NCBI GenBank assembly: GCA_009694475.1
Contig: SHUX01000003.1
Location: forward strand, 1 to 51,477
DNA length: 51,477 bases
Source: Thermoleophilia bacterium
GTDB taxonomy: Bacteria > Actinomycetota > Thermoleophilia > Gaiellales > F1-60-MAGs149
Reading direction: 5' to 3'
Part shown: one piece after another, positions 1 to 51,477 of the stretch
Numbering within the stretch: position 1 is the stretch's first letter
Layout of the letters: each line of letters begins with the position of its first letter
The notes under the pieces: generated by a model
What the model was told of the DNA's origin: nothing
The model's input: only the letters and a program-made list of their open reading frames with translations
The model's database searches: none
Position numbers and translations under genes: made by a program

Positions 1-612
1 CGTGACGATCTCGTGCGCGCCAAGCTGTGTCAGATACTCGGCCAGCTCTGGACGGCCAGTACTGGCCGCCACGGTATAGCCATTGCGCGACAACAGAGCG
101 ATCGCGACGGAGCCAACACCACCGGCGCCACCCGTAATCAACACGGGCTTATCACCACCCGGCTTGAGTCCCTGCTGCTCGAGCGCCATCAGCGCGAACA
201 TCGATGTCAGGCCAGCGGTGCCGACGGCCATCGCCTGGCGCGTCGTTATAGCCTCCGGTACCTGCACGAGCCAGTCGGCCCGAACGCGAGCGCGCTCGGC
301 AAATCCGCCCCAATAGCGTTCACCCATATGCCAGCCGGTCACGACGACCCGGTCGCCAACGGCGTAGCGATTATCGGTCGACGCCTCAACAACACCGGCC
401 AAGTCGATACCAGGAATGTGCGGAAACTTGCGCGCCAGACGCCCCTTGTTGCCGTCAACGACGAGGCCATCTTTGTAGTTAAGCGTCGAGTGCTCGATCC
501 GCACATCGACCTCGCCTTCGGGCAAGTCGGCGGCGGGCACGTCTTCGATCGCGGCGGCCACCTTGCCGTCCTCGGTCTCGCGCATCATCAGTGCTTTAAA
601 GGCGTCAGCCAT
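1..612 (-). CDS. Acrylyl-CoA reductase / YhdH-AcuI-type MDR zinc-less quinone oxidoreductase (3' end truncated by window edge)
   Basis: Own reverse-strand translation from CAT at 610-612: MADAFKALMMRETEDGKVAAAIEDVPAADLPEGEVDVRIEHSTLNYKDGLVV...GIDLAGVV...VLITGGAGGVGSVAIALLSRNGYTVAASTGR; typical MDR NAD(P)-binding motif. Missing from the ORF track because it runs off the edge. Confidence 0.85.
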   Translation of the reverse strand, partial: MADAFKALMMRETEDGKVAAAIEDVPAADLPEGEVDVRIEHSTLNYKDGLVVDGNKGRLARKFPHIPGIDLAGVVEASTDNRYAVGDRVVVTGWHMGERYWGGFAERARVRADWLVQVPEAITTRQAMAVGTAGLTSMFALMALEQQGLKPGGDKPVLITGGAGGVGSVAIALLSRNGYTVAASTGRPELAEYLTQLGAHEIVT

Positions 613-695
613 GTCTCGTTAGCTCCCAGTCGGTCTCGGTTGGAAGCCTACGTGCTGCGCTCACACGATGGCGCACGCGGTGACGTCCAGAGAAA

Positions 696-729
696 CGCAG
701 AAGGGGCGCCTGTGGGCGCCCCTTCTGCG
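696..729 (-). terminator. Strong hairpin downstream of the ribonucleotide reductase gene
   Basis: CGCAGAAGGGGCGCC-tgtg-GGCGCCCCTTCTGCG: perfect 15-bp stem, 4-nt loop, 23 nt past the nrdJ stop; followed on the minus strand by TTTCTCT. Confidence 0.75.
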
Positions 730-751
730 AACCACAACTTCGCTCTGCGTG

Positions 752-4297
<3,546 letters not shown>

Positions 4298-4443
4298 CGT
4301 GTTCCTCCTGCTCCACCCCGCGGTGGCATGTACGAAATCTTAGTACCCGCTGACTCGCGGGGGACGACAAACTTAGCGCCCCCATCGGACAGACCCCCCG
4401 ACGTCGCGGTCTGTAACGGGATTGCTGCCACTACACTAACGCA

Positions 4444-5691
4444 GTGGACGTTGAGGAAACCCTCCGCACGATCGGTATTGTGCTCGCTGTCGGTCTGATC
4501 GCCTTTCCGATCGCACGTCTCTTGCGCCTGCCGAGCATGGTCGTTCTGGTCGCCGCCGGTATCGTGGTTGGTCCGCAACTGTTCGACATCGTCCGCGTGC
4601 CGATCGATGCGCCAGGCCCCTCCCTGCTCTTCTCGATCGGCGTGGCCCTGATCCTTTTTCACGGTGGAATGGGTATCTCGATACGCGTGATTTCGAAGAC
4701 CGCGATTGGGTTGCTCCTCCTCTCGATCCCTGGTGTCGCCATTACCGCCGCGATCACAGGTCTCGCAATTCAACCGCTGTTCGCTGTCACCTGGCCGATC
4801 GCCCTGATGGCCGGCGCCGCGTTGGCAGCAACCGATCCCGCAATCCTCGTGCCTCTGTTCGAGCGCCTTGGCCTCCGCCCGCGCGTGGCTCAGACGGTTA
4901 TCGCCGAGAGCGCAATCAACGACCCAATGGGCACGATCCTGACTCTAACGCTGTCCGCAATTGTGGTGGCTGGCGGCATGACGAACAGCGCCCTGTCAAC
5001 CAACGGACCGCTGGTGGAGTTTGCGCAGAGCATCGGCGTCGGCTTGGTAATCGGCGTCGTCGGAGGCGTGGTGATCGCCTTCCTCTTGTCGAACCATCGA
5101 CTGGGCGTGCTCCGCGAGTCGGCGGGCGCGACCCTGTTGGCCATGGTCGCGCTGGCCTACGCCACGAGTGAGGCGACCGGCGGATCGCCGTACCTAGCGG
5201 CCTTCGTCGCTGGCCTGATCGTTGGCAACAAAGAATTGCTGCGCATTGCCCACAACCGCGTGCAGGAGGAGGCGCTCGACACGTACGTCAGACAGACCGT
5301 CGACATCGTGGTGCTCGCAATCTTCGTCGTTCTCGGTCTCAATCTTGATGTGGGTGCGCTGGTCGACAACCTCTGGGCTGGACTGGCAGTGATGGTCGTC
5401 TTTATCTTTGTCGCCCGACCCATCACCGTCGCGATCTGCCTCGGCCTCGACCGTCGTGCCAACTGGACGCGGCAAGAGGCGGTCTTCGTTGTCTGGTGTC
5501 GAGAGACTGGCGTTGTCCCTGTCGCAATCGCCAGCATGCTGCTCGCCCAGCACGTACCCGGCGCGCCACTGGTCGCCACGCTCGTGACCTTTGCCGTCGT
5601 CACGACATTACTTTTGCAGGCGACCACCGCTGGCTGGCTGGCACGTCGTCTCGGGCTACTCGAGACCAAACCGCTCAACGCTGATCGCTAG
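4444..5691 (+). CDS. Cation:proton antiporter (CPA1/NhaP-like)
   Basis: 415 aa polytopic protein, GTG start; AATDPAILVPLFERLGLRPRVAQTVIAESAINDPMGTI is typical of CPA1 Na+/H+ exchangers. Confidence 0.85.
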   Translation: MDVEETLRTIGIVLAVGLIAFPIARLLRLPSMVVLVAAGIVVGPQLFDIVRVPIDAPGPSLLFSIGVALILFHGGMGISIRVISKTAIGLLLLSIPGVAITAAITGLAIQPLFAVTWPIALMAGAALAATDPAILVPLFERLGLRPRVAQTVIAESAINDPMGTILTLTLSAIVVAGGMTNSALSTNGPLVEFAQSIGVGLVIGVVGGVVIAFLLSNHRLGVLRESAGATLLAMVALAYATSEATGGSPYLAAFVAGLIVGNKELLRIAHNRVQEEALDTYVRQTVDIVVLAIFVVLGLNLDVGALVDNLWAGLAVMVVFIFVARPITVAICLGLDRRANWTRQEAVFVVWCRETGVVPVAIASMLLAQHVPGAPLVATLVTFAVVTTLLLQATTAGWLARRLGLLETKPLNADR

Positions 5692-5885
5692 AGCGTGACT
5701 TTGACGCGTTGAGACTGGATCTGCGGATCTTCTGTGTTGTCGTTTGATACGAACACGGCGCGGAGAATGTATGTCGTGCCAGCCTTGAGCATGCCCTTTA
5801 TGGTCCAGGAGTACGTACCAGCATCGCCCCAACCCACACCAACCGGCGGCTCGGTCGTCCACTGCACGATCGCGTTGTGGGAGCA
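5688..5885 (-). pseudogene. C-terminal remnant of an Ig/FN3-like extracellular domain
   Basis: HNAIVQWTTEPPVGVGWGDAGTYSWTIKGMLKAGTTYILRAVFVSNDNTEDPQIQSQRVKVTL* has beta-sandwich character but no N-terminal part or own start; upstream the frame runs into the dehydrogenase gene. Confidence 0.5.
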
Positions 5886-5886
5886 G

Positions 5887-6822
5887 TTACTCGGCCGCGA
5901 GCGTCTGCAGCACGACACCCGCGCAATGAGCAATCAGAGCCGCCTCGGCGCCCGGCGTGGCATCCGCGATGTGCGGCGTCAGTACAACGTTCTGCAGTTC
6001 GCGCAGTGCGACCGGTACGCGCGGCTCATCACTAAAGACATCGAGCCCCGCACCACTAATACGTCGTTCGGCTAGGGCGTCGATCAGGGCGTCTTGATCG
6101 ATCACGCCTCCGCGCGCGGTGTTGATCACCACCGCCTCTGGGCGCAGGAGCCCAATCCGTTCACGCGTCAGGAGCCCACGCGTCTCGTCGGTCAGTGGGC
6201 AGTGCAGGCTGATCACATCGGCCCAGCCAAGGAGGTCGTCGAGGTCGCTGTGCTCGATGCGAAGATCGGCTTCACGCTCGGGCGTCAGACGCCGTGGTGT
6301 TGCGTAGCGCACGTCCATCGCAAACCCGTGTGCGCGTCGCACGAAGGCTTGCCCGATCGATCCGAGCCCGATCACACCGAGCCGCTTGCCGGAGATGTCG
6401 CCCGCCATCAAGGGCAGGTAGTTGTCGGTCTCCCAATCGCCGCGACGCACGAGTGCGTCGTTCTCGACGATGCGGTGTGTGACGGCGAGCAGGAGCGCCA
6501 TCGCGTGGTCGGCAACGGCCTCGGCATTGGCGCCGATCGGCCAGGCGAAGGCAACGCCTCGACGCTTTAGACATTCGAGGTCGATGCCGTCGACACCGAC
6601 ACCAAAGTTGACGACGCACCGCAGCGCCGGCATGTGGTCGAGCAGGTCGTCGTCGATCTGCTCGCCAAACGTCCAGATCCCCCACGTTCGTTCGAGATCC
6701 TCTGGCGACGTCGGTGGCAAGACGGGACCATCGAGGAAGCGCACGTCACAGCGCTCGAGCACCTCGTCCATCAGGCCGCCGGCCAGGCGGTAGCGGACCA
6801 GTAGCAGTGGCTTAGGCGACAT
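5887..6822 (-). CDS. D-isomer specific 2-hydroxyacid dehydrogenase
   Basis: Likely start MSPKPLLLVRYRLAGG (ATG at 6822); GVIGLGSIGQAFVRRAHGFAMDVRY, LHCPLTDETRGLL, VVINTARGGVIDQDALIDAL, GLDVFSDEP motifs. Confidence 0.9.
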   Translation of the reverse strand: MSPKPLLLVRYRLAGGLMDEVLERCDVRFLDGPVLPPTSPEDLERTWGIWTFGEQIDDDLLDHMPALRCVVNFGVGVDGIDLECLKRRGVAFAWPIGANAEAVADHAMALLLAVTHRIVENDALVRRGDWETDNYLPLMAGDISGKRLGVIGLGSIGQAFVRRAHGFAMDVRYATPRRLTPEREADLRIEHSDLDDLLGWADVISLHCPLTDETRGLLTRERIGLLRPEAVVINTARGGVIDQDALIDALAERRISGAGLDVFSDEPRVPVALRELQNVVLTPHIADATPGAEAALIAHCAGVVLQTLAAE

Positions 6823-7732
6823 CACTCTCGATATCCGCGACGAGGCGATCAAAATCGGGTCCGTCAAATTCGAGCGTGGCGCGATCATGCTTGTCCATCT
6901 GCCACTCCCAAAAATCAAAGTCGATGTCGGAGAGGTTGTGCTGGATGACACCCCACAGCGTCCAACCGTATTTCGACATCAGTCCCCACATGCGGGCGCG
7001 AGCGATCTTGGCGGCTGTCGCCTCGCCCCAATAGGCCGCGACGAGTCGTTCGAGTTGCGTCAGAGAGAGGTCGGATTCGCTCCAGACATTGCCGAGCTCG
7101 AACGACGCCTCGTTCATCCCGGAGTACTCCCAGTCGATCAGGCGGAAGCGCGTGCCATCCCAGAGGAAGTTCTCGGCCAGCAGGTCGTTGTTACAGGGCA
7201 CGAGCGCCTCGGGGTTGAGTCGCATTGCCTGCTCCAGGCGGCGCACCTTGGGCTCGAACTCGTCGTAGCGGTCGGGCAGCGCGAAGCCACGCTGTCTACA
7301 GACCTCGCGGTAGCCACGCTGGATGGCGAACATGTCGAAGGGGTCGCGAAACACGGGACCTGCATGCAGCGTGCGAATCGCAGCGGCCGCATCGTCGAGC
7401 CGGTCTCCACGCTGCATCGTCTCGCGGGACATCGTCTCGGTGTCCTCGAGGAACTCCAGCACGAGCATGCTGTTTTCTGGCTGGTACTCGATCACGCCCG
7501 CGCCGACTCCCGATGCAGCCGCTGCGACCGAGTTGATGTGCTCGTTATCACGATCAATTGCCAGCAGACCGGTGTCGGGGTCAGAAATCCGCACAACGAA
7601 CGACCCAACGCCACTATCGACCTTGAAGTTGTGGTTGGTCAGGCCGCCGGCGAGCAATGTCACCGTGCGAGGGCCGCGCAACGCCGCCACGCCGTCGAAG
7701 AGTTCTGCCAGCCGAGTATTGTCGAGTTCCAT
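6812..7732 (-). CDS. Choline/ethanolamine kinase-like (APH family) phosphotransferase
   Basis: 306 aa; LAGGLTNHNFKV, LVPCNNDLLAENFLWDGTRFRLIDWEYSGMNEASFELGN. Confidence 0.88.
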   Translation of the reverse strand: MELDNTRLAELFDGVAALRGPRTVTLLAGGLTNHNFKVDSGVGSFVVRISDPDTGLLAIDRDNEHINSVAAAASGVGAGVIEYQPENSMLVLEFLEDTETMSRETMQRGDRLDDAAAAIRTLHAGPVFRDPFDMFAIQRGYREVCRQRGFALPDRYDEFEPKVRRLEQAMRLNPEALVPCNNDLLAENFLWDGTRFRLIDWEYSGMNEASFELGNVWSESDLSLTQLERLVAAYWGEATAAKIARARMWGLMSKYGWTLWGVIQHNLSDIDFDFWEWQMDKHDRATLEFDGPDFDRLVADIESDVA

Positions 7733-7781
7733 CCCGTTCTCCCGCTCGGATCGGGAGCGTAACCGACGACGCTAGTCTGCA

Positions 7782-8267
7782 GTGATGGAGCTCGGCTGGA
7801 GGCACTGGTTGCCCACGCCCCTCGTGGGCATCCTCGAGACGCTCGCTGCGTCCGACACGCGTCGCCGCAAGGCCTTCGCTGCTCTGACAGATGCACAAGA
7901 CCACTTTGCACTGATGGAATGGGAGCGGTTTCGGCTCGTCGCACCTTCCCGCGTCGATGTGCCTGCACTCCCATCCGATCTCGATGCCGAGCAGGCAATC
8001 GCTCTGCTGGAGGGCCTTGGCCTCGTCGCAGGCGATCCACCTCGGGCCGTTGCCAACCCCGATCCAGTCGAGACCGTACTGACGCTGGACAATGACGACG
8101 TCCGCGAACTCGAACGGTTGCGTTCGGCAACGGAGGTCGGTGCCATCAGCACACCGACAGAGGCGCTACCGAATCTTGGCGCGCAATTTGGTGGCGCCAA
8201 GGTCGGCCGTAACGATCCCTGTCCGTGTGGCTCTGGTCGTAAGTTCAAAAAATGTCACGGGGCATAG
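7782..8267 (+). CDS. SEC-C metal-binding motif protein
   Basis: C-terminal [22 protein letters not shown] is a canonical SEC-C motif. Confidence 0.85.
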
Positions 8268-8268
8268 A

Positions 8269-8288
8269 CCCCCACTCGATCGAGGGGG
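8269..8288. terminator. Possible bidirectional terminator between convergent genes
   Basis: CCCCC-A-CTCGATCGAG-GGGG palindrome between the SEC-C stop (8267) and the NlpC/P60 stop (8294). Confidence 0.45.
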
Positions 8289-8293
8289 CGCGC

Positions 8294-9370
8294 TTAGCCC
8301 AGGACGCGCTTGCCGAAGGCGAAGTTGTCTTTGTAATAGCCCGTGTCCCAACGAGCCAAGGCGATACCTTGCCCGGACGACTGAATGAACAGCTGCGGCG
8401 AGATCGTCATGCCGGTATGACCAATGCTGCCCGACGGCGCGTTGACGCCACCGCGACCGAACAGCATCACGTCACCTGGCAGCATCTGCTCTGCAGTTAG
8501 GCGCTGCGCAGCCGGGGTCTTACCGGCCATCTCGTACGTGGTGCGGCCGCCGAGCGCCTTGGCCACGGTGGTTGGCGAGGTCGGGTCGAGGGCCAACACG
8601 CGCCACAAGAAGCCCGAGCAATCGAATCCGCCAGCCGTGTTGAATCCGAACAGGATCTGCGGCTTCTCAGACGTGCCACCCCAGATGTAGGGCATACCAA
8701 TAAAGTCGAAGGCGCGCTGTACGGCGTCGTGCTGCGGGCCAGCCGTGACCGGCAGGGTCGCAAGCAATTCGACGGTGTCGATCGCGCCCTGCTTCTCCCA
8801 GCCACCCCACTTCAAGACCTGGGCTGTGCTCCAAATCGCGTCACCACGCGAGGCCTGCTCGTACCAGGCGTGTTCCTTGCTGTCGTCGGCCTGGTCGAGG
8901 TTCGTGCGCAACCGTAGAAGCCGAGCGACGATTTCGTACCCGACACCCGGCCGCGCCACGTAGCCAGCAGCGGTAATCAACTCCTCCGCGCGCACCGCGG
9001 TCGCGTCGAGACCAGCGGCCGAAACGAACGCGGCGTCAACATCACCCATCGTGACCGTCTGTCCGGCAGCGATCTGGCGTACCTTCTTGGCGTTGTTCGG
9101 GAAGGCCACCGCTACGAATGCCGCCAACGACGGCCCGTCGAGCGCGTCATCAGGTGCGATCGTGTCGCGCGTCACACCAGGGAAGGCTCCGGTCGAGAGC
9201 ACGGTCACGATCGAACTACTCACCCAACTGCGTACGGCCGGCGCCAGCACAACTGCGGCAGCAGGCCTTTTCTTCTTTTTCTTCTTTTGCTTCGCATCGG
9301 CAACCCCCGTCGTGGCAACGAGAGCCATCAACAGAAGGGCGACGATTTTGGTGATGCGGGTGTAAGTCAT
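8294..9370 (-). CDS. Secreted NlpC/P60 family peptidoglycan endopeptidase
   Basis: Signal peptide MTYTRITKIVALLLMALVATTGVADA; catalytic FDCSGFLWRV, GDVMLFGRGG...IGHTGMTI; poly-Lys tract KQKKKKKKR after the signal peptide. Confidence 0.88.
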   Translation of the reverse strand: MTYTRITKIVALLLMALVATTGVADAKQKKKKKKRPAAAVVLAPAVRSWVSSSIVTVLSTGAFPGVTRDTIAPDDALDGPSLAAFVAVAFPNNAKKVRQIAAGQTVTMGDVDAAFVSAAGLDATAVRAEELITAAGYVARPGVGYEIVARLLRLRTNLDQADDSKEHAWYEQASRGDAIWSTAQVLKWGGWEKQGAIDTVELLATLPVTAGPQHDAVQRAFDFIGMPYIWGGTSEKPQILFGFNTAGGFDCSGFLWRVLALDPTSPTTVAKALGGRTTYEMAGKTPAAQRLTAEQMLPGDVMLFGRGGVNAPSGSIGHTGMTISPQLFIQSSGQGIALARWDTGYYKDNFAFGKRVLG

Positions 9371-9388
9371 TGCTCCACTCGACCGTTA

Positions 9389-9452
9389 GGGGTCTATCCG
9401 TCATCCTGAGTCTTTGCATCTCAGGTACGGATCGAGACTCTATGCAAACCCC
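9389..9452 (-). promoter_or_regulatory. Candidate structured 5' leader RNA with pseudoknot upstream of the NlpC/P60 gene
   Basis: Plus-strand text GGGGTCTATCCGTCATCCTGAGTCTTTGCATCTCAGGTACGGATCGAGACTCTATGCAAACCCC: nested GGGG/CCCC, ATCCGT/ACGGAT, CCTGAG/CTCAGG, plus loop TTTGCAT complementary to ATGCAAA (7-bp pseudoknot). Confidence 0.6.
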
Positions 9453-9563
9453 AGTCTACACGCAAGCTCGTAGGCGTTGCGTTTTTGTAAAACCCTCCAG
9501 TTACACTTTAGGCACTCACCAGTTTTTGGCTCTAAATAGGGAAATAATTGCGAAATTTTGCGT

Positions 9564-9579
9564 GTAACGGATGCGTTAC
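9564..9579. promoter_or_regulatory. Inverted repeat, putative regulator site in the NlpC/P60 upstream region
   Basis: GTAACG-GATG-CGTTAC, perfect 6-bp arms, 4-nt spacer. Confidence 0.4.
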
Positions 9580-9668
9580 GACGGCGCCGATTCCGGCCAA
9601 AACCCTCAACCTAAGCAGTAGGTATGTCAGATTTAGGGTTACTCTAGACTCTCTGTGCTACCTGAGAG

Positions 9669-10424
9669 TTAGCGGCTCGCTGCAAGCAGCGCGGCAAGTT
9701 GCGTGGGATCGTCCAGTAGTGCCCGACCGACCACGGCACCGACGCAACCGAGTGCACGCGTCGCCTGCACGTCGACGGCCGTCGTAACTCCCCCAGCGGC
9801 GATCACGCCGCAGGCTCCCCCAACGGTGTCGATCACGGCCTGCAGGAGTTCCAGGTCTGGACCACCGAGCGACCCATCGCGATCGATACCCGTCACCAGA
9901 AGCGTCTTGACTCCCTGTCCGGCGAGCCTGGCTGCAGCCTCGGCCACCCCGACACCAGCGTCCTCGACCCAGCCACCGATGCGAACCATGCCACCACGAC
10001 TATCGAGTGCCACGGCAATTTGCTCGTCATACTCGCTCAGTAGCTCTGCCAGCTTCTCGGGATCACGGAAAGCGAGAGTTCCAAGCAGAACACGATCGAC
10101 GCCCTGCTCGAGCAGGTTGCCGATGGCGGCAGGCGTCCGCAGGCCACCACCAACCTGGAGCAGGCTGCCAGCTGGTCGGTTGCGGGCCGCCTGCGCAATG
10201 ATCGACGTGTTGGGCTCAGCCGGAACGCCAGTGCGAGCTGCGTCGAGATCGATCACGTGCAGCGCCAAAGCGCCTGCCGCCCAAATTGCCTCGATACGAC
10301 CGAGCGCGTCGTCATCATCGCTTGTCAGCAGGGCGGAGAAGTCTCCTTGGGCGAGGCGTACGGCCTTACCGTCGATTAGATCGATGGCCGGATAGAGCAG
10401 AAAGGAATTGCGAAGATTACTCAT
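9669..10424 (-). CDS. hisA: Phosphoribosylformimino-5-aminoimidazole carboxamide ribotide isomerase
   Basis: LLYPAIDLIDGKAVRLAQGD..., VGGGLRTPAAI, VTGIDRDGSLGGPDLELL. Confidence 0.93.
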   Translation of the reverse strand: MSNLRNSFLLYPAIDLIDGKAVRLAQGDFSALLTSDDDDALGRIEAIWAAGALALHVIDLDAARTGVPAEPNTSIIAQAARNRPAGSLLQVGGGLRTPAAIGNLLEQGVDRVLLGTLAFRDPEKLAELLSEYDEQIAVALDSRGGMVRIGGWVEDAGVGVAEAAARLAGQGVKTLLVTGIDRDGSLGGPDLELLQAVIDTVGGACGVIAAGGVTTAVDVQATRALGCVGAVVGRALLDDPTQLAALLAASR

Positions 10425-10444
10425 TGTGCTAACATGCTAACACG
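10425..10444. promoter_or_regulatory. Putative HisR/YerC operator filling the hisA-yerC divergent intergenic region
   Basis: TGTGCTAACATGCTAACACG: tandem TGCTAACA x2 and imperfect palindrome GTGCTAACATGCTAACAC (14/18 symmetric). Confidence 0.65.
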
Positions 10445-10747
10445 ATGAGACAAACAGACAGCTCCCTCTGGCGCACACCTGCCGTAGAACAGCTCGCCAC
10501 CGCCCTTGTAGAAATCGATGATCAGGAGTTGATGCTGGCCTTCCTCCGCGATGTATGTTCGTTCAACGAGCTCGCGACGCTCGCTCAAAGACTCGAGGTC
10601 GCGCGGCTTGTCGACGCCGGCGCCTCCTATTCGGAGATTGCCCGCGAGCTTGGAGCCTCCACCGCCACCGTCACACGCGTCGCTCAGTGGCTGAGGCATG
10701 GTGAGGGCGGATATCGCGTCGTCCTCGATCGAGCCAAAGCCAAATGA
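10445..10747 (+). CDS. yerC: TrpR-related YerC/YecD family regulator (HisR-like)
   Basis: 100 aa; MLAFLRDVCSFNELATLAQRLEVARLVDAGASYSEIARELGASTATVTRVAQWLRHGEGGY matches the TrpR/YerC helix-turn-helix family. Confidence 0.9.
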   Translation: MRQTDSSLWRTPAVEQLATALVEIDDQELMLAFLRDVCSFNELATLAQRLEVARLVDAGASYSEIARELGASTATVTRVAQWLRHGEGGYRVVLDRAKAK

Positions 10748-11601
10748 CACTCCCCCTCCGCATCGCGGTCCCGTCCAAGGGTCGACTGGCCTCGCCCACC
10801 ACGCAGTTGCTGCGCGATGCAGGCATCGCCGTTCCCGGCGACGATCGGCGCCTTTTGGTACCCGTCGAGGAACAGGGCATCGAGATCCTGCTCGCCCGCA
10901 CCGACGACATCCCCACGCTGATTCGCGATGGCGCTGCAGATATCGGTGTGGCTGGTTGTAATCAACTGCTCGAACACGGCTCCGACGGCATCGAGACATT
11001 GGTTGAGCTTGGCTTCGGTGCCTGCCGCCTTGTCCTGGCTGTGCCGAACGCCTCGACCATCACCTCCAGCGCGCTCCTGTCCGGCTCGCGCATCGCGACC
11101 TCTCACCCGAATGTCCTGGCTGCCTACCTCGAGGCTAACGCAATCGCAGCATCCGTCGTGACGCTCTCGGGTTCGATCGAGCTCGCCCCCACGATTGGCG
11201 CAGCAGATGCCATCTGCGATCTTGTTTCGACCGGTGAGACGCTGCGTCAGAACTCGCTGCGGATGATCGGTGAGGTTATGCGATCGCAGGCTGTCTTGCT
11301 GGCACGTGTCCAGACGACACCCGATCCGCGCATCGCCGTGTTACAGACCGCCGTCGAGTCGGTGTTGGCCGCACGACCGAAGCGCTATCTGATGCTCAAC
11401 GCGCCTGACGCTGCACTCGATGCGATCATCGCTCTGCTGCCTGGACTCGATGCTCCGACGATTTTACCGCTCGCACGCACCGACATGCATGCCGTTCACG
11501 CCGTTGTCGATGCTGCAGAACTTCCCCGACTGCTTCATCCTCTCAAGGAGGCCGGAGCCTCTGGCCTCCTCGTTCTGCCGATTGAGCATCTGATCCCATG
11601 A
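10744..11601 (+). CDS. hisG: ATP phosphoribosyltransferase (long form)
   Basis: LRIAVPSKGRLASPTTQLLRDAG, DIGVAGCNQLLE, C-terminal LKEAGASGLLVLPIEHLIP regulatory domain. Confidence 0.93.
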   Translation: MTLPLRIAVPSKGRLASPTTQLLRDAGIAVPGDDRRLLVPVEEQGIEILLARTDDIPTLIRDGAADIGVAGCNQLLEHGSDGIETLVELGFGACRLVLAVPNASTITSSALLSGSRIATSHPNVLAAYLEANAIAASVVTLSGSIELAPTIGAADAICDLVSTGETLRQNSLRMIGEVMRSQAVLLARVQTTPDPRIAVLQTAVESVLAARPKRYLMLNAPDAALDAIIALLPGLDAPTILPLARTDMHAVHAVVDAAELPRLLHPLKEAGASGLLVLPIEHLIP

Positions 11602-13301
11602 CCGAACTCGACATTCCCTGGATCCGCCCCGAACTGGCCAAGCCCTCCCCGTACCGCTGGCAGGAAGGCATTCCGGACAACGTCGTGGCGCGCTTCGATC
11701 TGAACACGTTGCCGCTCAACCCCTCGTGGTGGCCCGGCATCGCTCGTACGATCGCCGCGCAATCCGTCAGTTCCTACCCCGAGGCCGACTACGCGCCACT
11801 CAAGCGGGCGATCGGAGGCTACCTCGACATCGACCCCGCCTGCGTGGTACCGACGGCCGGTGGCGACGAGGCAATTCTGCTGACTGCTTGGCTGGCCCTC
11901 GGACGCGGTGACCGAGCCGTCGTCGGGCGTCCCACCTACCAACTACACGCCACCAGTGTGCGGATGACGGGCGCGGAGCTAGACCTCGTCGATCCGCTGC
12001 CTGGTCCCACGCTGCGCCTCGACCTCGCGACCATCACAGAGAAGGCCAAGGGTGCGCGTCTGGTCTGGCTGTGCTCGCCGAATAATCCGACGGGCGAGGA
12101 CATTCCCGCCGATACGATCTGTGAGATCGCGGCCAACTGTGACGGGCTCGTCTGCGTCGACCAGGCGTACCTCGAGTTCGGTGGGACGACAGACCACCTT
12201 CCGCTGCTCGCGCAATGCCCGAACCTCGTGATCGTGCGCACGTTCTCTAAGGGCTGGGGCTTGGGTGCTCTGCGCGCTGGCTACGCCATCGCAAGTCCGC
12301 TCGTCGCGGGTGCAATGGATGCGCTGCGTCCGCCCGGCTCCCTCTCCACCGGTTCTGCCCTCGGCGCAGAATTGGCGTGTGCGCATGCCGACACGATGCG
12401 CAACGACGCCGCGCATTACCGTGCCGAGCGTGAGCGCTTCAGTGCCGGCCTACGCGGACTCGGCCTCGAGGTTGTCGGCGAGGCCGCCAACTTCGTACTC
12501 GCTCGAACACCATGGTCAGGTGACGACCTCTTCGAGAAACTCGCTAGCCAAGGGCTCGTCGTGCGCACGTTCGGCCACGAGCCGCTGCTTGCCGACGCCT
12601 TCCGGGCCTGCGTGGCCCTGCCCGCCGACAATGACACGTTGCTCGCCGCGTTGGCGAACCTCTTGAGCAAACCCATCCCGGCAGCCGCAGACCCAACCAC
12701 CGGTGCCAGCACCTTCGGGCGCGGTGCACTGATCGAGCGCCGTACCAAGGAGACCGAGATTCGACTGCGCACCACGCTCGATGGCAGCGGTACTACATCC
12801 GTGACGACGGGCGTGGGCTTTCTCGATCACATGCTGACCGCCCTTGGACATCACTCCCTGATCGACCTGGACCTCACGTGCAGCGGCGATACGCACATCG
12901 ATCTACACCACACAGTCGAGGATTGCGGCATCGTGCTCGGCCAGGCGATCGACGCAGCGCTCGGCGACCGCGCCGGCATCACACGCTTTGGTGACGCTTC
13001 CGCCCCGCTCGACGAGGCGCTTGGTCGGGCGACCGTCGACTTCTCTGGGCGCGGCTCAAGCACAGTGCGCATCGCGTTCCGCGACACGATGATCGGCGCG
13101 CTGCCAACCACTCTGATCCCGCACCTGATCGACTGCATCGCGATCAACGCCCGTGCCACGATCCACGTCGAGGCGACCGGCGAGGACGACCACCACGTCG
13201 CCGAGGCGGCCTTCAAGGCGCTGGCCCGCGCGCTGCGCGAGGCCTGGTCGATCGATCCACGCCGTGGTGCGAAGATCGCGTCGACCAAGGGTTCACTCTG
13301 A
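11598..13301 (+). CDS. Fused histidinol-phosphate aminotransferase / imidazoleglycerol-phosphate dehydratase (HisC-HisB)
   Basis: 567 aa single ORF. N-terminal HisC (VWLCSPNNPTGEDIP, VDQAYLEFGG, RTFSKGWGLGALRAGYAIA); C-terminal HisB (GVGFLDHMLTALGHHSLIDLDL, DLHHTVEDCGIVLGQA, DDHHVAEAAFKALARALREA). Confidence 0.92.
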   Translation: MTELDIPWIRPELAKPSPYRWQEGIPDNVVARFDLNTLPLNPSWWPGIARTIAAQSVSSYPEADYAPLKRAIGGYLDIDPACVVPTAGGDEAILLTAWLALGRGDRAVVGRPTYQLHATSVRMTGAELDLVDPLPGPTLRLDLATITEKAKGARLVWLCSPNNPTGEDIPADTICEIAANCDGLVCVDQAYLEFGGTTDHLPLLAQCPNLVIVRTFSKGWGLGALRAGYAIASPLVAGAMDALRPPGSLSTGSALGAELACAHADTMRNDAAHYRAERERFSAGLRGLGLEVVGEAANFVLARTPWSGDDLFEKLASQGLVVRTFGHEPLLADAFRACVALPADNDTLLAALANLLSKPIPAAADPTTGASTFGRGALIERRTKETEIRLRTTLDGSGTTSVTTGVGFLDHMLTALGHHSLIDLDLTCSGDTHIDLHHTVEDCGIVLGQAIDAALGDRAGITRFGDASAPLDEALGRATVDFSGRGSSTVRIAFRDTMIGALPTTLIPHLIDCIAINARATIHVEATGEDDHHVAEAAFKALARALREAWSIDPRRGAKIASTKGSL

Positions 13302-13302
13302 C

Positions 13303-13911
13303 GTGACTGCAGTCACAGTCGTCGACTATGGCGGCGGCAACGTCCGCTCGCTGTGTGCCGCACTGGAACGCTGTGGCGGAGAGGTGACAGTCTCAGCAGA
13401 TCCAGTTGTCATTGCATCCTCGGAGCGCCTGATGCTGGCCGGCCAAGGCGCTGCCGGTGCAGCGATGCGTGCGCTCGCCGCGACAGGCTTGGCTGAGGCG
13501 CTGTGCGACGCCGCCGCGCGCCACGTGCCGCTGCTCGGCGTCTGCGTGGGACTGCAAGTGTTGTTCGAGCGCTCCGAGGAAGACGCCTGCGCCTGCCTCG
13601 GCCTACTGCACGGCTGCGTTCGTCGTATCGAGGGCGCCGAGCGGCTACCGCACCTCGGCTGGAACGACGTCGACGCGATCGTCGAGCACCCCCTGACAGT
13701 CGACCTGCCTGCGATTGCGTACTTCGCACACTCCTACGCCGTCACCGCCGACATCCCCTCGGCGCTCGCCGTCACGCGCATCGATCAGTCCACGATCGCA
13801 TCGATGGTGGCCCGTGGCTCCGTGGCGGGCGCGCAGTTTCACCCCGAACGCTCGTCGGAGGCCGGACGCCGGTTGCTGCGCCGCTTCCTTGCCTGGGACG
13901 GGAGCCGCTGA
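13303..13911 (+). CDS. hisH: Imidazole glycerol phosphate synthase, glutamine amidotransferase subunit
   Basis: GTG start VTAVTVVDYGGGNVRSLCAALERCG; PLLGVCVGLQVLFERSEED; GAQFHPERSSEAGRRLLRRFL. Confidence 0.9.
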   Translation: MTAVTVVDYGGGNVRSLCAALERCGGEVTVSADPVVIASSERLMLAGQGAAGAAMRALAATGLAEALCDAAARHVPLLGVCVGLQVLFERSEEDACACLGLLHGCVRRIEGAERLPHLGWNDVDAIVEHPLTVDLPAIAYFAHSYAVTADIPSALAVTRIDQSTIASMVARGSVAGAQFHPERSSEAGRRLLRRFLAWDGSR

Positions 13912-14660
13912 TGCTGCGCCGACGCATCATCCCTTGCCTCGACGTCTCGGGCGGTCGTGTTGTCAAGGGCGTCGAGTTCGTCAACCTGCGCGACTGCGGT
14001 GAGCCGGTCGACGCAGCACTGCGCTACGCCGAGCAGGGCGCCGACGAACTGTGCTGGCTCAACATCACCGCTGGTAACGAGGCTTGGGACGAACTGCTCG
14101 CTCAGGTGGCCGCTGCCGGCACGCGCATCGACGTGCCACTGACGGTCGGCGGTGGTGTGTCCGACGAGCCCCACGTCCGCGACCTGCTTGGCGCGGGCGC
14201 CGACAAGGTGTCGATCAACAGCGCTGCCCTCGATCGACCAGCGCTCGTCGGCGAATGTGCCGAACGCCACGGCTCGCAGTGCATCGTGGTCGCAATCGAC
14301 GCCCGTCGTACGGGCGCCACCTGGGAGGCGGTCGCCTCCGGCGGTCGTCGAGTCACTGGCCGCGACGCCGTCGAATGGGCCAAGGAGGCCGTTGAGCGCG
14401 GCGCCGGCGAACTGCTCGTCACGAGCATGGATTCCGACGGCACGCAGCAGGGCTACGCCCTCGAGCTCTACACCCGTCTGCTCGAAGCCGTCGACGTGCC
14501 AATCATCGCCTCGGGTGGTGCGAGCAGCCCCACCGATATCGCTGACGTGCTCGAACTGGGCGTGTCCGCCGCGCTGGCTGCGAGCATCTTTCATGACGGC
14601 ATTCACACAGTCGAGGAGGTAAAGCACGCATGTCGGGAACGCAACCTACCGATCCGCTGA
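13911..14660 (+). CDS. hisF: Imidazole glycerol phosphate synthase cyclase subunit
   Basis: MLRRRIIPCLDVSGGRVVKGVEFVNLRDCGEPVD...GADKVSINSAA...IIASGGASSPTDIADVL. Confidence 0.93.
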   Translation: MLRRRIIPCLDVSGGRVVKGVEFVNLRDCGEPVDAALRYAEQGADELCWLNITAGNEAWDELLAQVAAAGTRIDVPLTVGGGVSDEPHVRDLLGAGADKVSINSAALDRPALVGECAERHGSQCIVVAIDARRTGATWEAVASGGRRVTGRDAVEWAKEAVERGAGELLVTSMDSDGTQQGYALELYTRLLEAVDVPIIASGGASSPTDIADVLELGVSAALAASIFHDGIHTVEEVKHACRERNLPIR

Positions 14661-15274
14661 CAATTACGGGCGAACCCCGTTTCGACGAGCACGGACTGAT
14701 CCCCGCGATCTGCCAGGATGCGGTCGGCGGCTCGGTGCTGATGCTGGCCTGGATGAACACTGCTGCGCTCGACCGTACGCTGACCACGCGACACGCATGG
14801 TTCTGGTCGCGTTCGCGCCAGGAACTGTGGAAAAAGGGCGCTACCAGTGGCAATGTGCTGACCGTCAACGACGTGCAACTCGACTGCGATCAGGACGCGA
14901 TACTGCTCATGGTCTCCCCCGCTGGCCCTGCCTGCCACCTCGGCACAGACACGTGCTGGGGCGACGACTCCGGCCCTCTACTGACGCGTCTTACCGCAAC
15001 CATCGAGGCTCGCCGCGGTGCCGACCCGGAGACCTCGTACGTGGCGCGACTGCTCGGCTCCGACCGCTCACTGGCGGCCGGCAAGGTGGCCGAGGAGTCG
15101 GCCGAGTTGCTCGACGCGGCGCCGGGTTCCGACCACCAGGTCGAAGAGGCTGCCGACGTGCTTTTCCACCTGCTCGCACTGCTGGCCCGCGATGGTGTCG
15201 ATCCCTTGCGCGTGCTCGACGTGCTGGCGCAACGCGAGGGCTTACCGCCACGCTGGCTGCGAAACGCCACATGA
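14630..15274 (+). CDS. hisIE: Bifunctional phosphoribosyl-AMP cyclohydrolase / phosphoribosyl-ATP pyrophosphatase
   Basis: HisI: AWMNTAALDRTLTTRHAWFWSRSRQELWKKGATSGN; HisE: YVARLLGSDRSLAAGKVAEESAELL...EEAADVLFHLLALLA. Confidence 0.92.
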   Translation: MSGTQPTDPLTITGEPRFDEHGLIPAICQDAVGGSVLMLAWMNTAALDRTLTTRHAWFWSRSRQELWKKGATSGNVLTVNDVQLDCDQDAILLMVSPAGPACHLGTDTCWGDDSGPLLTRLTATIEARRGADPETSYVARLLGSDRSLAAGKVAEESAELLDAAPGSDHQVEEAADVLFHLLALLARDGVDPLRVLDVLAQREGLPPRWLRNAT

Positions 15275-15990
15275 TTGAGAGCGCAGACGCGTACGCCTCA
15301 ATCGCCGAGATCTACGACGCCTGGTGCCTCGAGGTGCAGGAAGACATCGGCTTCTACGTCGGCATGGCGCTCGGCACCGAGACCAAGGTGGTCGAGCTCG
15401 CCGCCGGCACGGGTCGTATTGCGATTCCGCTCGCCGAATCGGGCTACGACGTCGTTGCAGTCGATCGCTCCCAGGCGATGCTCGGGCTGCTGACGGGGAA
15501 GGCCGCAGCGGCTGGCGTGTCCAACCGCATCGACGCTCGCCTTGGCGACCTCACCAGGCCAGGGATTGACGGTCTCTACGATCGGGTCGTAGTCCCCTTC
15601 CGAAGCCTCTTACATCTGGGCAATGACGAGGAACGGCTTGGGGCGCTGCGCGCAGCCCGCGCGCTCTTGACCGATCAGGGATACCTCGCCTTCGATGTCT
15701 TTAGTCCAACACCAGACGACGTCCAGTGCACCCAAGGCGTCTGGTGCAGCCGCGAGTCGGGCGCCCGGGAGCGGGCCGACTGGTATCGCGCCGACGGCAC
15801 GACGCAGATCGAGGTCGAGATGCGCGGACGCACTACCACCCTCGTCCTCCACCCACTGCCGGCGGCGCGCTGGCTCGAACTCGTAGAGCAGGCGGGCTTC
15901 GAAGTCCTGACGGCCTGGGGTGATTTTAACGGCGCCAAGGTGCGTGGCGATGGGACCGGAGACCTCGTGGTTGTTGCCCAGCCGGTCTAG
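15271..15990 (+). CDS. Class I SAM-dependent methyltransferase
   Basis: VVELAAGTGRIAIPLAESGYDVVAVDRSQAML; ATG overlaps the hisIE stop. Confidence 0.82.
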   Translation: MIESADAYASIAEIYDAWCLEVQEDIGFYVGMALGTETKVVELAAGTGRIAIPLAESGYDVVAVDRSQAMLGLLTGKAAAAGVSNRIDARLGDLTRPGIDGLYDRVVVPFRSLLHLGNDEERLGALRAARALLTDQGYLAFDVFSPTPDDVQCTQGVWCSRESGARERADWYRADGTTQIEVEMRGRTTTLVLHPLPAARWLELVEQAGFEVLTAWGDFNGAKVRGDGTGDLVVVAQPV

Positions 15991-16997
15991 CCGCAGATAG
16001 CAGCAATCAACGCGTCGACATCAGCCGGCGTCGTGTCCCACGCCGTCATCAGACGCGCAACATTGTTCGTCGCATCCCAGATGTAAAATTGGTGCTGTTC
16101 GGAGAGTGCCACGATGCGCTCGAGGGGTAAGACCGCAAAGACGGCATTCGCCTCGACCGGGTGGACGATCGAGACACCAGCCGCATCACTAATACCGACG
16201 GCAAGACGCAGCGCCATCGCATTGGCATGGGTCGCGTGCGCCAACCAACGATCGTCGGTCAGCAGGGCCGTCACCTGCACGGCAACGAAGCGTAGTTTCG
16301 ACTGGAGTTGCGTGGCCTGCTTGCGTGCGTTCTGGATCGGTGCTCGCAGGGTCGGATTGATCGCGACGACGACCTCGGCACCCATCGCACCATTCTTGGT
16401 CAGACCGAACGAGATGATGTCGGCGCCGGACGCGACCTCCGCTAGCCCACAGCCGTGATGTGCGGCGGCGTTGCAAAGCCGCGCGCCATCGACGTGTAGG
16501 AGCATGTCATGGGCGTGCGCCCAGTCCGCGAGCTCTTGCACCGCAGCCGGTGCGTAGGCCGTGCCGCACTCCGTGGACTGCGTGATACTGACGACACGCT
16601 GGACGACGTGGTGCTGCTCGTTCGAGCGCAACGCGCCCTCGAGTAGTTGCGGTGTGAGACGTCCGTCGGGTGTCGCGATTGTCTCGATCTTGGAACCGGT
16701 GATGTGTTCGGGTGCGCCGGCCTCATCGAGGTCGATATGGGCACCCCGGGCGGTCAGGACCGACTCCCACCCGCGCAATGCGAGCGATAGCGCCACGACG
16801 TTCGAGCCTGTGCCCGTCAGACAGAGCGCGTAGGCTGCATCGCCGAATGTCTCACCAAGCACGGCCTCCGCGCGGACTGTCCACTCGTCGGCGCCATAGC
16901 CCAAGGCGTGTCCAACGTTGGCCTCTGCGATCGCCGCAAGGACCTCGGGCACGATCCCAGCGTGGTTGTCGCTGCCAAATGTCATCTGCGTGCTCAT
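15987..16997 (-). CDS. Low-specificity L-threonine aldolase / beta-eliminating lyase family (PLP)
   Basis: FGSDNHAGIVPEVLAAIAEANVGHALGYGADEWT..., LLHVDGARLCNAAAH, IISFGLTKNGAMGAEVV. Confidence 0.88.
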   Translation of the reverse strand: MSTQMTFGSDNHAGIVPEVLAAIAEANVGHALGYGADEWTVRAEAVLGETFGDAAYALCLTGTGSNVVALSLALRGWESVLTARGAHIDLDEAGAPEHITGSKIETIATPDGRLTPQLLEGALRSNEQHHVVQRVVSITQSTECGTAYAPAAVQELADWAHAHDMLLHVDGARLCNAAAHHGCGLAEVASGADIISFGLTKNGAMGAEVVVAINPTLRAPIQNARKQATQLQSKLRFVAVQVTALLTDDRWLAHATHANAMALRLAVGISDAAGVSIVHPVEANAVFAVLPLERIVALSEQHQFYIWDATNNVARLMTAWDTTPADVDALIAAICG

Positions 16998-17740
16998 CGG
17001 TTGCACCGATAGGCGAGCGCCAACGCAATCGCACCAGCGGCCGCGACGTTAAGCGACTCTGCCTTGTCGGATTGCGGAATCCGACAGATCGCCTCTGCGC
17101 GCTTACGTACCGTGTGCGGCAAACCGTCTCGTTCGGCACCAAGTGCGATCAGGACCGGTCCGGAGAGGTCGACATCATTGAGATCCGTCTCGCCGGCGCC
17201 ATCAAGCGCCACTAAGCGCGCCTCGGGATAGGCGAGAGCGGGATCGTCCAGCGTGAGTGTCGGCACAAAGAAGGTAGCCCCCATCCCGGCTCGCACGGCC
17301 TTCGGACTGGTCGGATCGGCGGCAGGAGCACCCAAGACCACAACCTCGGTCGCAAAGGCCGCAGCCGAGCGCAGTAGCGTGCCGACGTTGCCCGGGTCGC
17401 CGACGCCACAGAGTGCGAGCGCAACGCCCGCCAGCGTTGTCGGCGGCGTGGGTAGCGACTCGCGCCGCACCACTGCGATCACGCGCGAGCCAGAGCGCAC
17501 GGCCGAGAGCGTGGCGAGAATCTCGGCCTGAACGACCAACGGCACGATGCCGACGATATGTGGGGGCACGAAATCCTCGCTGACGAGGAGATCTTCAAAT
17601 TGTGCGCCCGCGCGGATTGCAGCGTCGACGAGATCCTCTCCCTCGACCACGAAGACGCCGCTATCGCGACGTTCCGTCGTTCGTTGCAGCGCACGGACGC
17701 GCTGCAACCGAGGGTTCCGCGTTGTGCGGATCGGTTCCAC
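16994..17740 (-). CDS. TrmH/SpoU-family RNA 2'-O-methyltransferase
   Basis: RDSGVFVVEGEDLVDAAI, GVGDPGNVGTLLRSAAAFA, IPQSDKAESLNVAAAGAIALA. Confidence 0.88.
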   Translation of the reverse strand: MEPIRTTRNPRLQRVRALQRTTERRDSGVFVVEGEDLVDAAIRAGAQFEDLLVSEDFVPPHIVGIVPLVVQAEILATLSAVRSGSRVIAVVRRESLPTPPTTLAGVALALCGVGDPGNVGTLLRSAAAFATEVVVLGAPAADPTSPKAVRAGMGATFFVPTLTLDDPALAYPEARLVALDGAGETDLNDVDLSGPVLIALGAERDGLPHTVRKRAEAICRIPQSDKAESLNVAAAGAIALALAYRCNR

Positions 17741-17751
17741 GAACGTGTGCT

Positions 17752-18111
17752 CTACGCGACGAGTGCGGACTTAGCGCGCTCGGCAAGGCTACCGAAGGCG
17801 TCGGGCTCATTCATTGCGAGGTCGGCAAGGATCTTGCGATCTGCAGTCACGCCGGCCAGTTTGAGACCGTGCATAAACTGCGAGTACGAGAGATCGTGCT
17901 GCCGGGCGCCCGCATTGATACGAACAATCCAGAGCGAGCGGAAATCGCGCTTGCGCACGCGACGATCACGGTACGCATAATTGCCGGAGCGCTGAACCTG
18001 CTCCTTAGCTCGACGATAGAGCTTCGACTTGAGACCCCAATACCCGGAGGCCTCGGCAAGTACTTTGCGGCGCTTCTTATTGGCGCTTACGGATCGCTTA
18101 ACGCGGGTCAT
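17752..18111 (-). CDS. rplT: 50S ribosomal protein L20
   Basis: [70 protein letters not shown]. Confidence 0.96.
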
Positions 18112-18120
18112 GCCGGAACC

Positions 18121-18318
18121 TTATCGCTTTCCGAGGAGGCGAAGCGCCTCTTTGTAATCGGACTTCGCCATCGGCTGGTCCTGACTGAGCTTACGGCGGC
18201 GCTTAGCGGACATCTTGCCTCGCAAGTGAGCCTCCATCGCCTGGCGGCGCATGATGGTGCCCTTGCTGGACACCTTCATCCGCTTCTTCGCGCTCGAATT
18301 GGTTTTCATCTTCGGCAT
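18121..18318 (-). CDS. rpmI: 50S ribosomal protein L35
   Basis: MPKMKTNSSAKKRMKVSSKGTIMRRQAMEAHLRGKMSAKRRRKL. Confidence 0.94.
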   Translation of the reverse strand: MPKMKTNSSAKKRMKVSSKGTIMRRQAMEAHLRGKMSAKRRRKLSQDQPMAKSDYKEALRLLGKR

Positions 18319-18334
18319 GGTGGTCCTTCGTTTT

Positions 18335-19297
18335 CTACGACTTCTTCGGCGCCCTGGTGGGCTTCGCGGCCGGAGCCGTTGTTGCCTTGGCAGCCGGAGC
18401 CGCCTTGGTCTTAGCAGCCGGAGCTGCTTTCGTCTTCACAGCCGGAGCTGTTTTTGCCTTGGCTGCCGGAGCCGCCTTGGCCTTTGCGACCGGAGCCGCC
18501 TTCGGCTTGGCAGCAGGGGCCGCCTTTGCCTTCACAGCCGAAGCTGCTTTTACCTCAGCAACCGGGGCTGCTTCCTGCTCAGCGACCGGAGCCGCTGGTT
18601 CCGCAACGGCCGGAGCCGCCTCTTGTCCGGATTCGGCGGCCACAGCCGCTGCCTCCAGCGCCGCTGCAACCAAGGCTGCATCAGCGTCGATCACCGCCAG
18701 CGGTGCCTTAGCGGCACCGCTGCCGGCCGACTCAGCGTTCTCCTCCTTGAGAAGTTGCTTCGACGGAGCCAACATCATGACCATATTTCGTCCATCTTGT
18801 AGCGGTTCCGACTCGACGACCGCAAGTTCCTTCAGATCCTCGGCTAGGCGCAGCAGCAAATCACGGCCTCGTTCAGGGTGCGTCATCTCGCGCCCACGGA
18901 ACATAATCGTCACTTTGACCTTGTCGTGGTTCTTCAAGAACCGCACAACATGGCCTTTTTTGGTCTCGTAATCGTGTGCGCCGACCTTCGGGCGCAGCTT
19001 GATCTCCTTGATCACGATCACGTTCTGGTGCTTGCGCGCCAGCTTGGCCTTCTGTTCCTGTTCGTACTTGTACTTCGAGTAGTCCATCACGCGACAGACA
19101 GGCGGACGCGCGTCAGCGGCGACTTCGACAAGATCAAGGTTGAGATCCCACGCGTATTCCAACGCGTCGTCTCGGTCCTTCAGACCAATTTGCTCACCAT
19201 CTGCGCCGATCAGGCGCACCTGCGGGACACGGATCGCTTCATTGATGCGGGTCCGCGGCTCTTCCGGGGGACGGTCGAATCCGCGACGTGGTCTCAA
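18335..19297 (-). CDS. infC: Translation initiation factor IF-3 with long Ala/Lys/Pro-repeat C-terminal extension
   Basis: RTRINEAIRVPQVRLIGADGEQIG, DYSKYKYEQEQKAKLARKHQ, VKVTIMFRGREMTHPERG. TTG start at 19297 with GGAG 8 nt upstream proposed; the track ORF extends to 19390. Confidence 0.9.
   Translation of the reverse strand: MRPRRGFDRPPEEPRTRINEAIRVPQVRLIGADGEQIGLKDRDDALEYAWDLNLDLVEVAADARPPVCRVMDYSKYKYEQEQKAKLARKHQNVIVIKEIKLRPKVGAHDYETKKGHVVRFLKNHDKVKVTIMFRGREMTHPERGRDLLLRLAEDLKELAVVESEPLQDGRNMVMMLAPSKQLLKEENAESAGSGAAKAPLAVIDADAALVAAALEAAAVAAESGQEAAPAVAEPAAPVAEQEAAPVAEVKAASAVKAKAAPAAKPKAAPVAKAKAAPAAKAKTAPAVKTKAAPAAKTKAAPAAKATTAPAAKPTRAPKKS
18362..18532 (-). repeat. 24-bp (8-aa) coding tandem repeats in the infC 3' end
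   Basis: KAKAAPAA KPKAAPVA KAKAAPAA KAKTAPAV KTKAAPAA KTKAAPAA KATTAPAA. Confidence 0.85.
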
Positions 19298-19422
19298 GAC
19301 TGCTGCTCCGTGCGCAAGGGTGGTGTGCTCCGTTCGATGGTTGTAGAGGGACGGTCGTTCACGACTGCCCAACGCGGGCGATGGTAGCACGCGTTAGCCC
19401 TTTGCCGACCACGCTAGGTAGA

Positions 19423-21336
19423 TCAGGCGCCAAAGATCACACGACTGTCGCGCTCGGTTACGAGTGCGTCGATCACACCATCGAGCGGCAGCGTGCCTAG
19501 GTCGATGCGTCCGTGGCGACGAACCGCCACCGCCCCAATCTCCGCTTCGCGGTCACCGATCACAAGCATGGCTGGAACTTTTTGCGTCTCCGCCTCGGCG
19601 ATGCGCTTACTGATCGATTCGCTGCGCGCATCGACCTGCGTGCGAATGCCGGCGGCCTGCAAAGCGTCTCGCGCCAACTCGGCCGCCGACCCGTGGCGGT
19701 CAGAGATCGGCAGAATCACGGCTTGGACAGGTGCGAGCCAGAGCGGGAAGGCACCGGCGTAGTGCTCAATCAAAATGCCAATGAAGCGCTCGAAACTCCC
19801 GAGTAGTGCGCGATGGATCATCACTGGACGATGGTCGTGGTCGTCGGCACCCGTGTAGGTCAGGTCGAAGCGCTCAGGCAGGTTGAAATCGAGTTGCACC
19901 GTGCCGCATTGCCAGGAACGACCAAGCGAGTCGGTCAGGTGAATGTCGACTTTCGGCCCGTAAAAGGCGCCGTCGCCCTCGTTCACGCGATAGTCGATGC
20001 CGCGCGCCTGCAACACGCGATGCAGCGACTCCTCGGCCTTGTCCCAGATTGCGTCGTCCCCCACCCGCACCTCGGGTCGCGTTGACAGCTCGATTTTGAA
20101 GTTCATCGCGAACAGCTCGTAGAGGTCGAGTGCAAAGCCGAGCACGTTCTGGACCTCCTCCTCGATCTGGTCGGTGGTCACGAACAGGTGCGCATCATCT
20201 TGGGTGATGTGCCGCACGCGCATCAGACCGTGCAGGGTGCCAGATGGCTCGTGCCGATGGACGAGACCAACCTCGTTCATCCGCAACGGCAACTCGCGAT
20301 ACGAGCGGCGCTGGCTCTTGAAGATCAGGCAGTGCGCAGGGCAGTTCATCGGCTTCATACCGAAGGCACGCTCTTCGATCTCGAGCAGGTACATGTTCTC
20401 GCGGAACTTCTCCCAGTGACCCGAGGTCTTCCAGAGGTCGGAGGCATACAGAATCGGCGTCTTGACCTCTTGGTAGCCGCGCGCATTGTTCTCGCCGCGC
20501 CACATGTCGACCAGCGTGTTCCAGATGACCATGCCCTTGGGGTGCCAGAACGGGCCACCAGGCGAGGCGTCGTTGAAGGAGAAGAGATCGAGCTCGCGGC
20601 CGAGCCGGCGATGGTCGCGCTTCTGGGCCTCCTCGATGTTGTGCAGGTGCAGTTCGAGGTCTTCCTGCGTGAAGAACGCTGTGCCGTAGACCCGCGTCAG
20701 CATCGTGCGGGTCGAGTCGCCACGCCAGTAGGCACCGGCCAGATGCGTCAACTTGAAGGCCTTGATTGGACCCGTGTCCTGCAGGTGAGGGCCGCGGCAG
20801 AGGTCGCAGAAGTCGTCTTGCGTGTACGTCGTCAGTGGCTCGTCGACAGGAAGATCGTCGATCAACTCGACCTTGTATTGCTCGTCCTCATCGACGAAGC
20901 GCTGACGCACCGTCTCGCGGTCGATCGTGGCGCGCTCGAAGGCGTGCTTTTGCTTGAGGATGCGACGCATCTCGTTTTCGAGCCGTTCGAGGTCGGCCTC
21001 GCCGATCGGCTCAGGAAAATCGAAGTCGTAATAGAAGCCGTTATCGATCGGCGGTCCAATCGAGATCTTGACGCCCGGAAAGACGTGCCGCGCGGCCTCG
21101 GCCAGCACGTGGGCTGTGGAGTGCCGCAAAATCGGCAAGGCCTCTTCATCCCCAACGCGCAGAATCTTGACGGTCGCACCGTCCGTCAAGGGCAGGCGTA
21201 GATCCTGCACCTGACCATCGACCTCGATTGCGGCCGTGACCTTGGCGAGGCGATCGCCGATGGCGCGTGCGCAATCCAGACCAGTTGCGCCGTCCTCGAG
21301 TTCGAGTTCCGTGCCGTCGGGGAGATGAACCTTCAC
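19423..21336 (-). CDS. thrS: Threonyl-tRNA synthetase
   Basis: 637 aa with TGS domain, class II motifs (MNCPAHCLIFKSQRRSYRELPLRMNEVGLVHRHEPSGTLHGLMRVRHITQDDAH). Confidence 0.96.
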   Translation of the reverse strand: MKVHLPDGTELELEDGATGLDCARAIGDRLAKVTAAIEVDGQVQDLRLPLTDGATVKILRVGDEEALPILRHSTAHVLAEAARHVFPGVKISIGPPIDNGFYYDFDFPEPIGEADLERLENEMRRILKQKHAFERATIDRETVRQRFVDEDEQYKVELIDDLPVDEPLTTYTQDDFCDLCRGPHLQDTGPIKAFKLTHLAGAYWRGDSTRTMLTRVYGTAFFTQEDLELHLHNIEEAQKRDHRRLGRELDLFSFNDASPGGPFWHPKGMVIWNTLVDMWRGENNARGYQEVKTPILYASDLWKTSGHWEKFRENMYLLEIEERAFGMKPMNCPAHCLIFKSQRRSYRELPLRMNEVGLVHRHEPSGTLHGLMRVRHITQDDAHLFVTTDQIEEEVQNVLGFALDLYELFAMNFKIELSTRPEVRVGDDAIWDKAEESLHRVLQARGIDYRVNEGDGAFYGPKVDIHLTDSLGRSWQCGTVQLDFNLPERFDLTYTGADDHDHRPVMIHRALLGSFERFIGILIEHYAGAFPLWLAPVQAVILPISDRHGSAAELARDALQAAGIRTQVDARSESISKRIAEAETQKVPAMLVIGDREAEIGAVAVRRHGRIDLGTLPLDGVIDALVTERDSRVIFGA

Positions 21337-21371
21337 AGGCAGAGGCTACCAAGCAGGCTCAGCACGCCTCG

Positions 21372-22307
21372 TCAGATCAGGGTGAACGACGTCATCGCGT
21401 GGAACGCGGCGACGCGGAGTTCGACCTCGTCGCGGGTCAAGCGCTGCACGCGCTCCGTACCGAACTCCTCGACGTTGAAGGAGGCGACAATCGAGCCGTA
21501 GGCAACGGCCCGACGGAGGTGCGCGAGATCTGGTTCGGTCTCACCCGTTGCGGCCAGGTAGCCTACGAAGCCACCTGCAAACGAGTCACCGGCGCCAGTC
21601 GGATCGAAGACCTCTTCGAGTGGATAGCCAGGCAGGCCGAAGAAGCCCTCGTCGGTAAACAGCGCGGCACCATACTCGCCCCGCTTGATCACGACGATGC
21701 GCGGCCCCACCAGGGAAATCGCGCGAGCCGCCTTGACGAGCGTCGCCTCACCCGTCAACTGCCGCGCCTCGCCGTCGTTGAGGATGACGCAGTCGACCTC
21801 GCTGATCGCCGCCAGCAGCGCGTCGTTGGCGATCTCGATCCAGAGATTCATCGAATCCAGCGCGACTAGGCCTGCCTTGGACTGGCGGCGGACAGATCGC
21901 TGCAGGTCGGGTTGGATGTTGCCGAGAAACAGCACGGGCGACTCGGCTTGGGCTTCGGACAGCACAGGATCAAAGTCTGCGAACACGCCGAGCCGCGTAT
22001 CCAGCGTCTCAGCGATATTGAGGTCAAACCCGTAGCGTCCGTCCCAGGCAAAGGTCGTGCCGCCGGCGATCCGTTGAATACCCGCCGTGTCGATCCCCCG
22101 CTCTGTCAGCACAGCTTCGCTCTCGAAGTCGTCGCCGACGACGCCTACGACACCGACGTCCGTAAAGAGATTGGCAGCGAGTGCAAAGTGGACGGCGGAG
22201 CCTCCGAGTGCACGGTCGCGGCGACCAAACGGCGTCTCGAGGCTGTCGTAGGCGATCGATCCAACGGCAGTGAGCGTGTTCACGAGGCAGACGGTAGCAG
22301 CGAGCAC
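21372..22307 (-). CDS. PfkB-family sugar/nucleoside kinase
   Basis: LGGSAVHFALAANLF, DPTGAGDSFAGGFVGYLA. Confidence 0.87.
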   Translation of the reverse strand: MLAATVCLVNTLTAVGSIAYDSLETPFGRRDRALGGSAVHFALAANLFTDVGVVGVVGDDFESEAVLTERGIDTAGIQRIAGGTTFAWDGRYGFDLNIAETLDTRLGVFADFDPVLSEAQAESPVLFLGNIQPDLQRSVRRQSKAGLVALDSMNLWIEIANDALLAAISEVDCVILNDGEARQLTGEATLVKAARAISLVGPRIVVIKRGEYGAALFTDEGFFGLPGYPLEEVFDPTGAGDSFAGGFVGYLAATGETEPDLAHLRRAVAYGSIVASFNVEEFGTERVQRLTRDEVELRVAAFHAMTSFTLI

Positions 22308-23044
22308 TACAGCTCCACGACCACCTTGCTGGTGCGACCTGGCATCGTGCGTAGGCCCTCTTCGACGGCCACCAGAGCGTCCCAGTCTAAGACCCAGATT
22401 AGGCGGCGTTCGATCGACGCGATGTCCTCGGAGCGCAACCAGCCCGAGACCTTGGTCAGTGTCTCTCGCGTTGTGCCTGTCATCTCGGCCAGCGAACCGT
22501 GTGTCAGGCGGATGTCGATGCGCACGCCCTCGGGGGTGACCTTGCCGAAATGGTCGGCCAGTTCGGTTAGGACACCTGCAAGTCGAGCCGGAACCGGCTG
22601 GAAGGCAAGGCCGACCAGACGCGCCTCAGAGGCGCGCAGGCGGAGTGCGTTGGAGCGTGCGAGATTGCGGGCGACAATCGGATCGACCGCGGCAAGCGTC
22701 TGTAGATCGCGCGTTGAAGACACGAGGATGTCGCAATCGGCCAGCGCCTCAACCTGCTCGGTGCGGGTCTCCTCGACGAAGGGCAGCCGACCGAACACCA
22801 TGCCCGCATCCAGCAAGCCACTCGTTAGGCAGCGACCGTCACTGTTGACGCGGACTGCGCGCGCCACACCATCGACGACCACGTACGTGCGGGCGTCGAC
22901 GTCTGCGACGCCCGAGATGATTTCACCGCGCTGGTAGCGAACGGCATGAAACGCGCTGAGGGCGCGTGTCAGACGATCGTCTTCGAGCCCATCGAAGAAC
23001 GGTGTCTCCTTGATCCTGGAAAGCAACTGCGGATTCATGATCAA
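22307..23044 (-). CDS. Crp/Fnr-family transcriptional regulator
   Basis: cNMP-binding-like N-terminus (FFDGLEDDRLTRALSAFHAVRYQRGEII) and HTH (THGSLAEMTGTTRETLTKVSGWLRSEDIA). Confidence 0.87.
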   Translation of the reverse strand: MIMNPQLLSRIKETPFFDGLEDDRLTRALSAFHAVRYQRGEIISGVADVDARTYVVVDGVARAVRVNSDGRCLTSGLLDAGMVFGRLPFVEETRTEQVEALADCDILVSSTRDLQTLAAVDPIVARNLARSNALRLRASEARLVGLAFQPVPARLAGVLTELADHFGKVTPEGVRIDIRLTHGSLAEMTGTTRETLTKVSGWLRSEDIASIERRLIWVLDWDALVAVEEGLRTMPGRTSKVVVEL

Positions 23045-23184
23045 CCTCCAAATGGTGATCTGGAATCCGACGGTAAGCCGGAGCCCAAATTCATCATGGG
23101 CGGCTGGTGTTGCGTTTCTGTTGATCTCGAGTGGCGCCTAAGCGAACCTTTGTAAAGGCTCTGCGCGCAGTGTTAAGAAGGCGT

Positions 23185-23517
23185 TTAGGCGGCGTCTGGA
23201 GTGAGGATCTTGGCGAGTTCGCCCTGGGTGTGCAGTTCCTCGACAATGTCACACCCACCGACCAGCGTGCCGTCAACAAACAGCTGTGGTGTGGTGGGCC
23301 ACCCCGAGTAGGCCGACAGTTGTTGGCGAATGCGCGGGTCGGGCAGGATGTCGATGGCGATGAACTCCACGCCGCTCTCGAGAATGCGCTCGGCCACGCG
23401 TGCCGAGAATCCGCAGCGCGGCTCCTCCGGCGTGCCCTTCATAAACAGTGCGACCCGGTTGCCCGTGATGATCGCTGTGATCTCGTTGAGGATGTCCTCG
23501 TCGCTCATGACGCTCAT
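23185..23517 (-). CDS. Monothiol (CGFS) glutaredoxin, Grx4 family
   Basis: MSVMSDEDILNEITAIITGNRVALFMKGTPEEPRCGFSARVAERILESG...TTPQLFVDGTLVGGCDIVEEL; the track ORF extended N-terminally beyond the likely start. Confidence 0.92.
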   Translation of the reverse strand: MSVMSDEDILNEITAIITGNRVALFMKGTPEEPRCGFSARVAERILESGVEFIAIDILPDPRIRQQLSAYSGWPTTPQLFVDGTLVGGCDIVEELHTQGELAKILTPDAA

Positions 23518-23762
23518 GCTGATGCTCCCGGTGTACGAGGGACTGTGGTGATGGAAAGGGCGTGGATTGCTCCCGAGTCGAGGTGTTCCTGCACAGCCGC
23601 ATAGATCATTTTGTGCTGCTCGATCAGGCTCTTGCCGGCAAACTGCTCGGCCTCGACACGGACGGCGAGATGATCTCCACCGGCACCCATAAAATCGTCG
23701 ACGGTAGCCCGGCTGCCCGGCAGAGACGTCTCGATTAGTTCTTGGACGATGCTTAGTTCCAC
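23514..23762 (-). CDS. BolA family protein
   Basis: GTG start VELSIVQELIETSLPGSRATVDDFMGAGGDHLAVRVEAEQFAGKSLIEQHKMIYAAVQEHLDSGAIHALSITTVPR. Confidence 0.88.
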   Translation of the reverse strand: MELSIVQELIETSLPGSRATVDDFMGAGGDHLAVRVEAEQFAGKSLIEQHKMIYAAVQEHLDSGAIHALSITTVPRTPGASA

Positions 23763-24838
23763 GGACGAAGGGTAGCGTAGGCTCGCGGCAAATCCGGCAC
23801 CTTCGCTGCGTCGACCTTGCGTAGGCATGGCCGAACCCAGTGGCTGTTCGTGCGCAGGAAAGGCGACGCTGCAAGGTCGCTCGTACCGGGGTCGTAGACA
23901 AGGCGCCAGCGAGCCCGACTCCAGGCTCCTCGGGTCGAGCAGCCACCGCGCAGCAGGCCAGCGTCCACGGACTGCACGCGCTCGCCGCTACGACACACGG
24001 CTGTGCCTCGCTGTTCGCCCGGCAAGATGCCCTCCCAACTGAAGCGGAGACCTGCCACACCGGGAGCAACCACGCTCCCCGCGAGCAGCGTAAGGTCGCG
24101 AACCAACGCTCGGCCCTGCGCGTCGACGCCGTCACGACTGGCTGCCAGCCGCAGCTGAATCTGTGGGCGCACGCCAACAACGCCGAGACGGATGCGCTGT
24201 GGCGCCTCGAACCCACTCTCAAGCACGAGCCAGGCGACCGCATTGACCGTTGGTGTAATGACACCGCTGACGTGACCATGTTCGTTTGCGGTCAGCAGGG
24301 TCGCGACGGGGCCGTGTCCGGCAACGGTCGCCTCGAGCACAACCTGTGCCTCGGCGTCAAGCCGGTCGGTGGGCAACTGGCCCGTGATTGCAACCCTCGT
24401 TCCAGCCGTCACCACCCACTGCGCCAGCCGGACCGGCGTACCATCAACGCTTCCAGCCTTCAGTGGCCCACCGTGCGCTACGGCATCCGAGGCATGCGCG
24501 ACGAGTGCCGTTGGCGTTGACCATGCCTCGTCGGTACCCGCCGCGGTCTCGACCACGACGTGGACTCGCAAGCGCCGACCGCTATCGGCACCGTCTACGA
24601 GGTACGACGGATCGTGTGCAGCGGGTATCGCGACAAAGCCAATGCCCTCCATTGAGCGCTCCCAGGTCAGTGTCAGATCGGCATCCGTAGCCTCATCGAT
24701 GAGTGTGTCGAACGCCTCGAGACGATCACCAACGATCGCCTCACCACTGATCGTGGGTGGACTCGTGATCGTGGGCGCCGCCGAGCAGGTCGTCGTGACA
24801 ACCAGGAGAAGCAGGAGCGCGAGGAGCGCGAGTCTCAT
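23753..24838 (-). CDS. Secreted Ig-like domain protein, unknown function
   Basis: Signal peptide MRLALLALLLLLVVTTTCSAAPT then ISGEAIVGDRLEAFDTL...LTWERSMEGIGFVAIPAAHDPSYLVDGADSGRRLRVHVVVETAAGTDEA. Confidence 0.7.
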   Translation of the reverse strand: MRLALLALLLLLVVTTTCSAAPTITSPPTISGEAIVGDRLEAFDTLIDEATDADLTLTWERSMEGIGFVAIPAAHDPSYLVDGADSGRRLRVHVVVETAAGTDEAWSTPTALVAHASDAVAHGGPLKAGSVDGTPVRLAQWVVTAGTRVAITGQLPTDRLDAEAQVVLEATVAGHGPVATLLTANEHGHVSGVITPTVNAVAWLVLESGFEAPQRIRLGVVGVRPQIQLRLAASRDGVDAQGRALVRDLTLLAGSVVAPGVAGLRFSWEGILPGEQRGTAVCRSGERVQSVDAGLLRGGCSTRGAWSRARWRLVYDPGTSDLAASPFLRTNSHWVRPCLRKVDAAKVPDLPRAYATLRPWN

Positions 24839-25980
24839 CGGCAGGTGAGCGCGGCCGAGCCAAGGCCGCAGGCTGGTGTGGGTGCAGAGTTCGCCACGCC
24901 GACAGTGACTGTTGAAGGTAGGAGTGCAGCGCTTACAGCGGGTACAGCCGCTCCGCTAGCGACGCCGCTCGACGCTGGCGTGGCAGCACGAGGACGAGTG
25001 GGCTTCGGTCCAGGCGCACGCACTTCGGTAGATAGCCGGCGAGCCGCCTCGAGAGCCAGCATGCGCCCGGCGGGACCAAACGGTCCTTCTCCATTGAACG
25101 CCGAAACCTCGGGCTGCGGCTCGGCTAGCACTCGAGCTGGTGGAGCCTGCCCCTCAAGCAGGCTCGCAGTCGTCAGCGCACCAAGCGTGCCCAGCAACAG
25201 CAGTGAGGCCGTCACTCCTCCGACCAATCGCCAGCGCACTGCTCGACGCACGGCAATATCGACGTGATCGGAGACCCGTACGAGCACGCCGCCACCGAGA
25301 CCGGCGGCCCTGCCCCGCGCCGCCACGCCCTGCCATTCGGGGCGCAGCCGGAAGATCGCCATCCAGAGGCTGTTCGAGGAACGGCCTGTACGGCGCCCGG
25401 CTTCGACGTACGAGAGTTCCGAACTGACGAGTCCGAGCGCGATCTCGTTGGGTATGCCGATACGCTCGGCCGTCATGGCGGCGGTCCGCTCGACGTCAAT
25501 CCGAAAGCGCGTCAGATCGACGGGATCGCGATCCTGCTCGCCAACTGTTTCGACGCGCAACTCCTCGACGCGCTCCTGCCGGCGGCGTTGCGTATCGGAG
25601 CGCCACGCCTCGCGTCGCATTGCTCCCTCGACCACCAGGTAGGCAAACAGGCCAGTCGGCCCGGTCCATTGCAGCACACGGGTGCGCTCAAGATCGATCG
25701 GTTCCCACAGTCGTGCTGTTGCCTCGTCGAGCAGGAGCTGGTCGGAGCGCGTGATCTGCGAGGCATGTTCAAGGGCGATGGCAAGCTGGAGCGCACGCGC
25801 CACCCCGTCGGCGACGGCCTGCCGACGTTGCTCCATGCTCTGAATGGCGGCCGCCGGAACCGCCTCGCTGAGGACGAGCAGCACGGCTGGGCGCGAGCAG
25901 ACATCTCGGATGGCATCGGCAGAGAGCGTCGGCTTGACCGAGAGGGTGGGGCTCAGATCTGGGGTCGTCGTGGCTGCCAT
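24835..25980 (-). CDS. Sigma-factor-like (degenerate ECF-like) protein with C-terminal membrane anchor and extracytoplasmic tail
   Basis: LSSELSYVEAGRRTGRSSNSLWMAIFRLRPEW resembles sigma region 4 HTH; later TM GGVTASLLLLGTLGALTTASLL and Pro/Ala-rich tail. Confidence 0.6.
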   Translation of the reverse strand: MAATTTPDLSPTLSVKPTLSADAIRDVCSRPAVLLVLSEAVPAAAIQSMEQRRQAVADGVARALQLAIALEHASQITRSDQLLLDEATARLWEPIDLERTRVLQWTGPTGLFAYLVVEGAMRREAWRSDTQRRRQERVEELRVETVGEQDRDPVDLTRFRIDVERTAAMTAERIGIPNEIALGLVSSELSYVEAGRRTGRSSNSLWMAIFRLRPEWQGVAARGRAAGLGGGVLVRVSDHVDIAVRRAVRWRLVGGVTASLLLLGTLGALTTASLLEGQAPPARVLAEPQPEVSAFNGEGPFGPAGRMLALEAARRLSTEVRAPGPKPTRPRAATPASSGVASGAAVPAVSAALLPSTVTVGVANSAPTPACGLGSAALTCR

Positions 25981-26042
25981 GGGGGGACAACTTCCGAACC
26001 TAGTCGCCCGCGCAGCATACGTCCGGCGTTGAGTGAGACGGC

Positions 26043-26930
26043 TTACGCAGGCGGGATCACGATGGCGCCGAGCGTCTGCACCTCGTGCTCGAGCTCGACG
26101 CCAAATTGCTCACGCGCCCGGCGACGGGCCTCGACCATGACGGCCAGCACGTCGGCCGAGGTGGCATTGGCGAAGTTCTCGATGAAGTTCGCGTGCTTCT
26201 CGGAAATCCGCGCACCACCAACCGTGTAGCCCTTCAGGCCACAGGCCTCCAAGAGTTGGCCGCTGGTCTGCTCACCCGGCGGGTTCTTGAAGACGCTGCC
26301 GAAGGTACGTGCCTTACGTGGCTGGGCGGCCGAACGGCGCCCCTGGTAGTCCCGCACGAGCGCCTTGATGGCGGCTGCGTCGCCCGGAGCGAGGGCCAGT
26401 GTGGCCTGCGTGACGATCTCGCCGGGTTCGAGGTTGGAATGGCGGTACGTCAATCCGAGTTCGTCGGCTCGCGCATGGCGTACGCCCGCCGCACTACAGA
26501 TCGTCACACTCACGAGCGCGTTTTTCAGTTCGTACCCGTAGGCACCGGCATTCATCCGTACAGCACCACCGATCGTGCCAGGGATCGCGCAGGCGAATTC
26601 GAACCCCGCGAGCCCAGCATCCCCCACCTTGCGCACGACGGCCGCGAGGGGCGCGCCACCACCGACCGTGGCTCCAGTCGCGGTCACCTCAATTCCAGCG
26701 AGCGCGCCAGCCAGGCGTAGCACGAGCCCGGCGAAGCCGGTGTCTGCAGGCAGCAGATTCGAGCCGAGGCCGATCACGGCGATCTGCAACTCCTGCTGTT
26801 CCGCCCAGCGCAGCATCGCCAAAAGAGCGAGTTCCTCGTTCGGCTCGGCCAGATACTGCGCGAGTCCCCCTGTGCCAATCGTCGTAAAACGACTCAGCGG
26901 CACATCCGTCTCGACGCCGGCGGGCAGCAT
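26043..26930 (-). CDS. murB: UDP-N-acetylenolpyruvoylglucosamine reductase
   Basis: IGLGSNLLPADTGFAGLVLRL, GFEFACAIPGTIGGAVRMNAGAYG, GARISEKHANFIENFANATSADV. Confidence 0.94.
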   Translation of the reverse strand: MLPAGVETDVPLSRFTTIGTGGLAQYLAEPNEELALLAMLRWAEQQELQIAVIGLGSNLLPADTGFAGLVLRLAGALAGIEVTATGATVGGGAPLAAVVRKVGDAGLAGFEFACAIPGTIGGAVRMNAGAYGYELKNALVSVTICSAAGVRHARADELGLTYRHSNLEPGEIVTQATLALAPGDAAAIKALVRDYQGRRSAAQPRKARTFGSVFKNPPGEQTSGQLLEACGLKGYTVGGARISEKHANFIENFANATSADVLAVMVEARRRAREQFGVELEHEVQTLGAIVIPPA

Positions 26931-26932
26931 GC

Positions 26933-28240
26933 TCAATTGAGCACCGCCCGCGCGATACGGTCGACGGGACCGGCACCACAACAGAGAATCAGATCGCCGT
27001 TGCGCGCAATCCCCTGGATCTCGCGTGCTGCTGCACCGCCCGTTGCGATAAAGACGGCCTTCGATCCGACGAGCTGCGCAATTCGGCGAGCACTGGCCTC
27101 GGGGTCGGGCGTCCCACGCGCCACGTACGTCTCGACCACAATCACCCGATCGGCGGCCTTCAAAACCTCGGCGAACTCCTCGCCGAAGGCAATCGTGCGC
27201 CAGGGCATATGCGGCTGGAAGAGCACGATCAGCCGCTTCGGCTCGCGCCCACGCGCAGCCGCGATCGCGGCTGCGAGTTCGGTTGGGTGGTGCGCATAGT
27301 CGTCAACGACGGTGTACCCAAAAGCACGACCGACGACCTCGAAACGACGCCCAGCCCCTTCGAAGCGTTCAAGCGCTGCGAAGGCCTCGTCTAGTGGTAC
27401 TCCGAGCCGCTCCAGCACGAGTGCAGCGGCGCAGGCATTGCCAGCATTGTGGACGCCCGGTACGGCGAGTCGTACCCGCTCCGGTCCACGGGATGGACGA
27501 AAGGCGACGCCATCGCCATCAGCAGTCGCAGCCAGCGCCCGCAAGCCCTCGCCTGGACCAACGCCAAAGCGTGCAACCTCGGCCACCGGGGCAATCGCGA
27601 CCCCATCTCCGAGCACGATCAGCCCATCCGTCGGCACCGTCTCTGCCCACTCACCCAGCAGGGCAAGGACATCGTCGACGGAGTCGTAGTGGTCAACATG
27701 ATCGAAGTCGACATTGAGGATGACGCCGATCGTGGCCGGTAGTTGCCGCACCGACCGATCCGACTCATCGCCCTCAACGATCGCCAGCATGTCAGCCCCA
27801 CCGCGCGCGTTGGTCCCGAGCTGCCGAACGTCGCCACCAACCACGAAGGTCGGCTCGAGGCCAAGTTCGACGGCAGCAAACGCCAGCATGGCGCTCGTCG
27901 TGGTCTTGCCGTGGGCACCGGTCACAACAATGCGCTCGGTGTGTTCTCGGAGGATCTCTGCGAGTGCCTCTGCACGGTGCTGGATCGGCAGGCCCCGCTC
28001 GCGCGCGCGGACCAACTCGGGCAGGTCATCTGGGATCGCGCCCGAAACGATCAGGCGTTCAGCGGCGGCGGCGTGCTCGGCACTGTGACCGATCACACAT
28101 GCAATCCCCTCGGCGATCAGCGCCTTTGTCAGTAGGCTCTCCTCGCGATCGCAGCCCGTCACAACTTGCCCGCGCTGGGCGAGCACGCGGGCGATGCCAC
28201 TCATGCCTGCACCTCCGATTCCGACCAGATGGACGCTCAT
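26933..28240 (-). CDS. murC: UDP-N-acetylmuramate--L-alanine ligase
   Basis: MSVHLVGIGGAGMSGIARVLAQRG...VTGAHGKTTTSAMLAFA...VVDDYAHHPTELAAAIAAAR. Confidence 0.95.
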   Translation of the reverse strand: MSVHLVGIGGAGMSGIARVLAQRGQVVTGCDREESLLTKALIAEGIACVIGHSAEHAAAAERLIVSGAIPDDLPELVRARERGLPIQHRAEALAEILREHTERIVVTGAHGKTTTSAMLAFAAVELGLEPTFVVGGDVRQLGTNARGGADMLAIVEGDESDRSVRQLPATIGVILNVDFDHVDHYDSVDDVLALLGEWAETVPTDGLIVLGDGVAIAPVAEVARFGVGPGEGLRALAATADGDGVAFRPSRGPERVRLAVPGVHNAGNACAAALVLERLGVPLDEAFAALERFEGAGRRFEVVGRAFGYTVVDDYAHHPTELAAAIAAARGREPKRLIVLFQPHMPWRTIAFGEEFAEVLKAADRVIVVETYVARGTPDPEASARRIAQLVGSKAVFIATGGAAAREIQGIARNGDLILCCGAGPVDRIARAVLN

Positions 28241-29310
28241 CGCTTGGCCCTCTCCGCGAGGCGCAGGAGTTCGCCCGCTATCTCCTGTGCCGCGTTGGGA
28301 CGCGCCAGCGTCTGCATCGCATGCTCCATCTGGCTGCGACGTTCGGAGTTGCCTACGATGGCGTCGATTGCCTTGCGTAGACCGTGCGGCGTCAACTGCG
28401 CATCGGAGATGACGGTGGCCGCACCCGCGGCAGCAAACGAGGCGGCGTTGAGCGTCTGGTGATCGTCTGCCGCTCCCGCCCACGGCACGAGCACCGCGGC
28501 TCGTCCGGCTGCGGCCACCTCCGCGACCGACCCGCCGGCTCGGGCAACCACGACATCGGCGGCCGCAAGCAGCACGGGCAGTGCGGTGCTGAACTCCTGC
28601 TCGTCAAACCGATCTGGACCGCCCGCCGTGCGAGCCTTGCCACGCCCCGCGATCAGATAGACGCGCTGCCCGACCGGCACGGCGTCGTCATACGCGGCAC
28701 GGAGCGCAGTGTTAATCGGGCTGGCGCCGAGCGACCCCCCGAAGGCGACGATCACGCGCTCGTCGATCCCGATGCCGAGTTGGTGCCGAGCATCAGCGCG
28801 CGTCGTCTCGAAAAAGGCGCGGTCGACAGGGCGGCCAGTGACGAGGTACTTGGCCTCCGTACGGCCAGCCACGGGAAAGGCAAGAAAGACGCGATCGACT
28901 AGCGGTGCTGCCAGCCGATTAGCGAGCCCAATTCGCGCGTCGGCCTCGCTTAACGCCGCAGGAATCGCATGCCGACGCGCCGCCACCAGCATCGGGCCAG
29001 CAACATAGCCCCCAGCCCCAAAGATGGCGTCGGGGCGAACAGCTTTGATGATGCGGGAGCACGCGAACGGGGCGACGGCTGCCCTGCCCAGGGCCCTGAC
29101 GAGCGCAAGGCTTGGGCGTCGCGGGAAGCCCTCCACGAGAAACGGCAGAAACGGGTAGCCTCGCGCTGGCACGAGCTCGGCCTCGATCCGCGTTGGTGTA
29201 CCAGCGAAGGTGACGAATGCCCCACGCTCGCGCAGGGCGTCGGCGACGGCCAGCGCTGGCGCAACGTGACCAACGGTTCCGCCAGCGGCAATTAGGATCC
29301 GCACCGGCAT
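28237..29310 (-). CDS. murG: UDP-N-acetylglucosamine--N-acetylmuramyl-(pentapeptide) pyrophosphoryl-undecaprenol GlcNAc transferase
   Basis: MPVRILIAAGGTVGHVAPALAVADALRERG; AFGGSLGASPINTAL; VVARAGGSVAEVAAAGRAAVLVPW. Confidence 0.95.
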   Translation of the reverse strand: MPVRILIAAGGTVGHVAPALAVADALRERGAFVTFAGTPTRIEAELVPARGYPFLPFLVEGFPRRPSLALVRALGRAAVAPFACSRIIKAVRPDAIFGAGGYVAGPMLVAARRHAIPAALSEADARIGLANRLAAPLVDRVFLAFPVAGRTEAKYLVTGRPVDRAFFETTRADARHQLGIGIDERVIVAFGGSLGASPINTALRAAYDDAVPVGQRVYLIAGRGKARTAGGPDRFDEQEFSTALPVLLAAADVVVARAGGSVAEVAAAGRAAVLVPWAGAADDHQTLNAASFAAAGAATVISDAQLTPHGLRKAIDAIVGNSERRSQMEHAMQTLARPNAAQEIAGELLRLAERAKR

Positions 29311-29339
29311 GTCTCCAAGGCTAGAGGACGATGCGGCGT

Positions 29340-30599
29340 CTAGCCGACATTCGTGGCGGCTCGCCGACGGGTCGCACGCGGCGCGGGACCATCGGGAGTG
29401 GGCCCTGGCGCCCGCGTGCGCTTGATCTGGGGCAGCATTTGTGGTTCGCGACTAATCGCAATCAACATACCGACCAGCGCGAGCACCACGATTCTCGACG
29501 ACGAGCCATACGAGATCAACGGCAGTGGAATACCCGTCAGCGGGAGGATGCCCATCACTGCGCCGAGGTTGACGATCGCCTGGCCCACGATCAGCGCCGT
29601 TGCACCGGCAGCGAGCAACCGTTGAAACGGATCGGCTGTCCGCATCGCGATCGTGTAGCCCGCCCAGGCAAAGACAGCAAAAAGTCCGATGATGGCAATC
29701 GATCCAACCAGCCCTAACTCTTCACCGATCACGGCAAAGATCATGTCGGTGTGCGCCTCGGGTAGAAAGTTGACTTTTTGTACGCTGCTCCCGAGCCCGG
29801 CTCCGAAGATGCCTCCCGAGCCAATCGCGATCATCGATTGCACGACCTGGTACGCGCCATCGGCACTCTGCCCCCACGGATCGAGGAACGCAAAGATGCG
29901 ATCACGCCGGTACGGCGCCGCGTACACCAACAACGCCCCGAGCAACATGCCAGCACTGATCAGCTTGGCCAGCAGCAGCTTCTTCGTCCCTGCCACAACC
30001 AGCAGCGCCAACACCATGATGCAAATCGCAATCGTCGTACCGAGATCGGGCTGCACCATGATCAGAGCGCAGACGATGCCCACGACGAGCCCAATGGGCA
30101 TCAGAATCTCTCGGACGTTTTCTGGCGGACGCTTTTTGGTTGTCAGCATCGCCGCGACAATTACGAGCGTCCCGATCTTCGCAAACTCTGACGGTTGAAT
30201 CGTGATTGGTCCGAGCGCGAGCCAGCGGGCAGCACCATTGGCTGTAACGCCAATCCCGGGGACCTTCACGGCAACAAGCCCAATCAGCGCGACAATAAAG
30301 ACGACTGGCGCAAAGCGGCGCAACCAGCCGGCAGGTACGAAAACCAGTCCGACCATTAGCGCCACACCAATCACCGTGTACAACAGTCCGGTCTTGATGA
30401 AGTACAACGAGTCGAAATTAAACTCGGAGTGCGTCATCGCATACGCGCTGGACGCCGAGTAGACCATCAGTTGCCCGAATACCGTCAGAACGATCGTGAC
30501 GATCCCCAAGACCTCCGCCTCGAGCGGCAATTTGCGCCGCAGCAGCCGCGGGGCAGTGTCATTAGAACGAAACAGTCGAAGCGGGTTTGCGCGTTTCAC
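29340..30599 (-). CDS. ftsW: Lipid II polymerase / SEDS protein
   Basis: SEDS topology; QPSEFAKIGTLVIVAAML, VQPDLGTTIAICIMVLALL, GIPLPLISYGSSSRIVVLALVGML. Confidence 0.94.
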   Translation of the reverse strand: MKRANPLRLFRSNDTAPRLLRRKLPLEAEVLGIVTIVLTVFGQLMVYSASSAYAMTHSEFNFDSLYFIKTGLLYTVIGVALMVGLVFVPAGWLRRFAPVVFIVALIGLVAVKVPGIGVTANGAARWLALGPITIQPSEFAKIGTLVIVAAMLTTKKRPPENVREILMPIGLVVGIVCALIMVQPDLGTTIAICIMVLALLVVAGTKKLLLAKLISAGMLLGALLVYAAPYRRDRIFAFLDPWGQSADGAYQVVQSMIAIGSGGIFGAGLGSSVQKVNFLPEAHTDMIFAVIGEELGLVGSIAIIGLFAVFAWAGYTIAMRTADPFQRLLAAGATALIVGQAIVNLGAVMGILPLTGIPLPLISYGSSSRIVVLALVGMLIAISREPQMLPQIKRTRAPGPTPDGPAPRATRRRAATNVG

Positions 30600-30642
30600 A
30601 CCGGTGGTTTCGCCACCCGCTTGGCATCCCCTCTACCTCGTA

Positions 30643-31929
30643 CTACATCGCGCCGAGCGCTGTCACGAGCGCCCGAAACTGCTCGCCGCGAGCGACGTAA
30701 TCAGCAAACTCGTCGAAGCTGGCGCAGGCGGGCGCAAGCAGCACATGCTGACCAGCACTCGAATCGTGCGCGGCCGTGTGGAAGGCGGCGGCAAAATCCT
30801 CACACAGCACTGCATCGACACCGGCCTCGGCCAGCGTGTCGACCATACGCGCCCCCGCTGGCCCCGTCAGATAGGCGCAGAGAATGCGGCCGGGCAGTGC
30901 GGCGGCGAGCGGCGCAAAATCGGCGCCCTTATCGCTCCCACCGAGAATCAACCGCACGGCGCCATCGGGAAACGCAGTCAGCGCCTTGAGCGTCGCATCG
31001 ACATTCGTCGCCTTCGAGTCGTTCCAGAACCGTACACCTCCCAAGCTGCCGCAATCTTCAAGTCGGTGTGGGACGGGCACGAAATCGCGCACGGCCGCGG
31101 CAACGCAATCGAGCGAGACACCGACAGCCTGCACGAGCGCGGCGGCCACAGCCACGTTCTCGCGATTGTGGTCGCCCAGCAGCAGCCCGTGCGCAAACCC
31201 AAGTGCCTCCGCATCCGCGCCACGAACACGCACGATCTCTCCATCACCAGGCAGGCGCGAGAGGTCGGCGCAACGAGGATCGTCGTCGTTGAGGACAGCG
31301 ACGTCGCTAACGTCCTGGGTCTCAAAGATCCGCAACTTCGCGCGCTCGTAGGCTTCGATGGAGCCGTGTCGATCTAGATGATCCGGCGTGATGTTCGTCA
31401 CCGCCGCGGCATCACACCGAAAGCTGATGATGTCCTCTAACTGAAAACTCGACAGTTCGCAGACCACGATAGAGCCCTGCGGGAGGTGCACGGCGACGTC
31501 ACACAGGGCGGTGCCTACATTGCCGCAGACGACGTATGGCAATGCAGCCGCGTAGAGCATCGCGCCGACTAGCTCGGTCGTTGTAGTCTTGCCATTGGTT
31601 CCCGTCACCCCAATCACGCGCGCGCCGGGCGGTAGCAGCCGATAGCCGAGCTCGGCCTCCGCCCAAATCGGCAGCGCGAGTGCTCGCGCCGCGACGAGCA
31701 GTGGATGGGCGCTCGGGACGCCTGGACTCTTGATGACGACGTCGAACTCCGCCACGTCGACGGCCTCCGGCGCCACGATGGCGCAGGGCGCGTCGGTACT
31801 CTCGGTTGGCTCGTCGTCGACGAGCGTCACCTCCACGCCAGCCTCCAGCAACGCTCGTGCCGCGGCGCAACCAGAGCGCGCAGCGCCAAGCACGAGCGGA
31901 TGTCTCGGTAACTCGAGGTCGCCGCTCAT
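30643..31929 (-). CDS. murD: UDP-N-acetylmuramoylalanine--D-glutamate ligase
   Basis: GVTGTNGKTTTTELVGAML, VCELSSFQLEDI, VPHRLEDCGSLGGVRFWNDSKATNVDATLKAL. Confidence 0.95.
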   Translation of the reverse strand: MSGDLELPRHPLVLGAARSGCAAARALLEAGVEVTLVDDEPTESTDAPCAIVAPEAVDVAEFDVVIKSPGVPSAHPLLVAARALALPIWAEAELGYRLLPPGARVIGVTGTNGKTTTTELVGAMLYAAALPYVVCGNVGTALCDVAVHLPQGSIVVCELSSFQLEDIISFRCDAAAVTNITPDHLDRHGSIEAYERAKLRIFETQDVSDVAVLNDDDPRCADLSRLPGDGEIVRVRGADAEALGFAHGLLLGDHNRENVAVAAALVQAVGVSLDCVAAAVRDFVPVPHRLEDCGSLGGVRFWNDSKATNVDATLKALTAFPDGAVRLILGGSDKGADFAPLAAALPGRILCAYLTGPAGARMVDTLAEAGVDAVLCEDFAAAFHTAAHDSSAGQHVLLAPACASFDEFADYVARGEQFRALVTALGAM

Positions 31930-32987
31930 GTGTACTGGTTAAAGCGCATGTAGTAGAGGACGAAAGCGATTGAGGCAAAGATCGACGCGACGATCAGGAA
32001 ACGGAACATGATCCTGGTTTCACTCCAGGCCTTCATCTCGAAGTGATGATGAATTGGCGCCATCAAAAAAACGCGCCGACCAAAGCGACGGAAGCTGATC
32101 ACTTGGATAATCACGCTGGCGGCCTCGGCCACGAAGATACCGCCGATCAGGGGCAGCAGGAGCTCTGTCTTTGTGAAGATCGCGAAACCTGCCAACGCAC
32201 CCCCGAGCGCGAGCGAGCCGGTGTCGCCCATAAAGACCTCAGCCGGATGGCTGTTAAACCAGAGAAACCCGACGCAGGCGCCCAACAGGGCGGCGGCCAG
32301 GATCGCGAGATCGAGCGTCTCGGTTGTCGCACGCTGCAGGTCGAAGAGTCCAGGGCCGGTGGTGGTGCTGTCGATGCCCGGCATCGACAGCGCGCGCTGG
32401 CCGACTTGGAAACCGATCACACACATTGATGTAAAGGCGAGCATGGCGATCGTCGAGGTACCTGCGGCCAAGCCATCCAGGCCGTCGGTGAGGTTGACGG
32501 CGTTGGAGGCACCAACCACGATCAAGAAGACCAGCACGTACCAGGCTAGACCTAGCTCGAGATGGATGTCGGCGATCGGGAGAAAGATGCGGGTCGAGAT
32601 TCCCTGATGGACGGCGATAAAGCAGATCCCGATCGAGATGATCAGCTGACCGACCAGCTTCCATCGTCCTCGCAGACCGAGCGAGCGTCGGCGAATCACG
32701 CTCAGGTAGTCGTCGATAAAGCCAATCAGTCCACAACCAATCATCGCGCCGAGCACCGCGAGGCTGCGGGCCCCGTAGGACGAGAAGATCATGTACGGCA
32801 CCAGCGTCGCGATGACGATCATGAGGCCGCCCATGGTGGGCGTGCCGGATTTGGTCTGATGCCCCTCCGGCCCTTCAAGGCGGATGCGCTGTCCGACCTT
32901 GTAGCGACGCAGGAGCGCTACGAACCGCGGACCCGCGAAGATCGAGATCAGGATCGCGACAACGCCGGAAGCGAGCACGTTGGTCAT
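31926..32987 (-). CDS. mraY: Phospho-N-acetylmuramoyl-pentapeptide-transferase
   Basis: GTPTMGGLMIVIATLVPY, NAVNLTDGLDGLAAG, MAPIHHHFEMKAWSE. Confidence 0.96.
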   Translation of the reverse strand: MTNVLASGVVAILISIFAGPRFVALLRRYKVGQRIRLEGPEGHQTKSGTPTMGGLMIVIATLVPYMIFSSYGARSLAVLGAMIGCGLIGFIDDYLSVIRRRSLGLRGRWKLVGQLIISIGICFIAVHQGISTRIFLPIADIHLELGLAWYVLVFLIVVGASNAVNLTDGLDGLAAGTSTIAMLAFTSMCVIGFQVGQRALSMPGIDSTTTGPGLFDLQRATTETLDLAILAAALLGACVGFLWFNSHPAEVFMGDTGSLALGGALAGFAIFTKTELLLPLIGGIFVAEAASVIIQVISFRRFGRRVFLMAPIHHHFEMKAWSETRIMFRFLIVASIFASIAFVLYYMRFNQYT

Positions 32988-34354
32988 GCTGCGGTGTCCC
33001 CGAGGCGCTCTGCGAGCAGAGCCGGCACGACCTCTAGTCCGGCGGCACGCGAACCCTTGACGAGCACGCGATCGCCCGCCTGCAGCGTCGTCAGCAGCAG
33101 CTCGACGGCAGCGTCGGCGTCGGCGACCGCTAAGCCAGCCACGTCATCACCGGCTCCGTCGAGATAGGCGCGTGCGAGATCCCCCACGGCGACCACCATA
33201 TCGACCCCGACCCTCGCTGCGAGCGCTCCAGCCTCGCGGTGGTACCGCTCTGCCTCTGGCCCGAGCTCGGCCATCAGCCCCAGCACGGCGATACGACGCC
33301 CCTCTGTGGGGGTCTCTGCCAACAGCCGCAACGCTGCCTCCAGTGAGGCCGGGTTGGCGTTGTAGGCATCGTTGACGATGTCGATGCTGCTGCCAATGCG
33401 CTGTGTTTCGCCACGCCAGCGCGGCAGGGGAATATCGCTTGCGCGCTCGGCGACACGTTCAAGGTCGAGACCGAGCAGGTGGCAAACGGCGATGACAGCA
33501 GCCAAATTGCGAGCATGGTGCCGGCCAAGGAGATTGGTATTGAGGGCGAGGATCTCGCCCTGAACGAGATATTTTAGGTCCTGTCCATCAGCGCGAACGA
33601 TCCGATCGACGAGTTGGACATCCGAGCCAGCCTCATCGCCAAAGGTCGTAATCTGCGCGTCGGCTGGCAGGTACGGGTCCAGCAGCGGTTCGGCAAACGG
33701 CAGAACCAGCAGTCCACCGTTGCGGAGCCCCTCGGCGATCTCCGCCTTGGCCGCCGCAATCGCCTCAGGCGAGCCGAGCAGTTCCATATGCGCCACGCCG
33801 ACGTTCGTAATCACAGCGATGTCGGGAGCGGCAATTGCGCACAGTTCGGCAATCTGCCCTTTGCCGCGCATTGCCAACTCGCAGACCACAACCTCGGTGT
33901 CCTCGTTGATGCGCGTGAGGGTCAGCGGATAGCCAATCTCGTTGTTGTGCCCCTCAAGCGCGGTGACGACCCGCCGTTGGTCAGCGATCAGGTGCGCAAG
34001 CGCGTCCTTCGTGGAGGTTTTGCCCGTGCTGCCGGTAATGCCGACGCGCCGTGCCAGCGTGGCCGACGCGTTGACATCACCGAGACACTGCAGGCAGCGA
34101 ATACTCGAGAACGTCGCCAGAATCGTCGGGATCGTGGTCTCGAGCGCCCCTTCGACGTGGTCCTCTTCGACGACGACCGCAATTGCGCCGGCGGCCGTGG
34201 CCGCCTCGATGTGATCGACTCCGCCACGAATGGCGACAAAGAGATCACCAGGCTCGACCAGTCGCGAGTCGATCGCGACGCCCGTGGCCCGCGCCTCAGG
34301 GTCGCCACGCATGACAATCGAGGCCGGTACATCGACGAGTTTGAGGGGAATCAC
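32984..34354 (-). CDS. murF: UDP-N-acetylmuramoyl-tripeptide--D-alanyl-D-alanine ligase
   Basis: GTG start VIPLKLVDVPASIVMRGDPEARATGVAIDSR; GITGSTGKTSTKDALAHL; IVNDAYNANPASLEAALRLL. Confidence 0.93.
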   Translation of the reverse strand: MIPLKLVDVPASIVMRGDPEARATGVAIDSRLVEPGDLFVAIRGGVDHIEAATAAGAIAVVVEEDHVEGALETTIPTILATFSSIRCLQCLGDVNASATLARRVGITGSTGKTSTKDALAHLIADQRRVVTALEGHNNEIGYPLTLTRINEDTEVVVCELAMRGKGQIAELCAIAAPDIAVITNVGVAHMELLGSPEAIAAAKAEIAEGLRNGGLLVLPFAEPLLDPYLPADAQITTFGDEAGSDVQLVDRIVRADGQDLKYLVQGEILALNTNLLGRHHARNLAAVIAVCHLLGLDLERVAERASDIPLPRWRGETQRIGSSIDIVNDAYNANPASLEAALRLLAETPTEGRRIAVLGLMAELGPEAERYHREAGALAARVGVDMVVAVGDLARAYLDGAGDDVAGLAVADADAAVELLLTTLQAGDRVLVKGSRAAGLEVVPALLAERLGDTAA

Positions 34355-35766
34355 GCCAACACCTCGCGCGCAACCACGCGATCGTCGAAGGGCGTCACGA
34401 CGCCGCCACTGTCCTGGCCCTGCTCGTGGCCCTTGCCGGCGATCAGAACGACGTCGCCCGGCCCTGCCAAGGCAATCGAGCGGGCGATCGCAGCGCGACG
34501 GTCCAACTCGACCTCTACCTGACCCTCGGCACCGACGAGCGCTTCGTCGACAATCGCCTGGGGGTCCTCGGAGCGCGGATTGTCGGATGTGATGATCACA
34601 TGGTCGGCCAGCGCACACGCCACACGAGCCATCTCGGGCCGCTTGCCACGATCGCGATCGCCCCCACAGCCGAACACGACGATCACGCGTCCGCTTGCGA
34701 GTTGCCGCAGCGCGCGTAGGACGTTGGCGAGTGCGTCCGCCGTGTGCGCGTAGTCGACGATGACGGCGAAGGGCTCGTCGCTGCTGACAACCTCGAGGCG
34801 CCCAGGCACGCCTGGCACTGCGGCGAGTCCGGTCACTATGGACTCCATGCCAAGACCAGCTAAGCCGGCTGTGCTGGCGGCCGCCAGCGCGTTCTCGACG
34901 TTAAAGAGCCCGACGAGGTGCGTCTCGATATTGGCCTCGCCCCACGGGCTGCAAAGGCGAAAACGCGTGCCGGCAGGGCCGAGCGAGATCTGCTCGGCAC
35001 GAACCTCGGCAGCGGCCGTAGCGACGCCGAAGCGGAGGTCTGCGGCAAGCTTGCAGCCGTAGGCATCGTCGGCGTTCGTAGCTGTCGGGCAGCGTCCATC
35101 GAACAGCAATGCCTTCGCCGCGAAATAGGCGTCCATGCTCGGGTGGTAGTCGAGATGATCACGCGTCAGGTTGGTAAAGGCCGCAGCGGCAAACCTGACT
35201 CCCCCCTCGCGCTGCTGCTCGAGGGCGTGCGACGAGACCTCCATCGCGCAGGCCGTGTCGCCGGCGTCGACCATGCGACGCAGATCGCGATGGAGATCGA
35301 TCGCCTCTGCTGTCGTACGCGCTGCTGCCTCACCAGTACCACCAATCCGTCGTTCAATCGTGCCGAGTAGACCGGTCTGATGCCCGGCCGCCGTCAGGAT
35401 TGCGTGCTGGAGGTAGGCCGTCGTCGTCTTACCGTTGGTGCCGGTGACGGCCAGCACGCGGAGGTCGTGCGAGGGGTGACCAAAAAACGTGTCTGCGAGG
35501 GGGCCCATCACGGCGCGTGTGGACGCAGCGACAACCTGCACAACGGCGATTGGCAGCACACGCTCAACGACGAGGGCGACTGCACCAGCGGCGATAGCCG
35601 CCTCGGCGTGGTCGTGTCCGTCCGTGCTCGTACCTGGAGCGCAGAAGAACAATGTCCCGTCGGCGACCCGTCGCGAGTCGTACGCGAGATCGACGACGTC
35701 AACTCCAGCAATTGGGAGCGTCGTGCCCCGCGCTAGAACGGGACCGAGGAGGTCCGTAAGCAGCAC
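34351..35766 (-). CDS. murE: UDP-N-acetylmuramyl-tripeptide synthetase
   Basis: AVTGTNGKTTTAYLQHAILTAAGHQTGLLGTIE; DYAHTADALANVLRALR; ITSDNPRSEDPQAIV. Confidence 0.95.
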   Translation of the reverse strand: MLLTDLLGPVLARGTTLPIAGVDVVDLAYDSRRVADGTLFFCAPGTSTDGHDHAEAAIAAGAVALVVERVLPIAVVQVVAASTRAVMGPLADTFFGHPSHDLRVLAVTGTNGKTTTAYLQHAILTAAGHQTGLLGTIERRIGGTGEAAARTTAEAIDLHRDLRRMVDAGDTACAMEVSSHALEQQREGGVRFAAAAFTNLTRDHLDYHPSMDAYFAAKALLFDGRCPTATNADDAYGCKLAADLRFGVATAAAEVRAEQISLGPAGTRFRLCSPWGEANIETHLVGLFNVENALAAASTAGLAGLGMESIVTGLAAVPGVPGRLEVVSSDEPFAVIVDYAHTADALANVLRALRQLASGRVIVVFGCGGDRDRGKRPEMARVACALADHVIITSDNPRSEDPQAIVDEALVGAEGQVEVELDRRAAIARSIALAGPGDVVLIAGKGHEQGQDSGGVVTPFDDRVVAREVLA

Positions 35767-35850
35767 TATGCGACTAATCCTAGTCCGCGCACCCCGTGCA
35801 TGCCTCTGTTCTGGCCGTTTCCACGTCGCGATCGGCTCCGGGTGCTCGGC

Positions 35851-37602
35851 CTACCCCGTCGTCGTGCTGGGTTGATCCTGCTGGATGCCGAGCGCAATCA
35901 GAGCTCGCTCGGTCAGTTTGGCAAAGGCCGGCCCAGCGACTTCGCCGCCGTAGTACTGACCTCCGCGCGGCTGGTCGACCATGATCAGTGTCAGGACACG
36001 CGGGTTCTTGACCGGAGCGAAGCCGACGAACCAGGCCAGGTACCGGTGATCAGAATACTCACCATTTTTGTCAATCTTCTTCGTGGTCCCGGTCTTGCCT
36101 GCGACCGAATAGCCTGGGATTTGTGCTGCCGAGCCCGTACCCTGGTCGGAGACAACACCCTCGAGCATGCCGATGAGCGTACGCGCGGCACGGGCTGGCA
36201 TGACGCGTTTTTGCTGGAGTCCAACAGGTCCTTGGCCGTCGATCCGCGTCACGACGTGAGGCGTGGTCTGCACACCGCTGTTGGCGATCGTGGCATACAG
36301 TTGAGCGATCTGAATTGGCGTTGCCGCGATACCGTGGCCAATCGGAATGTTGAGAGGTGAGGTACCCGACCAATCCTGATACGCCGGCACGATGCCCGCT
36401 ACCTCACCGGGTAGGTCGATGCCTGTTGGCATGCCAAAGCCAAAGCGATCGATCCACTGGGATAGCACGCTGTCCTTGGCACCAGACGTCGAGAGGTGCT
36501 CGTAGGCGAGTTTGGCAATGCCGATGTTGGAGGACTCGCGGAGCGCCTCCGTGGCCGTCTTGACGCCGGGATTGGGATGCGAGTCGTGCAGGATGCCGTC
36601 GTACAGTTGCCATCCGTCGCCAACGTCTACCGTTGTTGTCGGCTGGATGCGTCCGGTTGCGAGCCCCGCCCCCAACGTGACTGCCTTAAACGTCGAGCCT
36701 GGCTCGTAGACGTCGGTGATTCCACGCAGGCGAACTTGGTCATTCGTAGCCTGCCGATAGTCCCCGTTTGTGGGAGCGGGAGCAGATGCCATTGCGAGGA
36801 TCTCCCCGGTCTTCGGGTCCATCACGATCGCGGTCACGGCCTTCGCGCGATAGGTCGCGCGCGTCTCTGCCGTAACCCCCTCCGCCTCAATCTGGATCTG
36901 CCGGTCGAGCCCGGTGCTAATCGTGTGGCCGGGGCGCATGACCTCGGTCCGGATCACGCTGATGGCGTTGCCACCTGGATCCTCCGTGCGCACCTCGAGA
37001 CCATCCGTGCCGCGCAAGATCTTGTCGTATTGCAGCTCGAGCCCGGCGAGGCCCTTGCCCTCCAGATCGGTCACGCCGATCACTGGAGTGGCGATCGCAC
37101 TTGGGTAGACCCGGCGATCCTCGGCAGTAAAGTCAAGTCCTTTTAGCCCCATCGCCTGGACGCGTTTGGCGGCCGCTTCGGGGACTTGGCGCGCCAGATC
37201 GACGTGGACGGCACCCGTTCCTTCGAGCCGCTGCATGATCGTGTCGGGAGACTCTCCGCTGGCTTCGGCGATGGCGGCCACCACCCGCGCCGGGTCGCTA
37301 ATCATCGCTGGTGTGGCACCAATCGTGCTGGCCTGTTCGGTCATGGCCAAGCGATAGCCATCACGGTCGAGAATGGCGCCGCGCGGTGCAGTCGTGACCA
37401 GCTCAACGCGATGCTGCCCACTGGCGCGCTTGGCGTACCAGCCTCCATCGACGACCTGCATTTGGACGGCCCGCCCAAGGCAGACCGCGAGGCAGAGCGC
37501 TGCCGCAACCAGCAACCAGCGAATGCGTCGCGCCGGCGGAGGGGTCGTGCGTTGACGGACGGGGCGGCGCGGCGTTCTCGGAGGAGCGGAGCGCGTTGCC
37601 AC
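35851..37602 (-). CDS. ftsI: Septal peptidoglycan transpeptidase (class B PBP)
   Basis: YEPGSTFKAVTLGAGLATG (SxxK), ESSNIGIAKLA (SxN), VAGKTGTTKKID (KTG). Confidence 0.95.
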   Translation of the reverse strand: MATRSAPPRTPRRPVRQRTTPPPARRIRWLLVAAALCLAVCLGRAVQMQVVDGGWYAKRASGQHRVELVTTAPRGAILDRDGYRLAMTEQASTIGATPAMISDPARVVAAIAEASGESPDTIMQRLEGTGAVHVDLARQVPEAAAKRVQAMGLKGLDFTAEDRRVYPSAIATPVIGVTDLEGKGLAGLELQYDKILRGTDGLEVRTEDPGGNAISVIRTEVMRPGHTISTGLDRQIQIEAEGVTAETRATYRAKAVTAIVMDPKTGEILAMASAPAPTNGDYRQATNDQVRLRGITDVYEPGSTFKAVTLGAGLATGRIQPTTTVDVGDGWQLYDGILHDSHPNPGVKTATEALRESSNIGIAKLAYEHLSTSGAKDSVLSQWIDRFGFGMPTGIDLPGEVAGIVPAYQDWSGTSPLNIPIGHGIAATPIQIAQLYATIANSGVQTTPHVVTRIDGQGPVGLQQKRVMPARAARTLIGMLEGVVSDQGTGSAAQIPGYSVAGKTGTTKKIDKNGEYSDHRYLAWFVGFAPVKNPRVLTLIMVDQPRGGQYYGGEVAGPAFAKLTERALIALGIQQDQPSTTTG

Positions 37603-37603
37603 G

Positions 37604-38041
37604 TTAGTGAGTCTGCAGATCCTTCGGGATCTTGATGGGCAGCGTGCGCATCGCCTGTGACGGCACCAGCACCATGCCGTAGGCGGCCGCAGCCTGCTCC
37701 ACGCGCCCGTCGGCGAGGCGTTGCTCTGTCTCGGCCTGGATGTTCGAGGCGTCGTTCTGGGTTGCCTCGACCTGCGTGCGCAACTCGCCAGCCTGCATCG
37801 TGGACCGCAACGACGAGACGTGGAGAAAGACGATCACCGACAGCACGACACCGACGAGGGCAATCAGCGTGGCGATCCAAAATGGCGCGAGCCGTCCACC
37901 GACGGATGCCCGTGCTGTGCGGCTGTGGTGCGTCGTTGCACGCCGGCGCGGTGCTGCTTTGACACCGCTAATTGGGCGTGGAGCGGGCTTGCGTCGCGGC
38001 CGCGAGGGGGCTGTGCTCGGGCGTGGAACGGCGACGGCCAT
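37604..38041 (-). CDS. FtsL-like small bitopic division protein
   Basis: Single TM LAPFWIATLIALVGVVLSVIVFLHV then coiled-coil-like region; position between rsmH and ftsI. Confidence 0.75.
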   Translation of the reverse strand: MAVAVPRPSTAPSRPRRKPAPRPISGVKAAPRRRATTHHSRTARASVGGRLAPFWIATLIALVGVVLSVIVFLHVSSLRSTMQAGELRTQVEATQNDASNIQAETEQRLADGRVEQAAAAYGMVLVPSQAMRTLPIKIPKDLQTH

Positions 38042-39012
38042 CAGGCGGCGTCCTGCGTGAGTGCTGCGGTCGTGCGTTCGGCGACGCGCAACCGCGATGA
38101 CGCTGCACGAGGATTGCGGTCCAACTCGGCCGAGCCGGGGCGAATCACGCGTGTCGTGAGGACACGCAGCGTGGCCTCACGAGCGCAACCGCAGATCGGC
38201 AGATCCGGCGGGCAGGTGCAGGGTGCGGAGGCGTCGCGGAAGCGCTCCTTGACGATGCGGTCCTCGAGCGAGTGGAACGAGATGACGGCGATTCGACCAC
38301 CCGGCTTGAGAATGTGCATTGCCGCATCGAGGCCCTCTTCGACCATCGCCAGCTCGTCGTTGACGGCGATCCGCAGCGACTGGAAGACGCGCTTGGCGGG
38401 ATGGCCTGAGCCGAACTGCGCGGGCGTGGGGATGGCGTGACGAATCGTGTCGACTAGATCAGCACTGCGCTCGTACGGCTGCGAGGTACGGCGGCGGCAG
38501 ATGGCACGGGCGATCTGCCGGCTGTAGCGCTCTTCGCCGTAGCGGCTGAAGAGATCGGCGAGGTCGCGCTCTGACAGTTCGGCGAGCAGGTCGGCAGCGG
38601 TCTGTCCCCCGCGCGGGTCCATGCGCATGTCGAGCGGCGCATCGACGGCGTAGGAGAAGCCGCGTTCGGGCTGGTCGATCTGCATCGACGAGACGCCTAG
38701 GTCGAGCAGCATCGCGTCGGCCTGCACGCCCTCGACGGCGAGTGAGCGGAAGCCGTCAACGAAGTCGCGCTTAAGCAGGCGTACAGCCATATCGGGGTGC
38801 GAGGCTCGGAACGAGCGAGCGCGGTTCTCGACGGACGGGTCACGATCGATGGCGACGTAGGCGCCACGTCCCTGCATCAACTCGGCCAGCATCGTGGCGT
38901 GGCCGCCAGCACCAAAGGTGCCGTCGACGACAGTCATGCCGGGCTGCACGTCGAGGAGAGCAACGACCTCGTGCGCGAGTACAGGATCGTGGATAGCGGC
39001 GTTAGTGGGCAT
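38041..39012 (-). CDS. rsmH: 16S rRNA (cytosine(1402)-N(4))-methyltransferase
   Basis: MPTNAAIHDPVLAHEVVALLDVQPGMTVVDGTFGAGGHATMLAELM; SFHSLEDRIVKERFRD. Confidence 0.95.
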   Translation of the reverse strand: MPTNAAIHDPVLAHEVVALLDVQPGMTVVDGTFGAGGHATMLAELMQGRGAYVAIDRDPSVENRARSFRASHPDMAVRLLKRDFVDGFRSLAVEGVQADAMLLDLGVSSMQIDQPERGFSYAVDAPLDMRMDPRGGQTAADLLAELSERDLADLFSRYGEERYSRQIARAICRRRTSQPYERSADLVDTIRHAIPTPAQFGSGHPAKRVFQSLRIAVNDELAMVEEGLDAAMHILKPGGRIAVISFHSLEDRIVKERFRDASAPCTCPPDLPICGCAREATLRVLTTRVIRPGSAELDRNPRAASSRLRVAERTTAALTQDAA

Positions 39013-39436
39013 CACGGACCAGGCGCTCTGCGACATTTTCGGCGCTCCCTTCCAAGTCGGCGAGGCCACGTTCCCAGGCCCCGCGATCCCAAATTTCGAG
39101 TCGATCACGTACACCAACAACGACGATTTCTCGTTGCAGGACGGCGTGCTGCATCAGTGGTGCGGGGAGAGCGACGCGTCCCTGTCGATCGAGTTCGGCT
39201 TCGACAGCCCCACCAAAGAGGAAACGCTCGAGCTGGCGACCCTCACGCGTAAATGGGTCGAGTCGTGCGGTCTGCAGCTCGACAAAGCTCTCCCAGCCGT
39301 CACGGGCGTAGATCGCGACGCAGTGATCGAGGCCACGCGTCACGAACAAGCCATCGGCAAATGGCTCGCGCAGACGAGCAGGAACCGTCACGCGGTTCTT
39401 CTCGTCGAGCTTCTGAGCGTATTCACCAAGCAGCAT
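39002..39436 (-). CDS. mraZ: Transcriptional regulator MraZ
   Basis: MLLGEYAQKLDEKNRVTVPARLREPFADGLFVTRGLDHCVAIY..., repeated AbrB-like half DRQGRVALPAPL. Confidence 0.95.
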   Translation of the reverse strand: MLLGEYAQKLDEKNRVTVPARLREPFADGLFVTRGLDHCVAIYARDGWESFVELQTARLDPFTREGRQLERFLFGGAVEAELDRQGRVALPAPLMQHAVLQREIVVVGVRDRLEIWDRGAWERGLADLEGSAENVAERLVRDAH

Positions 39437-39495
39437 TTGGGGTCATTTCTTTGGTGTCCGGAGCCCCCACTCGGGTTCCCCGTCTGTACCAAGAT

Positions 39496-39526
39496 GCCCC
39501 ACCTTACCCCACTTTGTCCCACTTTG
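39496..39526 (-). promoter_or_regulatory. MraZ-box operator array
   Basis: Minus strand AAAGTGGGAC AAAGTGGGGT AAGGTGGGGC: three TGGG boxes at 10-bp spacing upstream of mraZ; overlaps a possible TTGCAA-N17-TAAGGT promoter. Confidence 0.8.
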
Positions 39527-39539
39527 CAACTATTACGTT

Positions 39540-39563
39540 TAATACGAACATACGTTCGTATTA
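39540..39563. promoter_or_regulatory. LexA/SOS box upstream of the dcw cluster
   Basis: TAATACGAACATACGTTCGTATTA: 10-bp inverted repeat containing CGAACATACGTTCG, exact match to the Gram-positive consensus CGAACRNRYGTTYG. Confidence 0.75.
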
Positions 39564-39718
39564 GCATGGTTGAGCGAAAAAAGCGCCTCAGACCCGATCT
39601 CACCCCCACACCTTTGTGACAGCACACAAAGGCCATCCCCCACCACACCCCACTACCCGCGGCACGCTTGATCTAACGAACAAGACCACATCACAGCGCG
39701 ATCAAACAACGCCCCTCA

Positions 39719-39766
39719 ATCCAAGGCGGACATGACAAGTGCGCACTTGTCATGTCCGCCTTGGAT
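39719..39766. repeat. Perfect 48-bp loopless palindrome
   Basis: ATCCAAGGCGGACATGACAAGTGC|GCACTTGTCATGTCCGCCTTGGAT, 24 bp each side, 60 nt past a kinase stop codon. Confidence 0.9.
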
Positions 39767-39825
39767 CACGAGTGGCCCCGGATCGCGACCTCGCGCCCGA
39801 ACAAATACTCCGAACGAGCGGTCAA

Positions 39826-40653
39826 CTAAAGCGCCGCTCCGTAGGGGCCGCGGCGACAGACGGTCTCCGCTCCCCACGCAGCGCCCGTCTGCACCGCTGC
39901 CGCTAGGGGCAGTCCCAAGCCGAGACCATATGTCAACCCAGCCGCAAAACAATCGCCAGCGCCGTACGTATCGACGGGATCAGTTGGCAATGGGACGGCA
40001 TCCCAGAGGCCAGAATCGTCTGTCGACATCCAACGGCCACCACGCGCCCCATCGGTCAACACAATCGCTTTCGTGTGTTTACCGAGCACACGAAAGTCGA
40101 CCTCCTCACCACGATCGGTCAGCGAACTGACGACCACATCGGCCTTCACTCCACTCTCGATCAGGGCGCCGAGTTGGCGTGCCGAACAGACAAGTGACCC
40201 GGCAGCACGTGCCGCTGCGATCCCCGAGGGCTCACCACACGTCGCATAGACCGCCGTGCAGTCCATCAGAGACTCCCAGCCGAGCGGCTCATCACCCCGT
40301 GGATACTCGTTGGGTTGCGACACGATGATCGTGCGATCACACGCATCGTCGAGGATTGTCACTGCTCGTGCCTGCCGCCCTGCTCGCTCGGCAACCCGCA
40401 GGTCAATACCCTCGACCAGCATCCGCTGACGTGTCGCAGCACCCTCAGCGTCGTTTGCCAATGCTGTCACGAAGACGACCTCGGCACCGGCACGCGCCAA
40501 GGTGATCGCGGCAACTGCTCCGCCACCAGCCGGCTCCTCGAACGGAGCGGTGAGATGAATGATCTCTCCCGAATTTGGCGGTCTTGTCGCGCGTCCAAAT
40601 AGCACCCACTCAACATGCCCCACGACCGCAATCTTCGGGCGAGCCTGAGGCAT
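39826..40653 (-). CDS. PfkB-family carbohydrate kinase
   Basis: PAGGGAVAAITLARAGAEVVFVTALANDAEG; VDTYGAGDCFAAGLTYGL. Confidence 0.87.
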   Translation of the reverse strand: MPQARPKIAVVGHVEWVLFGRATRPPNSGEIIHLTAPFEEPAGGGAVAAITLARAGAEVVFVTALANDAEGAATRQRMLVEGIDLRVAERAGRQARAVTILDDACDRTIIVSQPNEYPRGDEPLGWESLMDCTAVYATCGEPSGIAAARAAGSLVCSARQLGALIESGVKADVVVSSLTDRGEEVDFRVLGKHTKAIVLTDGARGGRWMSTDDSGLWDAVPLPTDPVDTYGAGDCFAAGLTYGLGLGLPLAAAVQTGAAWGAETVCRRGPYGAAL

Positions 40654-40662
40654 CGTGGACGA

Positions 40663-40995
40663 CTAGAGGCTGAGATCGTGCTCGCGCACAGCGGTCGCCA
40701 TCGCCTCGACATGCTCGTCCCAATCCTGGCCCGGCGTCCAGTTCGGAATGGCCACACCAGCCTGACGCAACGTCGTGACCAGTTGATCGGCGAGTTTGTC
40801 CTCAAACAACCGGGAGGCTGTCGCGATCGCCTCATCGCGCGTTGGCGCGTGGATCTGCATCGGTTCAACCAAGGCGTTTCCCGCCGGCCGGATCGTCGCG
40901 TACCAACCCTCGGGACGCGCAGGTTCGAGAAAGACCTGAAACCCAAAACGTCGGGCGCGGGACTTGAGGGCATTGGCGTCGTTAGCGATGTTCAC
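40663..40995 (-). CDS. Conserved hypothetical protein
   Basis: Likely GTG start at 40995 (VNIANDANALKSRARRFGFQVFLEPARPEGWYATIRPAG...), between kinase and GH15 genes. Confidence 0.6.
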   Translation of the reverse strand: MNIANDANALKSRARRFGFQVFLEPARPEGWYATIRPAGNALVEPMQIHAPTRDEAIATASRLFEDKLADQLVTTLRQAGVAIPNWTPGQDWDEHVEAMATAVREHDLSL

Positions 40996-41026
40996 AGGCA
41001 GGAACCCTACAGGAAGCGAATCTGGA

Positions 41027-42835
41027 TCAGCTGACCTTGTCGATCGCGCGGTCAAGAAACAGGGCAGCCGAGATCAATGAGAGGTGTGTAAATGCCTGGG
41101 GGAAGTTGCCGAGCGCCTCTCCCGATGCACCGATCTCCTCGGAGTACAGCCCAAGGTGGTTGGCGTAGGTCTGCATCTTTTCGAACGCCAGCCGAGCCTC
41201 GTCGATATTGCCAGCGCGTGCCAGCACCTCGACCCACCAGAACGTGCAGATCGAGAAGGTGCCCTCTTCCCCACCGAGTCCATCGTCGGCTGCGAGATCA
41301 GGGTTGTAGCGATAAACGAGCGAGTCGGTCACGAGTTCGTCACGAATCGCGTCGATCGTCGACTTCATCATCGGATCGTTCGGCGCTACGAAGTGCCCCA
41401 TCACCATCATCAGTGTCGACGCGTCGAGCACATCACCGTCAAGCACTTGCACGAAGGCCTGACGCTGCTGAGAAAAGCCGCGCTTCATAACCTGCTCGTA
41501 GATCGCATCGCGCGTCTCGCGCCAGCGAATACGTGGGCACGGAAAGCCGCGTGCCTCGGCGATGCGGAGCGCCCGATCAAAGGCAATCCAACTCATCACA
41601 CGCGAGTAGGTGAATTCCTGTGGCCCTCCGCGAACCTCCCAAATCCCCTCGTCTTTGGAGTCCCAATGCTCAACGAGCCAGTCCAGCAGTTCGACGACGA
41701 CGGTCCAGAGCTCGTAGTCGATGGGGGCGCCAGACTTGTTGTAAAGGTAGATGCTATTGATCAACTCGCCGTAGATGTCGAGCTGCAACTGACCGGCAGC
41801 ACCATTGCCGACCCGGACGGGTTTCGAGTCGCGATATCCCGAGAGGTGATCGAGTTCGAACTCCTCGAGTTCGTGCCGTCCATCGATCCCGTACATGATC
41901 TGCAAGGGCCCGGCATTTGAGGAGTGCTGCTCAAGTGCTCGCTCCTTCAGGAACGCCATAAACTGACTTGCCTCGTCAAGGAAGCCAAGCTTCAGGAACG
42001 CGAATAGCGTGAACGACGAGTCGCGGATCCACGTGTACCGATAGTCCCAGTTGCGAGCGCCGCCAATCGTCTCTGGCAGCGACATTGTTGGAGCCGCGAC
42101 GATCGCTCCGGTCGGGCGATAACAGAGCAACTTGAGCACTAACGCAGAGCGCCTCACGGTCTCACGCCAGCGGCCGCGGTAGGTGCACTGGTGGATCCAA
42201 CTGCGCCAAAACTCGACGGTCTCGGTGAACAGGTGCCCACAGACCTCCGGCGGAAACGGCCGCGCAGAGTGCCCATCATCGGGCACGCGCTCGAGCACGA
42301 AGGTCAGACGCTGCCCTGCCTCGAGCGTAAAGAAGGCGTGCACATCGCTACCGTCTGTCGTCAACTGCACCGGCGAGTCGAGTGCGAGCGTGAGGTCGTC
42401 GGTCTCGAAAACCACGCCGTACTCGTCGACCTTGATCGTGTGTTCGGTGCGACCATAGTTAAAGCGCGGCGAGCAGTCGAGTTGGAAGTGCATGTGCCCG
42501 CGCACGCACTGAACGGTGCGCAAGATGCGTTGACGATCCTCCTCAACCGAGCCGACCGGCATAAAGTCAACGAGTTCGCCGACGCCCGTACCCGACAGAA
42601 AGCGTGTGATTAGTACGTTCGTGTCAGGCAGGTAGAGCTGCTTTGCCCGCACATCCCGGTCCTGCGGACCAATCCGAAACGAGCCGCCCTTCTCCTGGTC
42701 GAGAATGCCCCCAAAGACGCTCGGCGAGTCGAACCGTGGGCAGCAGTACCAGTCGATTGTGCCCTCTTCGGTGACGAGCGCGACAGAGTGGAGGTCGCCA
42801 ATGATCCCATGATCTTCAATCGCAGCGTAGTCCAC
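41027..42835 (-). CDS. Glycoside hydrolase family 15 (glucoamylase/trehalase-like)
   Basis: IEDHGIIGDLHSVALVTEEGTIDWYCCPRFDSPSVFGGILD; IGGARNWDYRYTWIRDSSFTLFAFLKLGF; GEALGNFPQAFTHLSLI. Confidence 0.92.
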   Translation of the reverse strand: MDYAAIEDHGIIGDLHSVALVTEEGTIDWYCCPRFDSPSVFGGILDQEKGGSFRIGPQDRDVRAKQLYLPDTNVLITRFLSGTGVGELVDFMPVGSVEEDRQRILRTVQCVRGHMHFQLDCSPRFNYGRTEHTIKVDEYGVVFETDDLTLALDSPVQLTTDGSDVHAFFTLEAGQRLTFVLERVPDDGHSARPFPPEVCGHLFTETVEFWRSWIHQCTYRGRWRETVRRSALVLKLLCYRPTGAIVAAPTMSLPETIGGARNWDYRYTWIRDSSFTLFAFLKLGFLDEASQFMAFLKERALEQHSSNAGPLQIMYGIDGRHELEEFELDHLSGYRDSKPVRVGNGAAGQLQLDIYGELINSIYLYNKSGAPIDYELWTVVVELLDWLVEHWDSKDEGIWEVRGGPQEFTYSRVMSWIAFDRALRIAEARGFPCPRIRWRETRDAIYEQVMKRGFSQQRQAFVQVLDGDVLDASTLMMVMGHFVAPNDPMMKSTIDAIRDELVTDSLVYRYNPDLAADDGLGGEEGTFSICTFWWVEVLARAGNIDEARLAFEKMQTYANHLGLYSEEIGASGEALGNFPQAFTHLSLISAALFLDRAIDKVS

Positions 42836-42864
42836 GCAGATCTCCCTCGCCTTCGGCAGAGAGT

Positions 42865-43197
42865 TTAGGCGGAATGCGTGCTGAGGTTGAGATCGGCAAC
42901 GAGCCGATCCTTGGGCTTGAGCCCCACGGACCGCTCGACGACCTCGCCGTCTTTGAACAACGCGACCATCGGGATCGACAGCACGCCGTACTGGCCGGCA
43001 AGACCAGGTTCGGCATCGACGTCGAGCTTGGCGATCTTGACCTTGCCTGCATACTCGCCGGCGAGCTCGTCAATGATCGGCCCGAGCGTCTTGCACGGCC
43101 CACACCACTCAGCCCAGAAGTCGATCAGGACGGGGATGTCGGATTCGATGACTTCGCCCTGGAAGTTGGCGCTATTAATCTCGAGTGCGTCGGACAT
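42865..43197 (-). CDS. trxA: Thioredoxin
   Basis: VLIDFWAEWCGPCKTLGPIIDELAGEYAGKVKIAKLDVD. Confidence 0.95.
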   Translation of the reverse strand: MSDALEINSANFQGEVIESDIPVLIDFWAEWCGPCKTLGPIIDELAGEYAGKVKIAKLDVDAEPGLAGQYGVLSIPMVALFKDGEVVERSVGLKPKDRLVADLNLSTHSA

Positions 43198-43237
43198 GTG
43201 CTGCTCCTTCAGGGGCAAAGCGGTGGTTTTGAAGAGT

Positions 43238-43290
43238 ATGCCGGGCGCGTCGCCCGTCTATCTCATAGACGAACGACGCGCCGCTGGCAT
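43238..43290 (-). terminator. Long composite hairpin downstream of the substrate-binding protein gene
   Basis: ATGCC/GGCAT, GGCGCGTCG/CGACGCGCC and CGTCTAT/ATAGACG nested stems (21 bp in 53 nt), 3-nt apical loop, 5 nt after the SBP stop. Confidence 0.65.
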
Positions 43291-43295
43291 TCCCG

Positions 43296-44450
43296 TTACT
43301 GCGTGTAGAGCTTGCTGAGGACGAACGTGCCACTCGTGCTGTCGACGTTCAAGATCGCCACGGGAACGTTCGAGCGGTAACCCGTCTCCGGGTCGATCGT
43401 GATGCTGCCCGTTGCACCGGAGAGGTTGGTGGTGTGGAACGCCTTCTTCGAGACGGCGCTCACGCTGAGCCTCCCGGCACGGCGAATCGCATTGACCAGC
43501 GTGTAGACGGAGTCGTAGGTGAAGATCCCCCACGGGCCAGGATTGGCGCTCAACTTTTTGGCGTAGTTCTTCACGTACGCCGTCGACTTGGCGTTACCAA
43601 ACTGGCCTGGCGTTGGCACACCACTAAACGTGCAGGCTGATGCTGCCGGAATGCCGGCCTGCTTGACGAAGGCAGCGTCCTGGTTAGCGAGCCCCATGAA
43701 GCACTTGGTCGGATGGTCGGCCTGCGCAGCGAACAGGTTCTTGGCGATGATTGCGCCCTGCGGGTAGTAGGTGCTGACGTAGACGACATCAGGATTGTTC
43801 GTCACGGCCTGCGCAACCTGCGCAGTGAAGTCCTTGCTCTTGGCATCGATTGGGATCTTTGTAACGAGCACGCCCTGCTTGTTGAGCGCCTCGAACATGC
43901 GGTCTGCCATACCCTTGGTGTAAGCGTCAGGGTCGTACAGGATCGAGACCTTGCCAGCCTTCTCTGCCGTCATCCACTGGACCTCAACGGGCGAGATCTG
44001 CGAGTTCTTCGGCTGGACAGTGATACCCATGTTCTTGGTGTCGTCGGTCGAGGTCAACTGAACTGGAAACACCCCGGCAGCAATAAAGATTGGGAGATTC
44101 GCGATACCAACGGACGAGTTGTACGGTCCGATCAGCGCGAATGGCTGCTGCTTGACAAGGTTCTCCGCAACCGTCACACCAATCGATGGTGTCGCCTTGT
44201 CATTGCCGGTGATCAACTTGATCTGCAGTCCAAGAACGCCCCCTGCCTTGTTGATCTCGGCAATAGCGAGCTTGGTGCCCCGCAGCATGTCTTGCCCGTT
44301 GGCGGCCTGTCCACCCGTTAATGGGCCTTCATACGCGAGCGTCAGCACCTCCGAGCGTGGCGCCAAGGATCGCGCAGCAGCAACTGGGACGACAATCGCA
44401 GCAATCGTGACGACCGCAAATAGGCTGATAAGACGATAGTGCACGTGGAC
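43296..44450 (-). CDS. ABC-type branched-chain amino acid substrate-binding protein (LivK-like)
   Basis: Signal peptide; LTLAYEGPLTGGQAANGQDMLRGTKLAIAEINKAGGVLGLQIKLITGNDKATP; FALIGPYNSSVGIANLPI. Exact start uncertain. Confidence 0.87.
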   Translation of the reverse strand, partial: VHVHYRLISLFAVVTIAAIVVPVAAARSLAPRSEVLTLAYEGPLTGGQAANGQDMLRGTKLAIAEINKAGGVLGLQIKLITGNDKATPSIGVTVAENLVKQQPFALIGPYNSSVGIANLPIFIAAGVFPVQLTSTDDTKNMGITVQPKNSQISPVEVQWMTAEKAGKVSILYDPDAYTKGMADRMFEALNKQGVLVTKIPIDAKSKDFTAQVAQAVTNNPDVVYVSTYYPQGAIIAKNLFAAQADHPTKCFMGLANQDAAFVKQAGIPAASACTFSGVPTPGQFGNAKSTAYVKNYAKKLSANPGPWGIFTYDSVYTLVNAIRRAGRLSVSAVSKKAFHTTNLSGATGSITIDPETGYRSNVPVAILNVDSTSGTFVLSKLYTQ

Positions 44451-44505
44451 TCTCTCGCGTTTCGAGTGACGTGACTGTAGCGATCCTCTCGGCGACGACA
44501 ATCCA

Positions 44506-45204
44506 TCAGTCTTTTTCGTGGGCTACGTTACCAACGGGCCGCCCGAACCCACCAATACTCGTGTTGAGTCGCCATCCGCTGTAGGTGTGCTCGCTGACAG
44601 CGTCGCCCGAGTTGCCTTCAATGGTGTCGATCGTTAGCGGCGTCACCCGTCGCACGATGCCGACGTGGCCGAACGTAAACCAGACCACATCACCAGGCTG
44701 CGGGTCGGCGACGAGTCGGTCGCGAAACGCGCTCCGCTCGGCAAACCATCCTCGAACATCCAGCGTCCAACCCAACCGCCAGCCACCGGACGCGCCCCCT
44801 GTAAACGGTCGCCCGGCGGCGCGCAACACCCAGGAGACGAAATCGGCGCACCACGCTTCGGCATTGTCGTCCGTAAATTCGCTGATACCTGGCCCACTAT
44901 TCGAGCCGGGTGGCGCCTCCCTAATCTGCATCTGCAGCAGTCGTTCCGAAATCGCGACGATCGAGCCCCCGTCAATTGTCGGGAGCGGTGTGACTGGTAG
45001 ACTTAGGAAGGTAGGTACTGCCAAGCCACCATCAGCGCGTCCAGTGCCAGATTGCCCAACCTCGGCAAACAGTGGTGACAAACGCGGCAGCAGCACGAGG
45101 CCGCTGTTGGAGGTTTTCACGGCGATCGTTGCCAACACGGTACAGGCCAGCAAGACGGCGACCCACTCCGTCGTCGCCTGCCCCAGTCGCCGCGCGAGCG
45201 TCAT
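44506..45204 (-). CDS. Class III prepilin-like (TadE/Flp-type) N-terminus fused to a CHAP-type cysteine amidase/endopeptidase
   Basis: MTLARRLG|QATTEWVAVLLACTVLATIAV (G-1, E+5, hydrophobic helix) followed by AEAWCADFVSWVLRAAG, PQPGDVVWFTFGHVGIVRRV, IDTIEGNSGDAVSEHTYS. Confidence 0.8.
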   Translation of the reverse strand: MTLARRLGQATTEWVAVLLACTVLATIAVKTSNSGLVLLPRLSPLFAEVGQSGTGRADGGLAVPTFLSLPVTPLPTIDGGSIVAISERLLQMQIREAPPGSNSGPGISEFTDDNAEAWCADFVSWVLRAAGRPFTGGASGGWRLGWTLDVRGWFAERSAFRDRLVADPQPGDVVWFTFGHVGIVRRVTPLTIDTIEGNSGDAVSEHTYSGWRLNTSIGGFGRPVGNVAHEKD

Positions 45205-45827
45205 GCAATCACCGGTCCGATCAGACTGCGCAACACGAGCGCTTGACCACCGATCACGATCAACAGCGCTGCCGGTGCCAGCAGTCCACCGATCACGAGC
45301 AGCATCTTGGGCGCAGCCGCGGCGGCGCGTTTGCGAGCCTCGGCACGCGCCTGCAGTCGAGCATCGGCGGCAAGCAGACGCAGTGCTCCCGCGATTGGAA
45401 CCCCCAACTCTTCGCTCTGCTGAAACAACGATCCCAACGAGCGGAGAGCGGGATCGGCAGCGCGTAACGAGGCTCCTAGGCCGAGTACGGTGGCAGTCCG
45501 CGTCGCATCGACGAGCACGCCCCTGAGCGGTTCGGATGAGAACGTGGCCACCCGCTCGATTGCAAGCTCGGGCGCCGCGCCGCCATCAACGGTTGCCGCC
45601 AGCAGCTCGAGCACATCCGGGAGGGCGTTCGTGATCGCGCTCGCCCACCGCTGCTGCGCCGAGCGCTCCCGGCGGCGGGTCGTGACGAACCCCACGCCAA
45701 AACCGATACCACCACCACTGATGGCGAGCACTACATTACCCGTCCCCAGCCACCCCAGCCAGAGCCCTAGACACCCCCAACTTGCCAACCACACGAGCCA
45801 CGTTGCACGGCGCGGGCGTGGTGTCAC
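45201..45827 (-). CDS. Type II secretion F-domain protein, TadC-like
   Basis: GTG start at 45827; ALPDVLELLAATVDGGAAPELAIERVA, LFQQSEELGVPIAGALRLLAADARLQARAEARKRAAAAAPKMLLVIGGLL. Confidence 0.88.
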   Translation of the reverse strand: MTPRPRRATWLVWLASWGCLGLWLGWLGTGNVVLAISGGGIGFGVGFVTTRRRERSAQQRWASAITNALPDVLELLAATVDGGAAPELAIERVATFSSEPLRGVLVDATRTATVLGLGASLRAADPALRSLGSLFQQSEELGVPIAGALRLLAADARLQARAEARKRAAAAAPKMLLVIGGLLAPAALLIVIGGQALVLRSLIGPVIA

Positions 45828-46387
45828 AACCCCACCGCCCGCGCGATGCGCCGTAGTAGGAGCAGTGCGATGCCGGTCAGTCCCGCTGCCACTCCGATAA
45901 TCACAAGCCCAGGCCCGGTCGTAAACAGCGCTGCAAGTGCCGACGGCGCGAGCACGGTCAGGAAGCCGAGCGAGACGACAGGTGCAAGCGGCACAATGCG
46001 TGCGGCCAGTCTGGCCTGCGCGGTAGCAACTTCCGCCTCGAGTCGTAGCCGCTCGCGATCGGCGAGCCCTTCGGCGACAGCCGCGAGCGATGCGACGAGA
46101 TCGCCGCCGAGCTCCTGATGAAGCTCGATCGTCCCCACCAGCACACTGCCGCCTGGTACGGCAAGAAGTGGCGCGAGAGCGCTCCGGGTCGCAGCGCCAG
46201 AGCGCAGGCCAGCCGCACACGTTCTGAGCAGGTCGACGACCACCTCGTCAACTGCATCCGCCGCGCGCTCAAAGGCATCTGCGATCGGCAGGCCCGCAGC
46301 ACAGCACCGTGCGAGTGCCCGAGCAACCTCTGGCAGCGTCTGTGCGATAACGCCCACAGTCGGTCCGTTGCGTCGGGAGAACCTCAT
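45824..46387 (-). CDS. Type II secretion F-domain protein, TadB-like
   Basis: LPEVARALARCCAAGLPIADAFERAADAV, ELHQELGGDLVASLAAVAEGLADRERLRLEAEVATAQARL. Confidence 0.82.
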   Translation of the reverse strand: MRFSRRNGPTVGVIAQTLPEVARALARCCAAGLPIADAFERAADAVDEVVVDLLRTCAAGLRSGAATRSALAPLLAVPGGSVLVGTIELHQELGGDLVASLAAVAEGLADRERLRLEAEVATAQARLAARIVPLAPVVSLGFLTVLAPSALAALFTTGPGLVIIGVAAGLTGIALLLLRRIARAVGL

Positions 46388-47325
46388 CGCTCGAACACCC
46401 GAATCTGCCACCCAGCACCCTCTCGCTCAACGCTATGGATCGAAGCCACACTGCGTCCGCCGTCAGGAGACCGCACGACATGCACAACGGCATGGACCGC
46501 CGACGCGATCTGCTCGCGAATTGCGGTGTGGGGAATATCAACGCCACCCATCAGCGCCATCGTCTCCAACCGGCGCAGTGCATCGTCAGGCCCGTTGGCA
46601 TGGATCGTGGCGAGCGAGCCATCGTGGCCCGTATTCATCGCGAGCAGAAGGTCGATCGCCTCACCCCCGCGGATCTCTCCCACGATCAGTCGATCCGGTC
46701 GCATCCGGAGCGCGTTACGGACGAGTTGGCGGAGGTCGATTGCTCCCCGTCCTTCGACGTTGGCGGGGCGCGCTTCGAGCCGTGCGACGTGCTCGGCCTG
46801 AACCGACAACTCGGCGGCGTCTTCGACCGTCACGATCCGTTCACTGGCCGGCACCAACCCCGTCAGCGCTCCAAGTAGCGTCGTTTTGCCCGTTCCTGTG
46901 CCACCACTGATGAGGGTGTTACGACGGCCCCTGACGAGCGTGGTCAGATCGCGAGCCTGCTCCGATGAGATCGCGCCACGTGCGACAAGATCGCTAAACC
47001 GCAGTGCCGCGGTGCCGAAGCGACGAATGGTGATCAGCGGGCCGTCGACGGCAAGCGGCGGTAGCACGACGTTGACTCGCGAACCGTCCGGCAGGCGAGC
47101 GTCGACCATCGGCGTCGCGTCGTCGATGCGCCTCCCGCAGGCCGACACTAGGCGGACCGCCGTCTGTCGCAACTCGAGCGAATCACGAAAGCGTGTGTCA
47201 ACGCGACGCAACTTCCCATCGAGTTCAACCCAAACGTCGAAGGGGCCATTGACGACGACCTCGCCAACCTCAGGGTTCATCAGCAGTGGTGCGAGCGGAC
47301 CAGCCAACGACAACAAGAAGGTCAT
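46384..47325 (-). CDS. Tad secretion ATPase CpaF/TadA
   Basis: LISGGTGTGKTTLLGALTGLVPASERIVTVEDAAEL; PDRLIVGEIRGGEAIDLLLAMNTGHDGSLATIHAN. Confidence 0.93.
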   Translation of the reverse strand: MTFLLSLAGPLAPLLMNPEVGEVVVNGPFDVWVELDGKLRRVDTRFRDSLELRQTAVRLVSACGRRIDDATPMVDARLPDGSRVNVVLPPLAVDGPLITIRRFGTAALRFSDLVARGAISSEQARDLTTLVRGRRNTLISGGTGTGKTTLLGALTGLVPASERIVTVEDAAELSVQAEHVARLEARPANVEGRGAIDLRQLVRNALRMRPDRLIVGEIRGGEAIDLLLAMNTGHDGSLATIHANGPDDALRRLETMALMGGVDIPHTAIREQIASAVHAVVHVVRSPDGGRSVASIHSVEREGAGWQIRVFER

Positions 47326-48026
47326 CCGCGCTTCCTCGGTCCGAGGGAGGCGATGCGACCTTCGATGAGGAGGAGCAACTCGTCACCGTGCTGCACATCG
47401 ATGCAGTTGAGCTTTCCCCTTAGTCGCCCTGAGATGCGTTCGACGATCGTGGGAGCGGTTGGACACACCACAATCCGCGCGGCATCGACGCCGAGCCGAG
47501 TGAGTCGCTGCTGTGTCTGGTTGATTGTCTTAAGACGATTGGCGTGCCCAACGATGACGACGACATCCGCATCAAGCACCGGCTCGCAGGACGGTCCGAC
47601 CGGTCGTGCCACATCGATCACGATCAGTGAGGCCTGTCGCATCGCCTGTCTCGTGAGTGCGCGCAGCGTGCCGTCCCGAATCAGCCAGACCAGTTCGGGT
47701 CGTGGGCCGATCTCAACAAACCAGCCGAACGGCGCTCGCTGTGCGAGCGTCGCGAAGGCAGTCCCGTCAGCCTCCCGCACGCCAGCCAGGCCTGCATCGC
47801 CAATGCGAGGTTTGAGACCAAGTGCGACTCCCAGCGTTCCACCGGCTAGGTCCGCATCAACCAGGCAGACGCCCCGATCGCCACCGCGCGCGATTGCCAG
47901 TGCCGCCGTCGATGTACCGGCCCCACCATGCGCGCCAACGAGCACAACCGAACGGCCAGTCGAGCCGACACGCTCGATCGATTCGAGCAACGGTCGAGCC
48001 TCGTAGTCTGCCTCGAGCAGTGCCAT
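47322..48026 (-). CDS. CpaE/TadZ-like MinD-family ATPase
   Basis: SVVLVGAHGGAGTSTAALAIARGGDRGVCLVDADLAGGTLGVALGLKP. Confidence 0.8.
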   Translation of the reverse strand: MALLEADYEARPLLESIERVGSTGRSVVLVGAHGGAGTSTAALAIARGGDRGVCLVDADLAGGTLGVALGLKPRIGDAGLAGVREADGTAFATLAQRAPFGWFVEIGPRPELVWLIRDGTLRALTRQAMRQASLIVIDVARPVGPSCEPVLDADVVVIVGHANRLKTINQTQQRLTRLGVDAARIVVCPTAPTIVERISGRLRGKLNCIDVQHGDELLLLIEGRIASLGPRKRG

Positions 48027-49213
48027 CAGGTGGCCCCATCAGTCTGGGGAATCCGCAAGGCGACGCGAGTTCCACCACCGGGGCGGGATTCAAACCGAGC
48101 CTCACCACCAACAGCCGCAGCCACCCTGCGCACGCTCGCGAGACCCAGCCCGGCCCGTCCAGGACAGTCCGAACCCTGCCCAAACGCCGCGCCCAGCGAT
48201 CCTGCGTCGAAACCAGCGCCAGCGTCCTCAACGACAAACTCAATCGCACCTGACTCGACCTGTGTTACGCCCAGTGAGATCTGGGTTCCAGGAGGGGCAT
48301 GACGGGCTGCGTTCTCGGCAAGGTTTGCGACCGCACGGGCGACGCTCGCGTCAACGGAGACGCGTACTGAAGGTGCCTGCGTCAGGTCGATCTGGGGCGA
48401 TGCGTGCTCGCCACCGCGTAGTCGCTCGGCAACATCGAGCAAGAGTTGGTCGGCTGCAATTTTCTGTCCTTTGCTGACGACGGCAGAATTGGTCTCGCGA
48501 CAGAGCTGCAGTACATCGTCGGCAATCGCAGCCAGGCGGTCGCACTCTCGTTGGATCAGTGCCCGGGCACGGGCCCGCTCGATGCTATCCGTAGCGCGTT
48601 CGAGACGGTCTCCCGCCAAGCAGATCCCCGTCAGTGGACTGCGCAGATCGTGAGCCACAATGCCGACCAGTTCGACCTGTGACTGCGCCTGATGTAGCAG
48701 TGTTGCCCGTAGCGCGTCGACCGCGCGCACGAGCGGCTCCGTCGACGTCGACCGTAGCGGCGCTTCGTCAACTGCAGAGCCACCGCCGAGTGAGCGAATC
48801 GTTCGGCAGGCCTGCTCAAGATCACGGGTTCGCGCGAGCCCGGTCCAGAGTGCCCAGCCCGCACCCGCCAGTGCGCCCGTGCCGAGCACCAGCAAAAGGC
48901 CACGCCAGAGTCCGCGAGACAACGCTGCGGCTGTGTGTACGGGAACGCGGACCATGCGCCCATCGTCAAGTGGAGCGCTCGCGACGACAGTCTCTGGTCG
49001 CGAGTGTTGTCCAACGATCGTCGCGTCCGTCGAGGGAATCCCCCCTCGTTGAATCAGACGTGCTGCCAGGTGAGCCTCAACCGCAGCAGAGGCTGCAGCA
49101 GCACGATTGGACTCCACCGTCGCCGGCCCCACGACAAAGGTATCGAGTGCCATCGTCAGGGTCGCGCCAATCGCCATCGTCGCAACTGCGACACGGAGCC
49201 AGAGGCGTGTCAT
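48026..49213 (-). CDS. Sensor histidine kinase
   Basis: MTRLWLRVAVATMAIG..., LVGIVAHDLRSPLTGICLAGDRL (H box), NLAENAARHAPPGTQISLGV (N box), PGRAGLGLASVRRVAAAVGG (G box). Confidence 0.92.
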   Translation of the reverse strand: MTRLWLRVAVATMAIGATLTMALDTFVVGPATVESNRAAAASAAVEAHLAARLIQRGGIPSTDATIVGQHSRPETVVASAPLDDGRMVRVPVHTAAALSRGLWRGLLLVLGTGALAGAGWALWTGLARTRDLEQACRTIRSLGGGSAVDEAPLRSTSTEPLVRAVDALRATLLHQAQSQVELVGIVAHDLRSPLTGICLAGDRLERATDSIERARARALIQRECDRLAAIADDVLQLCRETNSAVVSKGQKIAADQLLLDVAERLRGGEHASPQIDLTQAPSVRVSVDASVARAVANLAENAARHAPPGTQISLGVTQVESGAIEFVVEDAGAGFDAGSLGAAFGQGSDCPGRAGLGLASVRRVAAAVGGEARFESRPGGGTRVALRIPQTDGAT

Positions 49214-49899
49214 TGCAGCACCGTCCGCAGGGAGTACCCAACGCTCCAATTGTTGATCACCCACGGACCGTCAGAACTCGCTGCCAACCGGCGCCGTAGA
49301 CGCGAGGCATGCGAGTCAAGCGTGCGCGTGCCGCAGTTGCGATAGCCCCAGATCCGCTCCATCAGATCCTCCTTCATGTGGACCTTGTGTGGATCACGCG
49401 CGAGCACGGCGAGCAGCTCGTACTCTTTACCCGGTAGGTGGACCAAGACACCATCGAGCGTGACCGCACGGGCGGCCAGATCCATCGTCAGTGAGCCAAC
49501 CGTGAGGACGGAGCCGACGCGACCATTCAGCCGCGACTCCAACGAAGCCGTCCGGAGTAGGAGCTCCGGGTAGCTGAACGGTTTCACGATGAAGTCGTCC
49601 ACGCCGCGTTCGAACGCGCGAACCCGATCCTGTTCGGTGCCGCGACCGCTGACAACGATCATGCCAATATCGGACGCACCGGCCTCACCCATCCGAACTT
49701 TTCGTACGACATCAAGGCCAGAGCCATCCGGAAGACTGACGTCGATGAGCGCAATATCGGGGCGAGCGCGGCGTAGCGTGGCGAGCGCGTCCGTCGCCGT
49801 TCCGACCAACGTCACAGCGTGGCCGTCCTCACGCAGGTTATCGACGAGGAACTCCGAGATCACCTGGTCGTCTTCAACCACCAGCAAGCTTGCACACAT
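49210..49899 (-). CDS. OmpR-family response regulator
   Basis: MCASLLVVEDDQVISEFLVDNLREDGHAVTLV...DIALIDVSLPDGSGLDVVRKVR; winged HTH DLMERIWGYRNCGTRTLDSHASRLRRRL. Confidence 0.93.
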   Translation of the reverse strand: MCASLLVVEDDQVISEFLVDNLREDGHAVTLVGTATDALATLRRARPDIALIDVSLPDGSGLDVVRKVRMGEAGASDIGMIVVSGRGTEQDRVRAFERGVDDFIVKPFSYPELLLRTASLESRLNGRVGSVLTVGSLTMDLAARAVTLDGVLVHLPGKEYELLAVLARDPHKVHMKEDLMERIWGYRNCGTRTLDSHASRLRRRLAASSDGPWVINNWSVGYSLRTVLQ

Positions 49900-50611
49900 A
49901 GTCTCTATTCCTTTGGGTTGTTCCACTCGCCACCGACGGCAGGGCCTCGGGGGTCGCGTGGTGCCTCTCGCTGAGGCCAGAGCGCACGGTAGGCAGATCG
50001 CGAGCCCCAGCGCAAGCGGCTCGTGGGTAGAGGTGAGAGGGGTCGCCAGAATCGGCTTTAGTCTGTGGAGATTGCTGGTTGCAGCGTCCCCTGGCTGGCT
50101 CGATGCCCCGCTCAACCAGCGTCAGGCGCCGACCAACAACGAGGCTGCGAGCGGCTGCTTGACCGGCGGCAAGCTCGAGCTGAACGACACCTCCCGGCGA
50201 CCACCGCAGGCGACGTGGAGGCACGTGCGGGGAAACCTCTCTGACCTGCAGTTCGCGCGAGAGAAACACGATGTCGATCGAGCACCGCATACCGAAGGTG
50301 TGGATGCATCCGAGTGGATCCCGCAGCAGTAATCCCCACTCCGGATCGATCGACGTAGAACCAATCAGCCCTCGCATCGCGCCTAGGCTGAAGGCAGCAA
50401 CCGTGGTCACCGATGGTACGAGCACAAGGCCCGAGTCGTAGTCGCGAAGTTCAACCATGCCGCCACCGTTGCGCACCCACTCGGACCCTGGACGCGCGGC
50501 CGACGCGGAGACCACTGCGCGATACACGCCAGATCGGTAGCGGCGCGCACACACTCGAATCAACCGCCACCACTTCGCTACGCTCCTCACGTGGACTGTG
50601 AAGACTTTCAC
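49874..50611 (-). CDS. DUF192 domain protein with unusual C-terminal extension (start uncertain)
   Basis: AAFSLGAMRGLIGSTSIDPEWGLLLRDPLGCIHTFGMRCSIDIVFLSRELQVREVSPHVPPRRLRWSPGGVVQLELAAGQAAARSLVVGRRL is DUF192-like. Confidence 0.72.
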   Translation of the reverse strand: MKVFTVHVRSVAKWWRLIRVCARRYRSGVYRAVVSASAARPGSEWVRNGGGMVELRDYDSGLVLVPSVTTVAAFSLGAMRGLIGSTSIDPEWGLLLRDPLGCIHTFGMRCSIDIVFLSRELQVREVSPHVPPRRLRWSPGGVVQLELAAGQAAARSLVVGRRLTLVERGIEPARGRCNQQSPQTKADSGDPSHLYPRAACAGARDLPTVRSGLSERHHATPEALPSVASGTTQRNRDYVCKLAGG

Positions 50612-51031
50612 TCGGGCGACGACGTTGTATTGGCTTTTCTAGGCTGCACCTATTCCTTTGCGCGAGCCGACTTCGAGCAACGCGTATTGAGCGCCGCAGT
50701 CGAGCTCGAACTGGCAGAGCACCCACTCAGTCGCTCTGTACGCGCCGATCTGGTGACAGCAGCCATCGAGGGCGAACTCCCCGATCCCCATTCTCGCGTC
50801 GGCGAGCAACTGGTCGATCTCTGCGAGCGCGACGGCGAAGACCCCATCTACTGGCTACGCAAGCTCGTCTTTCGCTCGGCCTGGCTCGACCACCGCATCA
50901 AGCACGGGCTCGTCGATGTTCAATTCGATAATGCCGCGGGCGCCTTTCGGATCGAGCCGGGGCGCTACCCTCTACCTGGCGGGGGCAATCCTTCGTTCGC
51001 CACACTCACCGTTCCAGAGGATCGCGCATGA
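50591..51031 (+). CDS. Hypothetical protein
   Basis: 146 aa, plausible codon usage; stop overlaps the next ATG. Confidence 0.6.
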   Translation: MDCEDFHSGDDVVLAFLGCTYSFARADFEQRVLSAAVELELAEHPLSRSVRADLVTAAIEGELPDPHSRVGEQLVDLCERDGEDPIYWLRKLVFRSAWLDHRIKHGLVDVQFDNAAGAFRIEPGRYPLPGGGNPSFATLTVPEDRA

Positions 51032-51471
51032 CCGACGACACCCCACAGTACGAGCCTGACCTAACAGCAGAGATCGATGAGGTCAAGGAGATCGCCGCAG
51101 ATCTACGGGCCGTCTTGCCAACGCGGATCGAGGCAGCGGTCGCTCGCGCACTCGACGCGCACGAGGGCACCGGTGTTGATCATCGTGTCGCCGAGTTGCA
51201 CGCGCTGGCGATCGATACGGCGCAACGTACTCGCGCGCTTGCTGCGGACATTCGTGCCGAGCGCGTTGGCCGCGTCGAAGACCTCGAGGTTGTCGTTGAC
51301 GTCCTTGTCGATGGTCTAGGTGCTGTCCGCGGCGATGTCGCGAAACTCGAGGCGCGCTCGCAGCGCATCGAGAAGGAACTCGAGCGCATCACGTGGGCGA
51401 TCGATCGGGTCGGCTCGCAACTCGAACGCATCGCCGATGCTGACGAGCCTTCGTCGCCACCGCACGCCTAG
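51028..51471 (+). CDS. Hypothetical coiled-coil protein
   Basis: 147 aa, heptad-rich (VEDLEVVVDVLVDGLGAVRGDVAKLEARSQRIEKELERITWAIDRVGSQLERI). Confidence 0.6.
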   Translation: MTDDTPQYEPDLTAEIDEVKEIAADLRAVLPTRIEAAVARALDAHEGTGVDHRVAELHALAIDTAQRTRALAADIRAERVGRVEDLEVVVDVLVDGLGAVRGDVAKLEARSQRIEKELERITWAIDRVGSQLERIADADEPSSPPHA

Positions 51472-51477
51472 AGGGTG

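Follow-up and report, generated by a model that had tools for sequence, protein, structure and literature searches.

A CHAP-domain prepilin encoded with the Tad machine of an uncultured thermoleophilian bacterium

The last gene of a tad operon in an uncultured member of the Thermoleophilia encodes a protein in which a predicted Tad/Flp-class prepilin leader is joined to a CHAP domain. We consider this protein to be a modular minor pilin of the Tad (type IVc) pilus that cuts a passage for the filament in the cell's own wall, a reading to which we assign a probability of roughly 60%. The window, meaning the whole stretch of DNA analysed, is an entire contig of 51,477 nucleotides that ends at position 51477. 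An earlier note made from this sequence had placed a pilin-like N-terminus and CHAP motifs in a single frame at 44506..45204, and all of the motifs it quoted are present there. The 232-aa gene lies on the minus strand, the plus-strand frame over the same positions being interrupted by stops, and its ATG overlaps the tadC stop in a shared ATGA, an overlap that the note had also described.

The N-terminus consists of the leader MTLARRLG (residues 1-8; 45181..45204, minus strand) followed by QATTEWVAVLLACTVLATIAV..., so that the junction reads MTLARRLG/QATTE and is followed by a hydrophobic helix. From the sequence and its conserved motif, prepilin peptidase is predicted to cut after G8, which places G8 at -1, Q9 at +1 and E13 at +5. 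The glycine at -1, the glutamate at +5 and the helix behind them mark the protein, by its sequence, as a predicted Tad/Flp-class prepilin. When all six frames were scanned under strict settings for a prepilin leader with a hydrophobic helix behind it, the 51.5-kb window yielded one match, the CHAP-prepilin frame itself, and the same scan of 24 related loci matched only pilins of tad clusters. When a looser leader scan was applied to 389 kb, 28 matches were obtained in the real sequence compared to 5 in the same sequence reversed; the leader motif of the CHAP prepilin is beyond chance. The Pfam models TadE (PF07811) and Flp_Fap (PF04964) gave no match to the protein at E values up to 1, and we therefore do not assign it to TadE, though these models are insensitive here and missed the cluster's own clear Flp pilin too. 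Across the genus, Pfam alone detected neither family.

The C-terminal part is a CHAP domain. Pfam CHAP (PF05257) matches residues 113-198 (44611..44868, minus strand) with E 8.2e-12 and a score of 45.9 bits (cut-off 26), and the assignment is supported by alignment as well as by a structural model and its fold matches. None of the catalytic residues C119, H180, E196 and N198 varies among the 13 aligned homologues, which come from three genera. In the AlphaFold2 model, a helix spans residues 3-34, the linker is disordered and the C-terminal part is confident, with a block of pLDDT 85-95 at residues 151-220. The best Foldseek match of this model was Ly7917 (7e-4), followed by PlyPy, Spr/MepS (an NlpC/P60 enzyme) and PlyC, with whole-chain TM-scores that are modest owing to the helix and linker. 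The predicted structure thus has a papain-like CHAP/NlpC fold, and the lack of such a fold, which the earlier note had named as a point against it, is not the case. A profile search of solved-structure sequences gave nothing useful.

Both ends of the protein are conserved. Q9 and E13 are invariant in all 13 homologues, and G8 is present in 12, with Ala in the remaining one; this pattern does not bear out the ordinary Sec signal that had been considered as an alternative. Mean pairwise identity among the CHAP prepilins is 0.77 over residues 8-13, 0.38 over residues 14-32, 0.19 in the linker (33-73) and 0.72 over residues 113-198. Between near relatives, dN/dS of the CHAP part is 0.07-0.19, values that are rough because several synonymous distances approach saturation. 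Judged from these comparisons, the prepilin-CHAP fusion is real and under purifying selection. With its leader and helix followed by CHAP, the protein has the make-up of a modular minor pilin, in which a pilin module is joined to a functional domain that is not pilus-specific.

The gene closes a conserved minus-strand operon whose order is response regulator, histidine kinase, TadZ/CpaE-like ATPase, TadA, TadB, TadC and CHAP prepilin. The OmpR-type response regulator (49210..49941; Pfam Response_reg and Trans_reg_C) and the histidine kinase (48026..49264; Pfam HATPase_c and HisKA) are supported by conserved order, and the start of each is uncertain. The P-loop ATPase at 47322..48026 matches TIGR03815 (CpaE_hom_Actino) at 4.3e-10, below the cut-off, and occupies a conserved position. 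TadA (46384..47325) matches Pfam T2SSE at 8e-59 and the TadA family TIGR03819 at 3.4e-105, just below the cut-off; it is the sole strong T2SSE-family match in the window's assembly, and most genomes of the genus likewise have one, with none in two fragmented ones. TadB (45824..46411; 2.6e-12) and TadC (45201..45827; 2.5e-8, conserved order) are both T2SSF-family proteins by Pfam with uncertain starts. Together, the TadA, TadB, TadC and TadZ-like genes are identified from sequence as a Tad system, the TadZ-like call being a sub-threshold match combined with position. The order was kept wherever the context was fetched, across three genera. A SAF/RcpC-like gene precedes TadZ in the sister genera, and none is found at that place in the window's genus. 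Of the earlier note's interpretation, a prepilin-type CHAP protein encoded with a Tad machine is supported, and this protein is under purifying selection.

Several neighbouring features were also considered. An ABC substrate-binding gene downstream (43296-44501) was rejected as part of the operon: it follows in the genus and is absent there in the sister genera. On the plus strand, a pair of small genes of no known family (50591-51031 and 51028-51471) is conserved in the genus, where it separates the tad operon from the minor prepilins. The two-component system (48026-49941, minus strand), part of the operon, accompanies such tad clusters in families f2 and f4 too, which suggests signal-dependent activation of the pilus.

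The remainder of the pilus machine appears to lie beyond the contig end. Two close relatives, G005 and G010, have further genes in the cluster: a pair of ~275-aa minor prepilins and a 69-aa Flp pilin whose leader reads RRGQGTVEYLG. The window's own genome carries two minor prepilins and Flp at the start of contig C24, which we infer from the relatives to join the window's end; the 69-aa RRGQGTVEYLG protein on C24 matches the G005 Flp at E 1.5e-36. A 210-aa A24 prepilin peptidase is encoded on contig C124 of the same genome, and tadV is unlinked as a rule in actinobacteria (PMC4322843). With Flp, its A24 peptidase and this pair of minor prepilins encoded in the genome, the sequences indicate a complete Tad system, in which one major prepilin is accompanied by three or more minor ones. 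The two related minor prepilins on C24 (~275 aa; L262:318-1145 and 1138-1956) adjoin Flp and share a conserved C-terminal domain, RAGD..CR...VVRAG, with no Pfam family. The model of one of them was weak and without a PDB match, and a MamE match of one was ignored as weak and far below the cut-off. The earlier note's reading lacked Flp and these two prepilins. We had entertained the CHAP prepilin as the machine's only substrate, an idea abandoned when a motif scan and protein searches found the other three in the cluster; the best reading is that it is not the only cargo and, since the cluster also encodes Flp and two other minor prepilins, that it is one minor, modular pilin among them.

The fusion has a narrow distribution. 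Homologues were found in 12 of 13 genomes of the genus, the window's own included, as well as in two sister genera, represented by G013 and G015, with the gene directly 3' of tadC wherever that context was present. The one genus genome without a homologue (G007) is 71% complete and has no TadA match either, and none was found in the 70% complete genome of a third sister genus (G014). In searches of 399 class and 397 phylum genomes, members of the family (f1) scored ~280 bits or more and everything else <98 bits; no comparable fusion was detected outside f1, nor did these searches reveal the fusion homologues outside a tad context for which the earlier note had proposed to look. A quick tree placed the family's CHAP domains in one group (SH-aLRT 92). 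The hosts are uncultured, mostly freshwater bacteria, represented here by metagenome assemblies only. Two public MAG records titled 'Bifidobacterium breve' (L032 and L038) bear the tad cluster and neighbourhood of the genus and seem to be mislabelled.

The sister family f2 offers a clue to the origin of the fusion. At locus L285, the order response regulator, histidine kinase, SAF, TadZ, TadA, TadB and TadC is followed by an 84-aa prepilin, MHRGQATIEYVLLLTALMVGLCVLVRYETP..., without CHAP. At a second f2 locus (L261) a prepilin motif occupies the slot after tadC, and the frame beyond the helix does not look coding. The first gene calls had suggested that nothing follows tadC in f2, a view discarded once the motif scan and a second genome revealed the small prepilin. 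Since the sister-family slot holds a prepilin without CHAP, the simplest history is apparently that CHAP was joined onto a small existing minor pilin in the ancestor of f1.

CHAP relatives of the fusion are also found beside other machines. Same-class relatives adjoin flagellin in 6 of 7 fetched neighbourhoods, and flagellin lies beside CHAP in 16 of 37 same-class sequences overall, many of them on short pieces. At six loci (L276, L277, L278, L280, L281 and L282), flagellin genes are adjoined by short CHAP proteins whose coiled N-terminus (MSxExxLxRIxxL...) is conserved; these proteins may be flagellum-specific wall hydrolases of the class. The closest relatives in Patescibacteria adjoin a VirB4/TraG-type ATPase. 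A Saccharibacteria locus (L042, L044) has a VirB4/TraG-type ATPase followed by a 744-aa protein combining GH43, phage tail lysozyme and CHAP. Like the fusion, the flagellin-linked and the Patescibacteria relatives are encoded beside a trans-wall machine, but they have no prepilin leader and form tree groups separate from the fusion family. We accordingly do not claim that the fusion CHAP derives from the class's flagellar CHAPs, which the tree keeps apart from it. By analogy, related CHAP domains appear to recur beside trans-wall machines.

These observations lead us to propose the following mechanism. In the host actinobacterium, presumably single-membraned, a TadV-type A24 peptidase would cut the CHAP prepilin after G8, and the TadA/B/C machine would take up the mature helix as a minor subunit beside Flp and the other pair of minor prepilins. 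Held outside the membrane on a flexible linker, the C-terminal CHAP domain would then cleave the cell's own peptidoglycan at the pilus exit, giving the filament a path through the wall. We favour this own-wall role because of the precedent of LytF, the analogy with CHAP relatives beside trans-wall machines, and the single conserved copy of the enzyme, beside whose operon no immunity gene or other toxin was seen. LytF is likewise a CHAP hydrolase, one that eases the passage of a type IV filament across a Gram-positive wall: in Streptococcus sanguinis it promotes Com pilus extrusion and raises extracellular ComGC, and its active-site Cys is required for efficient transformation (PMC13192262). 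Unlike the fusion, LytF is secreted as a protein of its own that has Bsp repeats but no prepilin leader, and it serves the Com pilus. The fusion is nonessential to Tad pili generally, because other actinobacterial Tad pili and the sister family do without it.

Several other placements of the enzyme were weighed. First, a position at the tip would expose it to other cells too, which counts against a purely own-wall reading. It is conceivable, though we think it somewhat unlikely, that the initiating tip complex includes the CHAP minor pilin, which would breach the cell's own wall at first extension and could then cut the wall of a touched cell; if so, every new Tad filament would start with its own wall-cutting head. 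Second, the protein could have a purely basal role, which we regard as unlikely. The Tad/Flp pilus of Micrococcus luteus resembles the present system in its actinobacterial Tad genes, minor pilins near tadC and unlinked prepilin peptidase; its TadE and TadF were not found in sheared pili, and a base or cross-wall structure has been suggested for them (PMC4322843). Those minor pilins are ~150-aa TadE/F-like proteins without a described hydrolase domain. Against such a role for the fusion, its active-site Cys, His, Glu and Asn are all invariant, and a mere binder would not need them.

Third, the earlier note had proposed delivery of a wall hydrolase for remodelling or for attack on other cells; nothing seen here speaks specifically for attack. 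A CHAP minor pilin at the filament end that cuts neighbours' walls on contact, for killing, predation or DNA release, seems to us quite unlikely. The Kil system of Myxococcus xanthus is, like the system described here, a Tad-type pilus with specialised minor pilins, and its tips are needed for contact killing (PMC12075869). Those tips consist of KilLMN trimers, are coupled to a needleless T3SS and kill prey, with no CHAP described (PMC12075869, PMC8460266), whereas no killing is known for the fusion system and no Kil-type tip fold was seen, the weak model of the other minor prepilin giving no interpretable match. The CHAP fold is akin to those of phage lysins, and ComEC in 12 of 13 genus genomes makes DNA uptake conceivable; ComEC is widespread, however, including in relatives without the fusion, and neither an immunity gene nor another toxin adjoins the operon. 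The CHAP domain is also slowly evolving across species, unlike many antibacterial effectors. Lastly, although many CHAP proteins are secreted by Sec signals, an ordinary secreted or membrane-anchored CHAP hydrolase with an accidentally prepilin-like N-terminus is very improbable, given that the motif occurs in 0 of 99 CHAP proteins from outside the family, that Q9 and E13 are invariant while the remaining N-terminus varies, that the cluster's Flp and its other two minor prepilins have the same RGQ..E leader, and that linkage to tadC holds in every genome with that context.

Proteins of this modular type are known from other filaments. According to one survey, modular pilins come in 264 architectures, and a predicted peptidase domain features in one of the more frequent of these; S. 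sanguinis PilB and PilC, described there, resemble the fusion in that a functional domain foreign to pili is joined to a short pilin module and produced together with a type IV filament machine, but their domains are adhesive (vWA or lectin) and borne by type IVa pilins, in place of a peptidoglycan hydrolase domain behind a Tad-class leader (PMC8179133). We found no prepilin-CHAP protein in the literature, covered mostly without subscription papers, and no wall hydrolase among the pilin modules in the literature searched; such an enzyme would be added to the modules grafted onto pilins. According to a 2025 paper on the RcpC structure, the Tad pilus, unlike other appendages, has no reported peptidoglycan hydrolase or lytic transglycosylase, and its passage through peptidoglycan is an acknowledged gap (PMC12307814). 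The fusion offers a candidate enzyme for this step, and with hydrolase and pilus subunit in one gene, the place, timing and activity of wall opening would be coupled to the pilus itself.
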